This document shows positions 1 through 64,000 of a stretch of DNA of 64,000 nucleotides, in pieces. The DNA is from Cryptosporidium bovis. Lineage: Eukaryota > Apicomplexa > Conoidasida > Eucoccidiorida > Cryptosporidiidae. The first letter of the stretch is position 1. Every line of letters starts with the position of its first letter. The DNA is taken from positions 310,001-374,000 of the forward strand of contig VHIT02000012.1 in the NCBI GenBank assembly GCA_009768925.2. Direction: 5' to 3'. The notes beneath the pieces were generated by a model. It had not been told where the DNA came from. It did not search any database and saw only the letters and a program-made list of their open reading frames with translations. The translations under genes and the position numbers were made by a program.

Positions 1-420
1 GGTACTTTGTGTGATTTGGGCGCCAACAACAATATTTCGGTACTAAGTAAACAAGTGTGAACAAGACGGAAAGGCTTGTTGCCATAAGAAAGTGATGGAA
101 GTACAAGAATAGAATAACTGTGAGCTGAAAAGTACAAAGATAACTAAAATTTGAATATTAAAAGCTATTTAATTAGGGTGTAAAGTCAGGGTGAGAAAAA
201 AAAGTTTCTGCTTCATTTAATTGTTTTTTTATATTATTTAAATCAAATGGCCTTTCACTCCCTTCGACATAAATAAATACAAGTAACCAATAAGTATCTA
301 TTTATTTAAATCACCTTCTTTTTGATTAATTAACTGATTCTAAATAGGTATTTGAGTTCATATAAATCTATAAAAATACAGATATATAGGTTCAGTATTT
401 TGGAATTTGAGAGCGACAAA
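1..420. promoter_or_regulatory. upstream region of CDC45
   Basis: No coding frame is recognised in this AT-rich stretch. A palindromic GGCGCC sits at 19-24 in the context TTGGGCGCCAAC. It resembles the E2F-like GGCGC/GGCGGG elements that recur upstream of several genes in this window. The longest open frame of the next gene reaches back to a TTG at 352, but the first ATG is at 421, so I treat 352-420 as leader. The promoter role is inferred. Confidence 0.4.
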
Positions 421-2769
421 ATGCCGGTTATACCTGCTGTTGACTTCGTTTCACAATATTACCTTCCATTAGTTGAGACAATTCAGATTGTGGGGGAAGA
501 TGCCTCCTCACAGATATATCCTAAAATTTGGGTGTTTTCTTCAAATGATGTGGATTCACTTTGCTCTACTAATATATTGGTAAACCAGATGTTTAAGCAC
601 GACAAAATTCCTTGTTTGTTGAATTGTGTGAGCCATTATAATGAGATTTTAGAAATTTTGCAAGAATACAAAGATTATAGGAAACAACGTGAACATGTTA
701 AAGCCTGTGTGTTAATTAATTTGGGAGCAGTAGTAAACATTTTTCATTCATTGAGACTTTGGTTTGGAGAAGACCTTGAATTATGGATCTTTGACTTTCA
801 CAGGCCTGCAATGGAAGAGCTAACTTCGTCAAAAATTGATAAATTTAGCAACAACGTATTAGTGATTTCACTTCAAGAATATAACTATATGATTAACAGC
901 AAACGAAAAAAGAGGAATAGAAACAAACTTGAAGAAACTTCTAGTCCTTCAGACACAAATGAAGAACACACTTCTATAAACAATAAAGATGTTGTAATAA
1001 CAAACCAAATAAGTAATATTCGAACTGAAGGATTAGAGGATTTTGGAGGGGCTCAGTCGTCCTCTTTCCATGGAGGTAGTAGCAGCAATCCTTTAGTTTC
1101 TCTTTCACAAACATTGGATGATATAGATATGTTTATGGGAACTTCAAATACACATGGAGAAGTAGGTGATATGAAAACTGAAAAAAATGATAATGGGAAT
1201 TATTTCAAAGATGGAAATAATAGAAATACAGATATTCTTTTTGGAGAATATTGTGGGGATCCAAGTAGTTTAGTCATTTTACAAACGTTAGATAATTCAC
1301 TAACATCGGATAGAATTGATGGTGAAGTACTTTGGAATGCGTCTATTGGTGTAAGCTGGTGTTATATCAATAGATATGTCGAGCTGTTAGAGTATGAACT
1401 TTATTTTGATCTGATGAATGGAATTCTCTCTAGATATACAAACAATATTGATATAAATGATTTATCTTCAGGCAGAGGGAATAGAAGCAGAAATAAAGAT
1501 AGGAGTAGTTGGCCAAAATATTTAAGAACTGATCTTTCCTTGCCATTATATAGACATTGGAATCTTTTGGAATCTATAAGCAATTGTGAATACCTTTTTG
1601 CATATATGGGTCTTTGGAGAGCAGAAAGTTCAAGAGATTCAATTATGAATGCAAGGGTTTCTGCAGGAATATCAATGGATGATTTTACTACTAAATTCTG
1701 TTTGTTTGGTAAGGAAAAAGCCAAAAAAATAGTTAAGCATTTCCCTCGCGGGTTTTCTGGATTTGGAAATGATTCAGGTGAAAGTGTTCTAACATTACAA
1801 CTCCCAACGTTTGTTAAAAGGCTTCCTTCTGTTGTTCTAGATTATGGTATTCATCCTCATCTATCGTCTTTAGACATGGCAATTATACTACATTCTCTTC
1901 TTACAAACGATAGTAGACCTCTTTTAACGGATGGGGAAGAAAGCCTCCTGGATTCTATTTCTTCCGGCATTTTGTGGAATAGTGATTTAAATGAAGAAAA
2001 CTTTGACTCATCTAATATAAAATCTAGGAGTAAAATTAACATTGGAAATAGAGAAAACTTTGAGGATAGAAACTTAAATCAAATATTAAACAAAGAACGA
2101 AAAATGGAATTAATGTTTCGTGATAGCTTTAGGGTTGGACTTCAACTATTGGATCTTTCCGGATCAGATTACAGAGCAGGAAGCGGGGTAGGTTTAGTAG
2201 GTTTTGGTTCAAGTTCTACAAATCTCTGTAATAATATGAACTTTTCACCATCTTACACATGGAGACACTTCAAACGTTATTTGGATGAAGCCAAATTTTT
2301 ACTCGCCCAACGTTTCAAGTATGTAAAGATGTTACTTACATCTGAAATTGGAGTTAAAAACCTTATTAAGCACAACTATTTCACATTAGCAGAGCTTAAT
2401 GACATTGAAATATCTCATCCATTTAATTTAAGATTGATAGGATATTCAGTAATAGATGTTATAAACAAGTCTCAAGATTTACAGGGCAAATTTGTTCTTA
2501 TAAATAAAAATAGCAACTCAAAGATTTCAACTATTATTGGGATAACTCCTGGGTATGATAATAACACTCCAAATGTATTTGGAGCTATATTTTCAAAGGT
2601 AATTGATATTCTCTTCGAAGAAAATCAAGGCTTTTCTGGAGAAGATCACTACTTCGTTCAAGATGATTTTGACTTTTCCGTTATTAGAATTCATAACAAT
2701 ATCCTCAGTAGGTTTACATCTAATTTATTTAAGTATATTGAAGGTAACAGAAATTTGCTTAATGTATAA
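421..2769 (+). CDS. CDC45: CDC45 replication initiation factor
   Basis: This 782-aa protein is the CDC45 subunit of the CMG (CDC45-MCM-GINS) replicative helicase, acting at origins and forks in the nucleus. The N-terminal DHH-like core is visible: SSNDVDSLCSTNIL near residue 40, then VLINLGAVVNI and WIFDFHRP, which parallel the ASDVDALCA, LINCGANVD and CDTHRP segments of animal CDC45. A low-complexity acidic/Ser-rich linker follows at about residues 175-280. A conserved C-terminal half includes SLPLYRHWNLLESI, a FLLAQRFKYVKMLL segment and a C-terminal FSVIRIHNNIL. I start at ATG 421 (MPVIPAVDF) because the longer frame begins with TTG. The length is somewhat above the usual 550-650 aa because of the linker. 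The family assignment is firm. Confidence 0.93.
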   Translation: MPVIPAVDFVSQYYLPLVETIQIVGEDASSQIYPKIWVFSSNDVDSLCSTNILVNQMFKHDKIPCLLNCVSHYNEILEILQEYKDYRKQREHVKACVLINLGAVVNIFHSLRLWFGEDLELWIFDFHRPAMEELTSSKIDKFSNNVLVISLQEYNYMINSKRKKRNRNKLEETSSPSDTNEEHTSINNKDVVITNQISNIRTEGLEDFGGAQSSSFHGGSSSNPLVSLSQTLDDIDMFMGTSNTHGEVGDMKTEKNDNGNYFKDGNNRNTDILFGEYCGDPSSLVILQTLDNSLTSDRIDGEVLWNASIGVSWCYINRYVELLEYELYFDLMNGILSRYTNNIDINDLSSGRGNRSRNKDRSSWPKYLRTDLSLPLYRHWNLLESISNCEYLFAYMGLWRAESSRDSIMNARVSAGISMDDFTTKFCLFGKEKAKKIVKHFPRGFSGFGNDSGESVLTLQLPTFVKRLPSVVLDYGIHPHLSSLDMAIILHSLLTNDSRPLLTDGEESLLDSISSGILWNSDLNEENFDSSNIKSRSKINIGNRENFEDRNLNQILNKERKMELMFRDSFRVGLQLLDLSGSDYRAGSGVGLVGFGSSSTNLCNNMNFSPSYTWRHFKRYLDEAKFLLAQRFKYVKMLLTSEIGVKNLIKHNYFTLAELNDIEISHPFNLRLIGYSVIDVINKSQDLQGKFVLINKNSNSKISTIIGITPGYDNNTPNVFGAIFSKVIDILFEENQGFSGEDHYFVQDDFDFSVIRIHNNILSRFTSNLFKYIEGNRNLLNV

Positions 2770-3329
2770 TAAATTTAAGAGTATTAAATATAGAATTATA
2801 CTTTAATTTCACGCTCTTCTTACTTGATTTTTACCGAAACATTATTCTTGGACAGCAAAAGCTAAAATATTCAAATGTATTCAAACTTATGACAATAGAA
2901 TGGTCATCCGCATCCTTTATTCTATATGAAATAATTACTGTTAATTTGATACGTTCCATGTTACATCCTTTGAATATAAAACCCGCCTAATATATGTTCA
3001 ATGTAATGTGATCTCAAATTAAAATTCAGATTGTTATAATTACGTGAATAGAAAGATTAAAATTATATCGAAAAAATAATCACATTTTTTTTGATATAAA
3101 TGTGTCTCTCGTTAAAGATTAAGTACAACAATATAATAAATATTATTACTCAATATTTAAGAATCGTTATGTTTATATATTTACACCTTTGTGTGGTGAG
3201 AAAATAGTTAATTTTAAAGAAAAACTGTTGCCTATATAATAGATAATTGAACAAAAATATTATAATTTAGAGTGTTCTCTACTTTTAATTTGACTCAACT
3301 AATTGTATATTATAATAATTAGCAAGGTG
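2770..3329. promoter_or_regulatory. CDC45-DGK intergenic region
   Basis: This AT-rich spacer between two + strand genes shows no convincing exon or structured RNA. CCCGCC (reverse of GGCGGG) lies at 2982-2987, about 340 bases upstream of the next ATG, and may be an E2F-like element. The rest is A/T-run sequence typical of untranslated regions here. Confidence 0.35.
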
Positions 3330-5123
3330 ATGTCTCAAAAGGGAGATTCAAGGGAGAACTTTTTTGAGGCTGAAACTCTAGATTATTCAACAACCTCAGA
3401 TAATGTAAAGAAAAATGAAAGAGAGATTTGTAATAATTGCAAACTTCATGAACTCCAACTTTCAGTATTCCGTGAATATATTGGGGATCCACTAGCATTT
3501 ATATTTCTCTTTTACAACAAATTGAGTGGAGGTAATATAGAAAGTTATTTTTCAAATAAATTAAAGGAAATAGTTCTGGATGTTGACGGAATAATGACTC
3601 ATATTAGTTTTGTAGATATGATCTCGGAAATGGATATTGGGGTGAAATATGTGAAAAATTCTTTAAAACTAACGAGCAAGGATGTTTGTATCATTGGGAT
3701 AGGTGGAGATGGGAGTTTAAGTACTCTAGTTAATCTGTTTTTAGAGGAGATTCCTGAAAGCGAAGAAAGACTTGTATTTGCTGTTCTTCCATTTGGCACA
3801 GGAAATGATTGGGCTAGAAACTTTGGATGGAGTAGCTATGGTAACATTAAGTTTATGAAGGATGACTTTGTTCCACTAGTTGATTTGGCCAGAGGAATTT
3901 TTACTTCAAAGGTTATTAATTTTGACGTGTGGATGATAGAGGTTGAGCTCATAAATAAAGAAGATTCTTGTTTTCTTCGAGTAAATCCATTTACTCAGGA
4001 ACTCCAAATAATGGAGACATGCAGAGATGATAATGAAATGGAAGAATTAAAGTCGAGTATAATCAATAAAAACAACGCTGGAGTGAATAATAAGTTACTT
4101 AAACTAAAAAAGAGATGTTTAAATTATTTTAGTTTTGGTGAAGAGTCTCGTGTCGGGATAACTTTTGATACATATAGAAAAAAAAACGTTCTTATTAATA
4201 GAGCCTTGTATGGTCTTGCCGGCTCTGTTTTTTCAGTCAATCTTAAAAATAAACAACAGAATATTCCACTTTCTCACAGTACACAAGGAGTATATCTAAT
4301 TGATAAAAATCAGAATATTTTTCAACATGATAATTTTTCTTGTGCACTGTGTCCAAATGGAATAAAACACACAATGAGTAGTTTAAACATAAAAGAAAAT
4401 ACAGATGAAGAAGATATAAATATCTGCCCAACCCTCTCAAATAGCGTGTCACTTGTGTTTTTAAATATAGAAACTTTTGGAGGTGGTATTCATTTGTGGA
4501 AGAATTCAAAAAATCTAGGTCATTCTATTTCTTCAGATAATTCAAAAACAAACATTAATTTAGGAGAAATGGTTGGAACTATCAGTTCTTTGTTAACAAG
4601 TCCAATAACACTCCAAGTAGAACAAAACAGGACCAATATCACAAATTTAGGCGTAAATTCTACTAATGGTACACTTACTGAGGGTGAGAAGGGAATAGAA
4701 GAACAGTTCAGAGTTTTGTCCTCTCAAAAAACTGATAAAAAAGAATACTCCTCAGAAAGGGAAGTAATTAGGGAGAAAATAATGAACATAATTCCAAGTT
4801 CCAGTGATAAAAAGATGGAAATCATGAGTTTTTCCGGGTTAATTGACATTAGTTCAATTTTTCTTCCATATATGAGCACAGCAAGGAGGGTGGGACAATT
4901 TTCTCCCTTAGAGACTGGAAACAAGGAAGAACAAAATTTGGTAATAGTCTTCAATGAGACTCAAGTAAATAACTCTGAAAGTAGTAATTTAATTGAGATG
5001 TACTTTCAAATTGACGGCGAGTACTATTTGGCAAAGGAACCAAAACAGTGCACTCTCAGGTACGATAGAACTATTCGTATTCTCAATTGTATTTTACCTT
5101 ATAGTCCATTCGTCCTCAAGTGA
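3330..5123 (+). CDS. diacylglycerol kinase-like protein
   Basis: This 597-aa protein is predicted to phosphorylate diacylglycerol to phosphatidic acid. The catalytic DAGKc domain shows FLFYNKLSGG (residues about 50-60, equivalent to NPKSGG), the nucleotide loop GIGGDGSLSTLVN (about 125-137) and LPFGTGNDWARNFGW (about 155-170). The accessory domain is recognisable from LNYFSFGEESRVGITFD and NRALYGLAGS. It is interrupted by a low-complexity Asn/Ser-rich insertion (about 290-480), after which the fold resumes with MYFQIDGEYY near the C-terminus. No C1, EF-hand or PH domain is visible, so this is a minimal catalytic form. The longest frame starts at TTG 3303; ATG 3330 is used. Family known; exact lipid specificity is inferred. 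Confidence 0.85.
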   Translation: MSQKGDSRENFFEAETLDYSTTSDNVKKNEREICNNCKLHELQLSVFREYIGDPLAFIFLFYNKLSGGNIESYFSNKLKEIVLDVDGIMTHISFVDMISEMDIGVKYVKNSLKLTSKDVCIIGIGGDGSLSTLVNLFLEEIPESEERLVFAVLPFGTGNDWARNFGWSSYGNIKFMKDDFVPLVDLARGIFTSKVINFDVWMIEVELINKEDSCFLRVNPFTQELQIMETCRDDNEMEELKSSIINKNNAGVNNKLLKLKKRCLNYFSFGEESRVGITFDTYRKKNVLINRALYGLAGSVFSVNLKNKQQNIPLSHSTQGVYLIDKNQNIFQHDNFSCALCPNGIKHTMSSLNIKENTDEEDINICPTLSNSVSLVFLNIETFGGGIHLWKNSKNLGHSISSDNSKTNINLGEMVGTISSLLTSPITLQVEQNRTNITNLGVNSTNGTLTEGEKGIEEQFRVLSSQKTDKKEYSSEREVIREKIMNIIPSSSDKKMEIMSFSGLIDISSIFLPYMSTARRVGQFSPLETGNKEEQNLVIVFNETQVNNSESSNLIEMYFQIDGEYYLAKEPKQCTLRYDRTIRILNCILPYSPFVLK

Positions 5124-5752
5124 TGTTGAAACAGATTTATATTAGAAAAAAAAGGTTAGACTATGTTAGTATTACCTCGCTTTTTTATAATTTATATTTC
5201 AAAAAAAAATCTTTTACATCAAGCTTTTTCTAAACTTCAAAGACTGAACATTAACAACTCTACGTTTTTAGTGAAAAAAAGAAGTCAAACATGGTTCTAA
5301 ACTTTTATTTCCTGCCGTAAGTAGTGATCAATCTGTTTATTACCCTTACAAAGTCGATACTTACGAAAATTAAACATGGAGCGACCAGATGTGTTACTTC
5401 CCCACACAGCGCCGGCTGTGTTGTTTATATATACAAATTTGCACTAGTTTTCTACATAATGGTAAACTAGGACACAAAAAACAATTAATGTTAAATAAAA
5501 TTAAAATATTTATAAAAGGTGAGTCTAAATATATATAAAAACACGTAAATATTAACTAAGTGAATGATTTAGTCAATAAATAGATGCGTGAAAAAAGTAA
5601 AAGGTCGTGTGCGTGTGTTGCAAAGAATCAGCAGTTAGTAAATTATGGTGTTATGGAGTCAATCTATAAAATACTCCTTTAGAGCAAAGAGCTTAATATG
5701 GAAATAATTTGATGGTTTTATTTAATTTAAATGTTAAGATAGGGAAAGAGAA
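5124..5752. promoter_or_regulatory. intergenic region with GC-rich hairpin
   Basis: No exon is recognised on either strand. The notable item is a perfect inverted repeat ACACAGC-gccg-GCTGTGT at 5404-5421 in otherwise AT-rich DNA. It could be a DNA element or a small RNA hairpin upstream of the next + strand gene. Its role is unknown. Confidence 0.35.
5404..5421. repeat. 7-bp inverted repeat, 4-nt loop
   Basis: ACACAGC at 5404-5410 pairs perfectly with GCTGTGT at 5415-5421 across the loop GCCG. It is conspicuously GC-rich for this intergenic region. I see no adjoining T-run or family signature that would identify it as a known RNA gene. Confidence 0.6.
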
Positions 5753-6529
5753 ATGTTCGGAATTATCTTTTGTTGCAACCAGAAAATGAAAACATCAGAT
5801 ACACAAAATGATGATTATTCTGATATAGAAATTGACAAGGATATTATTTATGATAGATATGCATTAGAAGAAAAAGGATGTGGCGAATATGAAAACAAGA
5901 GAAATGAGACTTTAAGGCTTTGCATCGAGGATCTCAGAGAAGCAGAAAAGGAAGCAAATAGAATAGTAATTAGAGCGAAAAAAAACAGAGCTGAATTTTT
6001 GAATACAGCAGATGATGCTGCAAAAGAAATAGTAAAGCCTTATTATAATATGGCTCATGATGAATTAAAAGAAATGGAAATATCCTTGAATAAAGAACTG
6101 CATATAAAAACATTAGAGGCTTTACTCTCAAATGATGAACTAAAAGATGAAGAATCGGAAATAAGTGAAAAAGTAAATGAAGTTGTCTCAACCGTACTTA
6201 AGAATGTTTGTGAGGTTAAATTGGGGCTACAAAACCCAGAGTACATATCCAGGCAATTGAATAAACATAGAATTAAGAGCAAAACCAGAAGTTCAAGTTA
6301 TAACATTAAAGAAAAACTCAAATTATTGAGTGAAAAAATGTCCAACATCAAGAAAGAAGAAAAAGGAACTCATAAAAATAAAGTTGGAAAAAAAACAAAA
6401 TTCAAAAATAAAGACGATAAACAAACATCCATCTCTACTATTGAATTAGACGAGGACTATTCGAAAATAGATAACATGTATGGCGGATCTAAAATTGTTA
6501 ACTCCTTTAATACAATACACATTAACTAG
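5753..6529 (+). CDS. V-ATPase subunit G-like protein
   Basis: This 258-aa, highly charged, mostly helical protein has a central segment (about residues 60-110: EDLREAEKEANRIVIRAKK, then FLNTADDAAKEI and MAHDELKE). It matches the helical pattern of V-ATPase subunit G (AEKxAxxIVxxARKxR, then KxAxxEAxxEI). Subunit G forms the peripheral stalk of the proton pump with subunit E. Two things are odd. The N-terminus MFGIIFCC carries adjacent cysteines suited to acylation. The protein is about twice the usual 110-130 aa, with a Lys-rich tail (about 165-230). A membrane-tethered coiled-coil protein of other function remains possible. The start is ATG 5753. Confidence 0.5.
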   Translation: MFGIIFCCNQKMKTSDTQNDDYSDIEIDKDIIYDRYALEEKGCGEYENKRNETLRLCIEDLREAEKEANRIVIRAKKNRAEFLNTADDAAKEIVKPYYNMAHDELKEMEISLNKELHIKTLEALLSNDELKDEESEISEKVNEVVSTVLKNVCEVKLGLQNPEYISRQLNKHRIKSKTRSSSYNIKEKLKLLSEKMSNIKKEEKGTHKNKVGKKTKFKNKDDKQTSISTIELDEDYSKIDNMYGGSKIVNSFNTIHIN

Positions 6530-6697
6530 GTTTTAGTAAATATATTCGATTTGTTACTATTCACGAATTATAAGAGTAAAACCCCGGAAAAGTAAAATAC
6601 AAGATAATGAATAAGAAACTATAATAATTGGAGTACTTAATAGAAGTAAATTAGTGGAAAAATAAAATTTATAATAAAAAGAAATAAATCACATGCT

Positions 6698-9247
6698 TTA
6701 TAATTTATTGTTTTGTTTATAATTGAATTTGTTGTTCCTTGATTCAAGTGAATTATGCAGAATCCCAGTGAGAAAGTGAATAAATTTACTTGAAATTATT
6801 ACAATTTTATGAGAGCAATTATAAAAAAGTGGTAAATTTCCAGTTAAATATGAGTATACAAAGGCACCTATCACAAGTAATAGTGTAAGAATAAATGGAG
6901 AAGTTAAGATATACATTAATTCATCAAAACCAAAAAAGAGCAAGAGAAGATACATCCACCAAGGAATGTTTTGAGGTTGCTTACCAGTTGACTGCAGAAG
7001 TTGAGCCTTTGAATAAATACCAGTAATTTCTTGAATAGATTTTGTCTCAATTTCATGAATAGTGCTTTCTGGAAGAATATATATATAGCTACTCTCATCC
7101 AAGGGACAATTGATTACTGATAACTCAATATTAGTACTTTGATTTTTTAAAAGAGAAATGCATTCAATTTCGGGATGTTCCACTATCTTTGAATAAAAAC
7201 CACTAAATCTTGGTTCAAATATTTCAAAGATACATTTACCTAATTTGAACACCCCTATTATTGATAAAGCATTATTTTTTGAGTTAATAAATAACTCTTT
7301 TAATATATTCGAGTCCTCACCAATCCATTGCCTTGGTACACCATCCTCGTCAATCTCGAATTCCTTTTTAAATCTTTCAATAATTTGTATATGGAAGTAT
7401 TTTGATTGTTGTTGTATAAACAATATTAATCTAACAATAAGTTGTATAGCAATCTCTTCTCCTAAATTATCAGTACATGTATACTCATCCAGGACATAAC
7501 TACCTTTAAGTAAATTTGACCACTTAGTCTCATATTTAGAGAATAAAGAATTGTGAATTTTAAGAATTGATTCACCGGCTTTCATCCAAAAATCGTTAAT
7601 GGTTGATTTGGGATTTGTAAAACCAAATTCATTAAATATTTTAGTTATTTCCCCGATAATATCCTTTATCAAGGACTCAAAAAATTCCTGCATTAGTTTT
7701 TCCTGGATTTTCCTTGATTGAATTTCCAATGTTTCACTAAATAACTTTCTTTGATCATTAGTATTATAATTTACGAAAATCTCACTATATTCGGTCGACT
7801 TATAATTACTATTAGACTTCTCTATTTGGCTAAGTATCTCTGGAATACACTGAGACCTAATTTGTTCAACGAGGCCATACTTGGATATTTGACTTGGGCA
7901 TTCAGTTACCCACTTTAGGGATAAGTGGTCAAACTTTTTCAGTTCCTTCTCAAACCAAATATTTGAATCAAAAATAATATCTTCTATATTATTTGAATAT
8001 AATCTAACATCATTTTCATCAATAATGTCTTGATTATCTTTACAATAATACTCTAAAATATTCTTACATTCCCTTAAGATCTGCCTCTCAGCAGACATTC
8101 TTGTGTTTACGGCATCTTTAAACTCAATAAAGAAGAGGACAAGCATAGAAACTGACGTTTTTAACGTCATATCACTATCATATCTCCCTGTTATTTCAAA
8201 ATAATCATGCATGCTCTCATTAAGAATATCGTAGGTGATATTTTGGAAATCATAATATTCGAGTTCTTTCTTTTCCATACTTCTCTTCAAATTCCTTATT
8301 TTTAATTTCATTTTTCCTAGAATATCATCTTTCGTCTTTTCACATCTAAATTTAGAAATCATCTTTACTTGAGATGGTATGTTCAACTCTTCACAGTTAA
8401 CAATGCAATTCCAAATGGTTTTACAATACATCTCATAACCTTCAATAGGAATACTTCGACTATAATTTTTTGGTAATATTGAATGAACAATTTCACTCTT
8501 AATTTTTCCTATGACATCAAAAAAGCCTTCCCTTTCATTCGGAAATGATGGTACTCCATAAACTTTAACCTCAAAAACGTCATGTAACGACCTCACGTTC
8601 GTGATAAAGCTATTATTTGTTCCACCAGAGTTATTTAACTGAGATTTATTTACCTCCATTACCTGACTCCAAAGCAAATCAAGTATTTGGTTTATCTTTT
8701 TCGACAACATTTCGTCATTATCATTAATTGTTATATCTCGAATTGCAAAAATTAGTGTTGTCTTAAATTCACCTTGTTCATTCTCACCCAACTTCAAACT
8801 AAACCATGAGTTTAATATCGTTTTTAAAAGACCAAAATTAGAAGAGCTATATGTTGTGAGATTCAGAAGAGGTATATTGATAATCATGCAGTCAGAAATT
8901 GCCAGGGAAAAAAGAGCTGCTCTATTTTCAAAGGTAATCCTGTCTTCACCTCTCTCCAAACTATCTGTTCCCTCAACATCCCAAACCAACAAAGGGGATC
9001 TAAGATCATTGTCTCTGACACCTAGCCATAATCCTTTTGTTGTTTGGCAATATCCTACTGACATCTTATCCATCACCTTAAAATTTGTTCCAAAGAGCGA
9101 ATTTAACAAAGTACTTTTTCCTGTGCTTTGAGAACCCAAAATGCTAATTACATTGTAGTTAAGGGCGTTTTTCCCACAGTCCATATACTCTAAAATCTCA
9201 CCTACCTTCTCTTTGAAGTTAAATTCATAATCTATTATCTGCTTCAT
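6698..9247 (-). CDS. SEY1: Sey1/RHD3 (atlastin-type) ER fusion GTPase
   Basis: This 849-aa dynamin-superfamily GTPase mediates homotypic fusion of ER tubules. The GTPase domain is at the N-terminus: P-loop GSQSTGKSTLLNSLFGTNF (about residues 36-54), switch I region QTTKGLWLG, and DVEGTDSLERGED as the G3 element. The candidate G4 element is FAIRDIT. A long helical middle domain follows. Near residues 755-805 are two closely spaced hydrophobic segments (WWMYLLLLFFGF and PFILTLLLVIGAFVYSYL) forming the ER hairpin, then a short cytosolic tail. The longest frame begins at TTG 9256; the first ATG is at 9247. Length and order match the Sey1/RHD3 family. Confidence 0.93.
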   Translation of the reverse strand: MKQIIDYEFNFKEKVGEILEYMDCGKNALNYNVISILGSQSTGKSTLLNSLFGTNFKVMDKMSVGYCQTTKGLWLGVRDNDLRSPLLVWDVEGTDSLERGEDRITFENRAALFSLAISDCMIINIPLLNLTTYSSSNFGLLKTILNSWFSLKLGENEQGEFKTTLIFAIRDITINDNDEMLSKKINQILDLLWSQVMEVNKSQLNNSGGTNNSFITNVRSLHDVFEVKVYGVPSFPNEREGFFDVIGKIKSEIVHSILPKNYSRSIPIEGYEMYCKTIWNCIVNCEELNIPSQVKMISKFRCEKTKDDILGKMKLKIRNLKRSMEKKELEYYDFQNITYDILNESMHDYFEITGRYDSDMTLKTSVSMLVLFFIEFKDAVNTRMSAERQILRECKNILEYYCKDNQDIIDENDVRLYSNNIEDIIFDSNIWFEKELKKFDHLSLKWVTECPSQISKYGLVEQIRSQCIPEILSQIEKSNSNYKSTEYSEIFVNYNTNDQRKLFSETLEIQSRKIQEKLMQEFFESLIKDIIGEITKIFNEFGFTNPKSTINDFWMKAGESILKIHNSLFSKYETKWSNLLKGSYVLDEYTCTDNLGEEIAIQLIVRLILFIQQQSKYFHIQIIERFKKEFEIDEDGVPRQWIGEDSNILKELFINSKNNALSIIGVFKLGKCIFEIFEPRFSGFYSKIVEHPEIECISLLKNQSTNIELSVINCPLDESSYIYILPESTIHEIETKSIQEITGIYSKAQLLQSTGKQPQNIPWWMYLLLLFFGFDELMYILTSPFILTLLLVIGAFVYSYLTGNLPLFYNCSHKIVIISSKFIHFLTGILHNSLESRNNKFNYKQNNKL

Positions 9248-10710
9248 TATTATCAATTGTTATCCTCTCAAACTAAAATTGTCACTTTTCGAGAAGTAGT
9301 CACAAGAAGGAACAAAAAATCACCTTCCAATAAATTGACAGTACTTACACAACTTTTATTAGAAAGTGTTTGTTGAATAATGTTCAAATCTAATTGTTCT
9401 ATGGAACAAACAAGTGTTAAGGTATTTCGTTTATTTCAATTATTATTGGCGCTTTCCTTTGGATTATCTACTATTTTCAAAACAATATAGCAATAATTTA
9501 TTGAAAGTATTACCATGGGTCAGTATTGGAGAACATTGAGTTATCAAGTTTAATTTAGTTATTTGTCAATTTCAAAAAGCCTTCTTCATAAAATTGTTAG
9601 ATATTTATTTAGAACTTTAAAAATTGTGTGTGTATTAGTTACAGAAAGCCAGGATATTTAAATTGCGTAATAGAGATAAATAAATGTGTCAATAAACACC
9701 AAATATTTTATTTGAAATGTGAACAACCATAAATGTTTTATTTTTATATCTTTATTTATACTGACACTACACACTTTATAAATCTATTGTTTTATAATCC
9801 TATTATGATAATATTTACAAAAATTATTATTATTTTTTCAGAATTAAACAACTGACAAACTTGCCATATTTTTTAATCCCACCATTTACTCTGGATTTTA
9901 CCAAATATTCATTTGGTATATTGTATAAGATTAGTAAACAAATACATTATTTTCATTTATAAATTGCTTTATTTTTTATCTAAATTATCATCGAAAATTG
10001 TACGATATGTTGGAATATAATTGCAAATATCATTGATAAAACTAAATTTAGAGATTGTGTAGCAGAACAATGTTGATATGTTAAGTATAGCATTTGTATT
10101 AATTACTAAATACTCCTGATTTACTCAGATAGTATCTTCAAATCTATATTTTATAATTTTAGTTTATTCGTAAACAGTGAAATATTATATCTAACAATTA
10201 AATGCTCACAAAAAAACAACTGAAGCTATAGATATAATGGCTATATTCGTCATTAATAAGGATTTGTTTTTAATTGTTACCCTTATCAGATGAAATGTTG
10301 GTATTTAAATGACAAAAAAAACAGATATAAACACAAAATAAATCGATATTAACACCAGGGAGTAACATATACTGATGATCAAATTATACATTAATGTAAT
10401 ATAAAATAATCAGCTCATAAAACACGCAAGTTTTAGTGTAAATGTAATTTACATTAAATTTCACATTGAACTTGGCGGGTAATGCAATAACCTATAAAGA
10501 TCATTAAGTGAAATAAGAAAACGAAACAAAGTAAAAAGGCGAAAGAAGAGGAAATTCTGTCATTTTTTGTACTTAAATATATAACATATAAATAGTACTA
10601 TTCTATATATGATGAATTTATTGAATTATTAAGATATTAAAACCGTGATTATAACAATTAACTAACTAAAAATATTAACAAATATTTTATGGGGAATTAA
10701 ATAAGGAAAG
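9248..10710. other. 1.4 kb AT-rich gap between divergent genes
   Basis: This is the longest gene-poor stretch in the window. It lies between the Sey1 (-) and TFIIF-beta (+) starts. No tRNA boxes, snRNA signatures or long exons were recognised. It contains a GGCGGG element at 10474-10479 (context TTGGCGGGTAAT), about 235 bases upstream of the TFIIF-beta ATG. It also holds a 36-codon ORF at 9380-9490 with a hydrophobic segment. The remainder is A/T-rich with no structure I can support. Confidence 0.5.
9380..9490 (+). CDS. possible 36-aa hydrophobic micropeptide
   Basis: An ATG-initiated 36-codon frame ends at TAG 9490. The peptide has a short polar N-terminus followed by FRLFQLLLALSFGLSTIF, which would make one membrane helix or a signal peptide. 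No family is recognised, and chance ORFs of this size are common in AT-rich DNA. It could also be a stray signal exon, but no GT donor follows it. Evidence is weak. Confidence 0.15.
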   Translation: MFKSNCSMEQTSVKVFRLFQLLLALSFGLSTIFKTI

Positions 10711-11670
10711 ATGGAGTTATCTTTGCGCTTTGAAAATCAAACAATCTTAAAGGTAAGTTTTGTTATATTTACTTGCATAAAAATACTACGTTTTTAATTC
10801 ATTTCTTATATTAGTTGCCTGCCTCAATTATGGAAAAAATAAAAGGCATAGAACCTGGAGAGCAGATAGGAATGCTTAGGTATGATGAGAATGGAGAGGT
10901 AAGACTAAAAAATAAGGACTTAATCTAGTTTAGAAAAGTGTTTGAAGGTGATAACTTGTTGCTAATATTATATTCTCCTTCGTTCTATAATTTCAATTTA
11001 CCTTCATTGATTTAACTTCGTCTTATAGAGAAAATGGGATTTACTTAATCACACCTTTTCAGAATCCAAACAAATGAAAAAAACTATTGACTCCCTAAAG
11101 GACGATAAGAGTGGGTTTTTGTTCTTGGAAAATCAAGATAATAAGAACGTAGTATCAATGTATCCCTCCAATATACGAAATATTACAAGGTGCGGAGGCC
11201 TTATCGATGATGATTTAAGAAAAAAAATAGAACAGGGAACAAAAAAATCTGCTACTGTTGAGGATAAAAAGAGAATTGTGGGTTCAATTTATGAATCTAA
11301 CTCACAGCCATTTATTTATTATGACCGGAGCGCTGATGATTTTAGAGAGCCAAATGGTTCTGTACTCAAAAAAAGGCAAGTAAATATAAATACAAGTACA
11401 CCCAGTACACAAAATACAAATAGCTCAAATGATAGAGCTCTTTTTACAACTCCAAGTACTACTGGAAACACGTTAGAAGCCTTAAAAGAAAAAATTTTCA
11501 GAATATTTGAAGAGAAAGGTTCAGATGGGGTCTCTATGAAAGAAATTGAAGAGAAAACACTGAAACCCAAGCACATTCTCAAAAGAATAATAGATGAAAT
11601 AGCAATGCAAACGGGTAGAGGTGGGAGGCGTCATATTTGGTACTTAAAGCCGCAATATTCAACAAAATAA
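10711..11670 (+). CDS. TFIIF beta subunit (RAP30), three exons
   Basis: Spliced CDS join(10711..10752,10815..10898,11029..11670) gives 255 aa. TFIIF-beta binds RNA polymerase II and stabilises the pre-initiation complex. Exon 1 (MELSLRFENQTILK) and exon 2 (LPASIMEKIKGIEPGEQIG) build the N-terminal dimerisation beta-strand and match the LWLVKVP...GEVGKLRI part of RAP30. Exon 3 carries the linker and the C-terminal winged helix (about residues 185-253), ending HIWYLKPQY like TWELKPEY in animals. Intron 1 is 62 nt (GTAAGT...TTAG), intron 2 is 130 nt (GTAAGA...ATAG), and both are phase 0. A single-exon call starting at 11074 would lose the dimerisation strand. The length matches the family (about 250 aa). 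Confidence 0.85.
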
Positions 11671-11912
11671 TTTTAGGAGTTATACATTTTACTTATCCAA
11701 ATCCGTTCTAATACTAAATTTTGCGCTACAAAAAACCACCGCCATTGCATTTATGCATGAATGTGGGTTTTTTTTTTTTCAATTATTATTTGATATTTAA
11801 ATAATTTCAATATATTTGCGTTTTCCTACCTTATTTTTCTTTATTACATAACATTCTGAGTTAACTCATCTTTGTAAGATGGAAATTAGTGTATTTACGA
11901 TTGCATTAGGTA

Positions 11913-13886
11913 ATGAAGAGGTTCCTAAGCTTGGTAGAAGAATTATTCTGGAAGGAGCACAAAGATGAAGAAAGGTTATATGTAAGTAATAAAGAAATTG
12001 AAAAAGTGGTTACGAACTATGATTTGTTTTGTGGGAGTTTAATAGAGGAAGGGAACAACATATATAGTATTGAAAACGAACATGATCGGGCTTTTGATGT
12101 TTTTTTGTATTCAAATAGTGATGCATATGCTGGAGAATGGAAAATGTCAAAAAGAAACGGTTGGGGAGTATTCCTAAAGTATACTGGACAAAAATTTGAA
12201 GGTTTATGGAAAGATAACGAAAGGAATGGTTTTGGGATGCAAACAATCGGAAGCACGATAAAATATGTTGGGCAATTTAGCAATAATGAATGTGACGGAA
12301 ATGGGGTTATTTTTCACCATAGCGGTTTACTTTACTCAAGTAAATGGTCTGAAGGGGAGTTAATCGAAAGAAAATTGCTTTTCGAAGGCTGGAAGAAAGA
12401 TTTTTTGAGTTTTTTTTTCCAAATTAATGAGGTAAGAAGTGATTTTAAAATGAGGGCGGAAAGTATTAAGTTAATTGAACAAAGTCGCAAAATTTTCGAG
12501 AGATTATCATTTGATAAAGTAAGGAATGATCTTTCACAAATAGAAAGTGAATCTTATGTTTCAATATATGACTTTGAAGATCGATTCAGTTTCAGCATTG
12601 TAAAAAAAGATTGGTCAGGAAAATTGGAAGAGCCTTATGGAAAAAGAATAAATTTCATAAATGGTTGCTACTCCACAAAGGTAAAAAAAGAAAAAATACC
12701 TCAGGATTTATCCAGACAAATAGAAGACAAAGAAGTAAGGTTTTTTAACTCTGGAAATTCTGCAGAAAATTGCTTAGAATGGAATGTCTATCAGCTTGCA
12801 TATTTTATCAAATGTATTGGTCTTCCGGAGTATGTAGAAATCTTTATTATGAATGAACTTGACGGTTCAACCCTACCTTATATTTCTATTGATGATCTAA
12901 AAGGAATTGGAATAAGTGAAATATCTCATATTAGATATTTGCATATGTCTTTTACTCTTTTATTAAAACTTAGGCTACGTTGTATAAGAAAACAAACATT
13001 CACCCCCCAAAGATTGATAGATGACGAGTACTTAAAAAGCTTTGAAATACCTGCAAATGAATTAAATTTAAAATGTAGAATTGGAGAAGGTGGATATGGA
13101 AAAGTGTATAAAGCATTTTGGACAACAAAGGGAATAATGGTAGCTGTTAAAGCTTTCAGAAGAAGGGATAAATCAACATTAGCAAGAGAATTTTACTCTG
13201 AATTAACAATAGTCTCAAGAATTCGTCATCCAAATGTGACTCTATTCCTAGGTGTTGTATTATCTCCATTGTATTGCTTAGTAACTGAATTAGTACCTTG
13301 TGGTTCCCTATTTGACCTTCTCCATATAAAAAATGAAATTTTAACCTCAACACAGCTAATAAAAATTTCACGTGAAATATGTTATGGAATGGCTTATTTG
13401 CACGAAAATGGAGTCCTACATTGTGACCTGAAAAGCAGCAATATCCTTTTGTCAAATAATTACGATGTGAAAATCGGAGATTTTGGGCTCTCGACCTTAA
13501 TGGAGTCACCATTAGAAACCAGAAAAATGCTCGGTTGCATTGGAACACATCATTGGATGGCTCCAGAGATACTTAGAGGAGAAGGATTTACAAAATCAGC
13601 GGATGTATACAGTTTTGGGACGATTCTTTGGGAAATGCTCACAAAGAAAATCCCAAATGAGGAATTAGCAGTCAATCATATCATAGCCTCGGTTGGGTAT
13701 GGCAATAGACGCCCTAATCTTCCTAAAGATATCCCGTCTACTCTGAAGGTAATAATCTGCAAAACATGGGAAAAAAACGTTCACAAAAGACCTAGCTTCA
13801 AACAACTAGCTAGTATATTCGAGCAATTGCACAGCACTAGCATTTTAGAAATCGAGGAAAACCTCATATCATTCTTTGGTCAATAA
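11913..13886 (+). CDS. MORN-SAM-protein kinase (TKL-like)
   Basis: This 657-aa protein has three modules. MORN repeats (about 68-150) show YAGEWKMSKRNGWGVF, FEGLWKDNERNGFGM and YVGQFSNNECDGNGV. A SAM domain (about 290-352) shows YQLAYFIKCIGLPEYVEIF and LKGIGISEISHIRYL. The C-terminal kinase (about 388-645) has the glycine loop GEGGYGKVYKAFW, VAVKAF with the catalytic lysine, HCDLKSSNILL, DFGLS and WMAPEIL. The sequence resembles tyrosine-kinase-like (TKL) Ser/Thr kinases (FLGVVLSP, YSFGTILWEMLT). All essential residues are present, but HRD is HCD, so it is a non-RD kinase. MORN repeats often mediate lipid or membrane association and SAM mediates oligomerisation, so a membrane-associated signalling role is inferred. 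The start is ATG 11913. Confidence 0.9.
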   Translation: MKRFLSLVEELFWKEHKDEERLYVSNKEIEKVVTNYDLFCGSLIEEGNNIYSIENEHDRAFDVFLYSNSDAYAGEWKMSKRNGWGVFLKYTGQKFEGLWKDNERNGFGMQTIGSTIKYVGQFSNNECDGNGVIFHHSGLLYSSKWSEGELIERKLLFEGWKKDFLSFFFQINEVRSDFKMRAESIKLIEQSRKIFERLSFDKVRNDLSQIESESYVSIYDFEDRFSFSIVKKDWSGKLEEPYGKRINFINGCYSTKVKKEKIPQDLSRQIEDKEVRFFNSGNSAENCLEWNVYQLAYFIKCIGLPEYVEIFIMNELDGSTLPYISIDDLKGIGISEISHIRYLHMSFTLLLKLRLRCIRKQTFTPQRLIDDEYLKSFEIPANELNLKCRIGEGGYGKVYKAFWTTKGIMVAVKAFRRRDKSTLAREFYSELTIVSRIRHPNVTLFLGVVLSPLYCLVTELVPCGSLFDLLHIKNEILTSTQLIKISREICYGMAYLHENGVLHCDLKSSNILLSNNYDVKIGDFGLSTLMESPLETRKMLGCIGTHHWMAPEILRGEGFTKSADVYSFGTILWEMLTKKIPNEELAVNHIIASVGYGNRRPNLPKDIPSTLKVIICKTWEKNVHKRPSFKQLASIFEQLHSTSILEIEENLISFFGQ

Positions 13887-13951
13887 TATAATTCATTTTT
13901 TGTTCTTTAAAATACTAAAATGTTATTAAACGTATTTTGGGAGTCTATACC

Positions 13952-16558
13952 CTATTCGAATTCTTTCCAGAAATCGTCACTATTTAAATCAAGTTTAGTT
14001 GAAATTTTTCTCCCCTTTGACTTATCGTCCAATATTGTTGAAGTATTATCTGTTGTGGTCTTATTGTCCTTTATACTGATTTTCCTTACTTCATTCGTCG
14101 CAAATTGAAAACCATTTATTGTTTCTATCTTGAAATCTCTTTGTGAACCAGAATTTGCAAAATCTTTATTTGTTTGTGGTCGAGTTTGATTTTTAACACC
14201 ATTTGTTACGAATAACTTATCATCTTCTTTATTCTTTTCATTGTATTCCAGGTTTCTCAAAGTATTATCTCTAGAGAAGCTCAAGTCAAAAATATTGCTA
14301 TCGAAATCATTCCAACTTCCATCACTCATTCCTCCCTCATTGGCTGAAGTACCTTTATTTAAGTCACTAAGATCGTCAAAATTTGATTCTCTTTTATCTT
14401 CTGATCTTTTCCTGGGTGTATATCTACATAAATCTACTCCATTTTTAATATTATTGCTACCAGCAATGTTTCTCGGGTAAATAATATTTTCCCGTGATAT
14501 AGGGTTACCTTGAGTATCAGATGATTGTGATATATGTTTTTCCTCGCTATCCTTCAATTTTTCTTGCTCCTCTCTTAGCTTCGTTTGTTCTTGGACGTAA
14601 GGAGCTAAGATATTCGTAATATTTTTAATTAGAAGCAGTGATATCTCCATAATCTCAGGTTGCCCTTCAATAAACCCATATATCGAAACATTCGGAAGTA
14701 TCTGCTGTGTTATTACAGAAGGTGGATAAAAATTTATTGTTGAAATAAATGCTTGAATTACAGCTTTTCTACATATAGGAAACGGATCTTTTAACATCTG
14801 AATATATATTCTGTTCAGTATAGTTTGATAATATTGCTCCGGTAGAATATTCATTAGTTTTGCAAAGCAAATTACAGTGTTGCTCCTGATAATAACCTCA
14901 GGATCTTTTGAAAGATTAAACATTGAACAAACGAGTTTATCTACTACAACTTGAGAGTTATTATTTGAACCCAAAGCGTTGAAAATGGCAGCGCTGCTCT
15001 TAATCCCCTCCTTTATTGAATAAATAAAATCGCTAGAAACTATATTTTTTGTATTATTTCTTGAGTTTTGATCACTTCCACGCATTCCCGTTAGCTCGTG
15101 TTCCTTCAGAAGCAATGGAATGATAAATATCATACTTTGAAGAGTAGCTTCTCTAATTAGGTTTGCTGTATCTTGAAATCCCATTAATATGGAATCAATA
15201 CAGTCCTGGAATATATCTTTTGTCAGAAATTTTTCGTACTTTGAAATGTTTTTCAGTAAGGTATATCTTATTGACCTATCATTCTGATTCATAAGAAACT
15301 TCAGAGTATTTTGAAATGCATTTAAAAGGAACTTTGGGCAATTCAATGGAGAATAAGATTCCATCAAAGTTAATATAAGTGGAAACACTGTTGGAGCACA
15401 CTGAGAAAAGTTTACTAGAATTCTATCGAGAATCCTTTGTATAATTATCAAGTTAGTTGTATATACACAATGAACTTTAATACTTGTAATAAGATTTGGC
15501 AAATATTGAATACAAAAAATTTTTTTATCATCAGGAGATTTTAATATAAAGTTATTTATTTGATTCATGAATTCCACAAATGGAGAGTTGTTCCTCATCA
15601 AAACCAATCCATTTTCAATATTGACATCCTTGTCCGTGTTTAAACAGGAAAGCAAATCACTTAGCCAATCATACAACCAATGAGGAGTTATATTGTTCTC
15701 TAAAGTCAGGACTCTATCATTGCAATAAGGTAGTTCAATTGAATCAATTGATCTTTTTCTCTTTTCAAAGTCAGATTGTTCACACAACCTTCCGCCGCTA
15801 TCAAAAACAAAATTCAGTTTCGTGGAAACTTTGAAAGACCAATATATTAAACAACCCAAGTTCCATAAATCTATATTTTTTGGGTTTTTTGGGTTAAACC
15901 TTGAGAACTTCCAGCCCATTATATTACTTGAAGTGCTCTGTCTGGATATATCATCAATGTAATTATTGCTCACTTCACTTAAAGGAGTCGCATTTTCAAA
16001 TCCACCCAACTTCCATGAACCTTCATAATTCACATAAATATTAAATGGATTTATATTACCATGCAAAAGTTTTGCGTCATCATGCAGGAATTTCACAGCA
16101 TTTGTCACTTCATAAAGGCCAGAAATACAGTCAATTGGAAATAAAATATTATAATTCAACTCTTTTGAATCATTTAAGAAAACTTCAAATGTAAATGAAG
16201 AATTAACTGCTAAGTTGTATAAAGATACGCATGGCTCAGTTATTATATAGTAGGAATTTGGAACTTCTAAAGTGTCGTATATTTTTAAAATACATGGATG
16301 AATTAAACTCTTACATATCCGAAACTGATTTTTTGCTATTTTTCTAGCAACATCTACGGGCAAAAATCCCAAAAATCCTGTGTTGGGATTATTCGACTTG
16401 TCAAATACAAAAATACTGCAAGATTGTTCCGGCCTATTCTTTTTAAAACCTCTGTAGTGTGTCCATATACTATAATCCTCTCCTTCTACTCTTTCCCCTA
16501 TTGTATACCCAAAGTTACTTGGCAAATCGTTAAATAACTTCGAAATTAATGAAAACAT
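13952..16558 (-). CDS. SCY1-like pseudokinase with HEAT repeats
   Basis: This 868-aa protein of the SCY1/SCYL family acts in Golgi-ER and clathrin-type trafficking and in tRNA export in other eukaryotes. The N-terminal kinase-like domain (about 15-330) is degenerate: the HRD position reads LLHGNINPFNIYV and the DFG position reads LGGFENA, so phosphotransfer is not expected. Helical HEAT-like repeats follow (about 340-660). The tail is disordered and ends SDDFWKEFE, a typical SCY1 C-terminal feature. The longest frame begins at TTG 16576; ATG 16558 gives MFSLISKLFNDLPSNFGYTIG, close to the family N-terminus. It converges with the MORN-SAM kinase only 65 bases away. Confidence 0.85.
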   Translation of the reverse strand: MFSLISKLFNDLPSNFGYTIGERVEGEDYSIWTHYRGFKKNRPEQSCSIFVFDKSNNPNTGFLGFLPVDVARKIAKNQFRICKSLIHPCILKIYDTLEVPNSYYIITEPCVSLYNLAVNSSFTFEVFLNDSKELNYNILFPIDCISGLYEVTNAVKFLHDDAKLLHGNINPFNIYVNYEGSWKLGGFENATPLSEVSNNYIDDISRQSTSSNIMGWKFSRFNPKNPKNIDLWNLGCLIYWSFKVSTKLNFVFDSGGRLCEQSDFEKRKRSIDSIELPYCNDRVLTLENNITPHWLYDWLSDLLSCLNTDKDVNIENGLVLMRNNSPFVEFMNQINNFILKSPDDKKIFCIQYLPNLITSIKVHCVYTTNLIIIQRILDRILVNFSQCAPTVFPLILTLMESYSPLNCPKFLLNAFQNTLKFLMNQNDRSIRYTLLKNISKYEKFLTKDIFQDCIDSILMGFQDTANLIREATLQSMIFIIPLLLKEHELTGMRGSDQNSRNNTKNIVSSDFIYSIKEGIKSSAAIFNALGSNNNSQVVVDKLVCSMFNLSKDPEVIIRSNTVICFAKLMNILPEQYYQTILNRIYIQMLKDPFPICRKAVIQAFISTINFYPPSVITQQILPNVSIYGFIEGQPEIMEISLLLIKNITNILAPYVQEQTKLREEQEKLKDSEEKHISQSSDTQGNPISRENIIYPRNIAGSNNIKNGVDLCRYTPRKRSEDKRESNFDDLSDLNKGTSANEGGMSDGSWNDFDSNIFDLSFSRDNTLRNLEYNEKNKEDDKLFVTNGVKNQTRPQTNKDFANSGSQRDFKIETINGFQFATNEVRKISIKDNKTTTDNTSTILDDKSKGRKISTKLDLNSDDFWKEFE

Positions 16559-17200
16559 CCATAAGTATCCAATCAAATAAAAATTTCCAATAAATAATTA
16601 TGAATTATCTGTAAAATCTCCTGCAGTTTCTGATATATTCCTCTTGAATATTCTAATTAAAACCAAAGAGAATGTATGCCGGTATATATTGCAGAGAACA
16701 AATTATAAAAATTAAAATATGAAAAATATCATCAGTTTAGAATTAATTGCTGACCCAATCTATCCTTTATGACTAAATTTATTTACTTATTGTGATTTGG
16801 ATTACTTTTTTTGAATGTGGGAAAAAAGGCGGGAAAGATGTTACTTAGATCTTTACAATTTACTAAAATACATCAATAAATAGAACCGGTATTTGGTGAG
16901 TACCGGTTATTACTAAAATTTCATTAAACTAATATTAAAGAGTGAGAATAGAGTAATATTTATATGGATAATAACTATTTTACAAAGTAAATAATTAAAA
17001 GTTACATAATTTCAAGAACGAGTCTATGAATTTGTAGTGTATTATTGCTATAATGTTAGCTTGATAAGTTAATTATCCAGAAACAAAACAATCCTGGTTA
17101 CAACTTTTAGTCCTGCTTCTTAATTAAACTATTTAAATAAATAATTTTCTTAATTTTGAGTAATTAATTTAATTTTATTGGGCTGAAGAGAAGGTTAAAA
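16559..17200. promoter_or_regulatory. divergent promoter SCY1-like / formin
   Basis: This spacer separates a - strand and a + strand gene, so it should hold both promoters. It has GGCGGG at 16828-16833 (AAAAAGGCGGGAAAGATG, very close to an E2F consensus) and a perfect inverted repeat centred at about 16896. No exon is seen. Confidence 0.5.
16884..16908. repeat. perfect 8-bp inverted repeat AACCGGTA/TACCGGTT
   Basis: AACCGGTA at 16884-16891 and TACCGGTT at 16901-16908 are perfect inverted copies separated by 9 bases. They lie between divergently transcribed genes about 50 bases from a GGCGGG element. Each arm contains the self-palindrome ACCGGT. This fits a dimeric transcription-factor site, but no factor can be named from sequence. 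Confidence 0.65.
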
Positions 17201-20200
17201 ATGATTTCAAACTTTGTAAATAGAATATTTAAAAATCCAGGATCTGAAATTAGTGAAAATGAACTAGATACAAAGTTATCTGAGGAACATTCAATATACT
17301 GCACAACTTCACTTGCAACATTTTACCGTCCAAAAAGACTTAAAATAGCAATTTTAGATCATATTCCTTGTGGTATTGAAACCTTAATCATTGAACTCTT
17401 TACAACTCGAAAATCCGGTAATTTTAAAGAATATATACTATCAAATATACAGAACAGAAGAAAGTGCAGAATACCAAGACACACTCTCATATTGAATGGC
17501 TCTTCTTTTTATTGCCTCATTTCATCCTCAAAAAAAACAGATTGTAACGAATGCGGAAGTAGTATTTGTTCATCTTTTGTAATTGACTTTACTAGAAACT
17601 CGGATAACGGAGAGCCAACCTATTTGATTTTTCAAGGTGATATGATACTTAGAATCCAAGATAAGAAGTCTAATTTGAATATATATTCCTTGGTTACAAG
17701 TAGGAGTTCAAATGACATCATAAATATTACAAGAGAAGAGGTTATATTATCAATACCAGATAGTTTTGTACCTTCAAGGAATTTTAAAATTGACTTAATT
17801 TTGTATTCAGTTATAGGATGGACAAGAAATGAAGATGATAAAGTTGGAATAGATAAAAAGCACAACATGCAGACGGAAAATACTGAAAAACTTAATAACC
17901 TACTGAATAAGCGTTCTATTTCTTCTGATAAATTATCCATTTGCAGTGAAAACCTAATTAATAAGTTAGTTGAACAACAAATGGAAATGGAGAATTCTTG
18001 TGATTTAAAAACTCCAATAAACTACAGAAAAGGTAAAAGTTGTTTGAATAATTCCAGTATTTCTGAAAAAGGGCAACTTCTAGATACCCCAAGTTCTATT
18101 TCAACACCTATTTCTGCCATATTAAAGGCAAAAGCACCTCCCTTGCCAGCGCACATGAAATCTGTACCGAGACCCAAATCTTTACCTAAAGGTGCTGTAA
18201 AAGGAAGTGCATTGGGAATTAATTCTGCTCAGAAAAAAAAAATTCTTCCTCTAGGTAGAAGAATTCACTGGAAACCTTTAAGTGAGGAAACTGCTCAGAA
18301 AACAATTTTCAGGGAAATATTGTATACTTCGTTGGAATCTCAATCTTCTCCACTGTCTAGTCAAGTAGGTGAAATGTGCAATCTCGAGTCCTTATCTATT
18401 TCTAACTCTTATACTGGAGATATTTGTTTGACCAGTGAAATTGCTGTTAATACAGAAACGTCCCCAGTATCTAATTCTGTCTCTCCAAACACTATTTCAG
18501 ATTTTCATATGGCCAATTCTCTCGTTCACATGGAAACCTTGTTGAGGGTTTTTACTAGGTCATCCAACAATATACTTGGTTCTTCTGGACCTAGCACAAC
18601 TTTAAACCGCAATAGTGACTCAAGTATGTCATCCCATTCTAGAAACAAAAAACTCCAGTCTACAAGTTCAAACAAAAATCAAGATCAAAAATGGATAATA
18701 AATTACAAGTCTTCAAAATTCAGAGATATAGAGGATGCAAATGAAACTCTTGGAGAGAACTCTAACAATAAACCACAAAGCTTAAAGAACGATAACAAGT
18801 TATTAAAAGTTGATCAAAATGGTCCTAGTATCATTAATTATCAAAAACAGCTACCGCTAACGTTTTTATCTCAAAAAAGGGCTCAAAATATGGCGATAGT
18901 TTTGTCAAGACTTTCCGTTCCAACTGACTATATCATTGAAGTGTTAAAATCATTTAATATCTCCAGTTTGACATTAGAAGACTACGAGAGAATAGAACAA
19001 GTTTTGCCCACAGAATTGGAGTTAGAAAAGATAAAAAACAACAAAGGTAACGAGTTACATCAACTTGAACATTTTTTAAGCCGATTCTCCCACATATCAA
19101 ATCCTATGACAAGGCTTAGATTTCTTAAATTTGAGCACATCCTGGATTCTTCAGAATTTGATATTCAAAAAAATCTGAATACTCTATATTCTGCCTCAAT
19201 GCAAATGAGAAATTCAAACAAATTGAAGTTAATACTAAAGGCATTTTTGTTACTCGGAAACTACGTCAATCATGGGATACACCTATCAGGTGTATCTAAT
19301 GGTATATCACCTATTTCTCATACAGTTAATAACGGTTCTATCAATTGGTCTCTTCTCGAAACAAAGGGATTTTCTATACAATCGCTATTGAGATTGGTCG
19401 AGTTTAAAACAACAATAGACTCATCATTTAATGCTTTACATTATATTATAGCAAATTTAACATTTACAAATCCAAAACTTAACCTAAACCAACTTTCAAA
19501 TGATCTACATGCTGTATCTGAAGCATCTAAAATATCAATTGAAGCCCTGTTTGCATGTATAAATGACATGAGGAAAGAACTAGCCATTCTTGAGATCGAG
19601 AAATCAAAGTTTTCAAATGAAAGAGTTGAATATCTGTTTGAATCTTATTCGAGGCGTTTAGATGCTCTGATCGAAGGATATCATAGGATTGTTGAGAAGG
19701 TTGTGGACACAGCCTTATATTTTGGTCAGAATTTGCCAGAAGGAAACAAAAGCTCAATTATTCAACCTTTTTTTGAAACCATGAATGTTTTTTTATTACA
19801 ATTCTCATCGTGCTGTAAAGAAATAAGGGACAAACCCATGAAATTTTCTCAATTACTTGTTGATTCAAGCGCTATCTTTTCCAATGGCAAGGATTACAAC
19901 TCTAGTTCTTATTCATTAACTAATTCAACTAGTAACAGTTCTAGCAACTCAACTCCACTTGTAAACAATACCCCAAGTATATCTCTTTTGAATATCCCAC
20001 AGATATCAGATAACAGTAGTTGTTCTAATTCCACTGAACACGATAATCTAAAACAAAAACAAGATATTTGTGACAATTTCCAGCCTAAAAAGGCTCATCT
20101 TAGAGAACCTCTTTCTTCAAATTTTAGAAACGTCAGAAAGAGTGAAACTGGAAGTATAATTATAATTAGAGCATCTGATAATAATATAAACAGTAATGCT

Positions 20201-20248
20201 TCTCAGCTACCAAGTAGACCACCTCCTCCTAAGAACAATAAATGTTAA
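17201..20248 (+). CDS. formin (FH2 domain) with N-terminal C2/PTEN-like region
   Basis: This 1015-aa formin should nucleate and elongate unbranched actin filaments. The N-terminal region (about 28-215), with YRPKRLKIAILDHIPCG and FQGDMILRIQD, resembles the PTEN-type C2 domain found before FH2 in some formins. The FH2 domain opens with LGRRIHWKPL (about 350). A low-complexity Ser/Asn insertion of roughly 180 residues follows, and the core runs from about 557 to 890 (SQKRAQNMAIVLSRL, ISNPMTRLRFLKFEHIL, LKAFLLLGNYVNHG, where most formins have GNxxN). No long FH1 polyproline tract exists; only short runs (KAPPLPAHMKSVPRP, RPPPPK at the tail). The start is ATG 17201. Confidence 0.9.
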   Translation: MISNFVNRIFKNPGSEISENELDTKLSEEHSIYCTTSLATFYRPKRLKIAILDHIPCGIETLIIELFTTRKSGNFKEYILSNIQNRRKCRIPRHTLILNGSSFYCLISSSKKTDCNECGSSICSSFVIDFTRNSDNGEPTYLIFQGDMILRIQDKKSNLNIYSLVTSRSSNDIINITREEVILSIPDSFVPSRNFKIDLILYSVIGWTRNEDDKVGIDKKHNMQTENTEKLNNLLNKRSISSDKLSICSENLINKLVEQQMEMENSCDLKTPINYRKGKSCLNNSSISEKGQLLDTPSSISTPISAILKAKAPPLPAHMKSVPRPKSLPKGAVKGSALGINSAQKKKILPLGRRIHWKPLSEETAQKTIFREILYTSLESQSSPLSSQVGEMCNLESLSISNSYTGDICLTSEIAVNTETSPVSNSVSPNTISDFHMANSLVHMETLLRVFTRSSNNILGSSGPSTTLNRNSDSSMSSHSRNKKLQSTSSNKNQDQKWIINYKSSKFRDIEDANETLGENSNNKPQSLKNDNKLLKVDQNGPSIINYQKQLPLTFLSQKRAQNMAIVLSRLSVPTDYIIEVLKSFNISSLTLEDYERIEQVLPTELELEKIKNNKGNELHQLEHFLSRFSHISNPMTRLRFLKFEHILDSSEFDIQKNLNTLYSASMQMRNSNKLKLILKAFLLLGNYVNHGIHLSGVSNGISPISHTVNNGSINWSLLETKGFSIQSLLRLVEFKTTIDSSFNALHYIIANLTFTNPKLNLNQLSNDLHAVSEASKISIEALFACINDMRKELAILEIEKSKFSNERVEYLFESYSRRLDALIEGYHRIVEKVVDTALYFGQNLPEGNKSSIIQPFFETMNVFLLQFSSCCKEIRDKPMKFSQLLVDSSAIFSNGKDYNSSSYSLTNSTSNSSSNSTPLVNNTPSISLLNIPQISDNSSCSNSTEHDNLKQKQDICDNFQPKKAHLREPLSSNFRNVRKSETGSIIIIRASDNNINSNASQLPSRPPPPKNNKC

Positions 20249-20578
20249 TATTTCATCTACAGATGCATCAAAAAAAGTTATTTATAAAATACGCAAATAA
20301 AAAACAACATAATGAACCTCTTATATCTATTTTCATTCTCTTATTCATTATGACATTTTACTGTCCTGAGATCATCCCATTATTTTCACTCTGAATTTAT
20401 ATCACCTCTTCTGGAAACTCACTTTTAGAACATGTTCGGCGGCAAGTACTTCGATTTTGCCTAATATGAATGTATACTCGCACTCCGAAACTAATGAAAA
20501 AACAGAACAACCAGTTTGAGACCGTTATTACTGTTTTAAATTATTATAATTTGTTTGACCACCAAATTATTTCAAATT
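20249..20578. promoter_or_regulatory. formin / SAP-protein spacer
   Basis: This AT-rich spacer between two + strand genes contains a CGGCGGC element at 20437-20443, about 140 bases upstream of the next ATG. It is similar to the other GC-rich hexamers in the window. Nothing else was recognised. Confidence 0.35.
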
Positions 20579-21712
20579 ATGAATAACAGTTACCATCAGG
20601 AAAGGAGTCGTTTAATCCAAAAGCATAAAGAGGAAATTAAATCAATAGAAAAAGAAATAAAGTCAAAAAAAGGGATATTGAAAGAGCAACTCCAAAAAAA
20701 ATTATCACAAACTCTCGAAAGACATCAAAAAGATATCGAAGAGTTTGAATGTAGACACAATGGAGATTCAAAACCAAAAAAAGATGAAAAAGCAGCAGCA
20801 GACAATAATTCAGAAAGTAACGGCGACAACAAGATTTTTTTATTTGAAGAAAGACAGTGGAACAGTTTAAGTAAGTCAGAGTTAGAATCTGAATGTAAAC
20901 TTAGGGGAATTAATTCAAAGGGAAATAAGGAAGATCTTGTAACAAGACTATTTATTTTTACCGCTGACCAAAAATCTAAGCTTAATTCGTTATCTGAAGA
21001 TTCCAAAAAGAATGCTATTTGTAATTCTGTGAAAAATAATGAATTGAATGTATTTATAAAGGCCGCTTGCACTGAAGAAATAAACAAAACAACTCCACCA
21101 GAAATTAACTTTTCTGAAGCAGGTGGAACTGGGAAAAAAAAATTTAGAAATCAAAACAAAAAAATTGACCACAGAAGGAATATTCGTCCGGGTGAAAATT
21201 CATGGGCTGCTTTTTGCGCGAGAAATGACATATCTAGAAAAAATAACATTGATTTAAATATACATGAAGACTCTGATCTAGAAGATCATGAAGAAGGCAA
21301 TAGAATAGATAAACAAAGTGAATGTAGCAGTAGTTCAGAGGAAAATGGAAATGTTGGTATCGATGAAGAGCATGAAAAAATTAGCAAAAGGAGAGCAGTT
21401 ATGGTAAAAGTTTTAGAAAAGATGTTCTCGAAGGTAACAATTAACGAAAAGAAAGATGGAATTAAATTATCTGATATAAATCTACACTTGACGAGGCTGA
21501 ATGTAAAAAACTTTAGACCAGAATTATTGGGATATAAATCCATTGAAGACTGGATTTCTTCTCAGTCAAAAAAAACATTAACTTATGACTCTATTAACAA
21601 AGTAGTTTTTCCTCCAGGGTCTAGGATTTCAGATTCAAAAGAAAGTAATGAGGATGATATATATTACATAGATTCCCTGGATGAGTCTGATAGCAACGAT
21701 GATTTCATGTAG
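20579..21712 (+). CDS. SAP-domain protein with OTUD6-like N-terminal helix
   Basis: This 377-aa protein is likely nuclear. The first 55 residues (MNNSYHQERSRLIQKHKEEI onward, rich in Lys/Glu) form a coiled coil resembling the N-terminal helix of OTUD6-type deubiquitinases, but no OTU protease domain follows. A SAP motif at about 100-135 (SLSKSELESECKLRGINSKG, then KEDLVTRLF) is a typical DNA/RNA-binding helix-extended-loop-helix. A conserved-looking C-terminal block (about 270-350) starts RRAVMVKVLEKMF and includes PELLGYKSIEDWISSQ. The tail is acidic. The longer frame starts at TTG 20555; ATG 20579 is used. Function beyond nucleic-acid binding is not known. Confidence 0.7.
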   Translation: MNNSYHQERSRLIQKHKEEIKSIEKEIKSKKGILKEQLQKKLSQTLERHQKDIEEFECRHNGDSKPKKDEKAAADNNSESNGDNKIFLFEERQWNSLSKSELESECKLRGINSKGNKEDLVTRLFIFTADQKSKLNSLSEDSKKNAICNSVKNNELNVFIKAACTEEINKTTPPEINFSEAGGTGKKKFRNQNKKIDHRRNIRPGENSWAAFCARNDISRKNNIDLNIHEDSDLEDHEEGNRIDKQSECSSSSEENGNVGIDEEHEKISKRRAVMVKVLEKMFSKVTINEKKDGIKLSDINLHLTRLNVKNFRPELLGYKSIEDWISSQSKKTLTYDSINKVVFPPGSRISDSKESNEDDIYYIDSLDESDSNDDFM

Positions 21713-22314
21713 AATCCGTTTTACAACTTTGAAACTATTCTAGAATAACATTTCAGGAATTTAAGCAATTAAATGTAAACTTTTATTTACTCGTTTCACT
21801 TCATTTAAATAATAAAAAGTCTTAATGAAAACAAATGAAATACGTTATCCATAAAAGCATTTATTTGAATTTGTTATTTGAAGATAATTTTTTTTAGCAT
21901 ATATAGACAAAAAGTGAAGATGTTTCCTACTAGCCGATATAAAATGTATATACTGGTCGGGCCACACTTTAATTATCAAGAGAACAGTATATAGATTTAA
22001 AAATTCTAATTATTAATTTTGTTCTGTTATTTCATCCTTAGAAAAGAAAGTTGATTTTACAGACCAATAATTATTTACATGCAAATAATTATTTACACAC
22101 AAAATTTTATGCTAATAGGTCTAATAATTGAAAAGGCGGGTATGTTTGCCCACAAGCTTGTAAATTTTTTCCTTTGCAATGCTAATGTATGAAATATTAC
22201 AGAAATAAGGAAATAAACAGACAAAAGGTAAATGTCTTTATTTAATGACTGTATTTTGAAGTAAACTACAGTTCAGACTGTAATGAGTAAATTCATTGAT
22301 CCAAAATAATTTTG
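21713..22314. promoter_or_regulatory. 600-base spacer with GGCGGG motif and short direct repeats
   Basis: No exon is recognised. The 15-mer AATAATTATTTACAT or AATAATTATTTACAC occurs twice in tandem around 22066-22100. GGCGGG is at 22135-22140, 175 bases before the next ATG. A nine-codon-sized upstream ORF begins at about 22283 (ATG AGT AAA ... TAA) and could dampen translation of the following gene. Confidence 0.35.
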
Positions 22315-23886
22315 ATGTTTCTTTCGACAATAAACAAATTAAGGGAGGAAAACAGAAAAACGAATTCATTAATAGTAATAAATGGTGGGAATACAATAAA
22401 TAATTCTAGCAACAAACCATCAAAACAAGAGTCTGGTTTAGAGTATAAAAATGGGAGAAATATTTTGTGTTCATGTAAACCAAAAAACAAGGCAACATCT
22501 CCTGAAATTGGTGATGATAAACCTTTGAAGAAAGGCAAGCAATCAAAATCAGAAATAAGAATAAAAAATAGCAACAATTATGTTCCGTCTTTTCAGAATA
22601 TTATCAACTCAGTATCAACATATGCGAGGAAAGAGAATAGTATTGGTTTAAATAATAAATCAGGAGTCGCTCACATTTCCTCAAAGCTGACTGACTCTTG
22701 TTATGAAGACAACCAAGAAGATAACAAAGAAAAGAAGAGAAAGAAAAAAGAAAGTCACATCGGAGCTTCTTCAGAGAATTCTGACCATGGAATAAAGTTA
22801 GTTCGTATTATATGTACAAAAAATAATAACCTGATCTCAAATAACCCATGTAATATAGATAGTATTGAATATTTTGAGAAAAGCAACAAAACTGAAGATG
22901 AAACAATGAGAAATGAGAATGTTTCTAGTAAAAAAAGAAACCAAGATAAAGAACTAACAAATAATAGTAATGGGGTGGAAACATGTTCTAAAGGGAAGCA
23001 CAAAACTCGTTCGAAAATTGAAACGGATGCTGTAGAAAATTCTTTAAATGGAGATAAGAGTAAAAAACTTAAAAATAAAGTGAACGGTGATAGCTTACCC
23101 ACATACAAAATGAGGATATCCAGTTTTAAGGTGAAAAACAGCTTGATTGAGAAAAAATATAAGGAAGAAACTAATGTAAACTTCTTTGAGAATTTGGTCC
23201 TGTCCACACCGAAAAATAATAATTCCAATATAAAAATGACTGGTTTAGACAATGGTTCATCACACAAAAGGTTATCATTAATTACCCCTGTAATCACTGA
23301 AGTTGAAAATATGAAAACGGGATTGACACCTGTAAATAACAAAACTGAGACAGAGTTTTGTGGTAAAGCTTTCAAAAAAAAAGAACAAAGTAAAGTCGGG
23401 TGTGTTGAGTTGTTTGACCTCTCACCCATTGGAGATTCAATAAATGAAAAAAAACATTACACAGATGAAGGCAACTCAAAAAGTTCTTCAAAAAACTCCG
23501 TTAAAAAAGTAATAGGTGACATTTTGAGTGGACTAGATACAAATAGATTCAAAGGAAAATTAAAACAAAGTAAGCTTAATTGTGAAAAGCAAAACAAATT
23601 CATGGCACAGCTACATGAAAAGTTAACTTCGGACAAAAATAATAGTTCTACGAAACATAAAATTAATAACAGTTTAATTTCCAATTTAAACTCAAGTACT
23701 GTAATTCCTAAACAGATAACTGCCACCCTCGAAAATGCCCTTGAAAGACAATCTGGCATTAATAAGGACTTAAAAAATCAAGAGGACAGACAGGAGTTAT
23801 TATGGAACATTAATGAAGACCGGACACTTCACCCAGAAGAAAAAAACCTTCTGATACAAGAACTAATGTCAGGAAGAGAGGAATAG
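22315..23886 (+). CDS. Lys/Asn/Ser-rich disordered protein, unknown
   Basis: This 523-aa protein is dominated by Lys, Asn and Ser, with no recognised domain, signal peptide or membrane segment. Basic clusters (KEKKRKKKE at about 145, KSKKLKNK at about 250) look like nuclear localisation signals. Several Ser/Thr-Pro sites (VLSTPKN, LITPVI, LTPVN, DLSPIG) suggest phospho-regulation by proline-directed kinases. The C-terminal 50 residues (LENALERQSGINKDL, ending IQELMSGREE) are the most conserved-looking part. The start is ATG 22315, directly after an in-frame TTG. A nuclear or cell-cycle role is inferred only. Confidence 0.7.
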   Translation: MFLSTINKLREENRKTNSLIVINGGNTINNSSNKPSKQESGLEYKNGRNILCSCKPKNKATSPEIGDDKPLKKGKQSKSEIRIKNSNNYVPSFQNIINSVSTYARKENSIGLNNKSGVAHISSKLTDSCYEDNQEDNKEKKRKKKESHIGASSENSDHGIKLVRIICTKNNNLISNNPCNIDSIEYFEKSNKTEDETMRNENVSSKKRNQDKELTNNSNGVETCSKGKHKTRSKIETDAVENSLNGDKSKKLKNKVNGDSLPTYKMRISSFKVKNSLIEKKYKEETNVNFFENLVLSTPKNNNSNIKMTGLDNGSSHKRLSLITPVITEVENMKTGLTPVNNKTETEFCGKAFKKKEQSKVGCVELFDLSPIGDSINEKKHYTDEGNSKSSSKNSVKKVIGDILSGLDTNRFKGKLKQSKLNCEKQNKFMAQLHEKLTSDKNNSSTKHKINNSLISNLNSSTVIPKQITATLENALERQSGINKDLKNQEDRQELLWNINEDRTLHPEEKNLLIQELMSGREE

Positions 23887-23960
23887 AATGTAATTAGATA
23901 ATATTAAATTTAAGTCTAAACTATTAAGTTACAAAGAAATAAAACCAAAGTCAGGTAAGA

Positions 23961-24668
23961 CTAAACCAATGACTTTATTTCACCCTTATTTCCACTTGTA
24001 TTCAGCGTTGTACATGTTGATTGGTCGGTGCTTTCAACAATGCTCTTACCACCAGAGAGTTTATATCCTTCCCCTCCGAACGGAACAAATCCCACGGATG
24101 CACTATTTAAACCAGAATTGTTCATGTTTGAATTCGCTCTATTTGAATTTGCCATTTCTATGGGGCCATTAACATTGCCTGAACGACCAGGTACTCCCAC
24201 CCCTGAGTTATGACCTCCGAAAATGTAAGCTCCTGTAGTTCCTGTTATCAAGGGGGAACTCAACATCAACTCCTTAAACAGTTGCCAAGAAACTCTCGTG
24301 CAGGCTGCTAGGACTATTGCGTTTACTGCAAAAAGAGTGCAGGCCGCTGTACTCATGGCTGTATTGGCTATAGATAGAGAAACTGCAAAATAAACAGTGC
24401 AAAATAAAGTCCCTATTGCAGAAATGAATATATACATTTGTAATATAGGCGGTCTGTATGCATTAGCATCCTTCACCGAAATATAGGCTAGGATAATAGA
24501 AAAAACTTGTAACAGAACCCATACTGTACCCCCAGTTGGAACCAATACAAATAATACTATCAAGGTTATGAATTCAATTATCAGTAGGAATTTTAGTTGC
24601 CTCGCGAACTTCCTGCATTTTTCTGAAGGTGGCACCGAGTATAATCCTGGAGATCCAACACTACACAT
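23961..24668 (-). CDS. four-TM integral membrane protein, unassigned
   Basis: This 235-aa protein has four hydrophobic segments: LLIIEFITLIVLFVLV (about 28-43), VWVLLQVFSIILAYI (about 50-64), MYIFISAIGTLFCTVYFAVS (about 78-97) and TAACTLFAVNAIVLAAC (about 106-122). A Gly/Asn/Ser-rich cytosolic tail makes up the second half. The pattern is that of a tetraspan membrane protein, loosely like secretory-carrier or MARVEL-type proteins, but no diagnostic motif is visible. The start ATG 24668 is the first in frame. A neighbouring upstream stretch holds other exon-like frames, so additional 5' exons cannot be excluded. Confidence 0.75.
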   Translation of the reverse strand: MCSVGSPGLYSVPPSEKCRKFARQLKFLLIIEFITLIVLFVLVPTGGTVWVLLQVFSIILAYISVKDANAYRPPILQMYIFISAIGTLFCTVYFAVSLSIANTAMSTAACTLFAVNAIVLAACTRVSWQLFKELMLSSPLITGTTGAYIFGGHNSGVGVPGRSGNVNGPIEMANSNRANSNMNNSGLNSASVGFVPFGGEGYKLSGGKSIVESTDQSTCTTLNTSGNKGEIKSLV

Positions 24669-25501
24669 TTTTGTTGTGCTTCTATATATTCACCAAAAAA
24701 CAAGTGATTTGTTGTGTGTCTTATTTCTATTCACCACAAATTACCACGTATATACTTGAACTAAAACAAGAAATTTATGTTTTCCAAGAAAGCTAGCCTT
24801 TTATTTTGAGCCGTTTCACTCAGGCAAATCCTTCCGAGTAAATACCAACAGAGAAGACAATCTTCCTGAAAACTATGCTTCTTTGACTCATCCAAACAGT
24901 TACTCCAACTTCGTTACGAAAAAGGGTTGGAAAGTTTTTCGTTGAAGTCACAAACAGCAATTTTGATGGGAACACGAGCCCAAAACGAAGTTCTATTCCT
25001 CCTTATATTTTTATGATAAAGTGAGAGATTTTTAACTATTAACTATGTCGATCTGCTATTCTATTTAGCTCGTTGATTCCTCCTACTCTCAAGTAGTTCC
25101 AATTTGCAACTCTCTTCACTGCCCCTTAGAAAAAGTAGAAACGGAATATTTACCGCTTTATTAGAGCGGGTATTTTGTTCCTTATTTCAATATTTTCAAG
25201 TACTCTAATTTGAGAACAATCGAGAAAAAACAATTACGTAAAACTATCAGTACTATAAATATTTATGAGAATAACAAAGTGAAGAATTGTTGTATAGCGG
25301 TTAATAAAAGATAAGAGCACAGTATCAGTGGCATACATAAAATGTATGTTTCCACATTATATGCATGTGGGCAATTTTCTCAGAATTACTACTCTTTCAC
25401 ATGTTTTTCAGGCTTTGCCGAAAGATTTTTAATACTTTTCTCATTTCCTCCATACTGAGCTCGACTTTACTTTCCATTTAAAGTCATAAATCTGTGGTTA
25501 T
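24669..25501. other. 830-base region with exon-like frames
   Basis: This region between two - strand genes is richer in G/C and in codon-like sequence than the other spacers. On the - strand, 25401-25477 and 25039-25118 are exon-like and together resemble a LYR-motif protein. On the + strand there is an overlapping open frame from about 24764 to 24956 without an ATG. I could not assemble a complete gene. Confidence 0.4.
25039..25477 (-). CDS. possible intron-split LYR-motif protein (ISD11-like)
   Basis: The - strand frame from ATG 25477 encodes MESKVELSMEEMRKVLKIFR and then QSLKN before a GT. A second piece at 25118-25039 encodes KRVANWNYLRVGGINELNR followed by IADRHS and a stop. Joined, they align with the start of ISD11/LYRM4 proteins (VLxLYRxxLRxSKRFxxYNYRxY). 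ISD11 partners the cysteine desulfurase of iron-sulfur cluster synthesis. The splice phases do not match: exon 1 would end in phase 2 at AT|GTGAAA, while the second piece needs phase 1. The expected C-terminal third is also not identified. A missing exon, or chance similarity, is possible. Confidence 0.25.
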
Positions 25502-27211
25502 TTATTCTCTTCCTACTTTTTGCACCAAACCATTGGAACCCGGATTTGTGTAAACATACAGTTTATTTTTACACCCTTCTCCGGTACCCTTTTCTTCGCA
25601 CTCCTCATCTTTAGATTGGCCTCCGAAGTCCTTGTCAATGTCTGTGTATTCATCTTCGTCGGCTTTACATAGAGCGTTTTTTTTTGCGTAGTCCAAGGGT
25701 ACAAAAATACCTGTAGGTTTCGTACTAGTAAACAGTTCATCTTGATCAATGGAATCATCGCCTTCTTCTTGGTAATCAGGCTCTCTTGTGGTTGTGAATG
25801 TTAATTCTGATTGCTCACTTGTTTCAACGACAGTTGAATTAACTAGTCTTTGAGAAACTTTTGAAAGTCTATCCAAATAAGTTTTCTCAATTACAAATTG
25901 CCCATATACTCTCGGAATTCCCTGCCACCTGATAAAGTAATAATATATTGCTGCAATCACATAATCCATCTCATTCCACTTCCTTGTATTGTGCTTTATT
26001 CCAGTTAATGTACAATATCTAGTTTTTTCAACAGAATGCACCCAAGTTTTCAGAGGTGACTTTTTCCAAAGTGAGTCTGGGTATTGCTTCCAAGAAGCTC
26101 TTGTCATTGGTTTTTTCTTACCCTCTCCTCCGTAAGTTACTCTTCCAAAATCAAGGAAACGGAATATTTTCTGTCTCAACTCTCTAAACCACTTTTTTAT
26201 CCCTGGCTCTTTAAAATTTGCTCTTTCTACATTCCCAAGTAAATATTGGAGCTGTCTTTCATATAAAATTACAGCAAGTCCAAACATTCCCTCTTGTGAT
26301 AATAACAAATTTGGAGATAACTTTTCCAGAGTCTCTGTAGAAAGTTCATACTTTTGAGTTTCAATGTATTCGTAAATATTGCCAATGTATTCAATTGAGG
26401 AGGGAATTCTTTCTAAATTTACTGCATTTTCATTCTCTTCTGGTGGCAATTCAGTAGATTCTGAATGTATCTTCCATTCAGGTTCACAATAAACAACATT
26501 TGAGTTACCAATTCCCTTGCACCTCTCCTTAGAAAAGCATACACCTTGGAAAAAATCCCTAATGAATGGCTTCAAGTTTCGATTTGGGCAGCGATGTCTT
26601 TTCTGGAATCCTGATAATGAATTTATTCCTTCATATCCTCTTCTTTTTCTCCTAATCTCTATATATTTTCTAACTACAGCCAACGGATATAAATCGTAAA
26701 GTGCCACTTTCTCCAATGGTATATGTATAACTCTTCCCTCTTGTCTAATTAACCAAGACCTTATTTGTGAGACAGTTACTACCGGATGTTGATATGAATA
26801 CAAAGGTCCCCATGGAAATATTGGTTGACTATCCAATTCTTTTGGTTCCCCATTAAATTTTCTTAAACTTGAAAGAGAAAAAAAGTAAAGCATTATTGAT
26901 GCCATTGTTATTGTTTCACCATCTGTATCTCTTAAATCTAAACTCGTACTTGCGGGTACCCCATTTGAGTAAGTTGGATCTTCGGGGTTCAATGGATAAT
27001 AAATACTTGACAAAAGCTGAGGAATAGTTCCCCTTTTTAATGTTGTCATTGCCAAATAAATATTTTCACCTATTGTTCCCAGTAAGGAACCAAAAATGGT
27101 TACGCCTGCTCCTGCTATCAGGGAGATGTCTAATGAGCCCAAAGATCCACCAAATATAATTGTAATTAAATAATCAATGGCGAGTATAAATAATGCAATA
27201 TTTTTTCTCAT
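25502..27211 (-). CDS. tandem secreted/membrane paralog family, member 1
   Basis: This 569-aa protein is unlike any family I can name, but it is clearly paralogous to the next two genes. It has an N-terminal hydrophobic signal-like segment, then a second hydrophobic stretch (DISLIAGAGVTIFGSLLG). Shared landmarks in order are DGETITMASIMLYFFSLSS, FPWG, a Gly-containing strand ending in LYPLAVVRKYIEIR, a helix with VILYERQLQY, WKKSPLKTWVHSV, and IPRVYGQFV near the C-terminal third. The tail is acidic and disordered. It is likely a secreted or membrane-anchored, lineage-specific protein. The start is ATG 27211. Confidence 0.8.
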   Translation of the reverse strand: MRKNIALFILAIDYLITIIFGGSLGSLDISLIAGAGVTIFGSLLGTIGENIYLAMTTLKRGTIPQLLSSIYYPLNPEDPTYSNGVPASTSLDLRDTDGETITMASIMLYFFSLSSLRKFNGEPKELDSQPIFPWGPLYSYQHPVVTVSQIRSWLIRQEGRVIHIPLEKVALYDLYPLAVVRKYIEIRRKRRGYEGINSLSGFQKRHRCPNRNLKPFIRDFFQGVCFSKERCKGIGNSNVVYCEPEWKIHSESTELPPEENENAVNLERIPSSIEYIGNIYEYIETQKYELSTETLEKLSPNLLLSQEGMFGLAVILYERQLQYLLGNVERANFKEPGIKKWFRELRQKIFRFLDFGRVTYGGEGKKKPMTRASWKQYPDSLWKKSPLKTWVHSVEKTRYCTLTGIKHNTRKWNEMDYVIAAIYYYFIRWQGIPRVYGQFVIEKTYLDRLSKVSQRLVNSTVVETSEQSELTFTTTREPDYQEEGDDSIDQDELFTSTKPTGIFVPLDYAKKNALCKADEDEYTDIDKDFGGQSKDEECEEKGTGEGCKNKLYVYTNPGSNGLVQKVGRE

Positions 27212-27705
27212 ATTATTGTTTCAATACCGAATTAATTAGCTACACTTCGTTCTGAACTTTTATAAACAATAATGTTATTCTTAGTTTCTTGTCTTATTTT
27301 AAACAAAAAAATAACATTTGTGACCTTTTCTTTCTGAAGTTTGAAATTACTCAAAATGTCAACAAAAACTCATCTTTCTTCTTTTTCTTGTCTCTAAAAG
27401 AAAAAGTTAGTAATTCAAAAAAGAATTAATAATATATTTGTCTCCACTTTACCTGTATTACTGTTATTAAAATTAATAGTAAATTTCTATTGCATTAATG
27501 CAATTTTTAATTCATTTGTACCTTATACACCCCTCCCCCCTCCACATTTCAATTAACTACCCCTCATTACAAATTATGTATGCTACCACTCATCTTTTCT
27601 ATGCAAATTTATTTTGTCAAATAGGTTATTTCAATAAAGTTATTTGCATTGGCTTACAATGTTCCCGCCTAAAGCTGGTGGCTAAAGTGCAAATATGCAT
27701 TTGTC
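27212..27705. promoter_or_regulatory. spacer between paralogs 1 and 2
   Basis: This AT-rich spacer has no exon. CCCGCC (GGCGGG on the - strand) lies at 27664-27669. That is near the 3' end of paralog 2 rather than close to the paralog 1 start, so a promoter role is uncertain. Confidence 0.3.
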
Positions 27706-29304
27706 TTATTTTTTTTTTTTGTTCTTTTTTTTATTTGGATTTGTCTTTTTGCTGTTTAAGTCATCTTGATTCTCAACTGTTGCAGTACTTGAGTCGTCAC
27801 TATCTCCAGGTGATTCCTGCTTCAGTTTCTTACTATCAACCAAACCAGATTTTTCAGCGGCTTCCTCACATGGAGCTTCACCTGAGTCTTTTTTTTGTGA
27901 TGGCTCTGAAACTTTCCTCTTTATTGCCTTTTTTCCCTTTACCTCTTCATACCCATTGCCTTTCAGTTCGTATTTAGGGATCATAAGTGGGTTTCTACTA
28001 TATAGTTTTTTTAAATCCGATACTTTTTCCTGGTACTGACCATAGATAAGAGGGAGTCCTATGTCTCTTGAGAATGTATGAAATAAAACTCCTATTGAAT
28101 AGTCATAGACATTCCAATTCTTAGAATTGTATTTTATTTTTTTTACTTCGTCGGAGTAAACGGAGAACACAACTCTTTCAAATGATTGATATGGGTTGTG
28201 TTTCCACATTGAATCTGGAATGAGTTTCCAGGGCGCAACTTTTGGTCCATTATGTTTTCCATGTGCCAAGGATGCAACATCAGTAATTGTAGCATATGAT
28301 CTTTCAACAATCCCAAGTGACTTTCTGAAATTACTGCTATCATAGTTTACAGGGTCGATGGAAGAAATATCATATTGCCTTTCCCTCCAAAACAATACAA
28401 GTGAAAGTGAAAACCTTTCTAAATTACTGTTTTTTGATATTACATTTATTTTGTTTAATATCTTCTTTCCTTCGAATATCGGCTCTAAGTATTTATATAT
28501 AGAAACAAGTTCATCCCAAGATGTATCGCCGTTCGGAACCCATGATGGGCAGGTATAACTAACCTTGGGGTTGTTTTTATCAGCATGGATTGGAGACATA
28601 GAGCTAATTGCTCTTCTGTGCGGAACACTCATCATGTCTGAGAGTTGACTATTATTGCAGTTTTTCTCTTTATTTTTGTCATTACCTTTATTTTTCTTTT
28701 TTGAAGACTTGTCTACGGAGTTTTTTACTTTGTTAAACGACCTTGATAGCCCTTCCTCTACAATATTTATCATTTTTTCCCTATTTTCAGAAATAAATCT
28801 TATTGTTCCCAGAGGATATAAATTCCAACTGTCTATTTCAGTTATATTTAGTCTAATAAAACCACCAGTAATAGATTCCAAGTACTCTCTTATTTTTAAA
28901 GTCTCCTCTAATGGGTCTCTATCAATGTTTATATCACCCCAGGGGAATTCAAAATTACCACCCTTTTTGTATTGAGTGAATGGAAATTCTGTAACTAATA
29001 TTGAAAAATAATATAGTAATCCTGAAACAGTTGTTTTTGTTTCTCCATCCCATTTATATGTATCTATATAGACCAATTTATCTTTTGTCCCATTATCAAG
29101 TACTGGACATCTTCTTCCTGCTAAAATTCCCCCTAGAGTATCTCTATAAGTCTGTGTTAACATGTAATAGACCGCAGTTCCACCTATCAAACCTATTGAT
29201 GTAGAAACGCTTAAAGATTCGAATCCATTACTCACTACAATGAATTCAGATAGTTCAAGTAATACAAGGAAGATATTTAAATAAAAGTACCTGATAGTCA
29301 TCAT
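27706..29304 (-). CDS. tandem secreted/membrane paralog family, member 2
   Basis: This 532-aa paralog has an N-terminal signal-like hydrophobic segment (YLNIFLVLLELSEFIVV) and a second one (SVSTSIGLIGGTAVYYML). Shared landmarks are YYMLTQTYRDTLGGILAG, DGETKTTVSGLLYYFSILV, FPWG, DSWNLYPLGTIRFI, LVLFWRERQYD, WKHNPYQSFERVV and IGLPLIYGQYQ. Members 2 and 3 are closer to each other than to member 1. The C-terminus is Lys/Ser-rich and ends in a poly-Lys tract encoded by T-runs at about 27709-27735. The start is ATG 29304 (a second ATG follows directly). Function is unknown; secretion is inferred from the N-terminus. Confidence 0.8.
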   Translation of the reverse strand: MMTIRYFYLNIFLVLLELSEFIVVSNGFESLSVSTSIGLIGGTAVYYMLTQTYRDTLGGILAGRRCPVLDNGTKDKLVYIDTYKWDGETKTTVSGLLYYFSILVTEFPFTQYKKGGNFEFPWGDINIDRDPLEETLKIREYLESITGGFIRLNITEIDSWNLYPLGTIRFISENREKMINIVEEGLSRSFNKVKNSVDKSSKKKNKGNDKNKEKNCNNSQLSDMMSVPHRRAISSMSPIHADKNNPKVSYTCPSWVPNGDTSWDELVSIYKYLEPIFEGKKILNKINVISKNSNLERFSLSLVLFWRERQYDISSIDPVNYDSSNFRKSLGIVERSYATITDVASLAHGKHNGPKVAPWKLIPDSMWKHNPYQSFERVVFSVYSDEVKKIKYNSKNWNVYDYSIGVLFHTFSRDIGLPLIYGQYQEKVSDLKKLYSRNPLMIPKYELKGNGYEEVKGKKAIKRKVSEPSQKKDSGEAPCEEAAEKSGLVDSKKLKQESPGDSDDSSTATVENQDDLNSKKTNPNKKKNKKKK

Positions 29305-29798
29305 TCGTCTCTAATTATTATGATCTATATTTCCTAAAATGCATAAAATAGAAATATCTAGAATAACACAATATCTATATTTTCGAGTATAATGCAAGAG
29401 ACGTTTCCATACCGGCATAAGTTATAAACAAAGAATTTATACTAGAAAAAATAAGTTACAATTTAAATGCCACCAAAAATATCATTCCAGAATACATAAT
29501 TCCCCAATTGTTTGTTATATTTGAATATTTCAATTCCAATAAAAACATGACTTGTTATTCGACATTCATTAGTTAAAGTTACCCGGAAATTGGATATAAA
29601 GCATGCAAAAACATGTAATGCAGAAGCATGGCGCCAATCACTTATTTAAAGAAATAGAAGCTCTAGATTTTAAGAATGTATATATGGAGTGACTACAAAT
29701 TTATAATTTTTTTGTGTAGAAAACTCTCATAATTTGCCAAAATGAGCAATTGAGTTTGATAGTATTTAACTTCCAGAGATGGAACAGGGTAATGTAGC
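29305..29798. promoter_or_regulatory. spacer between paralogs 2 and 3
   Basis: No exon is seen. A palindromic GGCGCC lies at 29630-29635, in GCATGGCGCCAATC, upstream of paralog 2 on the - strand. Short CATG-containing repeats (GCATGCAAAAACATG) precede it. Confidence 0.35.
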
Positions 29799-31331
29799 TT
29801 ATTCTATTTCGTATTTAACAGAATGGGGATTCGGAACATTATATTTCTGTAGGCCTTGAGCATCCCTGTCAACCAAATAATGTCTTCTATTAACTTTACT
29901 TATGTATTGGCCATATAAAAGTGGAACGCCGAGAATTATGACAAAAAAATGGACAACTGAACCAATAACAAAATCGAACTCTGACCACTCGGTAGATGAG
30001 TACTTATCAGATCTAAGTTCTTGTATATGAGCACCCATAATTAGAAATTCTATAGTTTTTGATGGATTCAACTTCCACTGTTCTTCTTGTATCCTCTTCC
30101 ACTGAGCAAGAATGGTTGCGTTTTTTCTGTGAGATAACCCAAATAAATCAAAGAAAAAAGACCCAAATTTAGAAAATTTATTCATTAATTTTCTAAACCC
30201 ACCTATTTTGAAGTTAATTAGGTCAATATAGTTGCTATCAAATTGTCTTTCTCTGAGATATAGAATAAAAGCCAGTGAAAAATTTGCAAGACTCTTATTC
30301 AATTTATTTTTTTCACAAATTTCACTAATTGAATTATCATCTAGTGTTTTAGTATACTCGTAAATTACTTTCAATTCATCAATTGCGCTTCTCTCCCCTG
30401 GAATCCACGGGACGGAAAGGTATTTGACCTTTGAATTCGTTTTGTTCTTGCATACCACCGTCAATCTCGCAGTACAACGCTTCTTTTTATTTACAAAATC
30501 AGTTATTACTGACGAGGACTCGAGTTTCTTTACTTGGAGGTAGACATCCAAAGTAGATCTCTGACCATTAAATAGTGTTTCATTGATAGTCTTAACATTT
30601 CTATCCTGGACAATATTTCTTTTCACATCTCTGATTGAATTATTATTATCAATATTGGTGTTCTTGTTTCCATTTTTTTCGTTTTCAATAGTCTCAAGTG
30701 AATTGTCTTTGTTCTTCTTTTTCCATCTTAACTTTGCAAATTGTTCCTTCAAACTGAATTTTTTTCTGGCTTTAGAATATTCTTTTATTACTGCTAAGAA
30801 GTACAGCTGCCAAATATCAACATTATTTAGTGATACCCTAACTATTCCGCCTTTGAGTGAAACGATGTAATCATATATTTTCTTGACCCCATCAAATGGA
30901 TCCTCTTCCAATGTAACCTCGCCCCACGGAAACTTAGGAAGTATTTTGCTTGAGTAAATTGAATACCTATCATTTAGATATGGGTTCACGGATAAGCTAT
31001 AATAATACAGCAAACTGGATGCAACCATTAATGTGTCTCCATCCCAATAATCAGTCTCAATATCAAAATAGTAATCTCCTTCTCTATTCTTCTGTATTGG
31101 AAGAAATATCCCTGCCAATATTTTCCCCAATGGACCCCTACGTGCCTGAGTCAGCATGTAATATATTGTAACTGTCGATGAACCTATCGAATAGGCTGTT
31201 ATTGTTGTACTCGCACTTGGAGATGCAACTGCACTATAAAAACCATAAACCGTCTGAAAATTAAGTAGTTGTATTGTTAACAAGAAATATATTAGCAACC
31301 TCCAAATGAACCCCATAATTTTGCACCTCAT
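29799..31331 (-). CDS. tandem secreted/membrane paralog family, member 3
   Basis: This 510-aa paralog starts with a clear signal peptide (WRLLIYFLLTIQLLNFQTVYG). Landmarks in order are YYMLTQARRGPLGKILAG, DGDTLMVASSLLYYYSLSV, FPWG, VDIWQLYFLAVIKEYSKAR, a Lys/Asn-rich loop, FILYLRERQFD, WKLNPSKTIEFLI and LGVPLLYGQYI. ATG 31331 and ATG 31316 are both plausible; the second places the signal peptide closer to the N-terminus. Having the same strand, size and order as its two neighbours shows tandem duplication followed by strong divergence. No enzymatic motif is seen. Confidence 0.8.
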   Translation of the reverse strand: MRCKIMGFIWRLLIYFLLTIQLLNFQTVYGFYSAVASPSASTTITAYSIGSSTVTIYYMLTQARRGPLGKILAGIFLPIQKNREGDYYFDIETDYWDGDTLMVASSLLYYYSLSVNPYLNDRYSIYSSKILPKFPWGEVTLEEDPFDGVKKIYDYIVSLKGGIVRVSLNNVDIWQLYFLAVIKEYSKARKKFSLKEQFAKLRWKKKNKDNSLETIENEKNGNKNTNIDNNNSIRDVKRNIVQDRNVKTINETLFNGQRSTLDVYLQVKKLESSSVITDFVNKKKRCTARLTVVCKNKTNSKVKYLSVPWIPGERSAIDELKVIYEYTKTLDDNSISEICEKNKLNKSLANFSLAFILYLRERQFDSNYIDLINFKIGGFRKLMNKFSKFGSFFFDLFGLSHRKNATILAQWKRIQEEQWKLNPSKTIEFLIMGAHIQELRSDKYSSTEWSEFDFVIGSVVHFFVIILGVPLLYGQYISKVNRRHYLVDRDAQGLQKYNVPNPHSVKYEIE

Positions 31332-31737
31332 CTGTCGCTGAAAATTTGTATATTCTGCAAGGTATTCCTTTAGTCTATATGGAGTATCACAATTTTAAAA
31401 TAAAAAGAAAATGAGCTTGGCGCCTTTTTCTTTTAAACTGTGACTACCAGATGCCAATGAGAATAACTAAAAGAAAATTGAAAAAAGAGACAGCTGTCAT
31501 CTATTTATCATACCTAATAAAACACTAATGAACTATTTACACCATTTCACAAAGGAAATATTACTAAAATTAAATCAAGCTGGGTCAAAATTTCTCCTGA
31601 AAAAAATAGGTCAAGTTTGTCTACTCTATGTTAGTTTTTCATGTTTAGCCAAGATGCATCTACCAAACCTTTGGAATAAATAAGTGTAGTTATTGGTTTA
31701 GATATCTTTAATACAAAGAAGAAGTTTAATATATCAT
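31332..31737. promoter_or_regulatory. region between paralog 3 start and CKS1 end
   Basis: GGCGCC is at 31419-31424 (CTTGGCGCCTTTTTC), 88 bases upstream of the paralog 3 ATG. Two tiny overlapping + strand ORFs (31451-31528 and 31528-31683) occur but cannot be supported as genes. Confidence 0.4.
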
Positions 31738-32246
31738 TTATGACCTACCCGTCTGAGGATTTGTTCCTAGAGGTCTTCTAAACAATAAAATATGTGGTTC
31801 AGGTCTATTAAATAATAATTAGTCTTAAAATTATACTTTGAATGTGAATATGTACCTACTTGTGAACTAGGTAGTGTTGCCAACCTCTTGATTGCTGAAC
31901 GCCTAACATTCTCCATTCTTGTTCAGAAAGTAGGCCATTGGGCTTGGAGTGTATGATTGCCTGCGCTTTTTTTGTAATCTGTCTTATCAAATTCATGAAA
32001 GGATTGATTAAAACATTTTCACATAACCTCACAAAATTAAATATATGTGAAGACCCGATTTCATCAAACTTACAGATTTAGGTAGTGTAACATGTCTACA
32101 ATACAGAAATCGCACATTTCAAACATGAAGTATTAAATTTTAAGTTACCAAACCCAACTCAAGACAAAAATCACATACCTATATTCATATACATCATCTT
32201 CATATTTAGAGGAATAAATTATATCGTCTGGGTAGTTCACCATCAT
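31738..32246 (-). CDS. CKS1: CKS1 cyclin-dependent kinase regulatory subunit, four exons
   Basis: Spliced CDS complement(join(31738..31804,31860..31978,32074..32095,32179..32246)) gives 91 aa. CKS1 binds the CDK C-lobe and phospho-threonine docking sites and is needed for cell-cycle progression. Diagnostic pieces are [16 protein letters not shown] then HVTLPKS ([21 protein letters not shown] in animals), [20 protein letters not shown], and [12 protein letters not shown] across the last junction. The introns are 83, 95 and 55 nt, with donors GTATGT, GTAAGT and GTAGGT and acceptors TAG, CAG and TAG. The codon splits join exactly. An in-frame TGA precedes the ATG pair at 32246/32243. All exons are too short for simple ORF calling. 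Confidence 0.95.
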
Positions 32247-32465
32247 TACAAATCATTACGAAAAACCAAACACTTTTTCACTGTTAGGAGCAATGATATA
32301 ATTGAGCGGCTCCGTCTAATTTTATGAACATTGAACCCCGAAAAGTCGAGCCCAAGGTTGAAAACTATAGTTTCTTATAAATAATATTATGAGGAAAAAA
32401 GGTTATGAAGGAATAATCAGAAACCTAAATTAAACATAATATATATAATAATATAATAATAGTTA

Positions 32466-35400
32466 TTATAAGTACAGGCTTGGCGTAAATACGATTCCTC
32501 TTCTTATTAACGAAATTCCCTCCTTGAGTTTACTTTCTAGATCCTCATTTCCTATGGATTTTGTTGCACTTGCAACTTGCCTCAATAATTCTTCCAACCT
32601 CCTCAAACATCTAATCACACTTCCTTCATAAAGACTTGTGTTCTCTAAAGTAGATTCAAAACTTTCACCTTTTGACCACTTTAAGATGACTGCCATTATT
32701 TGTGGCCTAAATTTGCTTAAGTACTGTTCAATATCAATGTCTAAACCAGATTCTGTAGATACATTTACAATCATTTTGGCCACCTCAATAATATTTTCAT
32801 ATCCCGTTGAAAGAATTGGGTCCTCGAGTTTTGGTTCTTGATACTTCTCATCGTAAAGCAGCGACGACAAGATTGCAACAATATATTCAATTTTAAGCTC
32901 TTGGAAAAATACGTTATTGAAAAGCAGTTCTGCAATTAATAGTTCGTCTGAAGATGAAATTTCACAGGCGATCCTACCTTTAAGCTGAACAATCCCATCT
33001 TCATCAATATAGTCAAGGCGTTTTAATACCCTTCTCATCCCATCCAGTTCTCTTTGCATAATTGAATCATATTTATTAGAATGAAGCTCACCGGAAATAC
33101 TCATAGCTCTTCTCTCAAGATGCCTTTTGTGAGAGCATATGAACAATAAAATCAAAGTTAGTGAAGGAGCATTATTTACCAGAACGGAGTTCTCAATTTG
33201 TTTCTTTATGGATCTATATTTGTATATTTTAGAGCGTACATTCGAACATTTAGTTTCAGTGTCAACGTTAATTATATCATCCCCATAGTAATCCAATAAT
33301 GGAATTCTTTCGTTTCTCAAATGATCAGCAACTTTTATTAGAGATATTTCCAATGACTTCAATATTGTTGTGTTTGAATTTGTGGGGGCACTATTAAATT
33401 CTGGAATATTCAATCTAATAGTACTTATATCGTATATTGTTGATATTGAGCAGTTTAAAATGAAATAATTGGAGTTATCATTAATTGAATCACCAATACT
33501 TTCCAATTCCTTTAGAATGGCATTGTAAACGAATTTTGGCAAAGCTCTCTTGTCTAAAAGTACTTTAAGATAATACGGATTTGTTTCATCGTAGTTTTCT
33601 AAATCATTAATAGTTTCGCAGTCAGCATTTACATCCTGTCCATCACTTTTCAATGGTTGAAGTACAAAACCAGTGCTTGTCTTGTTACTTCTATATATTG
33701 GGTTACTAAGGACGACACCCCAGCCGAAATTCAGAATCTGTTTTTCCTCAAATCCAAAGAATGAGTTTGGATAAAATAAATAATTAAAGAACGAATTGTC
33801 TTTATTCATTTTAGCTTCATCTAAATAGTTACAAATCTCATCTCTTTCAAAATTAATAATATCTTCGCGTTTAATATATGGAAACTTGACAAACACTAAT
33901 CTTCCAGGTGAATAAAATCCATGTATTATTTTTGAATTGATAACAAATTTCTTAATTGAATTATTTAATTCAATAAGTTCACATAAGTTTGCGTACAGAG
34001 AATTTCCTATTAAGGCAAGGTTTTCTTCAAGTTCTTTCTCGTCACCAATACTCTTCAAAATAATATCAACTTCGTGATTTTCTTTGTCTGGATTAACACT
34101 AAATTTATTGCTCAATAACTTTGTAAATTCATTTATTGCCTTCTTTATAGACTTTTGCTCCAAAATTATCTCGTGAATTCCAGGAATAGCAATTGCATGC
34201 AAATTTGAAGCCAAATTGTATTTTTTGTAAAAATCATTTAAGTTTATCGAGTTTAAATCATTACAAGTCACATTAAATCCTGCCAAGTAAAGGAAATATG
34301 AATAAGAAAATAACAAATCTTTCAGAGTTGGAAACTCAGGTCTAATCAACCTCTCTTGTAATGAATCATAAATGTCGTCTATTCCCTCGATCTTCCGACT
34401 AACTACGGTAAAATTTCCAACTGCTGCTGGTTGGTCATTATTAATTGAGTTTGAGCTACCCTTTTTCTTTTTTATTTTATTTTCATTCAAATCACCAATC
34501 TTCAATTGTGGATTCTTAATAGAGTACTTTTCTATAATTTCCTTGATTCTTTCTTTTTCTTCGGTTAGTGAGACTGTTTTTTTCCTTTTTAAAAATTGAG
34601 AAAATGAACGGTTAATCATATACTCAGGATCCGCCCCTTCAAGTCTTAATAGGTTTAATAGCATATTGTATCCTATATAAAATTGGCTATCTATTCTTAA
34701 TGGCTGTCCTGTAAGCATAGACTTTATTGCCCATGGATCTGCTAATTCATCTATCATTGTAATAGTGATTCCTCTATCGTCTAATCCTCTCCTTCCAGCT
34801 CTTCCACTCATCTGTATGAACTCACCTGAATTAATAATTCTGTACTCATTCCCATCAAACTTTCTAAGTGATGTAAAAATTACTGTTTTTGCAGGCATGT
34901 TAATTCCCATTGAAAACGTTTCTGTTGAAAACAAAACCTTAATAAACGACTCACCAAATAAGAGTTCAACAATTTCCTTGACCACAGGAAGCAGACCTCC
35001 ATGATGAATTCCTATTCCTCTTCTTAGCAAAGGTAACATACCAACTACTTGTGGTATTTTCCTATCCTCCTCAGCCAATGTAGCTAATGCGCTATTAAAA
35101 ATAAACTCAATACTCTCCTTTTCCTCTTCAGTAGATAAGTCAACATTTTTTAATGAGAGTGCATTCAATTCACAGTCTTTCTTTGAGAATGAGAATACGA
35201 TAATTGGTAAGTAGCTTCTTTCTTGGCACATTTCTATTATACTTTCCAAGTCAATTCTTTGTTGATTCCTACTTGAATTCTTCTTGGTCTCCTTCTGTGA
35301 AGTCATATTCTCTGTGGATAGTTTAAGTGTAGAAAGTGCTTTCGAATAGTTGTCTTGTCTAAATACCTTATTTTCATCAACAACAAGGTATATTCCATTC

Positions 35401-36254
35401 CCACCTGCAGGGAATACAAAATGTTGAAGGGGGACGGGCCTATAATCCGTATAAACCACATGACACGGTTGGTGTTTTGTTCTGCATATCCATTCTGCAA
35501 ATTCCAAGTGATTTGGAATAGTTGCTGACAAAAATACTAATCTTACAGTATCTGGCAACAAAATAATTGACTCCTCCCAAACAACTCCCCTTTCTTTGTC
35601 TCTCATATAGTGTATTTCATCAAATATTACCCATGCTATTTCTCTTACCAATTCACTGCCTCTATATAGCATGGACCTCAAAATTTCAGTAGTCATAACC
35701 ATAATCGATCCTAGTGGATTTACTGTAACATCTCCAGTAAGTAGACCAACATTACCATCTCCAAATGAGGTCCTTAAATCCCTATATTTCTGATTGCTCA
35801 GAGCCTTAATCGGGGATGTGTATACAACTCTTTGGTTACTTTTTAGAGCCATTGCTATAGCATACTCAGCTACACATGTTTTACCTGCAGATGTATGTGC
35901 AGATATTAAAACACTTTCACCGATTTCCAGACAATCAATGGATACAGACTGAAAGTTATCTAACTTAAAAGAATATTCTCTTGCCGGGATCTTTCTACCG
36001 TTTTCATCAAATTGTATTCTAAACTTTGAATCTGTTGGTGCAACATATCCACACGGACGAACACACTCATGTACACAATTTGTACCAGATTCATAAATTA
36101 TATGCTCAACCCTCATACTTCCATCATGTTTTTGGATTTTTTCTTGCCTTATGTGAGGATTGTTCTGGAAATTTTCTGGATCTACTTCTTTTTTACTCTC
36201 CTCTACTCGAGCTTTTTTTATTACCTTAGACAATTCACCTATAAGTGCGTCCAT
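32466..36254 (-). CDS. MTR4: Mtr4-type exosome RNA helicase (Ski2-like)
   Basis: This 1262-aa DExH helicase feeds structured RNA to the nuclear exosome. The core carries motif I AHTSAGKTCVAEYAIAMAL (about 117-135), motif II DEIHYMRDKERGVVWEESI (about 215-233), motif III FLSATIPN, motif IV/V regions (GIHHGGLLPVVKE, FSTETFSMGINMPAKTVIF) and motif VI QMSGRAGRRGLDDRG. The arch/stalk region (about 540-1000) is divergent, with a low-complexity basic patch. The C-terminal helical DSHCT domain (about 1080-1262) includes IEYIVAILSSLL and IRCLRRLEELLRQ. DEIH and MSGRAGRRG place it in the Mtr4/Ski2 group; the overall pattern, lacking the long Ski2 N-terminus, favours Mtr4. The start is ATG 36254. Confidence 0.92.
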   Translation of the reverse strand: MDALIGELSKVIKKARVEESKKEVDPENFQNNPHIRQEKIQKHDGSMRVEHIIYESGTNCVHECVRPCGYVAPTDSKFRIQFDENGRKIPAREYSFKLDNFQSVSIDCLEIGESVLISAHTSAGKTCVAEYAIAMALKSNQRVVYTSPIKALSNQKYRDLRTSFGDGNVGLLTGDVTVNPLGSIMVMTTEILRSMLYRGSELVREIAWVIFDEIHYMRDKERGVVWEESIILLPDTVRLVFLSATIPNHLEFAEWICRTKHQPCHVVYTDYRPVPLQHFVFPAGGNGIYLVVDENKVFRQDNYSKALSTLKLSTENMTSQKETKKNSSRNQQRIDLESIIEMCQERSYLPIIVFSFSKKDCELNALSLKNVDLSTEEEKESIEFIFNSALATLAEEDRKIPQVVGMLPLLRRGIGIHHGGLLPVVKEIVELLFGESFIKVLFSTETFSMGINMPAKTVIFTSLRKFDGNEYRIINSGEFIQMSGRAGRRGLDDRGITITMIDELADPWAIKSMLTGQPLRIDSQFYIGYNMLLNLLRLEGADPEYMINRSFSQFLKRKKTVSLTEEKERIKEIIEKYSIKNPQLKIGDLNENKIKKKKGSSNSINNDQPAAVGNFTVVSRKIEGIDDIYDSLQERLIRPEFPTLKDLLFSYSYFLYLAGFNVTCNDLNSINLNDFYKKYNLASNLHAIAIPGIHEIILEQKSIKKAINEFTKLLSNKFSVNPDKENHEVDIILKSIGDEKELEENLALIGNSLYANLCELIELNNSIKKFVINSKIIHGFYSPGRLVFVKFPYIKREDIINFERDEICNYLDEAKMNKDNSFFNYLFYPNSFFGFEEKQILNFGWGVVLSNPIYRSNKTSTGFVLQPLKSDGQDVNADCETINDLENYDETNPYYLKVLLDKRALPKFVYNAILKELESIGDSINDNSNYFILNCSISTIYDISTIRLNIPEFNSAPTNSNTTILKSLEISLIKVADHLRNERIPLLDYYGDDIINVDTETKCSNVRSKIYKYRSIKKQIENSVLVNNAPSLTLILLFICSHKRHLERRAMSISGELHSNKYDSIMQRELDGMRRVLKRLDYIDEDGIVQLKGRIACEISSSDELLIAELLFNNVFFQELKIEYIVAILSSLLYDEKYQEPKLEDPILSTGYENIIEVAKMIVNVSTESGLDIDIEQYLSKFRPQIMAVILKWSKGESFESTLENTSLYEGSVIRCLRRLEELLRQVASATKSIGNEDLESKLKEGISLIRRGIVFTPSLYL

Positions 36255-36975
36255 TAGTACTTACACCAACATTCATAATAATTTGTATAGAAATAATTGA
36301 GAAGTATATGAAACTCACTTAATAACAATTCAATATTGTATATTATTAATTATAATCTTTCCACGTAAAACTCAACCAATAAAATTATGAAAACCTATTT
36401 TCTTGTCAGTCTTTACTTTTGCTAGTACCGCCTATAAATGCAATCTTACCGCTATATAGGAACCGGTAAGGCGAGAGGTAACGGATGCATGTGAACAAGG
36501 TTTCAAATTAACATGAAAATGCCATACTGTTTCTACTTCATTTCCTATTAAAGTATAGTATATATAAACTTTAGTTTTAATGTATATTACATATTTATAT
36601 ATTTTATATATATCAATATTAATTCAATTATAAGGAAAATAACAAGTAGACGTTTGAGGTTTTAAAACGATTTTTTTGTGCTATAAATGTATATTTCATT
36701 ATTAAACACACTATTACTTTTTATTTTAAATCAAATCGCCTATATATTAAATACCCATTAGATCTTATTTAATTGTAAGAAATATATTACTATCGCAACT
36801 CACCAAAAATATTTATTATAATAATGGCGCCAACTATTTTGTGTGAATAAAGTCATCCGTTATGTCTATTTGGTCAAGATTGCCCACTAGGGCTTTGGTA
36901 CTAAGAAAGTTTGTAAATAACAATAGAAACTCGGAAAAGAAAGGTTTGATAGAATTTTATGATATATGAATACCA
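36255..36975. promoter_or_regulatory. divergent promoter Mtr4 / secreted protein
   Basis: No exon is seen. A GC-richer patch at about 36425-36490 includes CTTACCG...CGGTAAG as an imperfectly spaced inverted repeat. GGCGCC is at 36826-36831 (AATGGCGCCAAC), about 145 bases before the + strand ATG. Both could serve divergent transcription. Confidence 0.4.
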
Positions 36976-39648
36976 ATGATTATTAAGTTAAAGATTTACT
37001 TTATCATAGTTTTTACAATCATATTTTTTTGTGGTATTGACTACAGTTTAAGATGTGCATGTTCCGAACTTGAGGAATCAGCATTTATAGAAGATGAGAC
37101 TGGAGATCATGAGACTGGTATAATTACACAGAAAAGTTTTAGGAGCTTAATGAAAAAAGAGTGTGAACATGGTGGTCACGACTCAAAAGATATCCCTATC
37201 AAGGAAAATAATCAAAATGAAGCGTCAAGGAGTGATGATTCTAAAGAAGGCGAAAATTTTGAAGAAGGTTACAAGGATGAAGTTAAAAAAGAAGAAAATG
37301 TAACTGATTCAGTTTCTGAAAGAGAAATGATTCCACCTGATACATCAAGTGACGATCAAAAAGACGAAGAGGATGATGAAGGAGACTCAAAAAATAGAGA
37401 TAAAAATGAGGAACAAAATAAATATGAAGAAGATAATGACTCAATTAAAGATGTTAACAGTGAAAAAGGTAAATTAGATGATGAAACAATAAGTGAAAGA
37501 AGTAAAACCCAACATGATAATATAAATGCCGAGGATGATTCAAAAAATAATGACGGTTATAAACCAGAAGTAGATGGGGAAAAAGAGATAAAAAATGAGT
37601 TGGAAATGACTAAACATGTGAATAAAACAGTGGAATTAAAAGATTATGAAAATGATAGTTCTGTTGAAAATATAGAAAGCGAAGGTCAAACAGGTTCAGA
37701 ATTGTTAAAAGAAGAAACAGCTTCTGAATCAAAAACGTTGAATATCAAAACATCAGAAAACAATTTAGATGGGAATAACAACACTAATTCAGTTAATCAC
37801 GAGGCCTACAGTAGCCTTAATAATGATAATAAAGAATCAGAAATTGAAGATAAATCTGGTAAGTTAAATGATGATATTGAAATGGTAGTGAAAGAGATGA
37901 AAGAAGAACTAGCTTCTAAACCCTCAAACAATACGATATTGGAAAGAATAGATAATAACTATATAATTACCATTAAAAAACTAGATTCAGCTGACTCAAT
38001 GAAAGAGGAAGATACAGAATTAAATACGAATACTAAGGAAGCCAGAATCAGAATACATAAAGACGAAAATAAAGATAATGAACAAAAAAACAAAGTAAAT
38101 ACTATTACTAAAACTCAGTCAGAATTGAATGAACGTGATATATCTGACACCAACGAACACAAATCAAACAAGGAGTTGATTGAAAAGTTAAAGTCATTGT
38201 CATCAGGAAGTCCTTTAACAGATGAAGGAGAAAGAGGCAAAAATAATTCATTGAATGAGAAAAATAATGATGAAAAGATGGAAGCCCTGATAAAAGAAAA
38301 AAAGGACTATGATACAAAGAAAATGGAAAAAAAAAATGAGCCCTTACAAAAAAAGAAAAAGTGGTACGAAAGAAGGGACCCTGTAACTGGTGAATTATTG
38401 TTCGATGCTGCTGCACTTTCCAGGAATATTACAGCAGCTATAACAGCGAAAAGAAAGAAAGGATCATTTAGTAAATGCTTCCACTTGCACGGTCAAAAAG
38501 AGAAATGTGAATCAACAAAAAATTGTTTCTACGATAATGTCTACGATATGTGTCTATTAGATTGCAGTCTTCTCAACAAAAAAGATGCATGTGAAGAATA
38601 TTTGGAATGCAGATTCGATTATGTTGTTCCAAGAAAAGCGTGTGTGAATGACTGTTTCCAAAGTAGAAATTTCATGAAACAAGACTTAAATGGAGTCATG
38701 AGAGGGTGTATGTGGTGTTCTCAGGAAATAATGTGTAATACTATCAAAAAAATACAAGGAGAAAAATTTCCAGACTTCAATAATCGAAAATTTGATTGTA
38801 ACTGGCAAGTACAAAACGGCTTAGATGGAAATGATGAGAATACGGAAAACTCTATTTGTGTTGACAAAAATTTTGGTAGGAACATGACAAATAAAGACTT
38901 AGTTGCTGCTAACTATATTTCTACTCAGACAAAATTAACAAATGAAGCAGCTGAAAAGATAAAACAGCAGATGTTAAGTGATGGTGAATCTGAAGAAGCC
39001 GCAAAGTTGCAGACACAAAACATAAACATATTGAAAAGAAGTATATGCTATCCTCCAAATATACCATTTTCAAAACTCACTCCAGAAAAAAATTACTACA
39101 TCAACGACGAAGAAATTGAAATAGTGTGTGATTATGGGTATAAAATAACCGGAGCAAGTGATAAATTAAAATGTGTTAATGGTGAGTTTTCTCCAAAGGC
39201 ATTCTGCATTGCATATAAAGAAATAGAAAAACAAAAGGAGTCAATAGGAAAACATTTTAATAATATTTTCAATTTACTAGTAAATTCAGTACTTGGAGGT
39301 GGAGGTTGGATAGACTTTGGTATTGAAAAAATAAATGAAAGTAGATCCGAAAATAGAGATGAACAAGAACCTGACTTAGGTGGTGACAGGAGTTTAGAAT
39401 TAAACATAACAGATGTTTTAGATAATAAAATCAACTTTAAAGATGGTGAGGTCGAAGGAGATCTAACGACAAATGCTACAAACTCTAATAAAACTCTTTT
39501 GGATATTGAACATAGTAAATTAGAAGAAAAAAAAGAGATTGTCAATGAGGATAACGAAAAACAAAGTGATTCAGCTGGAATAAATTCAGGAAGAATAATT
39601 TTGGACAGAGTAACGGGTAACACAATACTGTCGGTAGGAAATTCATAA
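36976..39648 (+). CDS. secreted acidic protein with Cys-rich and Sushi-like C-terminus
   Basis: This 890-aa protein starts with a signal peptide (MIIKLKIYFIIVFTIIFFCG). A very long Glu/Asp/Lys/Asn/Ser-rich disordered region follows (about 40-465). A Cys-rich block (about 495-600) includes CFHLHGQKEKCESTKNCFYD, MCLLDCSLLNKKDACEEYLE and CMWCSQEIMC. Around 690-742 there is a four-cysteine module (SICYPPN, IVCDYGYKI, KLKCVNGEF, FC) resembling a Sushi/CCP domain but lacking the usual Trp. No transmembrane anchor or GPI signal is visible at the C-terminus. A role in the extracellular matrix, oocyst wall or host interface is plausible but inferred. The start is ATG 36976. Confidence 0.8.
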   Translation: MIIKLKIYFIIVFTIIFFCGIDYSLRCACSELEESAFIEDETGDHETGIITQKSFRSLMKKECEHGGHDSKDIPIKENNQNEASRSDDSKEGENFEEGYKDEVKKEENVTDSVSEREMIPPDTSSDDQKDEEDDEGDSKNRDKNEEQNKYEEDNDSIKDVNSEKGKLDDETISERSKTQHDNINAEDDSKNNDGYKPEVDGEKEIKNELEMTKHVNKTVELKDYENDSSVENIESEGQTGSELLKEETASESKTLNIKTSENNLDGNNNTNSVNHEAYSSLNNDNKESEIEDKSGKLNDDIEMVVKEMKEELASKPSNNTILERIDNNYIITIKKLDSADSMKEEDTELNTNTKEARIRIHKDENKDNEQKNKVNTITKTQSELNERDISDTNEHKSNKELIEKLKSLSSGSPLTDEGERGKNNSLNEKNNDEKMEALIKEKKDYDTKKMEKKNEPLQKKKKWYERRDPVTGELLFDAAALSRNITAAITAKRKKGSFSKCFHLHGQKEKCESTKNCFYDNVYDMCLLDCSLLNKKDACEEYLECRFDYVVPRKACVNDCFQSRNFMKQDLNGVMRGCMWCSQEIMCNTIKKIQGEKFPDFNNRKFDCNWQVQNGLDGNDENTENSICVDKNFGRNMTNKDLVAANYISTQTKLTNEAAEKIKQQMLSDGESEEAAKLQTQNINILKRSICYPPNIPFSKLTPEKNYYINDEEIEIVCDYGYKITGASDKLKCVNGEFSPKAFCIAYKEIEKQKESIGKHFNNIFNLLVNSVLGGGGWIDFGIEKINESRSENRDEQEPDLGGDRSLELNITDVLDNKINFKDGEVEGDLTTNATNSNKTLLDIEHSKLEEKKEIVNEDNEKQSDSAGINSGRIILDRVTGNTILSVGNS

Positions 39649-39801
39649 TTAATATGGTCTAAAAACATATAGAAGTATATCCATATGTAATTGTTTAAAT
39701 AAATATATGATTTTATAATAATGGTTAATATTATCTATCTTGTTTTTTATATTTAGAAAAATCCAATTTTTAAGGATGAAAATGGTACATATATGTTTCG
39801 A

Positions 39802-40599
39802 TTAATTCAACGCTTCAATTGCAAACTTCTTTTTACCTGCACGAAGTCTACTGCCAATATTATCACCCTCGAGCACAAGCGCAAGCCTTCCAAGAGAATT
39901 AGGGTCAGAAGACTCAACTCTCTCCCAAGCCTCAGAAAAAGCTGCAGCCAATATTGCTACGAGTGTTACAGGTAGAGGATTATGTGGAACTTCTTGCTTT
40001 CCAGGAACATTTCTTATAACAAGCAAAAGCTCACCCCTAATTACTTCCAATAGTGCCTTTCTCGCTGCCCTCCTTAAATCAACAAGAGAAAGACTTTCAG
40101 GTCTTCTTGTTGAAAATTCATCAGGGAGATCATCAAGAAAACTGATCCACATGTCCTCTTCTCTTCTCCAAGTATCTGCCAATAGAACTTCAGTATTTGG
40201 TTGTGAGAATTCCAAAAGTATTTGAAGGGAGGATATTGGTGTTCCAGATTGAACAGAGAAAAGCCAAGGAGCGGTCACACTTTCTTCACCAGATAATAAT
40301 AGACTTAATTCACTCTTTAATTCAGGAATATTTTTCTCAAATTCATTCTCTTCAGGAAGCTTATATCCTAGATCAGTAACTATTTTTATGAGACTCTCCA
40401 AAGTCCTTTCAATTCTTGAAATTCTGTATTCCAATCTAAGTCTTTCTTTGTCTGAGGATTGTACATGATCATTTAACTCCTTCACTATCGAAAGAAGTGG
40501 GTCGAATTTCGTCACGATAAACCCCTGAATTTCTGGTGAAAATGACATTGGCGGGATTCCGGATGTTCCTGGTTTAGATGAGGAAGTGTTCCCATCCAT
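39802..40599 (-). CDS. unknown 265-aa protein, coiled-coil N-terminus
   Basis: This protein is not recognised. Residues 1-25 are Ser/Pro/Gly-rich. About 30-85 is a predicted helical or coiled region (LLSIVKELNDHVQ, RLRLEYRISRIERTL). The C-terminal two thirds is a compact, low-Asn, Leu/Ala-rich helical domain (WRREEDMWISFLDDLPDEF, LVDLRRAARKALLEVIRGEL, LVAILAAAFSEAWERV). Composition is notably less Lys/Asn-biased than in neighbouring genes, which suggests a well-folded, constrained protein. The start is ATG 40599. It is convergent with the secreted-protein gene and divergent from the MCTP-like gene. Confidence 0.75.
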   Translation of the reverse strand: MDGNTSSSKPGTSGIPPMSFSPEIQGFIVTKFDPLLSIVKELNDHVQSSDKERLRLEYRISRIERTLESLIKIVTDLGYKLPEENEFEKNIPELKSELSLLLSGEESVTAPWLFSVQSGTPISSLQILLEFSQPNTEVLLADTWRREEDMWISFLDDLPDEFSTRRPESLSLVDLRRAARKALLEVIRGELLLVIRNVPGKQEVPHNPLPVTLVAILAAAFSEAWERVESSDPNSLGRLALVLEGDNIGSRLRAGKKKFAIEALN

Positions 40600-40950
40600 C
40601 TTTATAAGAATTAGCTATTCAAAAACTGTTATTTAATAGATCCAAAGTAGTTAAAGCTTAATTTAAGAGTGTAAAATGGAGGAGGTTATTATTGACTTGC
40701 AATAACCTATTTAATCAGATTAATATATGTTTGCACAATCACTGTTTATCTCTTTTATTTTAATTTTTCACTATTTTCCTTGCTTCTTTCTGTTTTCATG
40801 CTTTAATTTCAGAACCAATTTGCATTTAACAATGGTGCCGCCTATTTCAAATATTAGGCGCTATATATTAATTAACCATGAGTGTGTTTACCGCTATTTT
40901 CGGTACTTTATTAAAAAATTACACAACTTTATCTGGTTTTGTAACTAAAG
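40600..40950. promoter_or_regulatory. divergent promoter with inverted repeat
   Basis: The spacer between a - strand and a + strand gene contains the inverted repeat CGCCTA (40839-40844) / TAGGCG (40855-40860) around 10 bases. This reads as two GGCG-type half sites facing each other, about 90 bases upstream of the + strand ATG. No coding exon is supported here. Confidence 0.45.
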
Positions 40951-43900
40951 ATGTTAGATCCTTCATGTATTACAAAAATAATTAACGAAAAGTTCACTCA
41001 AATAGGTGAAAATGTATTAGGTACGGTAATAGATCAGATAGTAGACAACTCAAGTGCTCACTTGAGCAGTTTAAATGATTTTCAATCTGTAAGTTTAGCA
41101 CAATTCTCAAAGTAATATTAGTTACATTAAGTCAACATTTTGTAGTCATCTTTGATGAAATTATTAAAAAAAGTTGCAGGGTCTAGATTTTTGAATAGGC
41201 AGCCAATCGTAGAGTCAGAACCTAATCTATATGCGATAAAAGATCAGCAATCTCAAATATACAAATCTGTTAGGAATTCAAATAATATTGGAGTTCTAAC
41301 AATAAAAATAGAACGAGCAATTATTTCTCCTATGGGATTTAACAGAAATGTTCGAAACTTCATTACAAGAAATAAAGCAGAGTGGGTATTAGAAATAACT
41401 ACTCAGGGGCAATTGCTTACGAGCAAACCTATAAGTACAAAGGATTTTATTTTAGAGATTCCGGCATACAGCCCAATGGTTTTATCGCCAAAGAGAAACT
41501 TGAGTAATACCGAAACTGTTTATTTTGAAGATAATGAAGGACTTATAAAAGCTTCTGGACTTGAGAAACAAATGTATAATAGTGAGAGAAATAAGAATTC
41601 AAGTACATGTTTTGTTGATAGAAATAAATTGGGTGGGGTAAATATTAATAACACTGGAGCTAGAGAGGTTTTATTTAATTTTAATGAATCTTTTCAGATA
41701 ACAGACTTATTTTCGGATTTAAACATTGATCTTATTTGTAGAGTACCAATAGAATGCAAGCCTATTCAAAATAGAAATAATGAAGATATAGTTGATGATT
41801 TTTTCTACTCTAAAAATCAAAATTTTGATCAAAATAGTGAAAAATTTGTCTCTTGCTTAGAAAAGGACTTTGAGGAGGAATTCTCAACCACTGATAATAA
41901 TAGTTTTAATATGGGTGGTAATGAAGTAAACGCTTCAAGTAGTAATACACCAAATGGTAGTCACAACAATATTAATCAAAACATAAAAAAAGACATAGGT
42001 TCTTCCTTATGGAGTAGCTACAAGCAATATAGAGCTGTTCGTATTGAACAAGCAAAACCAAGTTGTAAGGTAGTCTTTGAGGGTCATGATTTTGATTCTC
42101 AAGTCAAAAATTCTAATATGAAATCTCATGAACACGAATGGGAAGTAATTTATGACTATATGCACTTTGGAAAGGTAACAATACCCATTTCGAGTATTGT
42201 ATATGACAAAATGAGAACTTTACCTTCATTTAATAATTATTACTTTGGTTCATTCATCTCCACATTGTATAATGAATATATTTGTAAATTACTTCGCCTA
42301 CAAATAAAAGAGAATAACAAAGATAATAATTCATTCAACAACCTTTTCTTAAAGAATAGTTTAGATGAGGAATGGACAGTATTAAATGAAAAAAATTCGA
42401 GCAAAGCAGAAAAAGACCGTTTTATAATTAATAAACGGGGTGATATTAGCAGACAAACTTATTTACCATGCACCGATACACCCAAAATTGAATCAGAGTC
42501 TAAAATTTATTCAGAAAATCCTCCCAAGCATTATCATGAAATAAAAAACGAATTTGGAGTAAACTGGTATCATCTTTATCCGAAAGCAGGTGATATGACG
42601 AAATATGTGAAACCTGTTCCAGGTATCACCGAATTTGGTCTCTCAAATCCTATAAAGACACTTGGATTCATTCAAATATGTTTGACTTTTGAAACATGGA
42701 GTAAAAGTAAAGCCAACTTACTTTTGAATACATTTTATAATTTAGTTACTGAAAGACCAATTACAAGATGGATATTGCCTGTAGCATTTGAACCACAGTA
42801 TTTCCAAAGGTATGCTGAATCATTAAAATCACTATTGGAGCATTACCCAAGATGGGTACCAAAATTTTGTTTTTTATTGAATTTTAGGATTCCGAGATCC
42901 AGGTTCGATAAATTAATGATTTTGCTTTTTTGGTTATTTATTTTTCATGGTATATTCATGATTAAAAGTTTTTACGCATTTTCATTTGCTTTGTTCTTTG
43001 TTTTGCCTTCAATTGTTTCTTTAACATATAAATTTGGATCTCAGATAGCTTCAAGAGTTCACTTGGATTATTTAACAAGAATTAATTTGTTTGAAGTTGA
43101 AAAAAGGAATCAAATATATAATATTAATAAAAAAGATTCCAAAAACAAAAACAAAGGTGTGAATCTATTGAATCCTACTTCAAATAACATATTTAGAGCT
43201 TTCCAACCTCTTTTTACATCAAAGTACTATTCTTCGATAATTACTTCTGAGACTAGGTCAACAAGGGAAATTAGTGAGCAGTTAGAATATAGTGATTCTA
43301 AAGAAAAGGAAATGGAAAATGAGCACGAAAGGAATTTTTTCAGAGAAAAAAAAATTGTAAAGGTGGATGACTATATCCCTAAAGAAGTGTATTTTGGGAA
43401 TAACATTATTTCAAAGGGTCATAATCTTCAATATGATTTGTCAAATGGGGATGGTTATATTTGTATTTCTAGGAAATCGATTGACACAAATAATAATAAT
43501 TCTAACAAAATAGATGAACATAAAAAATTAACATTTTTTGGAAATACAAATACCAATGAATTTACTAACAATATTGGCATCGAAAGTAAGAAAAAAAATG
43601 ATTATTTTAGTGATTGTTTATTCGAGAAGGATATTTCAGATAAAAAACTGAAAGGGGACTGTTCCAGTTACTTGGACAAAAGTGGTGTTGTTGAGACTCC
43701 ATTTGGGGAATTGAAACTTGGAATCAGAAATCAATATGACGACAAGTTTGTTTCAATTTTCTTTGATGACCAAAATTTAGAGCCAATTCAATCTCAACTT
43801 TCAAACTTGATAATGATTGTAGAATTAGTTCAACAATCATTTGCGATCATTTCAACATTCTTAATGAAACTAAAATATTCACTAAACTTTGAAGATCCTA

Positions 43901-45009
43901 TTGTCCCTTTATTTACAATAGTTATACTGGTTACTATAGTTATAAACTTAAATTTTTATTGGTACTTGATGAAGATAATCTTTGAAAATGATAGAACTTC
44001 CTTTTTGTTTAGAAGTTACATGTTTATTGACCTTGTGTATTGGATGATACATAAAGATCCTTATAATATTATTCAACTAGAAATATTAAATAAAAGAAAT
44101 AAAATAAGTACCGATATTTCGAGAAGTAAATGGATAAAGAGATTCTTTAAAATGATACATATAGATGACAGAAATTTATTTATATTATTAAAAAGTATAA
44201 AAATATATGACTACTATCCGGAAAAGTACGTGTATAAACAAGTATGCACTTCTAAGAATCATAGTGTGAATTATGAAGAAAATGATATTGCATTAGATAA
44301 TTGCAGCGAGTTGTTTATGAAAAATGAGGTAATTCCTATTCAGATATTGCCCTTAACTATCGATGAATATTTATTCTTTTACACAGTTAAATATATTTTT
44401 TTAAAGATTCTAATTTTAGGCTCAATTCTAAGATTCTTCCAGTGTTTATTATTCAATAGAATTGCTTTCATATACGGAAGAATACTCTTGTTTTGGTGGT
44501 ATACAATACCAGACATTAGGGAAATAGAGCATCGTTGCATTACTTCTACACAACTAATTGGTAGTCTAGACGATCTTATTATTGAAAATGATAATGTTAC
44601 TCAGTATAAAATCCTAAATAGGAATAATCACGAGGTTTCCAATTCTGGGACTCTCCTTAATGACAACAGAAAAGGTAGGAGTGAAAGTAGTAAGGCTGAT
44701 TTATTCCTAAAGCATTTCTATTTCGGCAAAAATCCAAACAATAACGACTTACTAAACGATTTCGTATCAGATAACGTTCCCTCTCCTAATAACTCGAGAA
44801 AACAGGACTTAATTAACAGGAAAAGCTTGATTGATTACATCCTTCCGGTGAATGTAAAGGACGTCAATTTGAATTCTAGTAAAAGCGAAAAAAATACATC
44901 TTTCAGATATGAAGTTATTGAAAATATTCTGGAGGGATTTTACGTTCCTAATAGAAGAAAAAAACCCACTGAGGACAAAGTTTCGCAAAATCAAGAGACC
45001 TTTCAGTAA
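40951..45009 (+). CDS. MCTP-like C2/multi-TM membrane protein, two exons
   Basis: Spliced CDS join(40951..41088,41146..45009) gives 1333 aa. Exon 1 (46 aa, MLDPSCITKIINEKFTQIG...) ends TCT|GTAAGT; the 57-nt intron ends TTGTAG. Two C2-like beta regions are visible: IGVLTIKIERAIISP (about 95) and LGFIQICLTFETW (about 550). Hydrophobic segments follow at about 633-675 (MILLFWLFIFHGIFM, ALFFVLPSIVSL), 966-990 (VPLFTIVILVTIVINLNFYW) and 1129-1165. PITRWILPVAFEP before the first TM pair, and the helix LSNLIMIVELVQQSFAIIS before the third TM, resemble the reticulon-like C-terminal region of MCTP proteins, which sit at the ER and membrane contact sites. Asn/Ser-rich loops separate the domains. The family call is moderate. 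Confidence 0.6.
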
Positions 45010-45142
45010 TGTAAATGGGATAGCTCAAATTATTTAAGGACCTTGTCTTTTCTAGTAATGTTTTCTGTACAAAAAGGAAAGAAAAATCATTTTTACAAGG
45101 CTGAATTTACATAAAACCCAATGACTAGTTTTAAATGATATT

Positions 45143-45364
45143 TCAATTGGTTTTTTTTTGCGAATAAGCCAAATTTGAGCAAAATATGGATATTGAAATC
45201 CATCTCCAGTAAACAAATATACAGGCAGTAAAAGTTAATGCCGAAGCAAAACCCATATAATACCACTTTGCTTTTCTTTCTTCATATATAGCCAAACACA
45301 TTAGCCCTGTATATGTGAAGAAACATATAAAATAAATAAATAAACACCAAAACTTCTCTTTCAT
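45143..45364 (-). CDS. small two-TM protein, 73 aa
   Basis: This short ATG-initiated gene encodes two hydrophobic helices, WCLFIYFICFFTYTGLMCLA (about 6-25) and MGFASALTFTACIFVYW (about 37-53), joined by the charged loop IYEERKAKWYY. The tail is polar (SQKKTN). The organisation matches small ER or organellar membrane subunits, but I cannot name a family. Regular TM spacing, the ATG start and its isolated position support it as real. Confidence 0.55.
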   Translation of the reverse strand: MKEKFWCLFIYFICFFTYTGLMCLAIYEERKAKWYYMGFASALTFTACIFVYWRWISISIFCSNLAYSQKKTN

Positions 45365-46049
45365 GTTTACAAAATGAAAGAGACCAATTTCTAGGAATTA
45401 TATACTTAAATGAATCTAGAATTAATATTATATCCATAAACCTTGTTTCCAGTTTAACTTTTTTTCTTTTGTCCGTTTATGTTAGACAACATCAAACTAC
45501 AATAGTTGATTTAATAGGCCACTATTTGGTAAAATCAAGAAATTAACATTAAATCATTTAAAAAAACGTTTGCTTATTGAATAAAAGGCAAAATACTTAA
45601 AATATATTTCGTTATAATAACGAAGATCTACTTATTTTTTATATATATTTTATCTGACATTAACCTATAAAACCATTCAATCCCCATTAATAATTATGTT
45701 CACTAGAGTCTAGAGTATTCATATATAATAAAACTCTAAGAGAGCAATATTATATATGTTATATTTGAATAGGAGTCATATTCTGTTTATATAATGTACA
45801 TATTCCATTACAACAGTACTCTTACCCTATTTATACTTACTACTCCTTCAGGAGTTGGTAAACAGAACTCTTGCGGGTTGGTTCAGCGGCAAAAATTTCC
45901 GTTTTTTATTTTCAGGAGGATCTCAGTATTTAGCAAGAGGCAATAAAGGAAGTATTGAGGGTATATTTTATACTTAACACTAAGGCAATAACGGATCATC
46001 CCAAACCGCAAGTTTGACTCTTTCCGCAGTTGGAACAGAGGATAAAAGA
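45365..46049. promoter_or_regulatory. divergent region upstream of Hrd1
   Basis: This is a mostly AT-rich spacer. The part at 45840-45900 is GC-richer, with ACTCC-ttca-GGAGT (45842-45855) as a short hairpin and GGTTCAGCGGC close by. The Hrd1 frame is open from 46014, but with TTG; the first ATG is 46050. No other gene is seen. Confidence 0.35.
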
Positions 46050-47924
46050 ATGTTTCCCATTACATTTAAACAATACGTTACATTAAGTTTTGTGCTTCTG
46101 ATTGGATTATTTATGCATCTGTTAAATGTATACGACTATAACTTCTTTCATATAATTATGCACATAACCGTGACTAAAGCATCAACTATTGTTATAACGA
46201 ATGCAGGTTTTATAACTATGTTTTACTGTGGGAAGCTTGTATTAAATATATTTATCGGGAGATTAAGAGACATTGAAATCGAAGAGATTATAGATCAGGG
46301 AAGGATGTTTTTGTTGGATACTATATTCTTTCTACTGTTCAGTAGCCCTACAATTAATAATGTGGAGGTTGGTGCGATGGTCTTATCTAGGTATATTACA
46401 TTAGTTTTATTATTAAAAATGTTACACTTGATAATTCATATAAGGATTAATCATATGTTTGAGGTTGAGAGACCAAGGGTTTTTAACGTTATAAGAGTTG
46501 CACTACTGTTAAATATATTGCTAGTCATCGATTTAAGTTTGATCTTTAGATATTTGGGATTGCTTTCAAGAGAATCTACACTTAGATTGTGGATATTTTT
46601 TGAAAGTATTTCTTTATTTGTATCATGTGTAATATCTACAGGGAAGTATATCGTCCATGTTATTGATTTAAAAATTCAAGCACTTCAATTAAATATGAGG
46701 AAGTTAGAAGAAGACACAAATTATCAATATAATGGTGATTCAACAAACTCTTCACATAATTTCGTCTGGTCAAATAAAAATGCAGTACTATTCTATATGG
46801 AGGTTATTGGTGACATTTGCTCATTGGTGTCATATTTGTTATTTATAATATTATTTTTGCTATTAAACCCATCAAGAATTCCACTTTATATAATGGGTGA
46901 TATTTTACACATTATCAAGGCATTATATAATAAATTATCTTCTTTTAGAAGATATAGGAAATTAACTAAAAATATGGAAACAAAGTTTCAAGAGGCAACG
47001 CTTGAAGAAATTGAAAGAGTTGATACTTGTATTGTCTGCAGAGATACACTGTATATTGGTTCTAAAAAGATCCCATGTGGTCACGTCTTCCATTTGGACT
47101 GCCTAAAGTCTTGGTTTATACAGCAACAAACTTGTCCAATTTGCAGGTCTCCCATTAATATACAGGATGACGTCCAAGAAATTGGGGTCAGTGTTAGAAA
47201 TGAAAGAGAGGAGGAAAACAATGCTAACTTTGAGGAAAATTCAAACAATGCATCTGAAGTTAGTGACCGCATTTACCACAATAACCCACTAAATAACAAC
47301 AATTTACAGAATTCAGATACAGGTGATAAAATTGAACAAATGAATATAAATAAAGATGAAAATCAGAGCTCAAGTGAAACAAATATTAAAATACTAAGGG
47401 GTATTCTAAAGGGTTTTGTAATCTCTGAGACAAAGAATGTTCATAGTATTTCTAATACAGATAATGAATTAGGCACTAAGAAATATAAGCCATCAACACA
47501 TCCACTGTTAAAAAGGAATAATTTTCACTCACCTCCCAAAAACTCAATTAAAAAAAATGATTTCGATCCTTGTAGCAGCAATCTCACACAAACACCACCT
47601 ATTAGACCACAAGATTTGTTGAAAATAAATCAAGAAATTCCAGAATGCCACACTTTTTCAGACAAATTTAACTTTGGTCCAGCACCCGAAGTTTATAGAA
47701 AAAATGCAGACATATGGCTATGCAGGATAAGTGAATTAATTAATTCCCAACAACACATCGGAGACGCCACAAGTTACAACATCGGTCTGAGAATTGAAGA
47801 GGAAAAAGGCAGTTATATAAAGGGTAACTCACATATTCCTGAAGTTGAAGAAGGTCATGAGATGAAAAACTCGTTCGATGATCTGTTTAATACAGTTAAA
47901 TGGCAATTAAGATATCCCGACTAA
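46050..47924 (+). CDS. HRD1: Hrd1/synoviolin-type ER ubiquitin ligase
   Basis: This 624-aa RING E3 ligase is central to ER-associated degradation. The N-terminal half holds multiple membrane segments (VTLSFVLLIGLFMHLLNVY, FITMFYCGKLVLNIFIG, VALLLNILLVIDLSLIF, SYLLFIILFLLLNPS). The RING-H2 finger (about 326-368) reads CIVCRDTL, CGHVFHLDCL and CPICRSPI, with all eight ligands. The preceding LEEIERVDTC matches Hrd1 proteins. The C-terminal half is disordered, Asn-rich and Ser-rich, as in other family members. The start is ATG 46050 rather than TTG 46014. Confidence 0.92.
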   Translation: MFPITFKQYVTLSFVLLIGLFMHLLNVYDYNFFHIIMHITVTKASTIVITNAGFITMFYCGKLVLNIFIGRLRDIEIEEIIDQGRMFLLDTIFFLLFSSPTINNVEVGAMVLSRYITLVLLLKMLHLIIHIRINHMFEVERPRVFNVIRVALLLNILLVIDLSLIFRYLGLLSRESTLRLWIFFESISLFVSCVISTGKYIVHVIDLKIQALQLNMRKLEEDTNYQYNGDSTNSSHNFVWSNKNAVLFYMEVIGDICSLVSYLLFIILFLLLNPSRIPLYIMGDILHIIKALYNKLSSFRRYRKLTKNMETKFQEATLEEIERVDTCIVCRDTLYIGSKKIPCGHVFHLDCLKSWFIQQQTCPICRSPINIQDDVQEIGVSVRNEREEENNANFEENSNNASEVSDRIYHNNPLNNNNLQNSDTGDKIEQMNINKDENQSSSETNIKILRGILKGFVISETKNVHSISNTDNELGTKKYKPSTHPLLKRNNFHSPPKNSIKKNDFDPCSSNLTQTPPIRPQDLLKINQEIPECHTFSDKFNFGPAPEVYRKNADIWLCRISELINSQQHIGDATSYNIGLRIEEEKGSYIKGNSHIPEVEEGHEMKNSFDDLFNTVKWQLRYPD

Positions 47925-48020
47925 ATTATTCTATATATATATATATATATATTCATCTTATTTATTTATAGTATTTTGCTATTATTTCATTGTATTTGTC
48001 ATGGCACAGAACTATGTTTG

Positions 48021-49217
48021 TTAATTTATCTCTTCTGCAATGATATAACCTGGTTTCAAAATATCTATTGCAAGATGTAAATTGCTACCAATTGTAATGG
48101 AAATTAATAATGCGTACCATTTGTCATTTAGTTCTAGTGCAATAGCTAGTTTATTCCTATTTAGAGAGATTATTAGCGATTTTGCTGCTTCTTTCTTCCC
48201 CTCGGACGAATTCTTAAGTTGTATTAGTCTTCTCGTTACTACCGGCAAAGGTTGGTATTTTTTATGAGATATCACCCCAACTATTGTTGAAAATGGTGGG
48301 AGTGACAGATTGTTGTAAGTTTCTTGAATAAATATAGGGAAGGCAGAGATATTTGGATAGAATTGAGAAACCATAAGTGATAAATCATCAAAATGGCCTA
48401 TTTCTGCAAGTGTTGATTCCGGTGAAAATACAATTGTGTGCATTTCTGGAGAGAAAAATCTAGTAATAACATTTAAAATTGAATTATAAATTACGTCGCT
48501 AAAACCATTTGAATTGATGAAAATAACGTCATCGCCATTATAACCACCAACACTTTCTCTATTTTTTTCTAGAACAATATACTTTATTTCAACGTTTGGT
48601 ATTATGCTACTTTCACGTAATTCTATATATTTTGGTAAACATCCTAACCTTTTTCTTGTACTATAATTGTTATTACTAATAATCCACATTATCAGGAGTT
48701 GTCTATTTTTTCCAATAGTAAGATTATCATTCTTAATGGATGATTCAGGATTTAATGGGACCTTATCGGTTCTTAATATATTTTTGTCATCATAATTACT
48801 GTATTCAGTGAATATTTCCTTCCTAAATATATCTGTTACAATTTCCCTTATAGACTTTTGCTTAATTTGAGTTTTAAAATTTTCAACATTTCTTGTCATG
48901 CTTCGGCTCTCATTTCCATTATTTATCATATGTGTATTTTTCAAAATGTATTTAGAGACTATATTATACAGGGAAACAAAATTCAAGCAAGAAGTACTAA
49001 TTGGATGCCAGTACAATTCACAAAAGTACGAACTGCTAAATAATAAATTTTTAACTTCATCGTCTATGGCAAAATACACCGAAAACAAAAATTCTGAGTA
49101 GTCTTTCAAAAATTGATCACTTAAGAAGAACTTCTTAATTGAATCAGAAACTAAATCAATAATTTTCTGACTTTCATGCTCAAATACGTTAATGTCATTA
49201 ACTATTAATATGGACAT
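48021..49217 (-). CDS. Integrator subunit 14-like protein (tentative)
   Basis: This 398-aa protein is not securely recognised. The first 130 residues are helical and polar; a middle region (about 150-300) shows alternating hydrophobic strands; the last 90 residues carry the most telling pattern. IVGVISHKKYQPLPVVTRRL, then a block with LAIALELNDKWYALLISI and LHLAIDILKPG, resembles the C-terminal domain of Integrator subunit 14 (LPLP...; ALVQLGxxWYGLLY; LxIFEPG). Integrator processes snRNA and terminates Pol II. If correct, the von Willebrand-like N-terminus is highly diverged. The start is ATG 49217. Confidence 0.35.
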   Translation of the reverse strand: MSILIVNDINVFEHESQKIIDLVSDSIKKFFLSDQFLKDYSEFLFSVYFAIDDEVKNLLFSSSYFCELYWHPISTSCLNFVSLYNIVSKYILKNTHMINNGNESRSMTRNVENFKTQIKQKSIREIVTDIFRKEIFTEYSNYDDKNILRTDKVPLNPESSIKNDNLTIGKNRQLLIMWIISNNNYSTRKRLGCLPKYIELRESSIIPNVEIKYIVLEKNRESVGGYNGDDVIFINSNGFSDVIYNSILNVITRFFSPEMHTIVFSPESTLAEIGHFDDLSLMVSQFYPNISAFPIFIQETYNNLSLPPFSTIVGVISHKKYQPLPVVTRRLIQLKNSSEGKKEAAKSLIISLNRNKLAIALELNDKWYALLISITIGSNLHLAIDILKPGYIIAEEIN

Positions 49218-49279
49218 TAATTCGCTTCCTCTTCAGCACTAGAATCAGGAACTCTGCGCCAAACTGGGTAACCTCATCA

Positions 49280-50596
49280 TTAATTTTTAAGTTTCCTCAA
49301 GCTACCTAAAATTTCGGACAATTCTTCAGAAATTAATTCAAATCTTTTACATTCATTTATTTTGCACTCGAACAAGCTATAGGTTGTTTTTTGATCTTTT
49401 TGTTTTTCTCCAAGTTCCTTCGATAATTCAACTCCTAATTTTACACATTTAGATATCAAATTGCCTATTTTCTCCATTTTCAAATTATCCCCACCTCTGA
49501 AAGTATAAATAAGAGTCCCAAACGTAATAGAGGCTCTATCTTTTCCACATGAATTTACTGAGTGTCTTATTCCGCATTTCATTAGAACCTCGGATATTAA
49601 TTCATATGGAAATAGCTCTTTGGAACAATTTATTGAAACTAAATGTGTGTCGGTTCCATTACAAATTAATGGAACTCCGTTATTTAAAAGAGTTTTCGCT
49701 AAAACTTTAGAATTGTTCACTGCCTCTTGAACAAAGTGACTTATTTGAGAGTTCATTAATCCGTGAAGTTGAACGGCCAATGATCCTATTTGATTATTAT
49801 GCGGTCCACCTTGAATCCCAGGAAAGACTGCCATATTTATTTTCTGAAACAGACCAGGATTTTTCGTGTTATTAACAATAATAAAGCCACCTTTTGGCCC
49901 ACCGATGCTACTTTGTGTATCAGAAAAAATTATATCACCGTATTCAAATGGGTTTGAGTTCTCATCACCGTATCTATTTGCGGAAATCAGAATAGCTATT
50001 TCACTTATATCTATCGCAAAAATAATACCAAATTCCTCACAAATTTCGTATATTGACTTGAAGTCAATAATTTTTGGCATTGACATAGACGAAATAACCA
50101 ATAATTTTGGTTTAAGTATTTCACACTTTAACCTTAATTCTTGAATGTTAAATCCGTCATAGTTATCATCCATATTAAAATATTCAACCTGATAATACTT
50201 CTCCAATGCACTTTTCTCGTTTTCATTACAATAAAAAGTGATAATTCTACCCATTTTTTCTACGGACCCCATGCATATTGCAAATCTAGCATATGTTGAA
50301 CTATAACATTGAACATTAAACAACCACTCATATCTGCTTTTTTCTAAGTGAAAAAATTTCTTTAATCTTTCAGTACAGAGTGTTTCTATTTTGTCAACGA
50401 TACCAGTCCCAGTATAGTACCTCGCTCCTGGATATCCTTCTGAATATTTATTCGTAAGCACACTTCCTAATACTTCCCTTGCTGAATTCATCATCACATT
50501 TTCATTTGGATGTAAATTTAAGTGTGTATTATGGTATTCATTTTCTCTCTTAATTATATAAAGCAACTCATTATCATTCTCAACTAAATCAGCCAT
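49280..50596 (-). CDS. SHMT paralog B, lacks PLP lysine
   Basis: This 438-aa homolog of serine hydroxymethyltransferase is predicted catalytically dead on its own. It keeps LTNKYSEGYPGARYY (Tyr51, Glu53, Tyr61) and NMAVFPGIQGGPHNN, the segments that reach into the neighbouring subunit's active site. It has lost the residues that line its own site. IASEN reads HPNEN, SGSPAN reads YSSTYAR, and HGGHLTHG is replaced. D-x-A-H reads DISEI; TTTHKxLRGPR reads SDTQSSIGGPK (Ser229 at the lysine position). SGIRxGT reads ASITFGT. The fold is otherwise complete in a single open frame. Paralog A, 2.1 kb away, shows the reciprocal pattern. The longest frame starts at TTG 50626; ATG 50596 is used. Confidence 0.88.
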   Translation of the reverse strand: MADLVENDNELLYIIKRENEYHNTHLNLHPNENVMMNSAREVLGSVLTNKYSEGYPGARYYTGTGIVDKIETLCTERLKKFFHLEKSRYEWLFNVQCYSSTYARFAICMGSVEKMGRIITFYCNENEKSALEKYYQVEYFNMDDNYDGFNIQELRLKCEILKPKLLVISSMSMPKIIDFKSIYEICEEFGIIFAIDISEIAILISANRYGDENSNPFEYGDIIFSDTQSSIGGPKGGFIIVNNTKNPGLFQKINMAVFPGIQGGPHNNQIGSLAVQLHGLMNSQISHFVQEAVNNSKVLAKTLLNNGVPLICNGTDTHLVSINCSKELFPYELISEVLMKCGIRHSVNSCGKDRASITFGTLIYTFRGGDNLKMEKIGNLISKCVKLGVELSKELGEKQKDQKTTYSLFECKINECKRFELISEELSEILGSLRKLKN

Positions 50597-50817
50597 ATTA
50601 ATTGGAAGAAACACAACGACATACAAAATTTACTGCTAGACCTAATTATCCATTTTAGATTAATTTCCAGTTTAAGATTCAACAATATGGAATAATCTAT
50701 CCACACAATTTTTACAAATACAAATATAAAATCAAGGAATTATGCGCGCAAGGAAAATACTAATTACTAACAAATCATTATTCAAAATTTGGAAAACGCT
50801 TGAACCCCTAATACTTG

Positions 50818-51622
50818 TTATTTGAAGAACAAAGAGTAAACTAGTATAAATAACAATAATGTTAAAATTATTTTCAAAATAGACCTTACTTTCTCTTTTT
50901 TGCTGTTTTTTTCAGATGCAATAACCAACTCACGTAATAAATGATAGTCATCTGTATCTGTTATTACGTTTTTCGTGTTATTTCCGACTGTGTTTATACA
51001 CTTCTCTTGAGAATCTATTTCAGTCATTAGGATGCCTTGAATTTCATGCAACTCTCTTGCTGAATTATTAAGCATAGTGATATCTAATCAAAGTTTTAAC
51101 GAAATAAACATGAAAATGCTGTATTTGGAGTAGTAATATTAAACACTTACCTTTACTTTGCTCACGTAACAATTGTTCTTCTAAATCGCATGGTATTTGA
51201 TCTAAAAATTGCGGACCTTTTGATAGTATCAAGGAATGTTGAAAAGAAAATTTATTCTTATGGTTAAATCCAGCATAGTGTTTACTATTTTCAAGTGAAA
51301 ATATACATTGAAAATGTTTCAGTAAATTTTCGAGAATCAATTTATATTGAGGTTTAATGTTATCCTCATTTTCTAACAATAATATACAATATTTAAATAG
51401 TTGTTGTGTTTCCTTTATCTTAAAGCTCCTATCAATATATTCACTGTTACTATTTAAAGAATTAAAGTTTTCTTCATTTACCCTATCACTGAGATAGTCT
51501 ATGTTTTCTTTAACTTGTTTGAAGCAGCGATATACTATTTCATCCACCCCCTCATTAATAAGATTATCATTCAAAGCATTGAATTCACGTTTTAAACAAA
51601 TATAAAGATTCTCATTATTCAT
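50818..51622 (-). CDS. Qa-SNARE, syntaxin-18/Ufe1-like, two exons
   Basis: Spliced CDS complement(join(50818..51083,51151..51622)) gives 245 aa. It is a tail-anchored t-SNARE for vesicle fusion, probably at the ER. Exon 1 encodes the helical N-terminal domain and ends EQLLREQSK. The 67-nt intron (GTAAGT...ATTAG) splits an Asp codon. Exon 2 continues DITMLNNSARELHEIQGILM, then TEIDSQEKCINTVGNNTKNV, with the zero-layer Gln in DSQEKCI. A C-terminal membrane anchor (ILKIILTLLLFILVYSLFF) leaves one lumenal residue. Short-loop topology and sequence favour the syntaxin-18 class over plasma-membrane syntaxins. Treated as two separate ORFs, neither half would be recognised. Confidence 0.82.
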
Positions 51623-52032
51623 TGGGCTTTCTTAACCTCAATATTTCATTTTATAAATAAAATAGTTTCGGTGATGATTTGGGCGTAAAAATAAAACAAT
51701 ATCTCTTAACAAATAAATGTGTTCTATTAGTTCAACTACTAAACAATTGAGCTCTACTATCGTTTATTTTAATTAACCTACAAATCTTTTTTGTGAGGTA
51801 TCTAATTTACAGAATACTAATTGGGCCGTGGTTGGGCGGTAAAGTTCAATGTTCAGTTTCATTATTATTTTATTGGAAATTTCTTCGCAATATAGTAACC
51901 CGTTCATGATTATCGACAATAATTTTATATTGTATTATGCGCCTATTGCTCCAAGTTCCTACTTCTCTACCGTGCAATATATTTCAACATTTAATAAAAT
52001 TAACCAATATATTTCATTTTAACGATTTTTTT
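51623..52032. promoter_or_regulatory. divergent region upstream of SNARE and small + gene
   Basis: No exon is supported, although an ATG at 51937 opens a frame into the next gene's first candidate exon. GGGCGG-type sequence occurs near 51825-51845 (GGGCCGTGGTTGGGCGGTAAAG), resembling the recurrent GGCGG promoter motif. Confidence 0.35.
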
Positions 52033-52649
52033 ATGGCTGCACAATTACTCTCAGGGTGTTTGTTTATGGGACAAAAGGTAAAAAAATCTTATGCAGAAAT
52101 AAGAACAGTTCTGTGTGCTACTGAAGGTTTCTAGGTGCGGTATATTTTTTCAAAGTCCTATTCTAAACTTATCAATCTTTCCTTGAGGGGAAGGCCAATA
52201 TTTCCAAGTGCAATTTTTATTTTTACCTTCATGTAATGCAGAACTGGGAAATAGCAGATACTACCAATATTTGTGGAAGCAAGGGGGGCAGAAATGAAAA
52301 AGATGACTTGATCTTTGACATAATAACAGAACCGGATGACTATAACTATAATGAAAAAACAATGAAAAAAATCGTCAAATCTCAAATTGAAAACATCAAC
52401 TCAATGGCAAGTAAAATAAACAAAGAAAAAACAGAACTGGTGAATTCTTTTCCTTCATGTTCACTTGGAATTATCAATAACTTAACCCAAATTAATGCAT
52501 CTGATGAAGAACAAATGGACATAGATCAGCTTTCAATCTCAAACAGTGATATTAGACATTCTAACGATTCGCCGATATTCAACTCACAATCGAATGTTGA
52601 CATTGACCAAAGTTTGTCGGATTCACTTGTAAATCACAACATTTCCTAG
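52033..52649 (+). CDS. small acidic protein, probable intron
   Basis: The open frame from ATG 52236 encodes 137 aa. The frame is open upstream to a good polypyrimidine/acceptor (CTTTCCTTGAG at 52187). A phase-0 exon at 52033-52077 (MAAQLLSGCLFMGQK, followed by GTAAAA) would join in frame, giving join(52033..52077,52188..52649), 168 aa. The protein has KANISKCNFYFYLHVMQNWE near the N-terminus, a helical charged middle and a Ser/Asp/Asn-rich acidic tail (DEEQMDIDQLSIS). No family is recognised. The splice model is a proposal; the 52236 start is the conservative alternative. Confidence 0.45.
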
Positions 52650-52760
52650 TAAAATCCATAAATATCGTGTTAATATATTTAAAAGTTTTAAATTGATTGT
52701 TTATAATTGTTGGATGTATATTCATGTAATTGTTTTCAAGTAAAATAAACATTTTTTTTA

Positions 52761-54102
52761 TCACAATATAGAACAGATTAACTCAAACTTGGAGGCAAAC
52801 TTCGTTACCTTTTCTCTAATTATTTTAATTTCATTATTCTCCTTGATTTTTTCTATAAACTCGTCCAATGTTTCCTTTTCTGCTTGAATGGAAGAAGCAA
52901 CTTTTAAACACTGGAAAATTAATATAGAGATAAATTTCATGTCTTCAGAAGTGAGCCCCCTTGTTGTAAGTACTGTTGTACCTAATCTAACGCCACTACA
53001 ACTCATTGTTCTTCCATCGCAAGGCAATGAACTTCTACTGGATGATATGTTGCATACTTCAAGAGCTTTTTCTGCTTTAGAACCATTTAAATTAAGTGAA
53101 ATAGTGTTGATCATAACTTTGTGAGAATCAGTTCCATCAGTGAGCACCTCTATTCCTGCCTCCTTTAACTCGTTACATAATGTTTTGGAGTTAATAATGA
53201 TGTCGTTTGCATAGCGCCTCCAATTTTCTGACTTGACATATTTCAGTTGTGTGCACAAGGCAGAAACCTGATTGAAGTGAGTACTAGATTGAATCTCACC
53301 AGTTACGGAATAATTTATTTTCTCTTGAATGTTTGGTTCGATAGATTTTCTAAAAAAAAATCAAACCTGATCTTGGTCCTCTTAATATCTTGTGAGAAGT
53401 ACTTGTAATAAAGTCAGCATAATCTTTTGGAGATGGATATTTCCCTGCAACAATCAAACACGAATAGTGTGATATATCCACCATTAAATACGCTCTTACT
53501 CTATCACAAATTTCTCTGAATCTCTTAAAGTTTATCTCTCTTGGATACCCACTTGCGCCGGCAATAATAACTTTCGGTCTATAAAGTAATGCGTTCTCTT
53601 CTAGTTTATCATAATCAATTATCCCATCAGAGTTTGTCAAATAAGGAAGAGACTCGAAGAAGTAAGAAGAAAAATTCACTTTTCTTACATTCGTGTAGTG
53701 CCCATGAGTTAAATGGCCACCATGATGAAGTGATAATCCCATTATTCTATCTGATTGCTTTAAAATTGAATTTAGTAGTGCGAAATTCGCTGGGGAGCCG
53801 CTATGTGGCCTAACATTAACGTCCCAAATATCTGGATCCAAATGAAATGCCTCTATTGCTCTTTTCTTAGTAAGCTCCTCCAACTCACTGCAAAATGGTG
53901 AATTCAAACAATCTTTTTTGTCGTTATTAAACATTGAAAATGTTGAGGATAAGGCTTCTAATACACCATTTGAAACAAAGTTTTCAGATGCTATCATTTC
54001 TAGTCCTTTATACTGTCTATAACATTCCTCTCGTAACAATTCAAACATCAATGGATCTACCTCCTCTAACAATTTCTCACTGTTAAACAGTAACTCCTGC
54101 AT
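52761..54102 (-). CDS. SHMT paralog A (PLP lysine present), frame broken at A9 run
   Basis: This homolog of serine hydroxymethyltransferase (glycine/serine and folate one-carbon exchange) is about 446 aa if one base of the A9 run at 53352-53360 is skipped; otherwise it stops after 250 aa. Own-site residues are intact: MIASENF (39-42 region), SGSPANF, HGGHLTHG, DISHYS, TSTSHKILRGPRSG (Lys238), and SGVRLGT after the shift. The segments normally donated to the partner site are lost. KYxEGYPGxRYYGG is replaced by MFNNDKKDCLNSPFCSELEE (57-76), and FPxxQGGPHN by a VTGEIQSSTHFN-type sequence. The downstream frame is fully open and conserved to the stop, which argues for a sequencing indel or recent mutation. 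The start is ATG 54102. Confidence 0.85.
53352..53360. other. A9 homopolymer breaking SHMT-A frame
   Basis: Nine A on the + strand (T9 in the gene) turn the codons after GLIFF into TAG. With eight, the frame continues RKSIEPNIQEK, which fits the family (GLIFFRK). A 17-nt GTTTGA...TAG intron could be drawn here, but it is far too short and leaves the wrong frame. Confidence 0.8.
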
Positions 54103-54390
54103 TTACTATACTTACCAACAGCAAACAATAGTGTGAGGTTTACTAAGTGTTATATAATACCGTGATTTTTTTTTCCTTTGCTTAAAATCTTAATTTTATT
54201 TTTTCAAGATGTGGTTTGCAGGGGGAACCAAAAAAAAAATATGCGATTACTAAAAAAAGTTTTATAAGAAAAAGGTGTATAAAGATGGGGTGTATTTCTA
54301 CTTAAATAATAAAGAATATATGCGGTTTCAGAAACAGATAAAGTTGTAATTATAAATATACTCCTAAAATTGGTTCGCTATTAAAACAAC

Positions 54391-57042
54391 TTAATCACAA
54401 AAATTGTATGCGGCTGTGAGTTGTGTAATCTTGTTAAATAAGAAAGAACAGCTAAAAACATTATGCCTCTTATTAACAAAATTATCTATACATCGTATTA
54501 TTCTCATCTCACCTTGTTTTGAGTTAGGTTCTGCTCCATTTTTAGCTGACTCTGTGATTTTTTCTTTGTTTTTTATATAAGACTCAAGTAGAAATGCAAT
54601 TGTAATCATAACTTTCCAACTAACGTATTTGTCTTTCTTCTTCCATGTTGGAAGTTCATTGAATACATTCAAATCTCGAATGCAGTCAAGTGATATACTT
54701 GAAATCTGCTCTTGAAAACTGCTTTTTTCACTCTTAGTTATATTGGTGTTGTTTTCCATTTCATATTTTGAAAGAATAGGAAAACAAATTTCCTGAAAGG
54801 CAATCCAATCTAGTAGAGTTTTAATCAAACAAAGGTGGTCAACAATTGAGCCTTTAAGTTCGTTTTGGTCCTGTCTTTTAGAAATATCGTTAAATAAAAA
54901 AAAAAGTAACGATAAAATTGATTTTAATGGTGTTAAGTTGCTAGATAAAAATAAAGCGAGTAGTTTTTGATCGTTGCTAAGCATCGAAAGTTTAGTTATT
55001 AAATATAACATATTCTCCTGTTTTCTTAACGAAAATTCCTTCGGATCAAGTACAAGTTCAATCTTCTCCGTAAGTTCATTTAGGTAATAATAAATTTTAT
55101 TAAACAGGCAATTAGACCATGAATATAAAATGTAAATAAAATTACTGACTGAAGAATTAATAAATCTTATAAGTTCAAAATAGATACCGTTCTTAACATA
55201 AAGATCAATGATACTATGCAATAGTTCCAAATCACAATTACTAATTTTTTTATAGTCCTCGATATTTTTTATTGAATTTAAGGAAGTCCAGATAGAAGTC
55301 GGCTTAGAGTAATTAGACCTAGAATCGACAAATTTTAGTCTCCTCAATATAGGAAGATGCATTTGTGGAGTTTTTAAAATTGAGCATAAACCGTGGACTA
55401 GATATTCATACAATCCTTGATACCAACAAATGTAATTAACGTCAAAAAAACACAGGTCACCAAATGTTTCACCTGCCAATGCAGCTATTGAAAACGTCAT
55501 ATTGCTATACCAATCGTTAGGTAAGCTTGTAATATTATCATTGTTTTTAATACCGTTAATTGGGCAATAAAAAATAGGATTCCCCACAAAAATAAATTGT
55601 TTCATTCCATTTAAAGGGTTAACTTTTACACCATTATCTATATTACGCCCAAGCCTGTTACAAGACCCTCTAATTGAATTACTAGTTTTGTGTTTATCGC
55701 TCAGTGAAATTGACTGGATCATTTTTTTAATATAAAATTCTTCCTTTTCTACGTCTCTAACATTTAGATAACTTGAAAATACTCTCCCATGTATTTTCAG
55801 TATTTCATCTGTTTTTTGGCTCGATGATTTGAAATCTGTATCAACAAAATATATTAATGGGGAATCACCATACAATAACGATGTGAAATCACGAAAAGAA
55901 TCAGATTTTTGTTCTTTTTTCTCAGTAAGATATTCACTATAATTTAGTGGTTTTTTTTGGTTATTATAGAGCAAGTGATTAAAAATATTAATATAAATTT
56001 GTTCGTCTGATTCCCAAATTACTCCAATTTGTCCATCTGCAAAAACCTTGTAAGTAAGAATATGGGTACAACTTTTACTAAACTCTGAAATGAAAAAATA
56101 TTGAGGCCTTTCATAATTTGTATTGGCACTAATTTGCAGTAGTGCAAGATTTTTATGATGGCATGTATTTTCGTTTTCAAAGATTATATATATCAATTCA
56201 AATAATTCATCATTAATCTTAGTTTCGTAACATACTAAGTCTGTTATTTGAATGCTCATTGTTTCATTTCCTAAATTTGTTTCATGACACCCATATATTT
56301 TGTAAATTTGTCTTATTTTAAAATCAAAATATTCATTTTCTTCATTATTTGGGAGGCATAAAACAAAAATTTCATCTTGGCACGAAAAATACAGTCTTCC
56401 CAATTTTGAAATGCAACAGGAAGATAAGTTACCAGCAAAATTACCTCCTACTAATCTATAGTAACTTAATTTCTTTTTCCTCACATCTTCCTTTGTTATT
56501 TGCTTGCATCCTTCTAATTCTGATATATTCTCAAAAAACTCATATTTGCTGTTAGATAGTAAGTAAATCCCTTCAGTTGTTAATAATGAAACAATTATTA
56601 GTCCATTATTGAAAAACCCATGTGCACTGATTATTTCTTTATTAACAAGTAGAAAACAACTGCTCAGAATGGTATTATTGTTTGAAATATCTAATATATC
56701 CAACCCACCGTCCGAGTTAATTATGATAATCACATCGCCTAAGTTGAATACAGAATTTTCATCATCTGTTCTTGAATTTTCTTCAGAATTTTTAACAAAA
56801 ATAACGCTTTTTATCGACTTAATTGCACTACTGAAGTACCTATTCGTGAATTGTTTACTCATTCGGTCAAATATTATTAAAGATCGACTGTTAGAACAAT
56901 TTGATTTATCTTTAAATATCAAAATAAATCTCCCGGAATTAGAATAACAGAAGTAACAAGTTTGTCCAGACTCTTCATCATTAATATCAATTAAAGAACC
57001 ACAAAAGGAATCCCTAAAGTGAGTTTTTGTAATACTTAACAT
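54391..57042 (-). CDS. large propeller/solenoid-like protein, possibly nucleoporin
   Basis: This 883-aa protein has no recognised catalytic motif. The first 370 residues are beta-strand-rich with repeated hydrophobic blades (SGRFILIFKDKSN, DVIIIINSDGGLDILDIS, GRLYFSCQDEIFVLCLPN), like a diverged beta-propeller. From about 470 the protein is helical (CWYQGLYEYLVHGLCSIL, LLHSIIDLYVKNGIYFELIR, SLRKQENMLYLITKLSML). Propeller-then-solenoid is the plan of scaffold nucleoporins and coat proteins, and the GLYEYLVHGL helix recalls the Nup155/Nup170 group, but this is weak. The start is ATG 57042, the only one near the frame's beginning. Confidence 0.6.
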   Translation of the reverse strand: MLSITKTHFRDSFCGSLIDINDEESGQTCYFCYSNSGRFILIFKDKSNCSNSRSLIIFDRMSKQFTNRYFSSAIKSIKSVIFVKNSEENSRTDDENSVFNLGDVIIIINSDGGLDILDISNNNTILSSCFLLVNKEIISAHGFFNNGLIIVSLLTTEGIYLLSNSKYEFFENISELEGCKQITKEDVRKKKLSYYRLVGGNFAGNLSSCCISKLGRLYFSCQDEIFVLCLPNNEENEYFDFKIRQIYKIYGCHETNLGNETMSIQITDLVCYETKINDELFELIYIIFENENTCHHKNLALLQISANTNYERPQYFFISEFSKSCTHILTYKVFADGQIGVIWESDEQIYINIFNHLLYNNQKKPLNYSEYLTEKKEQKSDSFRDFTSLLYGDSPLIYFVDTDFKSSSQKTDEILKIHGRVFSSYLNVRDVEKEEFYIKKMIQSISLSDKHKTSNSIRGSCNRLGRNIDNGVKVNPLNGMKQFIFVGNPIFYCPINGIKNNDNITSLPNDWYSNMTFSIAALAGETFGDLCFFDVNYICWYQGLYEYLVHGLCSILKTPQMHLPILRRLKFVDSRSNYSKPTSIWTSLNSIKNIEDYKKISNCDLELLHSIIDLYVKNGIYFELIRFINSSVSNFIYILYSWSNCLFNKIYYYLNELTEKIELVLDPKEFSLRKQENMLYLITKLSMLSNDQKLLALFLSSNLTPLKSILSLLFFLFNDISKRQDQNELKGSIVDHLCLIKTLLDWIAFQEICFPILSKYEMENNTNITKSEKSSFQEQISSISLDCIRDLNVFNELPTWKKKDKYVSWKVMITIAFLLESYIKNKEKITESAKNGAEPNSKQGEMRIIRCIDNFVNKRHNVFSCSFLFNKITQLTAAYNFCD

Positions 57043-57148
57043 ATTTTATTTCTTATCTACACGAAACACTTAATTTCAAAAAAAATGCCTACATGCCGGT
57101 ATTTTAAACAAAAAAAATATGGGGAAGGTAAAAAAGAATTTAGAATAA

Positions 57149-57874
57149 ATGTTTTCAATTAAGCACAGAATTGCGGATAAACTTAGAAATGCCATTGGTG
57201 GTATTATCCCAGTTAATGACTCAAATTCAAGATACTTAAGCGATGGACTATTGACTCCCAAAGAATTTGTTGAATCTGGAGATTACCTCGTTTTTCAGTT
57301 CCCCAGTTGGTTTTGGAGAAGTGCCTCTGAAGGGTACGAAGTAAAATGGCTGCCGAATAATAAGCAATATTTGCATATAGACAATCTCCCTTGTAGAAAA
57401 AGACTTAACTCATCTAGTTTGGACCTTTCAAAGTCTTTTTTTAGTGAAGTTGCCAATAACACCGAGTGGTTAATTCCAAGTAATTCAAAAAACCTAGAAA
57501 ATGATTCCGGGGATGAATTAAGATACTATGACATTAGTATTACATATGACAAATACTTCCAAACCCCGAGGATCTGGATACTAGGTTTTGATGTGAATGG
57601 AACCCCATTGAGTACCGAGGAAATGGTGCAAGATATCATAAGTGAGTACGCAACGAAGACAGTAACTGTCGATCCTCACCCATCAAATGGCATCCAGTGT
57701 ATTTCAATACATCCTTGCAATCACTCAAAGATATTGAAAAGAATGTCTAAATATTATCCCCCACATTTGTCTATCGTTATTTTACTAAAATTTATAACTA
57801 CGGTAATACCCTCAATAGAAATAGATAACACTATTGATATAGACATTAAATACGAAAGTCAAGACAACTATTAA
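57149..57874 (+). CDS. ATG3: Atg3 autophagy E2-like enzyme
   Basis: This 241-aa E2-like protein transfers Atg8-family proteins to phosphatidylethanolamine. Family signatures are the N-terminal amphipathic helix (IKHRIADKLRNAIGGII), LLTPKEFVESGDYLV, YDISITYDKYFQTPRIWILG, and the active-site HPC motif in GIQCISIHPCNHSKILKRM with Cys190 as the thioester residue. It is shorter than yeast Atg3 (310 aa) because the flexible acidic insertion is reduced. It shares a short divergent spacer with the 883-aa gene. The start is ATG 57149. Confidence 0.93.
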   Translation: MFSIKHRIADKLRNAIGGIIPVNDSNSRYLSDGLLTPKEFVESGDYLVFQFPSWFWRSASEGYEVKWLPNNKQYLHIDNLPCRKRLNSSSLDLSKSFFSEVANNTEWLIPSNSKNLENDSGDELRYYDISITYDKYFQTPRIWILGFDVNGTPLSTEEMVQDIISEYATKTVTVDPHPSNGIQCISIHPCNHSKILKRMSKYYPPHLSIVILLKFITTVIPSIEIDNTIDIDIKYESQDNY

Positions 57875-57909
57875 TACTTAAGTGCTTAGATTGTATTTTG
57901 AAGCCTTTT

Positions 57910-58494
57910 CTACTCTTTTTTCACACTAACATGTATTTGTTCCATTACTTCTATATCTTCTCTCAGATACCTCTTTACCACCATATATCCACATCCAGCT
58001 ATTGGGCACGCTTTCTTTTTGCGATTCCCCAAATAATTTAAAATTGCTTCCTTCTCAAACACATGATTCCTACATATATCTAATTTCATGTTTGAACCCT
58101 CGTATCTATGTGAAACCGGTTCATTGAAAGTTTCTCTCGTTAAACAACATATTTTTGGTAGTTCTCTCCTAGAAATTACTAAAACATGCTCATTTTCAAA
58201 TTCTACTTCTTTTTCTTCCAGAATTTCTAATCCTAATTTAACGGCCAACAGTTTCTTAATTTCAAGAACATCAGAACCGTTACCAATACTTCCATTGTAT
58301 GGTTGATCATTTTCTCCATATAATACGCCCTTTCCCCACAACCTCAAATTCTCAAAATTAACAATAATGTCGAGTAATTTCCCCTTTTCGCTAGAAGTTA
58401 GACAGGTTGTTAAATTGTACTTATCAATAATAGTTTCACATCTTGAAATTATTTCGTTTAAATACTTTAGGTACTCTCTTAAAATATCTTTCAT
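57910..58494 (-). CDS. Nse2/Mms21-type SUMO E3 ligase
   Basis: This 194-aa protein is the SMC5/6-complex SUMO ligase class. The N-terminal half is helical (the SMC5-binding part, LREYLKYLNEIISRCETII). The C-terminal half is an SP-RING (MIZ) finger: PKICCLTRETFNEPVSH, LDICRNHVFEKEAILNYL and KACPIAGCGYMV, with CPIAGC diagnostic for Nse2/Mms21. The longest open frame extends to TTG 58563; the first ATG is at 58494. Its role in DNA repair and chromosome maintenance is known for the family. Confidence 0.88.
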   Translation of the reverse strand: MKDILREYLKYLNEIISRCETIIDKYNLTTCLTSSEKGKLLDIIVNFENLRLWGKGVLYGENDQPYNGSIGNGSDVLEIKKLLAVKLGLEILEEKEVEFENEHVLVISRRELPKICCLTRETFNEPVSHRYEGSNMKLDICRNHVFEKEAILNYLGNRKKKACPIAGCGYMVVKRYLREDIEVMEQIHVSVKKE

Positions 58495-58637
58495 TAATTT
58501 AGCAAAAAAAATACCTATAATTCTCAACACCCCACTCACTACCCCAACCCTCACATTTACCAATAGGTAGGCGCATGTGCAAGTAAAATAAATAAAATAG
58601 CATTCAAAATATTTCTGGCAGCTCGAATGAATAACAA

Positions 58638-61600
58638 TTATGGCTTGTACGAAATATAGACCAAGTTAGCAAGTGCCTTGGCAAATCTATGTCTACTTGG
58701 GGACTGAGAGTGAGCAACAAATGAAGATATTTGTTTACAAATTGCCGAGATTAGTGATTCAAGTGATAGAAGTTTATCAATTGTATCCATTAGAACCTCA
58801 TTCTCTAATAGAGTCTTTCTATGCTCTAATTCACACACTACTCCATCTTCGCTTGAATCGCAATGACTATATATTTCCCTATAGGCAAGGAGCATGAGAA
58901 TTTCTGAGGTATACAAATGCTGAAAAAACTCGATAGAGATATATTTTATAAACGTAGATGCCAAAATTGCAGATGTACCTTCTACCGCAACTTTTGTTTC
59001 TTCATTTCTCTCGAAATATTTTTCCAGTGGCTTTAGCACGGAAGGGTATTTTATATACTCTGAAATAAGCTCCATCTTCTTTATATCAAGTTGTTGAGAG
59101 AGTGCGTCAGGTAGCTTGTTACCGACCAGTGAACCAAAATTGAGTTTTTTGTCTTTACTTGCATTGTTTGGGGGAATAGTTTCATGTTCGTTGATGAAGT
59201 TTCCGCTTTCTTTATTCAAATTTATGCATGAATTGTTGTACTTTCCTTCGGAATTTGAAATATCAGTTTCTGTGACTTTTGATTCAGTGCGTGAGTTAGT
59301 ACCTAAAATATCTGGATCTGCATTCCCGTATGATTTTGATTCACACTTATTTCTGATATTTTTTCCAGTTCCCCAAAGTGTGTTAAAGTGAGAAAGTGCC
59401 ACCTTTGCAAAACTTGGAATTGAAATAACAGCAGAACTGGGTGAATAACTAAATGAAAATCTTCCACTGTATTGCTCTACCTCGGGAGAACTACCTGGAA
59501 AATCAAAATCCTTATTCAAAAAACTTTTGTTATATATAATTCCGACCACTCCTTCGTTCGAACCAGCACTATTACTGACCATTTCACCAAAAATATTGCG
59601 ATTAAATAGTAAGTGTTGTGTCTCTGCTTCTTTTTTTATTCTATCCAATTCTTTTGGTATAGTGGAAAATGCCGTTTCCGTTATTTCCCAAAGTTCCTTA
59701 GGAAAATAATAACGACATCTATTTAAATACAAGTGGCAATCTTCAATTCTCTTACCTAGTTCCCTTAATGTTGGTTTAATAATCTCTAATTTTGAAATAT
59801 CGTTGTCGCTTCCAACAATTAATTCTTCACTTAAATTTGAAATTTCATTATCTGCAGTATTTGAGATCTTTCCTTTCAAATTTTCTGACAATTGATAGTT
59901 ATGTTTTAAATTTTTTGAAGCCTCTCTTAAGATATCAGAAGAAATAATGAATGGTATAATGCAATTTAGAAATTGTTGATAGTTATTTGATTCAACAGGA
60001 TTTAAAATAGGTAACAAGAACTTCTTCAGAAATTCACACTCTCCTGAATATTTAATTTGAATAAATTTGTTTAAGGAGCCATTATTTTCCACATTCTCAG
60101 AAGAAATAGTGTCAATAAAACTGTAATCTTCCACCAAATTATTTACACTTTTTCTATAATTGGCCGGTAAAATGAACTTGTACCCATCATTACTCACTGA
60201 CTCACAGTATGGTGAGGTGAAAAACTCAACATGTTTAATGTAATTACTTTTTTCCTCTAAATTTTTGTTTTCCTGTTTTCTTGTAGAGTCTGAATAGCAA
60301 CTTTTGTCAATAACTCCAGAAAATGATTTGGAAACTTTTCCCTTATTGAATGATGACGGGCTCACTGTTGCTGATAAAGGCGAGCTCATTGAATTTTGAA
60401 CAATCAAACCATCTATAATGAACTTTCTTTTAATTTCGTTTATAACGTTGCCCCATTCACATTCTGTTAAAATGATTGATAACATTAATTGAATTGCCCT
60501 CCAAACAGGTCTAGTTAATTTTAACGTTGGTTCTTCCAATCTCACCAATAAAGGAATCAGCAGTTTTTTAATATAAAATCTTATTAAGTCCATTTCATTT
60601 TTATCTGGTTCTGAAATATCCCACTTCTGTTTTATAAGTATTAAAACATCCAATAATAGGTATAATTTTTCTGTCGTAACTTGAACATCCAAATCGCTAT
60701 TCGTTATAAAGTCCATGAATATTTCAGAAATCCTATTATTGGAATTGCCTTCAAAATCAATAGTGCCTCGTTCAGAGGATTCAGTTCGGTCACTTATTTT
60801 TGAGCAAAAAAGACACTTTATGAATAACATATAAGTAGTGTAAGTCCTATTTTCAATACAAATATCTTTGTTGGTTGCAAATTCTAAATTAACTGGTGGA
60901 TGATTTGGTATCAATAGTAGTGGCAAACCCAAATCCATTTTTGATACGATACAAACCAAATATCTTAGTGAAATAATGCACTCCCTTGTTAAATCTATTA
61001 TGAGCGATCTACTATTTATCATCATTGTTTTCACTTTTTCCTTTGCTCCGATTTCTTTAATAACTGGTTCTGAGTCAGCCAACTTATCCTCAGAGTCAAT
61101 CAAACTACTATTTACTTCTGAATCTCCAGTTTTGTCATGTTTCGGATCATCTTTAATAACTGCGTAAAAAATCCCAAAATTGCTTTCACCTACAGAACCA
61201 TCTTTATCCCAAAAAACATTTTCATTCGAGTCTTCCTCAGAGGAACAATAGTCAATGTTTTTGTAAAGATCAGTCTTTTCATAGTTGTATAAATCTAAAC
61301 TAGCATCATTTCCACCACCCTCAATTTTATAAATCATTAGTGGTCCTCTGAAATCTCTAGATTTAACAGCATCGTTTTTAAACATAGAACTTCCAATAAC
61401 ATTAATAAAACAAACATTTATGTACTTTGATATAAATTCTTCGTTCGGAAATATATTGGACTCTAAGCACAACCAAAAGTACCATTGGAAAAATACAAAC
61501 CCATTTTTCTTTGCATAAGGATTATTTGAAACTTTAATTATATTTAAAACGGTCTCTAACAACTCGGGGTCGTATAATCCAATTATATTCTCCGAATTCC

Positions 61601-64000
61601 CATCAATTCTTGAAGAATCTGAAAAATCATTAATATATATACCTAGTGGAATAGGTGACAAAAGAATTATCGCCCCCATGCTATAAACTGAGTTAATTCT
61701 GTTCAAAAATGGTCTAACAAATGAAAAAATCAATTTATAAATATTTGGCCTTTGGGTGAATATGTAACATAAAAGCTTTATTATAGCTGAGTCGAACTCA
61801 TCAGATCTAATTAGAGAAAGTTTGAGTTGGTTCGCATCAAAAAATGTCAACAACGCGTCTGTATCATACAAGGCCAAAAAAAGAGATCTCAATGCATTAC
61901 TACTCTCCAATGCTCCCATATTAATATACCCCAATGTTGAACAACATCTGAGCAATAGTGTGGAAACCAGCTCTGGAAAATGTTTTTTCGCTATAATCTT
62001 TATACCCGAATCATTTGTTTGAAGTAAAATATCAAGTACTAGTGTACTCGAACGTAGGTAAATATGTTCATCCGACAATGAAGACAACGTTGAAATAGGA
62101 ATAAAATGTTCATTGTTCATCTGAAATTGGTGCGTACCCTGTGTATTATTTACATTTACTGGATGTGACACATGCAACTTTGGTGAAAGAGAGTCTTTTG
62201 ATGGGTTCAAAAAATTTATTAGTGATCCATTCGAATGAATCTTAGTCAATGAAGCAACTTTCACACACAGTCTCTCATTTAATTCCACAATGTCAGGGTA
62301 TCTTTGCTCAGTGTTGTTCAATATATCTGTAAGGTACCTAAATGACTCTAGAAGAAGAACCTTATCCCTACCAATGTAAGAAATTGCCTTTGAATAAGTA
62401 GGGTTCACTGTGCATATAATATTGACAAAATTCCTGAGTTTATTCCCAGGAAGACTTTTATTTGATTTCCTTAAAACTGAATCTTTCCCAGAGTCAACCA
62501 TATCAATTGTTGTCCATTCACTCTTTTTCCCTTCGGAGTGATTTATTATAACGTTTTCTATATATTCCTCATTATTACTTGTAAGTCCAGGCCCATAATT
62601 GATATATCTTCGAGGATGAATACACTTGTTGAATATTTCATTGATTCCCGACTGGAATTGCCTCGAAACAACATTTCTAACTAAAAGGTAAACAAAATGT
62701 TGTAATTCACTATCTTTTATTGCCATTATTTCGTCAAATAAAGATGAAATTATCCTTGATGAAAACGACTCACTCTCTAAGATATGTTTGTTAATTGTAA
62801 AAAATACTCTTACAGTTTCGACACTTGAATATGCCGTAACCCTATCCACATCGTGAAAAGACGGCAAAATATGTTGGCATAAAGGACGTAAGCAAAATGC
62901 TGGTATATTATTTGCAAGAGTAAAGAGTAAATTCAAATACGTATGTGGTAGAATCATTGACTGGACATCAGAAAAACTTCTATCTCTGTCACCAGACAAT
63001 CTATCTTCGTGAATTCCATCACCTAATCCACCAGCACCACCTCTTAAAACTGCTCTTAACTGTTCATTATTTGCAGACTTGAGTGTCAAAACCATCTCAT
63101 CCTCAAATTCTAGAGCTCTAATTTTAGAGGCATCAATGCATTGTGTCCATACACATCTTTTCATACACTCTTTGATACACTCGAATGCAATTAACCTTAC
63201 ATATATACACGAGTCGCATGTTCTCCCCAAAATAAGTGCAACGCAGTGCATCCATGATATCCAAGTTCCCTTTGGAGGCAAAACATAATCAGAATTGTTC
63301 TGACCAACTCCATTACTACCTTTAAAATTCACCTGATTATTCTGCAATATTTCAACAAGTGGAGCCTCACAAACTAGACAATATGTTATGTGTATACACA
63401 AACATCTCAATACAGGAGAGCTTGCTGTTGCTCCTAATCCCAACAACCCCTCAAGCAAGTGGGATAACCCAACCCAAGAAGGCATGTGAGACTTATATAT
63501 ATTTAGGTACAATCGATCAAGTGAGTCTAGTATTTTAAATGCGGACACCTCACTAGGATTCGTCGGATTTAACGTGTCTTCAATAATATTCATTATCTCC
63601 TTTAACTTGAAACCACCATCTACTATTCCGAGTGATTCAGGTGGCAAATTATAACCAAAGCAATTCTTCGTGTAGATGCTAAATAAGAAATCCTCATTAA
63701 TGCATCTGAATTTAATCCTGGAAGAAACAGAAACTAGAATAGTCAAACATGAATTTATTACCAGTGGAATATGTTGCGGGACTAATGGACTTGGAAATGA
63801 AATAAGTGAGATTGAAGTCTCAAGAGCATATAATAAGAGATTGTTGAAAGTTACCGGATTTGCAGAATTGGTTGAATTGTTACTAACGCCTGAATTATTC
63901 ACGTTGTTTGTATTGGTTATGTTACTAACCCCCACGTTGCTACAACTATTTGGACCTAACACAAATGAATTTGTATTGTTACTAGCTGTAGAAAATGAAT
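58638..64000 (-). CDS. very large helical-repeat protein, 5' end beyond window
   Basis: At least 1787 codons are open on the - strand up to the right edge, so the CDS is 5'-partial; a GTG at 63962 is not a real start. The visible N-terminal part is Asn/Ser-rich, then long helical segments follow (NLLLYALETSISLISFPSP, PVLRCLCIHITYCLVCEAPL, ELQHFVYLLVRNVVSRQF), consistent with HEAT/armadillo-like repeats. Several acidic, low-complexity insertions interrupt it (about 970-1010 and 1290-1330). The conserved-looking C-terminus ends HSQSPSRHRFAKALANLVYI. No family can be named. A scaffold role is inferred from the architecture alone. Confidence 0.75.
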   Translation of the reverse strand, partial: SFSTASNNTNSFVLGPNSCSNVGVSNITNTNNVNNSGVSNNSTNSANPVTFNNLLLYALETSISLISFPSPLVPQHIPLVINSCLTILVSVSSRIKFRCINEDFLFSIYTKNCFGYNLPPESLGIVDGGFKLKEIMNIIEDTLNPTNPSEVSAFKILDSLDRLYLNIYKSHMPSWVGLSHLLEGLLGLGATASSPVLRCLCIHITYCLVCEAPLVEILQNNQVNFKGSNGVGQNNSDYVLPPKGTWISWMHCVALILGRTCDSCIYVRLIAFECIKECMKRCVWTQCIDASKIRALEFEDEMVLTLKSANNEQLRAVLRGGAGGLGDGIHEDRLSGDRDRSFSDVQSMILPHTYLNLLFTLANNIPAFCLRPLCQHILPSFHDVDRVTAYSSVETVRVFFTINKHILESESFSSRIISSLFDEIMAIKDSELQHFVYLLVRNVVSRQFQSGINEIFNKCIHPRRYINYGPGLTSNNEEYIENVIINHSEGKKSEWTTIDMVDSGKDSVLRKSNKSLPGNKLRNFVNIICTVNPTYSKAISYIGRDKVLLLESFRYLTDILNNTEQRYPDIVELNERLCVKVASLTKIHSNGSLINFLNPSKDSLSPKLHVSHPVNVNNTQGTHQFQMNNEHFIPISTLSSLSDEHIYLRSSTLVLDILLQTNDSGIKIIAKKHFPELVSTLLLRCCSTLGYINMGALESSNALRSLFLALYDTDALLTFFDANQLKLSLIRSDEFDSAIIKLLCYIFTQRPNIYKLIFSFVRPFLNRINSVYSMGAIILLSPIPLGIYINDFSDSSRIDGNSENIIGLYDPELLETVLNIIKVSNNPYAKKNGFVFFQWYFWLCLESNIFPNEEFISKYINVCFINVIGSSMFKNDAVKSRDFRGPLMIYKIEGGGNDASLDLYNYEKTDLYKNIDYCSSEEDSNENVFWDKDGSVGESNFGIFYAVIKDDPKHDKTGDSEVNSSLIDSEDKLADSEPVIKEIGAKEKVKTMMINSRSLIIDLTRECIISLRYLVCIVSKMDLGLPLLLIPNHPPVNLEFATNKDICIENRTYTTYMLFIKCLFCSKISDRTESSERGTIDFEGNSNNRISEIFMDFITNSDLDVQVTTEKLYLLLDVLILIKQKWDISEPDKNEMDLIRFYIKKLLIPLLVRLEEPTLKLTRPVWRAIQLMLSIILTECEWGNVINEIKRKFIIDGLIVQNSMSSPLSATVSPSSFNKGKVSKSFSGVIDKSCYSDSTRKQENKNLEEKSNYIKHVEFFTSPYCESVSNDGYKFILPANYRKSVNNLVEDYSFIDTISSENVENNGSLNKFIQIKYSGECEFLKKFLLPILNPVESNNYQQFLNCIIPFIISSDILREASKNLKHNYQLSENLKGKISNTADNEISNLSEELIVGSDNDISKLEIIKPTLRELGKRIEDCHLYLNRCRYYFPKELWEITETAFSTIPKELDRIKKEAETQHLLFNRNIFGEMVSNSAGSNEGVVGIIYNKSFLNKDFDFPGSSPEVEQYSGRFSFSYSPSSAVISIPSFAKVALSHFNTLWGTGKNIRNKCESKSYGNADPDILGTNSRTESKVTETDISNSEGKYNNSCINLNKESGNFINEHETIPPNNASKDKKLNFGSLVGNKLPDALSQQLDIKKMELISEYIKYPSVLKPLEKYFERNEETKVAVEGTSAILASTFIKYISIEFFQHLYTSEILMLLAYREIYSHCDSSEDGVVCELEHRKTLLENEVLMDTIDKLLSLESLISAICKQISSFVAHSQSPSRHRFAKALANLVYISYKP

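Follow-up and report, generated by a model that had tools for sequence, protein, structure and literature searches.

A window of 64,000 nucleotides from Cryptosporidium bovis (contig VHIT02000012.1, positions 310,001 to 374,000; "the window" is this whole stretch) contains two genes of the serine hydroxymethyltransferase (SHMT) family, here called A and B, and the question is whether they encode two enzymes or two parts of one. In an ordinary SHMT dimer, each of the two identical active sites takes several loops from one subunit and two from its partner. A first-pass annotation of the window had claimed that A keeps only the former set of loops and B only the latter. The coordinates it gave, 52761..54102 for A and 49280..50596 for B, were confirmed; A and B are both encoded on the minus strand. 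A six-frame search of the 9.06-Mb genome, which may be incomplete, with PF00464 returned A and B only; neither a third canonical SHMT, for which a genome-wide search had been proposed, nor a complete SHMT, as in the SHMTc/SHMTm pair of the Plasmodium type, was among these matches.

The assignment of both genes to the family was made with the curated Pfam cut-off for PF00464 (27 bits), which is exceeded by B (248.6 bits) and by each of the two open pieces of A (283.5 and 108.8 bits). No Pfam family other than PF00464 matched either gene at an E-value of 0.01, and neither A nor B falls in the AOS family, to which serine palmitoyltransferase belongs. Against the 335-bit threshold of the NCBIfam SHMT subfamily NF000586, A from C. 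parvum scored 349, the A-like C. serpentis protein P0136 310.5, B from the window 218.6, and B from C. tyzzeri 214.4; the two pieces of A from the window, each partial, scored 215.1 and 109.1.

Active-site residues were assigned to subunits from the P. vivax SHMT, as presented in the available part of PMC4257618, together with PMC6294363. Phe134 and Val141, own-side folate contacts in that part of PMC4257618, are variable in the reference sequences and were excluded from the count. Own-subunit residues are kept at 13 of 14 positions in A and at 3 of 14 in B; partner residues are kept at 0 of 7 positions in A and at 7 of 7 in B. Neither protein carries both halves of the site on one chain, as a canonical homo-oligomeric SHMT does. 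The sorting gave Fisher p-values of 7e-5 (A) and 1e-3 (B) at the level of residues; these values are tempered because the residues cluster in loops, and at the level of blocks only 1 in 28 ways of choosing two out of eight is equally extreme. Over 102 columns conserved in the references, A matched in 28/32 own, 3/18 partner, and 42/52 other columns, and B in 8/32, 18/18, and 31/52, respectively.

As the first-pass annotation had stated, A retains the motifs of the lysine half. These are SGSPAN in own-side loop 2 (53785..53802); HGGH in loop 3, the lid that bears the stacking His (HHGGHLTHG, 53701..53727), a loop that is deleted in B; the Asp-x-x-His pair of own-side loop 5 (53467..53478); the PLP lysine of the SHK motif (53389..53391); and the final, carboxylate-binding Arg, which corresponds to Arg371 of P. 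vivax SHMT (52986..52988). All 11 own-side residues that contact PLP or the amino acid are kept. One correction concerns folate binding: Asn356 is replaced by Ser in 11/11 A clusters. Both partner loops have decayed, again as claimed; loop 1 (FNNDKKDCLNSPFC, 53890..53931) no longer has the partner residues, and loop 7 (SVTGEIQSSTH, 53277..53309) no longer has the partner Gly-Gly.

The frame of B begins with an ATG at 50596 and runs uninterrupted for 438 amino acids, exactly the length found in eight of the ten B clusters among the matches listed. Both partner-side segments are present as described: the Tyr/Glu/Tyr loop 1 (NKYSEGYPGARYYTG, 50408..50452) with Tyr51, Glu53, and Tyr61, and the phosphate/folate loop 7 (FPGIQGGPH, 49799..49825). 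The lysine half of B has decayed. The claim that all of it is missing was correct for the PLP lysine, which is replaced by Ser229 (49910..49912), but went too far for other residues: the PLP-binding Asp208 is kept in 10/10 B clusters, Ser100 in the 9/9 that cover the position, and Ser102 in 8/9, the B of the window having Thr. The own-side motif TQSS of B is also conserved.

A break in the reading frame of A had been missed. The gene is open as a first piece of 250 amino acids ending in a stop (53350..54102) and a second piece of 199 amino acids plus stop in another frame (52761..53360); their junction lies on a run of nine T (53352..53360). An intron at this point was rejected upon inspection, as relatives align over the junction without a gap, and excision of a short GT...AG stretch found there would remove residues that the relatives retain. 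Taken at face value, two pieces in different frames could mean that A is a pseudogene in this strain and that the pair is non-functional here, even if functional in relatives. However, T runs are a common place for sequencing slips, and the break sits on one; key residues are present on both pieces, no second break was seen, and the first piece is 70-74% identical to ten intestinal-type clusters that encode A as a single protein. In relatives, A is one continuous protein of 444-451 amino acids. We consider decay of A in this strain unlikely.

The same split was found in 11/11 A clusters and in 9/9 full-length B clusters from the Cryptosporidium species listed, both gastric and intestinal. The position of the PLP lysine is occupied by Ser in 10/10 B clusters and by Lys in 11/11 A clusters as well as in the A of the window. 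Within the genus, A and B are each most conserved in the half that they retain: the invariant columns of A are 53 of 65 in the own half and 7 of 26 on the partner side, whereas those of B are 24 of 30 on the partner side and 14 of 46 in the own half. In five other assemblies, among them those of chipmunk genotype I, C. ubiquitum, C. tyzzeri, and C. canis, the lengths of the longest contig recorded for A and for B are in agreement. Beyond Cryptosporidium, none of the 275 SHMTs among the matches listed was A-like or B-like; these are top matches rather than a random sample, each protein search having contributed the best 120 of about 8000 scored candidates, and 15 further matches from outside the genus had been dropped beforehand for a length outside 380-540 amino acids. 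In the phylogeny, A forms one well-supported group and B another, with the gastric species branching first in each. A single clade uniting A and B was neither shown nor rejected (p-AU 0.33). In the A-like protein P0136 of C. serpentis, Met stands in place of the PLP lysine, and loop 1 contains a long insert.

Taken together, the sequence comparisons supported the complementary reading of A and B. The two proteins likely form an obligate heterodimer in which one site is composite and live and the other is dead, and they probably work only as a pair. A would contribute the lysine half, that is, the PLP lysine, the lid loop with its stacking His, the Asp/His pair, and the carboxylate-binding Arg; B would contribute the Tyr/Glu/Tyr and FPGxQGGPH loops, which would contact PLP, substrate, and folate. 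The partner loops of B make sense only opposite a lysine-bearing subunit, which supports pairing with A. The one complete site of the A-B dimer would convert serine and tetrahydrofolate (THF) to glycine and methylene-THF, the latter being used by DHFR-TS. Built from the own half of B and the partner loops of A, the mirror site would be dead, and neither A-A nor B-B dimers should function as SHMT. Counted against the heterodimer were the retention in B of Asp208, Ser100, and mostly Ser102, the Ser for Asn356 in A, the frame break of A in the assembly, C. serpentis P0136, the block-level figure, and the p-AU value.

The folate context of the genome was searched for other enzymes that could supply methylene-THF. 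DHFR-TS is present as one frame of 544 amino acids. There was no match in the genome to GCV_T or GDC-P of glycine cleavage, to the two domains of MTHFD, to FTHFS, or to MTHFR; therefore, A and B are, as far as profile matches tell, the only recognised source of methylene-THF in this genome. PF01212, representing an alternative glycine-forming lyase, had one match of 24.3 bits, below its 27-bit cut-off. It is likely that one-carbon metabolism in Cryptosporidium depends on just one SHMT, split between A and B, which would act as an obligate heterodimer with a live and a dead site. This arrangement would have become fixed, as duplicated copies degenerated in complementary fashion, before the gastric and intestinal lineages separated. 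The A-B pair may well be essential, because thymidylate synthesis is supplied by SHMT and methylene-THF has no other recognised source in this genome. According to the available part of PMC8612570, the parasite tolerates the loss of classical targets including DHFR-TS, which would weaken the argument that A and B are needed.

With all 11 own-side PLP and amino-acid residues in place and the folate residue Asn356 gone, A alone might instead be a homodimeric PLP enzyme catalysing an altered, perhaps folate-independent reaction, with B regulating or stabilising it without taking part in catalysis or completing the site; trypanosomatid deoxyhypusine synthase (DHS) is a known case of an enzyme activated by a dead paralogue (PMC3663545, available part). 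We regard this as improbable: it leaves unexplained why B keeps 7/7 partner residues in 9/9 full-length clusters despite the decay of its own half, and it leaves thymidylate synthase without a source of methylene-THF. That A and B are separate, B having gained a new function such as folate or RNA binding and the complementarity being a coincidence of two decays, is very improbable, for although A and B are just 20-27% identical in four A/B pairs (the gastric pair being drawn from two species), TQSS is conserved in B, and the dead SHMTm of Plasmodium has its own targeting (PMC3014972, available part), the losses follow the subunit division at the level of residues, of blocks, and of conservation within the genus, and a B-B pocket facing the retained loops would have no lysine, stacking His, or lid.

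The proposed heterodimer of A and B was compared to known systems. Canonical homo-oligomeric SHMTs (P. vivax 4oyt and 5xmp, H. pylori 6f93) share PF00464 and an interface site to which both subunits of the dimer contribute; every chain there has both halves, whereas A and B each have mainly one. Plasmodium, also an apicomplexan, has two SHMT-type genes, one of them catalytically dead: SHMTm is without 16 of 21 active-site residues (PMC3014972, available part). The hetero-oligomer hypothesised in that part of PMC3014972 joins two homodimers into a tetramer that would serve targeting and, as given there, involves no shared active site; SHMTc is a complete enzyme and is active by itself. In Plasmodium, cSHMT is essential, and mSHMT showed no activity as a recombinant protein (PMC3521198, available part). 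Trypanosomatid DHS with its dead paralogue and the AdoMetDC prozyme are similar in that an impaired enzyme becomes fully active only with the help of a dead paralogue, both DHS genes being essential; they are not SHMTs of PLP fold-type I, and what the available part of PMC3663545 describes for DHS is a heterotetramer and activation, not a reciprocal split of the site. The nearest known kind for the A-B pair is serine palmitoyltransferase, SPT1/SPT2 (LCB1/LCB2). This is a heterodimer of paralogous PLP enzymes in which SPT1 is without the PLP lysine as well as further catalytic residues, a single interface site is presumed, and both genes are required (PMC6148460, available part). As there, the PLP lysine is lost in one paralogue (B) and kept in the other (A); SPT differs in family (AOS) and reaction, and the likeness covers the lysine side.

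If the heterodimer exists, A and B would illustrate almost ideally, in a natural case, the path from a homodimer with shared sites to an obligate heterodimer: after duplication, each copy loses the half that the other supplies. The split interface, absent from all other SHMTs examined, could be relevant to selective drugs against a parasite for which few treatments exist. Full-text searches of open-licence PMC papers turned up neither a split SHMT nor an analysis of the Cryptosporidium pair, nor any interaction or knock-out results for it, in line with the earlier remark that no description of such an SHMT was known. If true, this would be, to our knowledge, the first SHMT in which the halves of the interface site are sorted onto two genes. 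Some public records label A as 'cytosolic' and B as 'mitochondrial' SHMT; these names would be misleading if A and B are two halves of one enzyme.

The two SHMT-type genes both lie on the minus strand, about 2.2 kb apart, and neither of the two small frames in the spacer gave a Pfam match. Gene B (50596 to 49280) is a single open frame of 438 aa. Gene A (54102 to 52761) is split into one open piece of 250 aa and another of 199 aa, read in different frames; the pieces were searched separately, with the break left unrepaired. Among the matches listed, the nearest relatives of both A and B are Cryptosporidium proteins. The junction between the two frames of A coincides with a run of nine Ts (53352-53360). 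It is possible that A carries a true lesion in this strain; however, because the break sits on the T run, key residues are present in both pieces, and A of relatives is a single protein of 444-451 aa, a sequencing slip is most likely.

Residues were assigned to subunits using P. vivax SHMT numbering. In PMC4257618 a prime denotes the second protomer, and unmarked residues were taken as belonging to the first. The first protomer contributes Ser34, Ser100, Ser102, His129, Thr183, Asp208, His211, His236, Lys237, Arg243, and Arg371, with folate contacts from Leu124, Leu130, Phe134, and Val141, and Asn356 lining the pocket; the second contributes Tyr54, Glu56, Tyr64, and Gly272, with folate contacts from Tyr63, Phe266, and Pro267 (PMC4257618). 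The same division by loops is described for H. pylori SHMT, with loops 2-6 from one subunit and loops 1 and 7 from the other (PMC6294363). The stated letter was present at 25/25 checked positions of the reference SHMT chain. For own-side folate residues (those of the lysine-bearing subunit) we counted Leu124, Leu130, and Asn356, dropping Phe134 and Val141 as variable among the references.

The alignment contained 11 A clusters, 10 B clusters, and 203 other SHMTs; the partial C. felis B (329 aa) was excluded from the per-cluster totals of own-side and partner-side residues, and an A-like C. serpentis protein, P0136, is reported separately. All 11 own-side PLP and amino-acid residues are present in each of the 11 A clusters, and 2 to 4 of them are kept in the nine full-length B clusters. 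The seven partner residues are absent from ten A clusters (C. andersoni has two) and complete in nine B clusters. In the window, A retains 13/14 own-side and 0/7 partner-side residues, and B 3/14 and 7/7. The first-pass annotation had proposed reciprocal loss of active-site halves, and its statements that A lacks both trans segments and that B keeps both agree with these counts. A is imperfect on the folate side, with Ser replacing Asn356 in 11/11 clusters. The statement in the annotation that B lacks the whole first set (the lysine half) is too strong: Asp208 is kept in 10/10 B clusters, Ser100 in 9/9 covered, and Ser102 in 8/9 covered.

The own-side motif in the B family (P0001-P0010) is dead, yet conserved, as [DN]TQSS[IL]GGP[KR]GG, with Gln replacing His and Ser replacing Lys in 10/10. 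This conservation suggests that the dead half of B may serve a structural or binding role.

To compare the sorting by subunit with chance, we used 102 columns whose identity across the 203 references is 90% or more, with a majority rule for A and B; the block limits are our own, on P. vivax numbering, following PMC4257618 and PMC6294363. A kept 28/32 own-side, 3/18 partner-side, and 42/52 other columns; B kept 8/32, 18/18, and 31/52, respectively. Residue-level Fisher tests gave 7e-5 for window A and 1e-3 for window B, although residues of the same loop are not independent; in the more cautious block test, 1/28 choices of two blocks from eight was equally extreme. Invariance within the genus, counted on 8/11 A clusters (near copies omitted) and 9/10 B clusters, further backs sorting beyond chance. 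Invariant columns in A were 53/65 own-side versus 7/26 partner-side (p 1.5e-6; others 135/312), and in B 24/30 partner-side versus 14/46 own-side (p 5e-5; others 78/313). Among the 275 other SHMTs examined, none was A-like or B-like; all eight key residues were present in 274, and the remaining protein, P0184, has Met for Arg371.

The best-supported explanation of this residue sorting, as the first-pass annotation had suggested, is that A and B form a complementary, obligate heterodimer. In this simplest account, the live site would combine the own half of A with loops 1 and 7 of B, and the mirror site would be dead, having neither the lysine nor the Tyr/Glu/Tyr loop. An A-A dimer would hold PLP and substrate without the partner contacts. 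A B-B dimer would set the kept loops opposite a pocket that has lost its lysine, stacking His, and lid, and selection for SHMT activity could therefore not preserve them. The overall observation holds, with three corrections: the own-side residues kept in B, the loss of Asn356 in A, and the broken frame of A.

We know of no earlier SHMT of the obligate heterodimer type, and A-B would be the first known to us; searches of open-licence PMC papers showed no description of a split SHMT. If the interpretation holds, A-B is an obligate heterodimeric PLP enzyme, a kind already known. The nearest example is SPT1/SPT2, where the lysine and further catalytic residues are missing from SPT1 and a single interface site is presumed (PMC6148460); trypanosomatid DHS and its dead paralogue are a further parallel (PMC3663545). 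In Plasmodium, a complete SHMTc is accompanied by a dead SHMTm without 16/21 active-site residues; the arrangement differs from A-B in that Read and colleagues proposed a heterotetramer made of two homodimers (PMC3014972). In the available portion of a pseudoenzyme review, SHMT2 comes up solely as part of the BRISC complex (PMC10211241), and Cryptosporidium SHMT proteins are not analysed in the available portions of PMC7909243, PMC8550323, PMC3912857, PMC7414715, PMC10454211, PMC8612570, and PMC5354554.

In a 46-row tree, A and B (six rows each) are each set off from all other rows by a 100/100 branch. The first branch in A is C. andersoni and in B C. muris; thus both halves probably predate the split between gastric and intestinal species. 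B sits on a long branch apart from A, with unusual letter make-up in two B rows, and a single origin of A and B was neither rejected nor shown (p-AU 0.33). The two partner residues in C. andersoni A are as expected if the loops decayed after duplication; they may also reflect chance. A and B are probably linked in five other assemblies as well, since the length of the longest contig is identical for the two in each of these. P0136 (559 aa) branches immediately outside all A, has Met in place of the PLP lysine, carries a long loop 1 insert of about 100 aa, and retains 8/11 own-side and 1/4 and 2/3 partner residues; it is probably an extra, decaying paralogue.

The genome searched comprises 9,064,136 bases in 43 contigs and may be incomplete. 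DHFR and thymidylate synthase are present in one 544-aa frame; six-frame searches (E 0.001) of this possibly incomplete assembly gave no match to GCV_T, GDC-P, two MTHFD domains, FTHFS, or MTHFR. The same searches in 14 control genomes were positive in 11 for GCV_T, 10 for GDC-P, 12 and 12 for the MTHFD domains, 11 for MTHFR, and 4 for FTHFS, a weak control. The folate set is thus reduced, with DHFR-TS retained and glycine cleavage, MTHFD, FTHFS, and MTHFR unmatched, and, judged by these searches, methylene-THF has no recognisable supplier besides A plus B. The parasite is described as tolerating loss of classical targets including DHFR-TS (PMC8612570), which counts against a strict need for this methylene-THF.

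The A/B region is flanked by a synoviolin-like RING E3 ligase (46014-47924, plus strand) and a protein with an autophagy PF03987 domain (57149-57874, plus strand). Two overlapping open frames lie on the minus strand at 57910-58665 and 58638-63998; the smaller encodes a MIZ/Nse-type zinc finger (PF11789), and the larger, of 1786 aa and without a Pfam match, extends to the window end.
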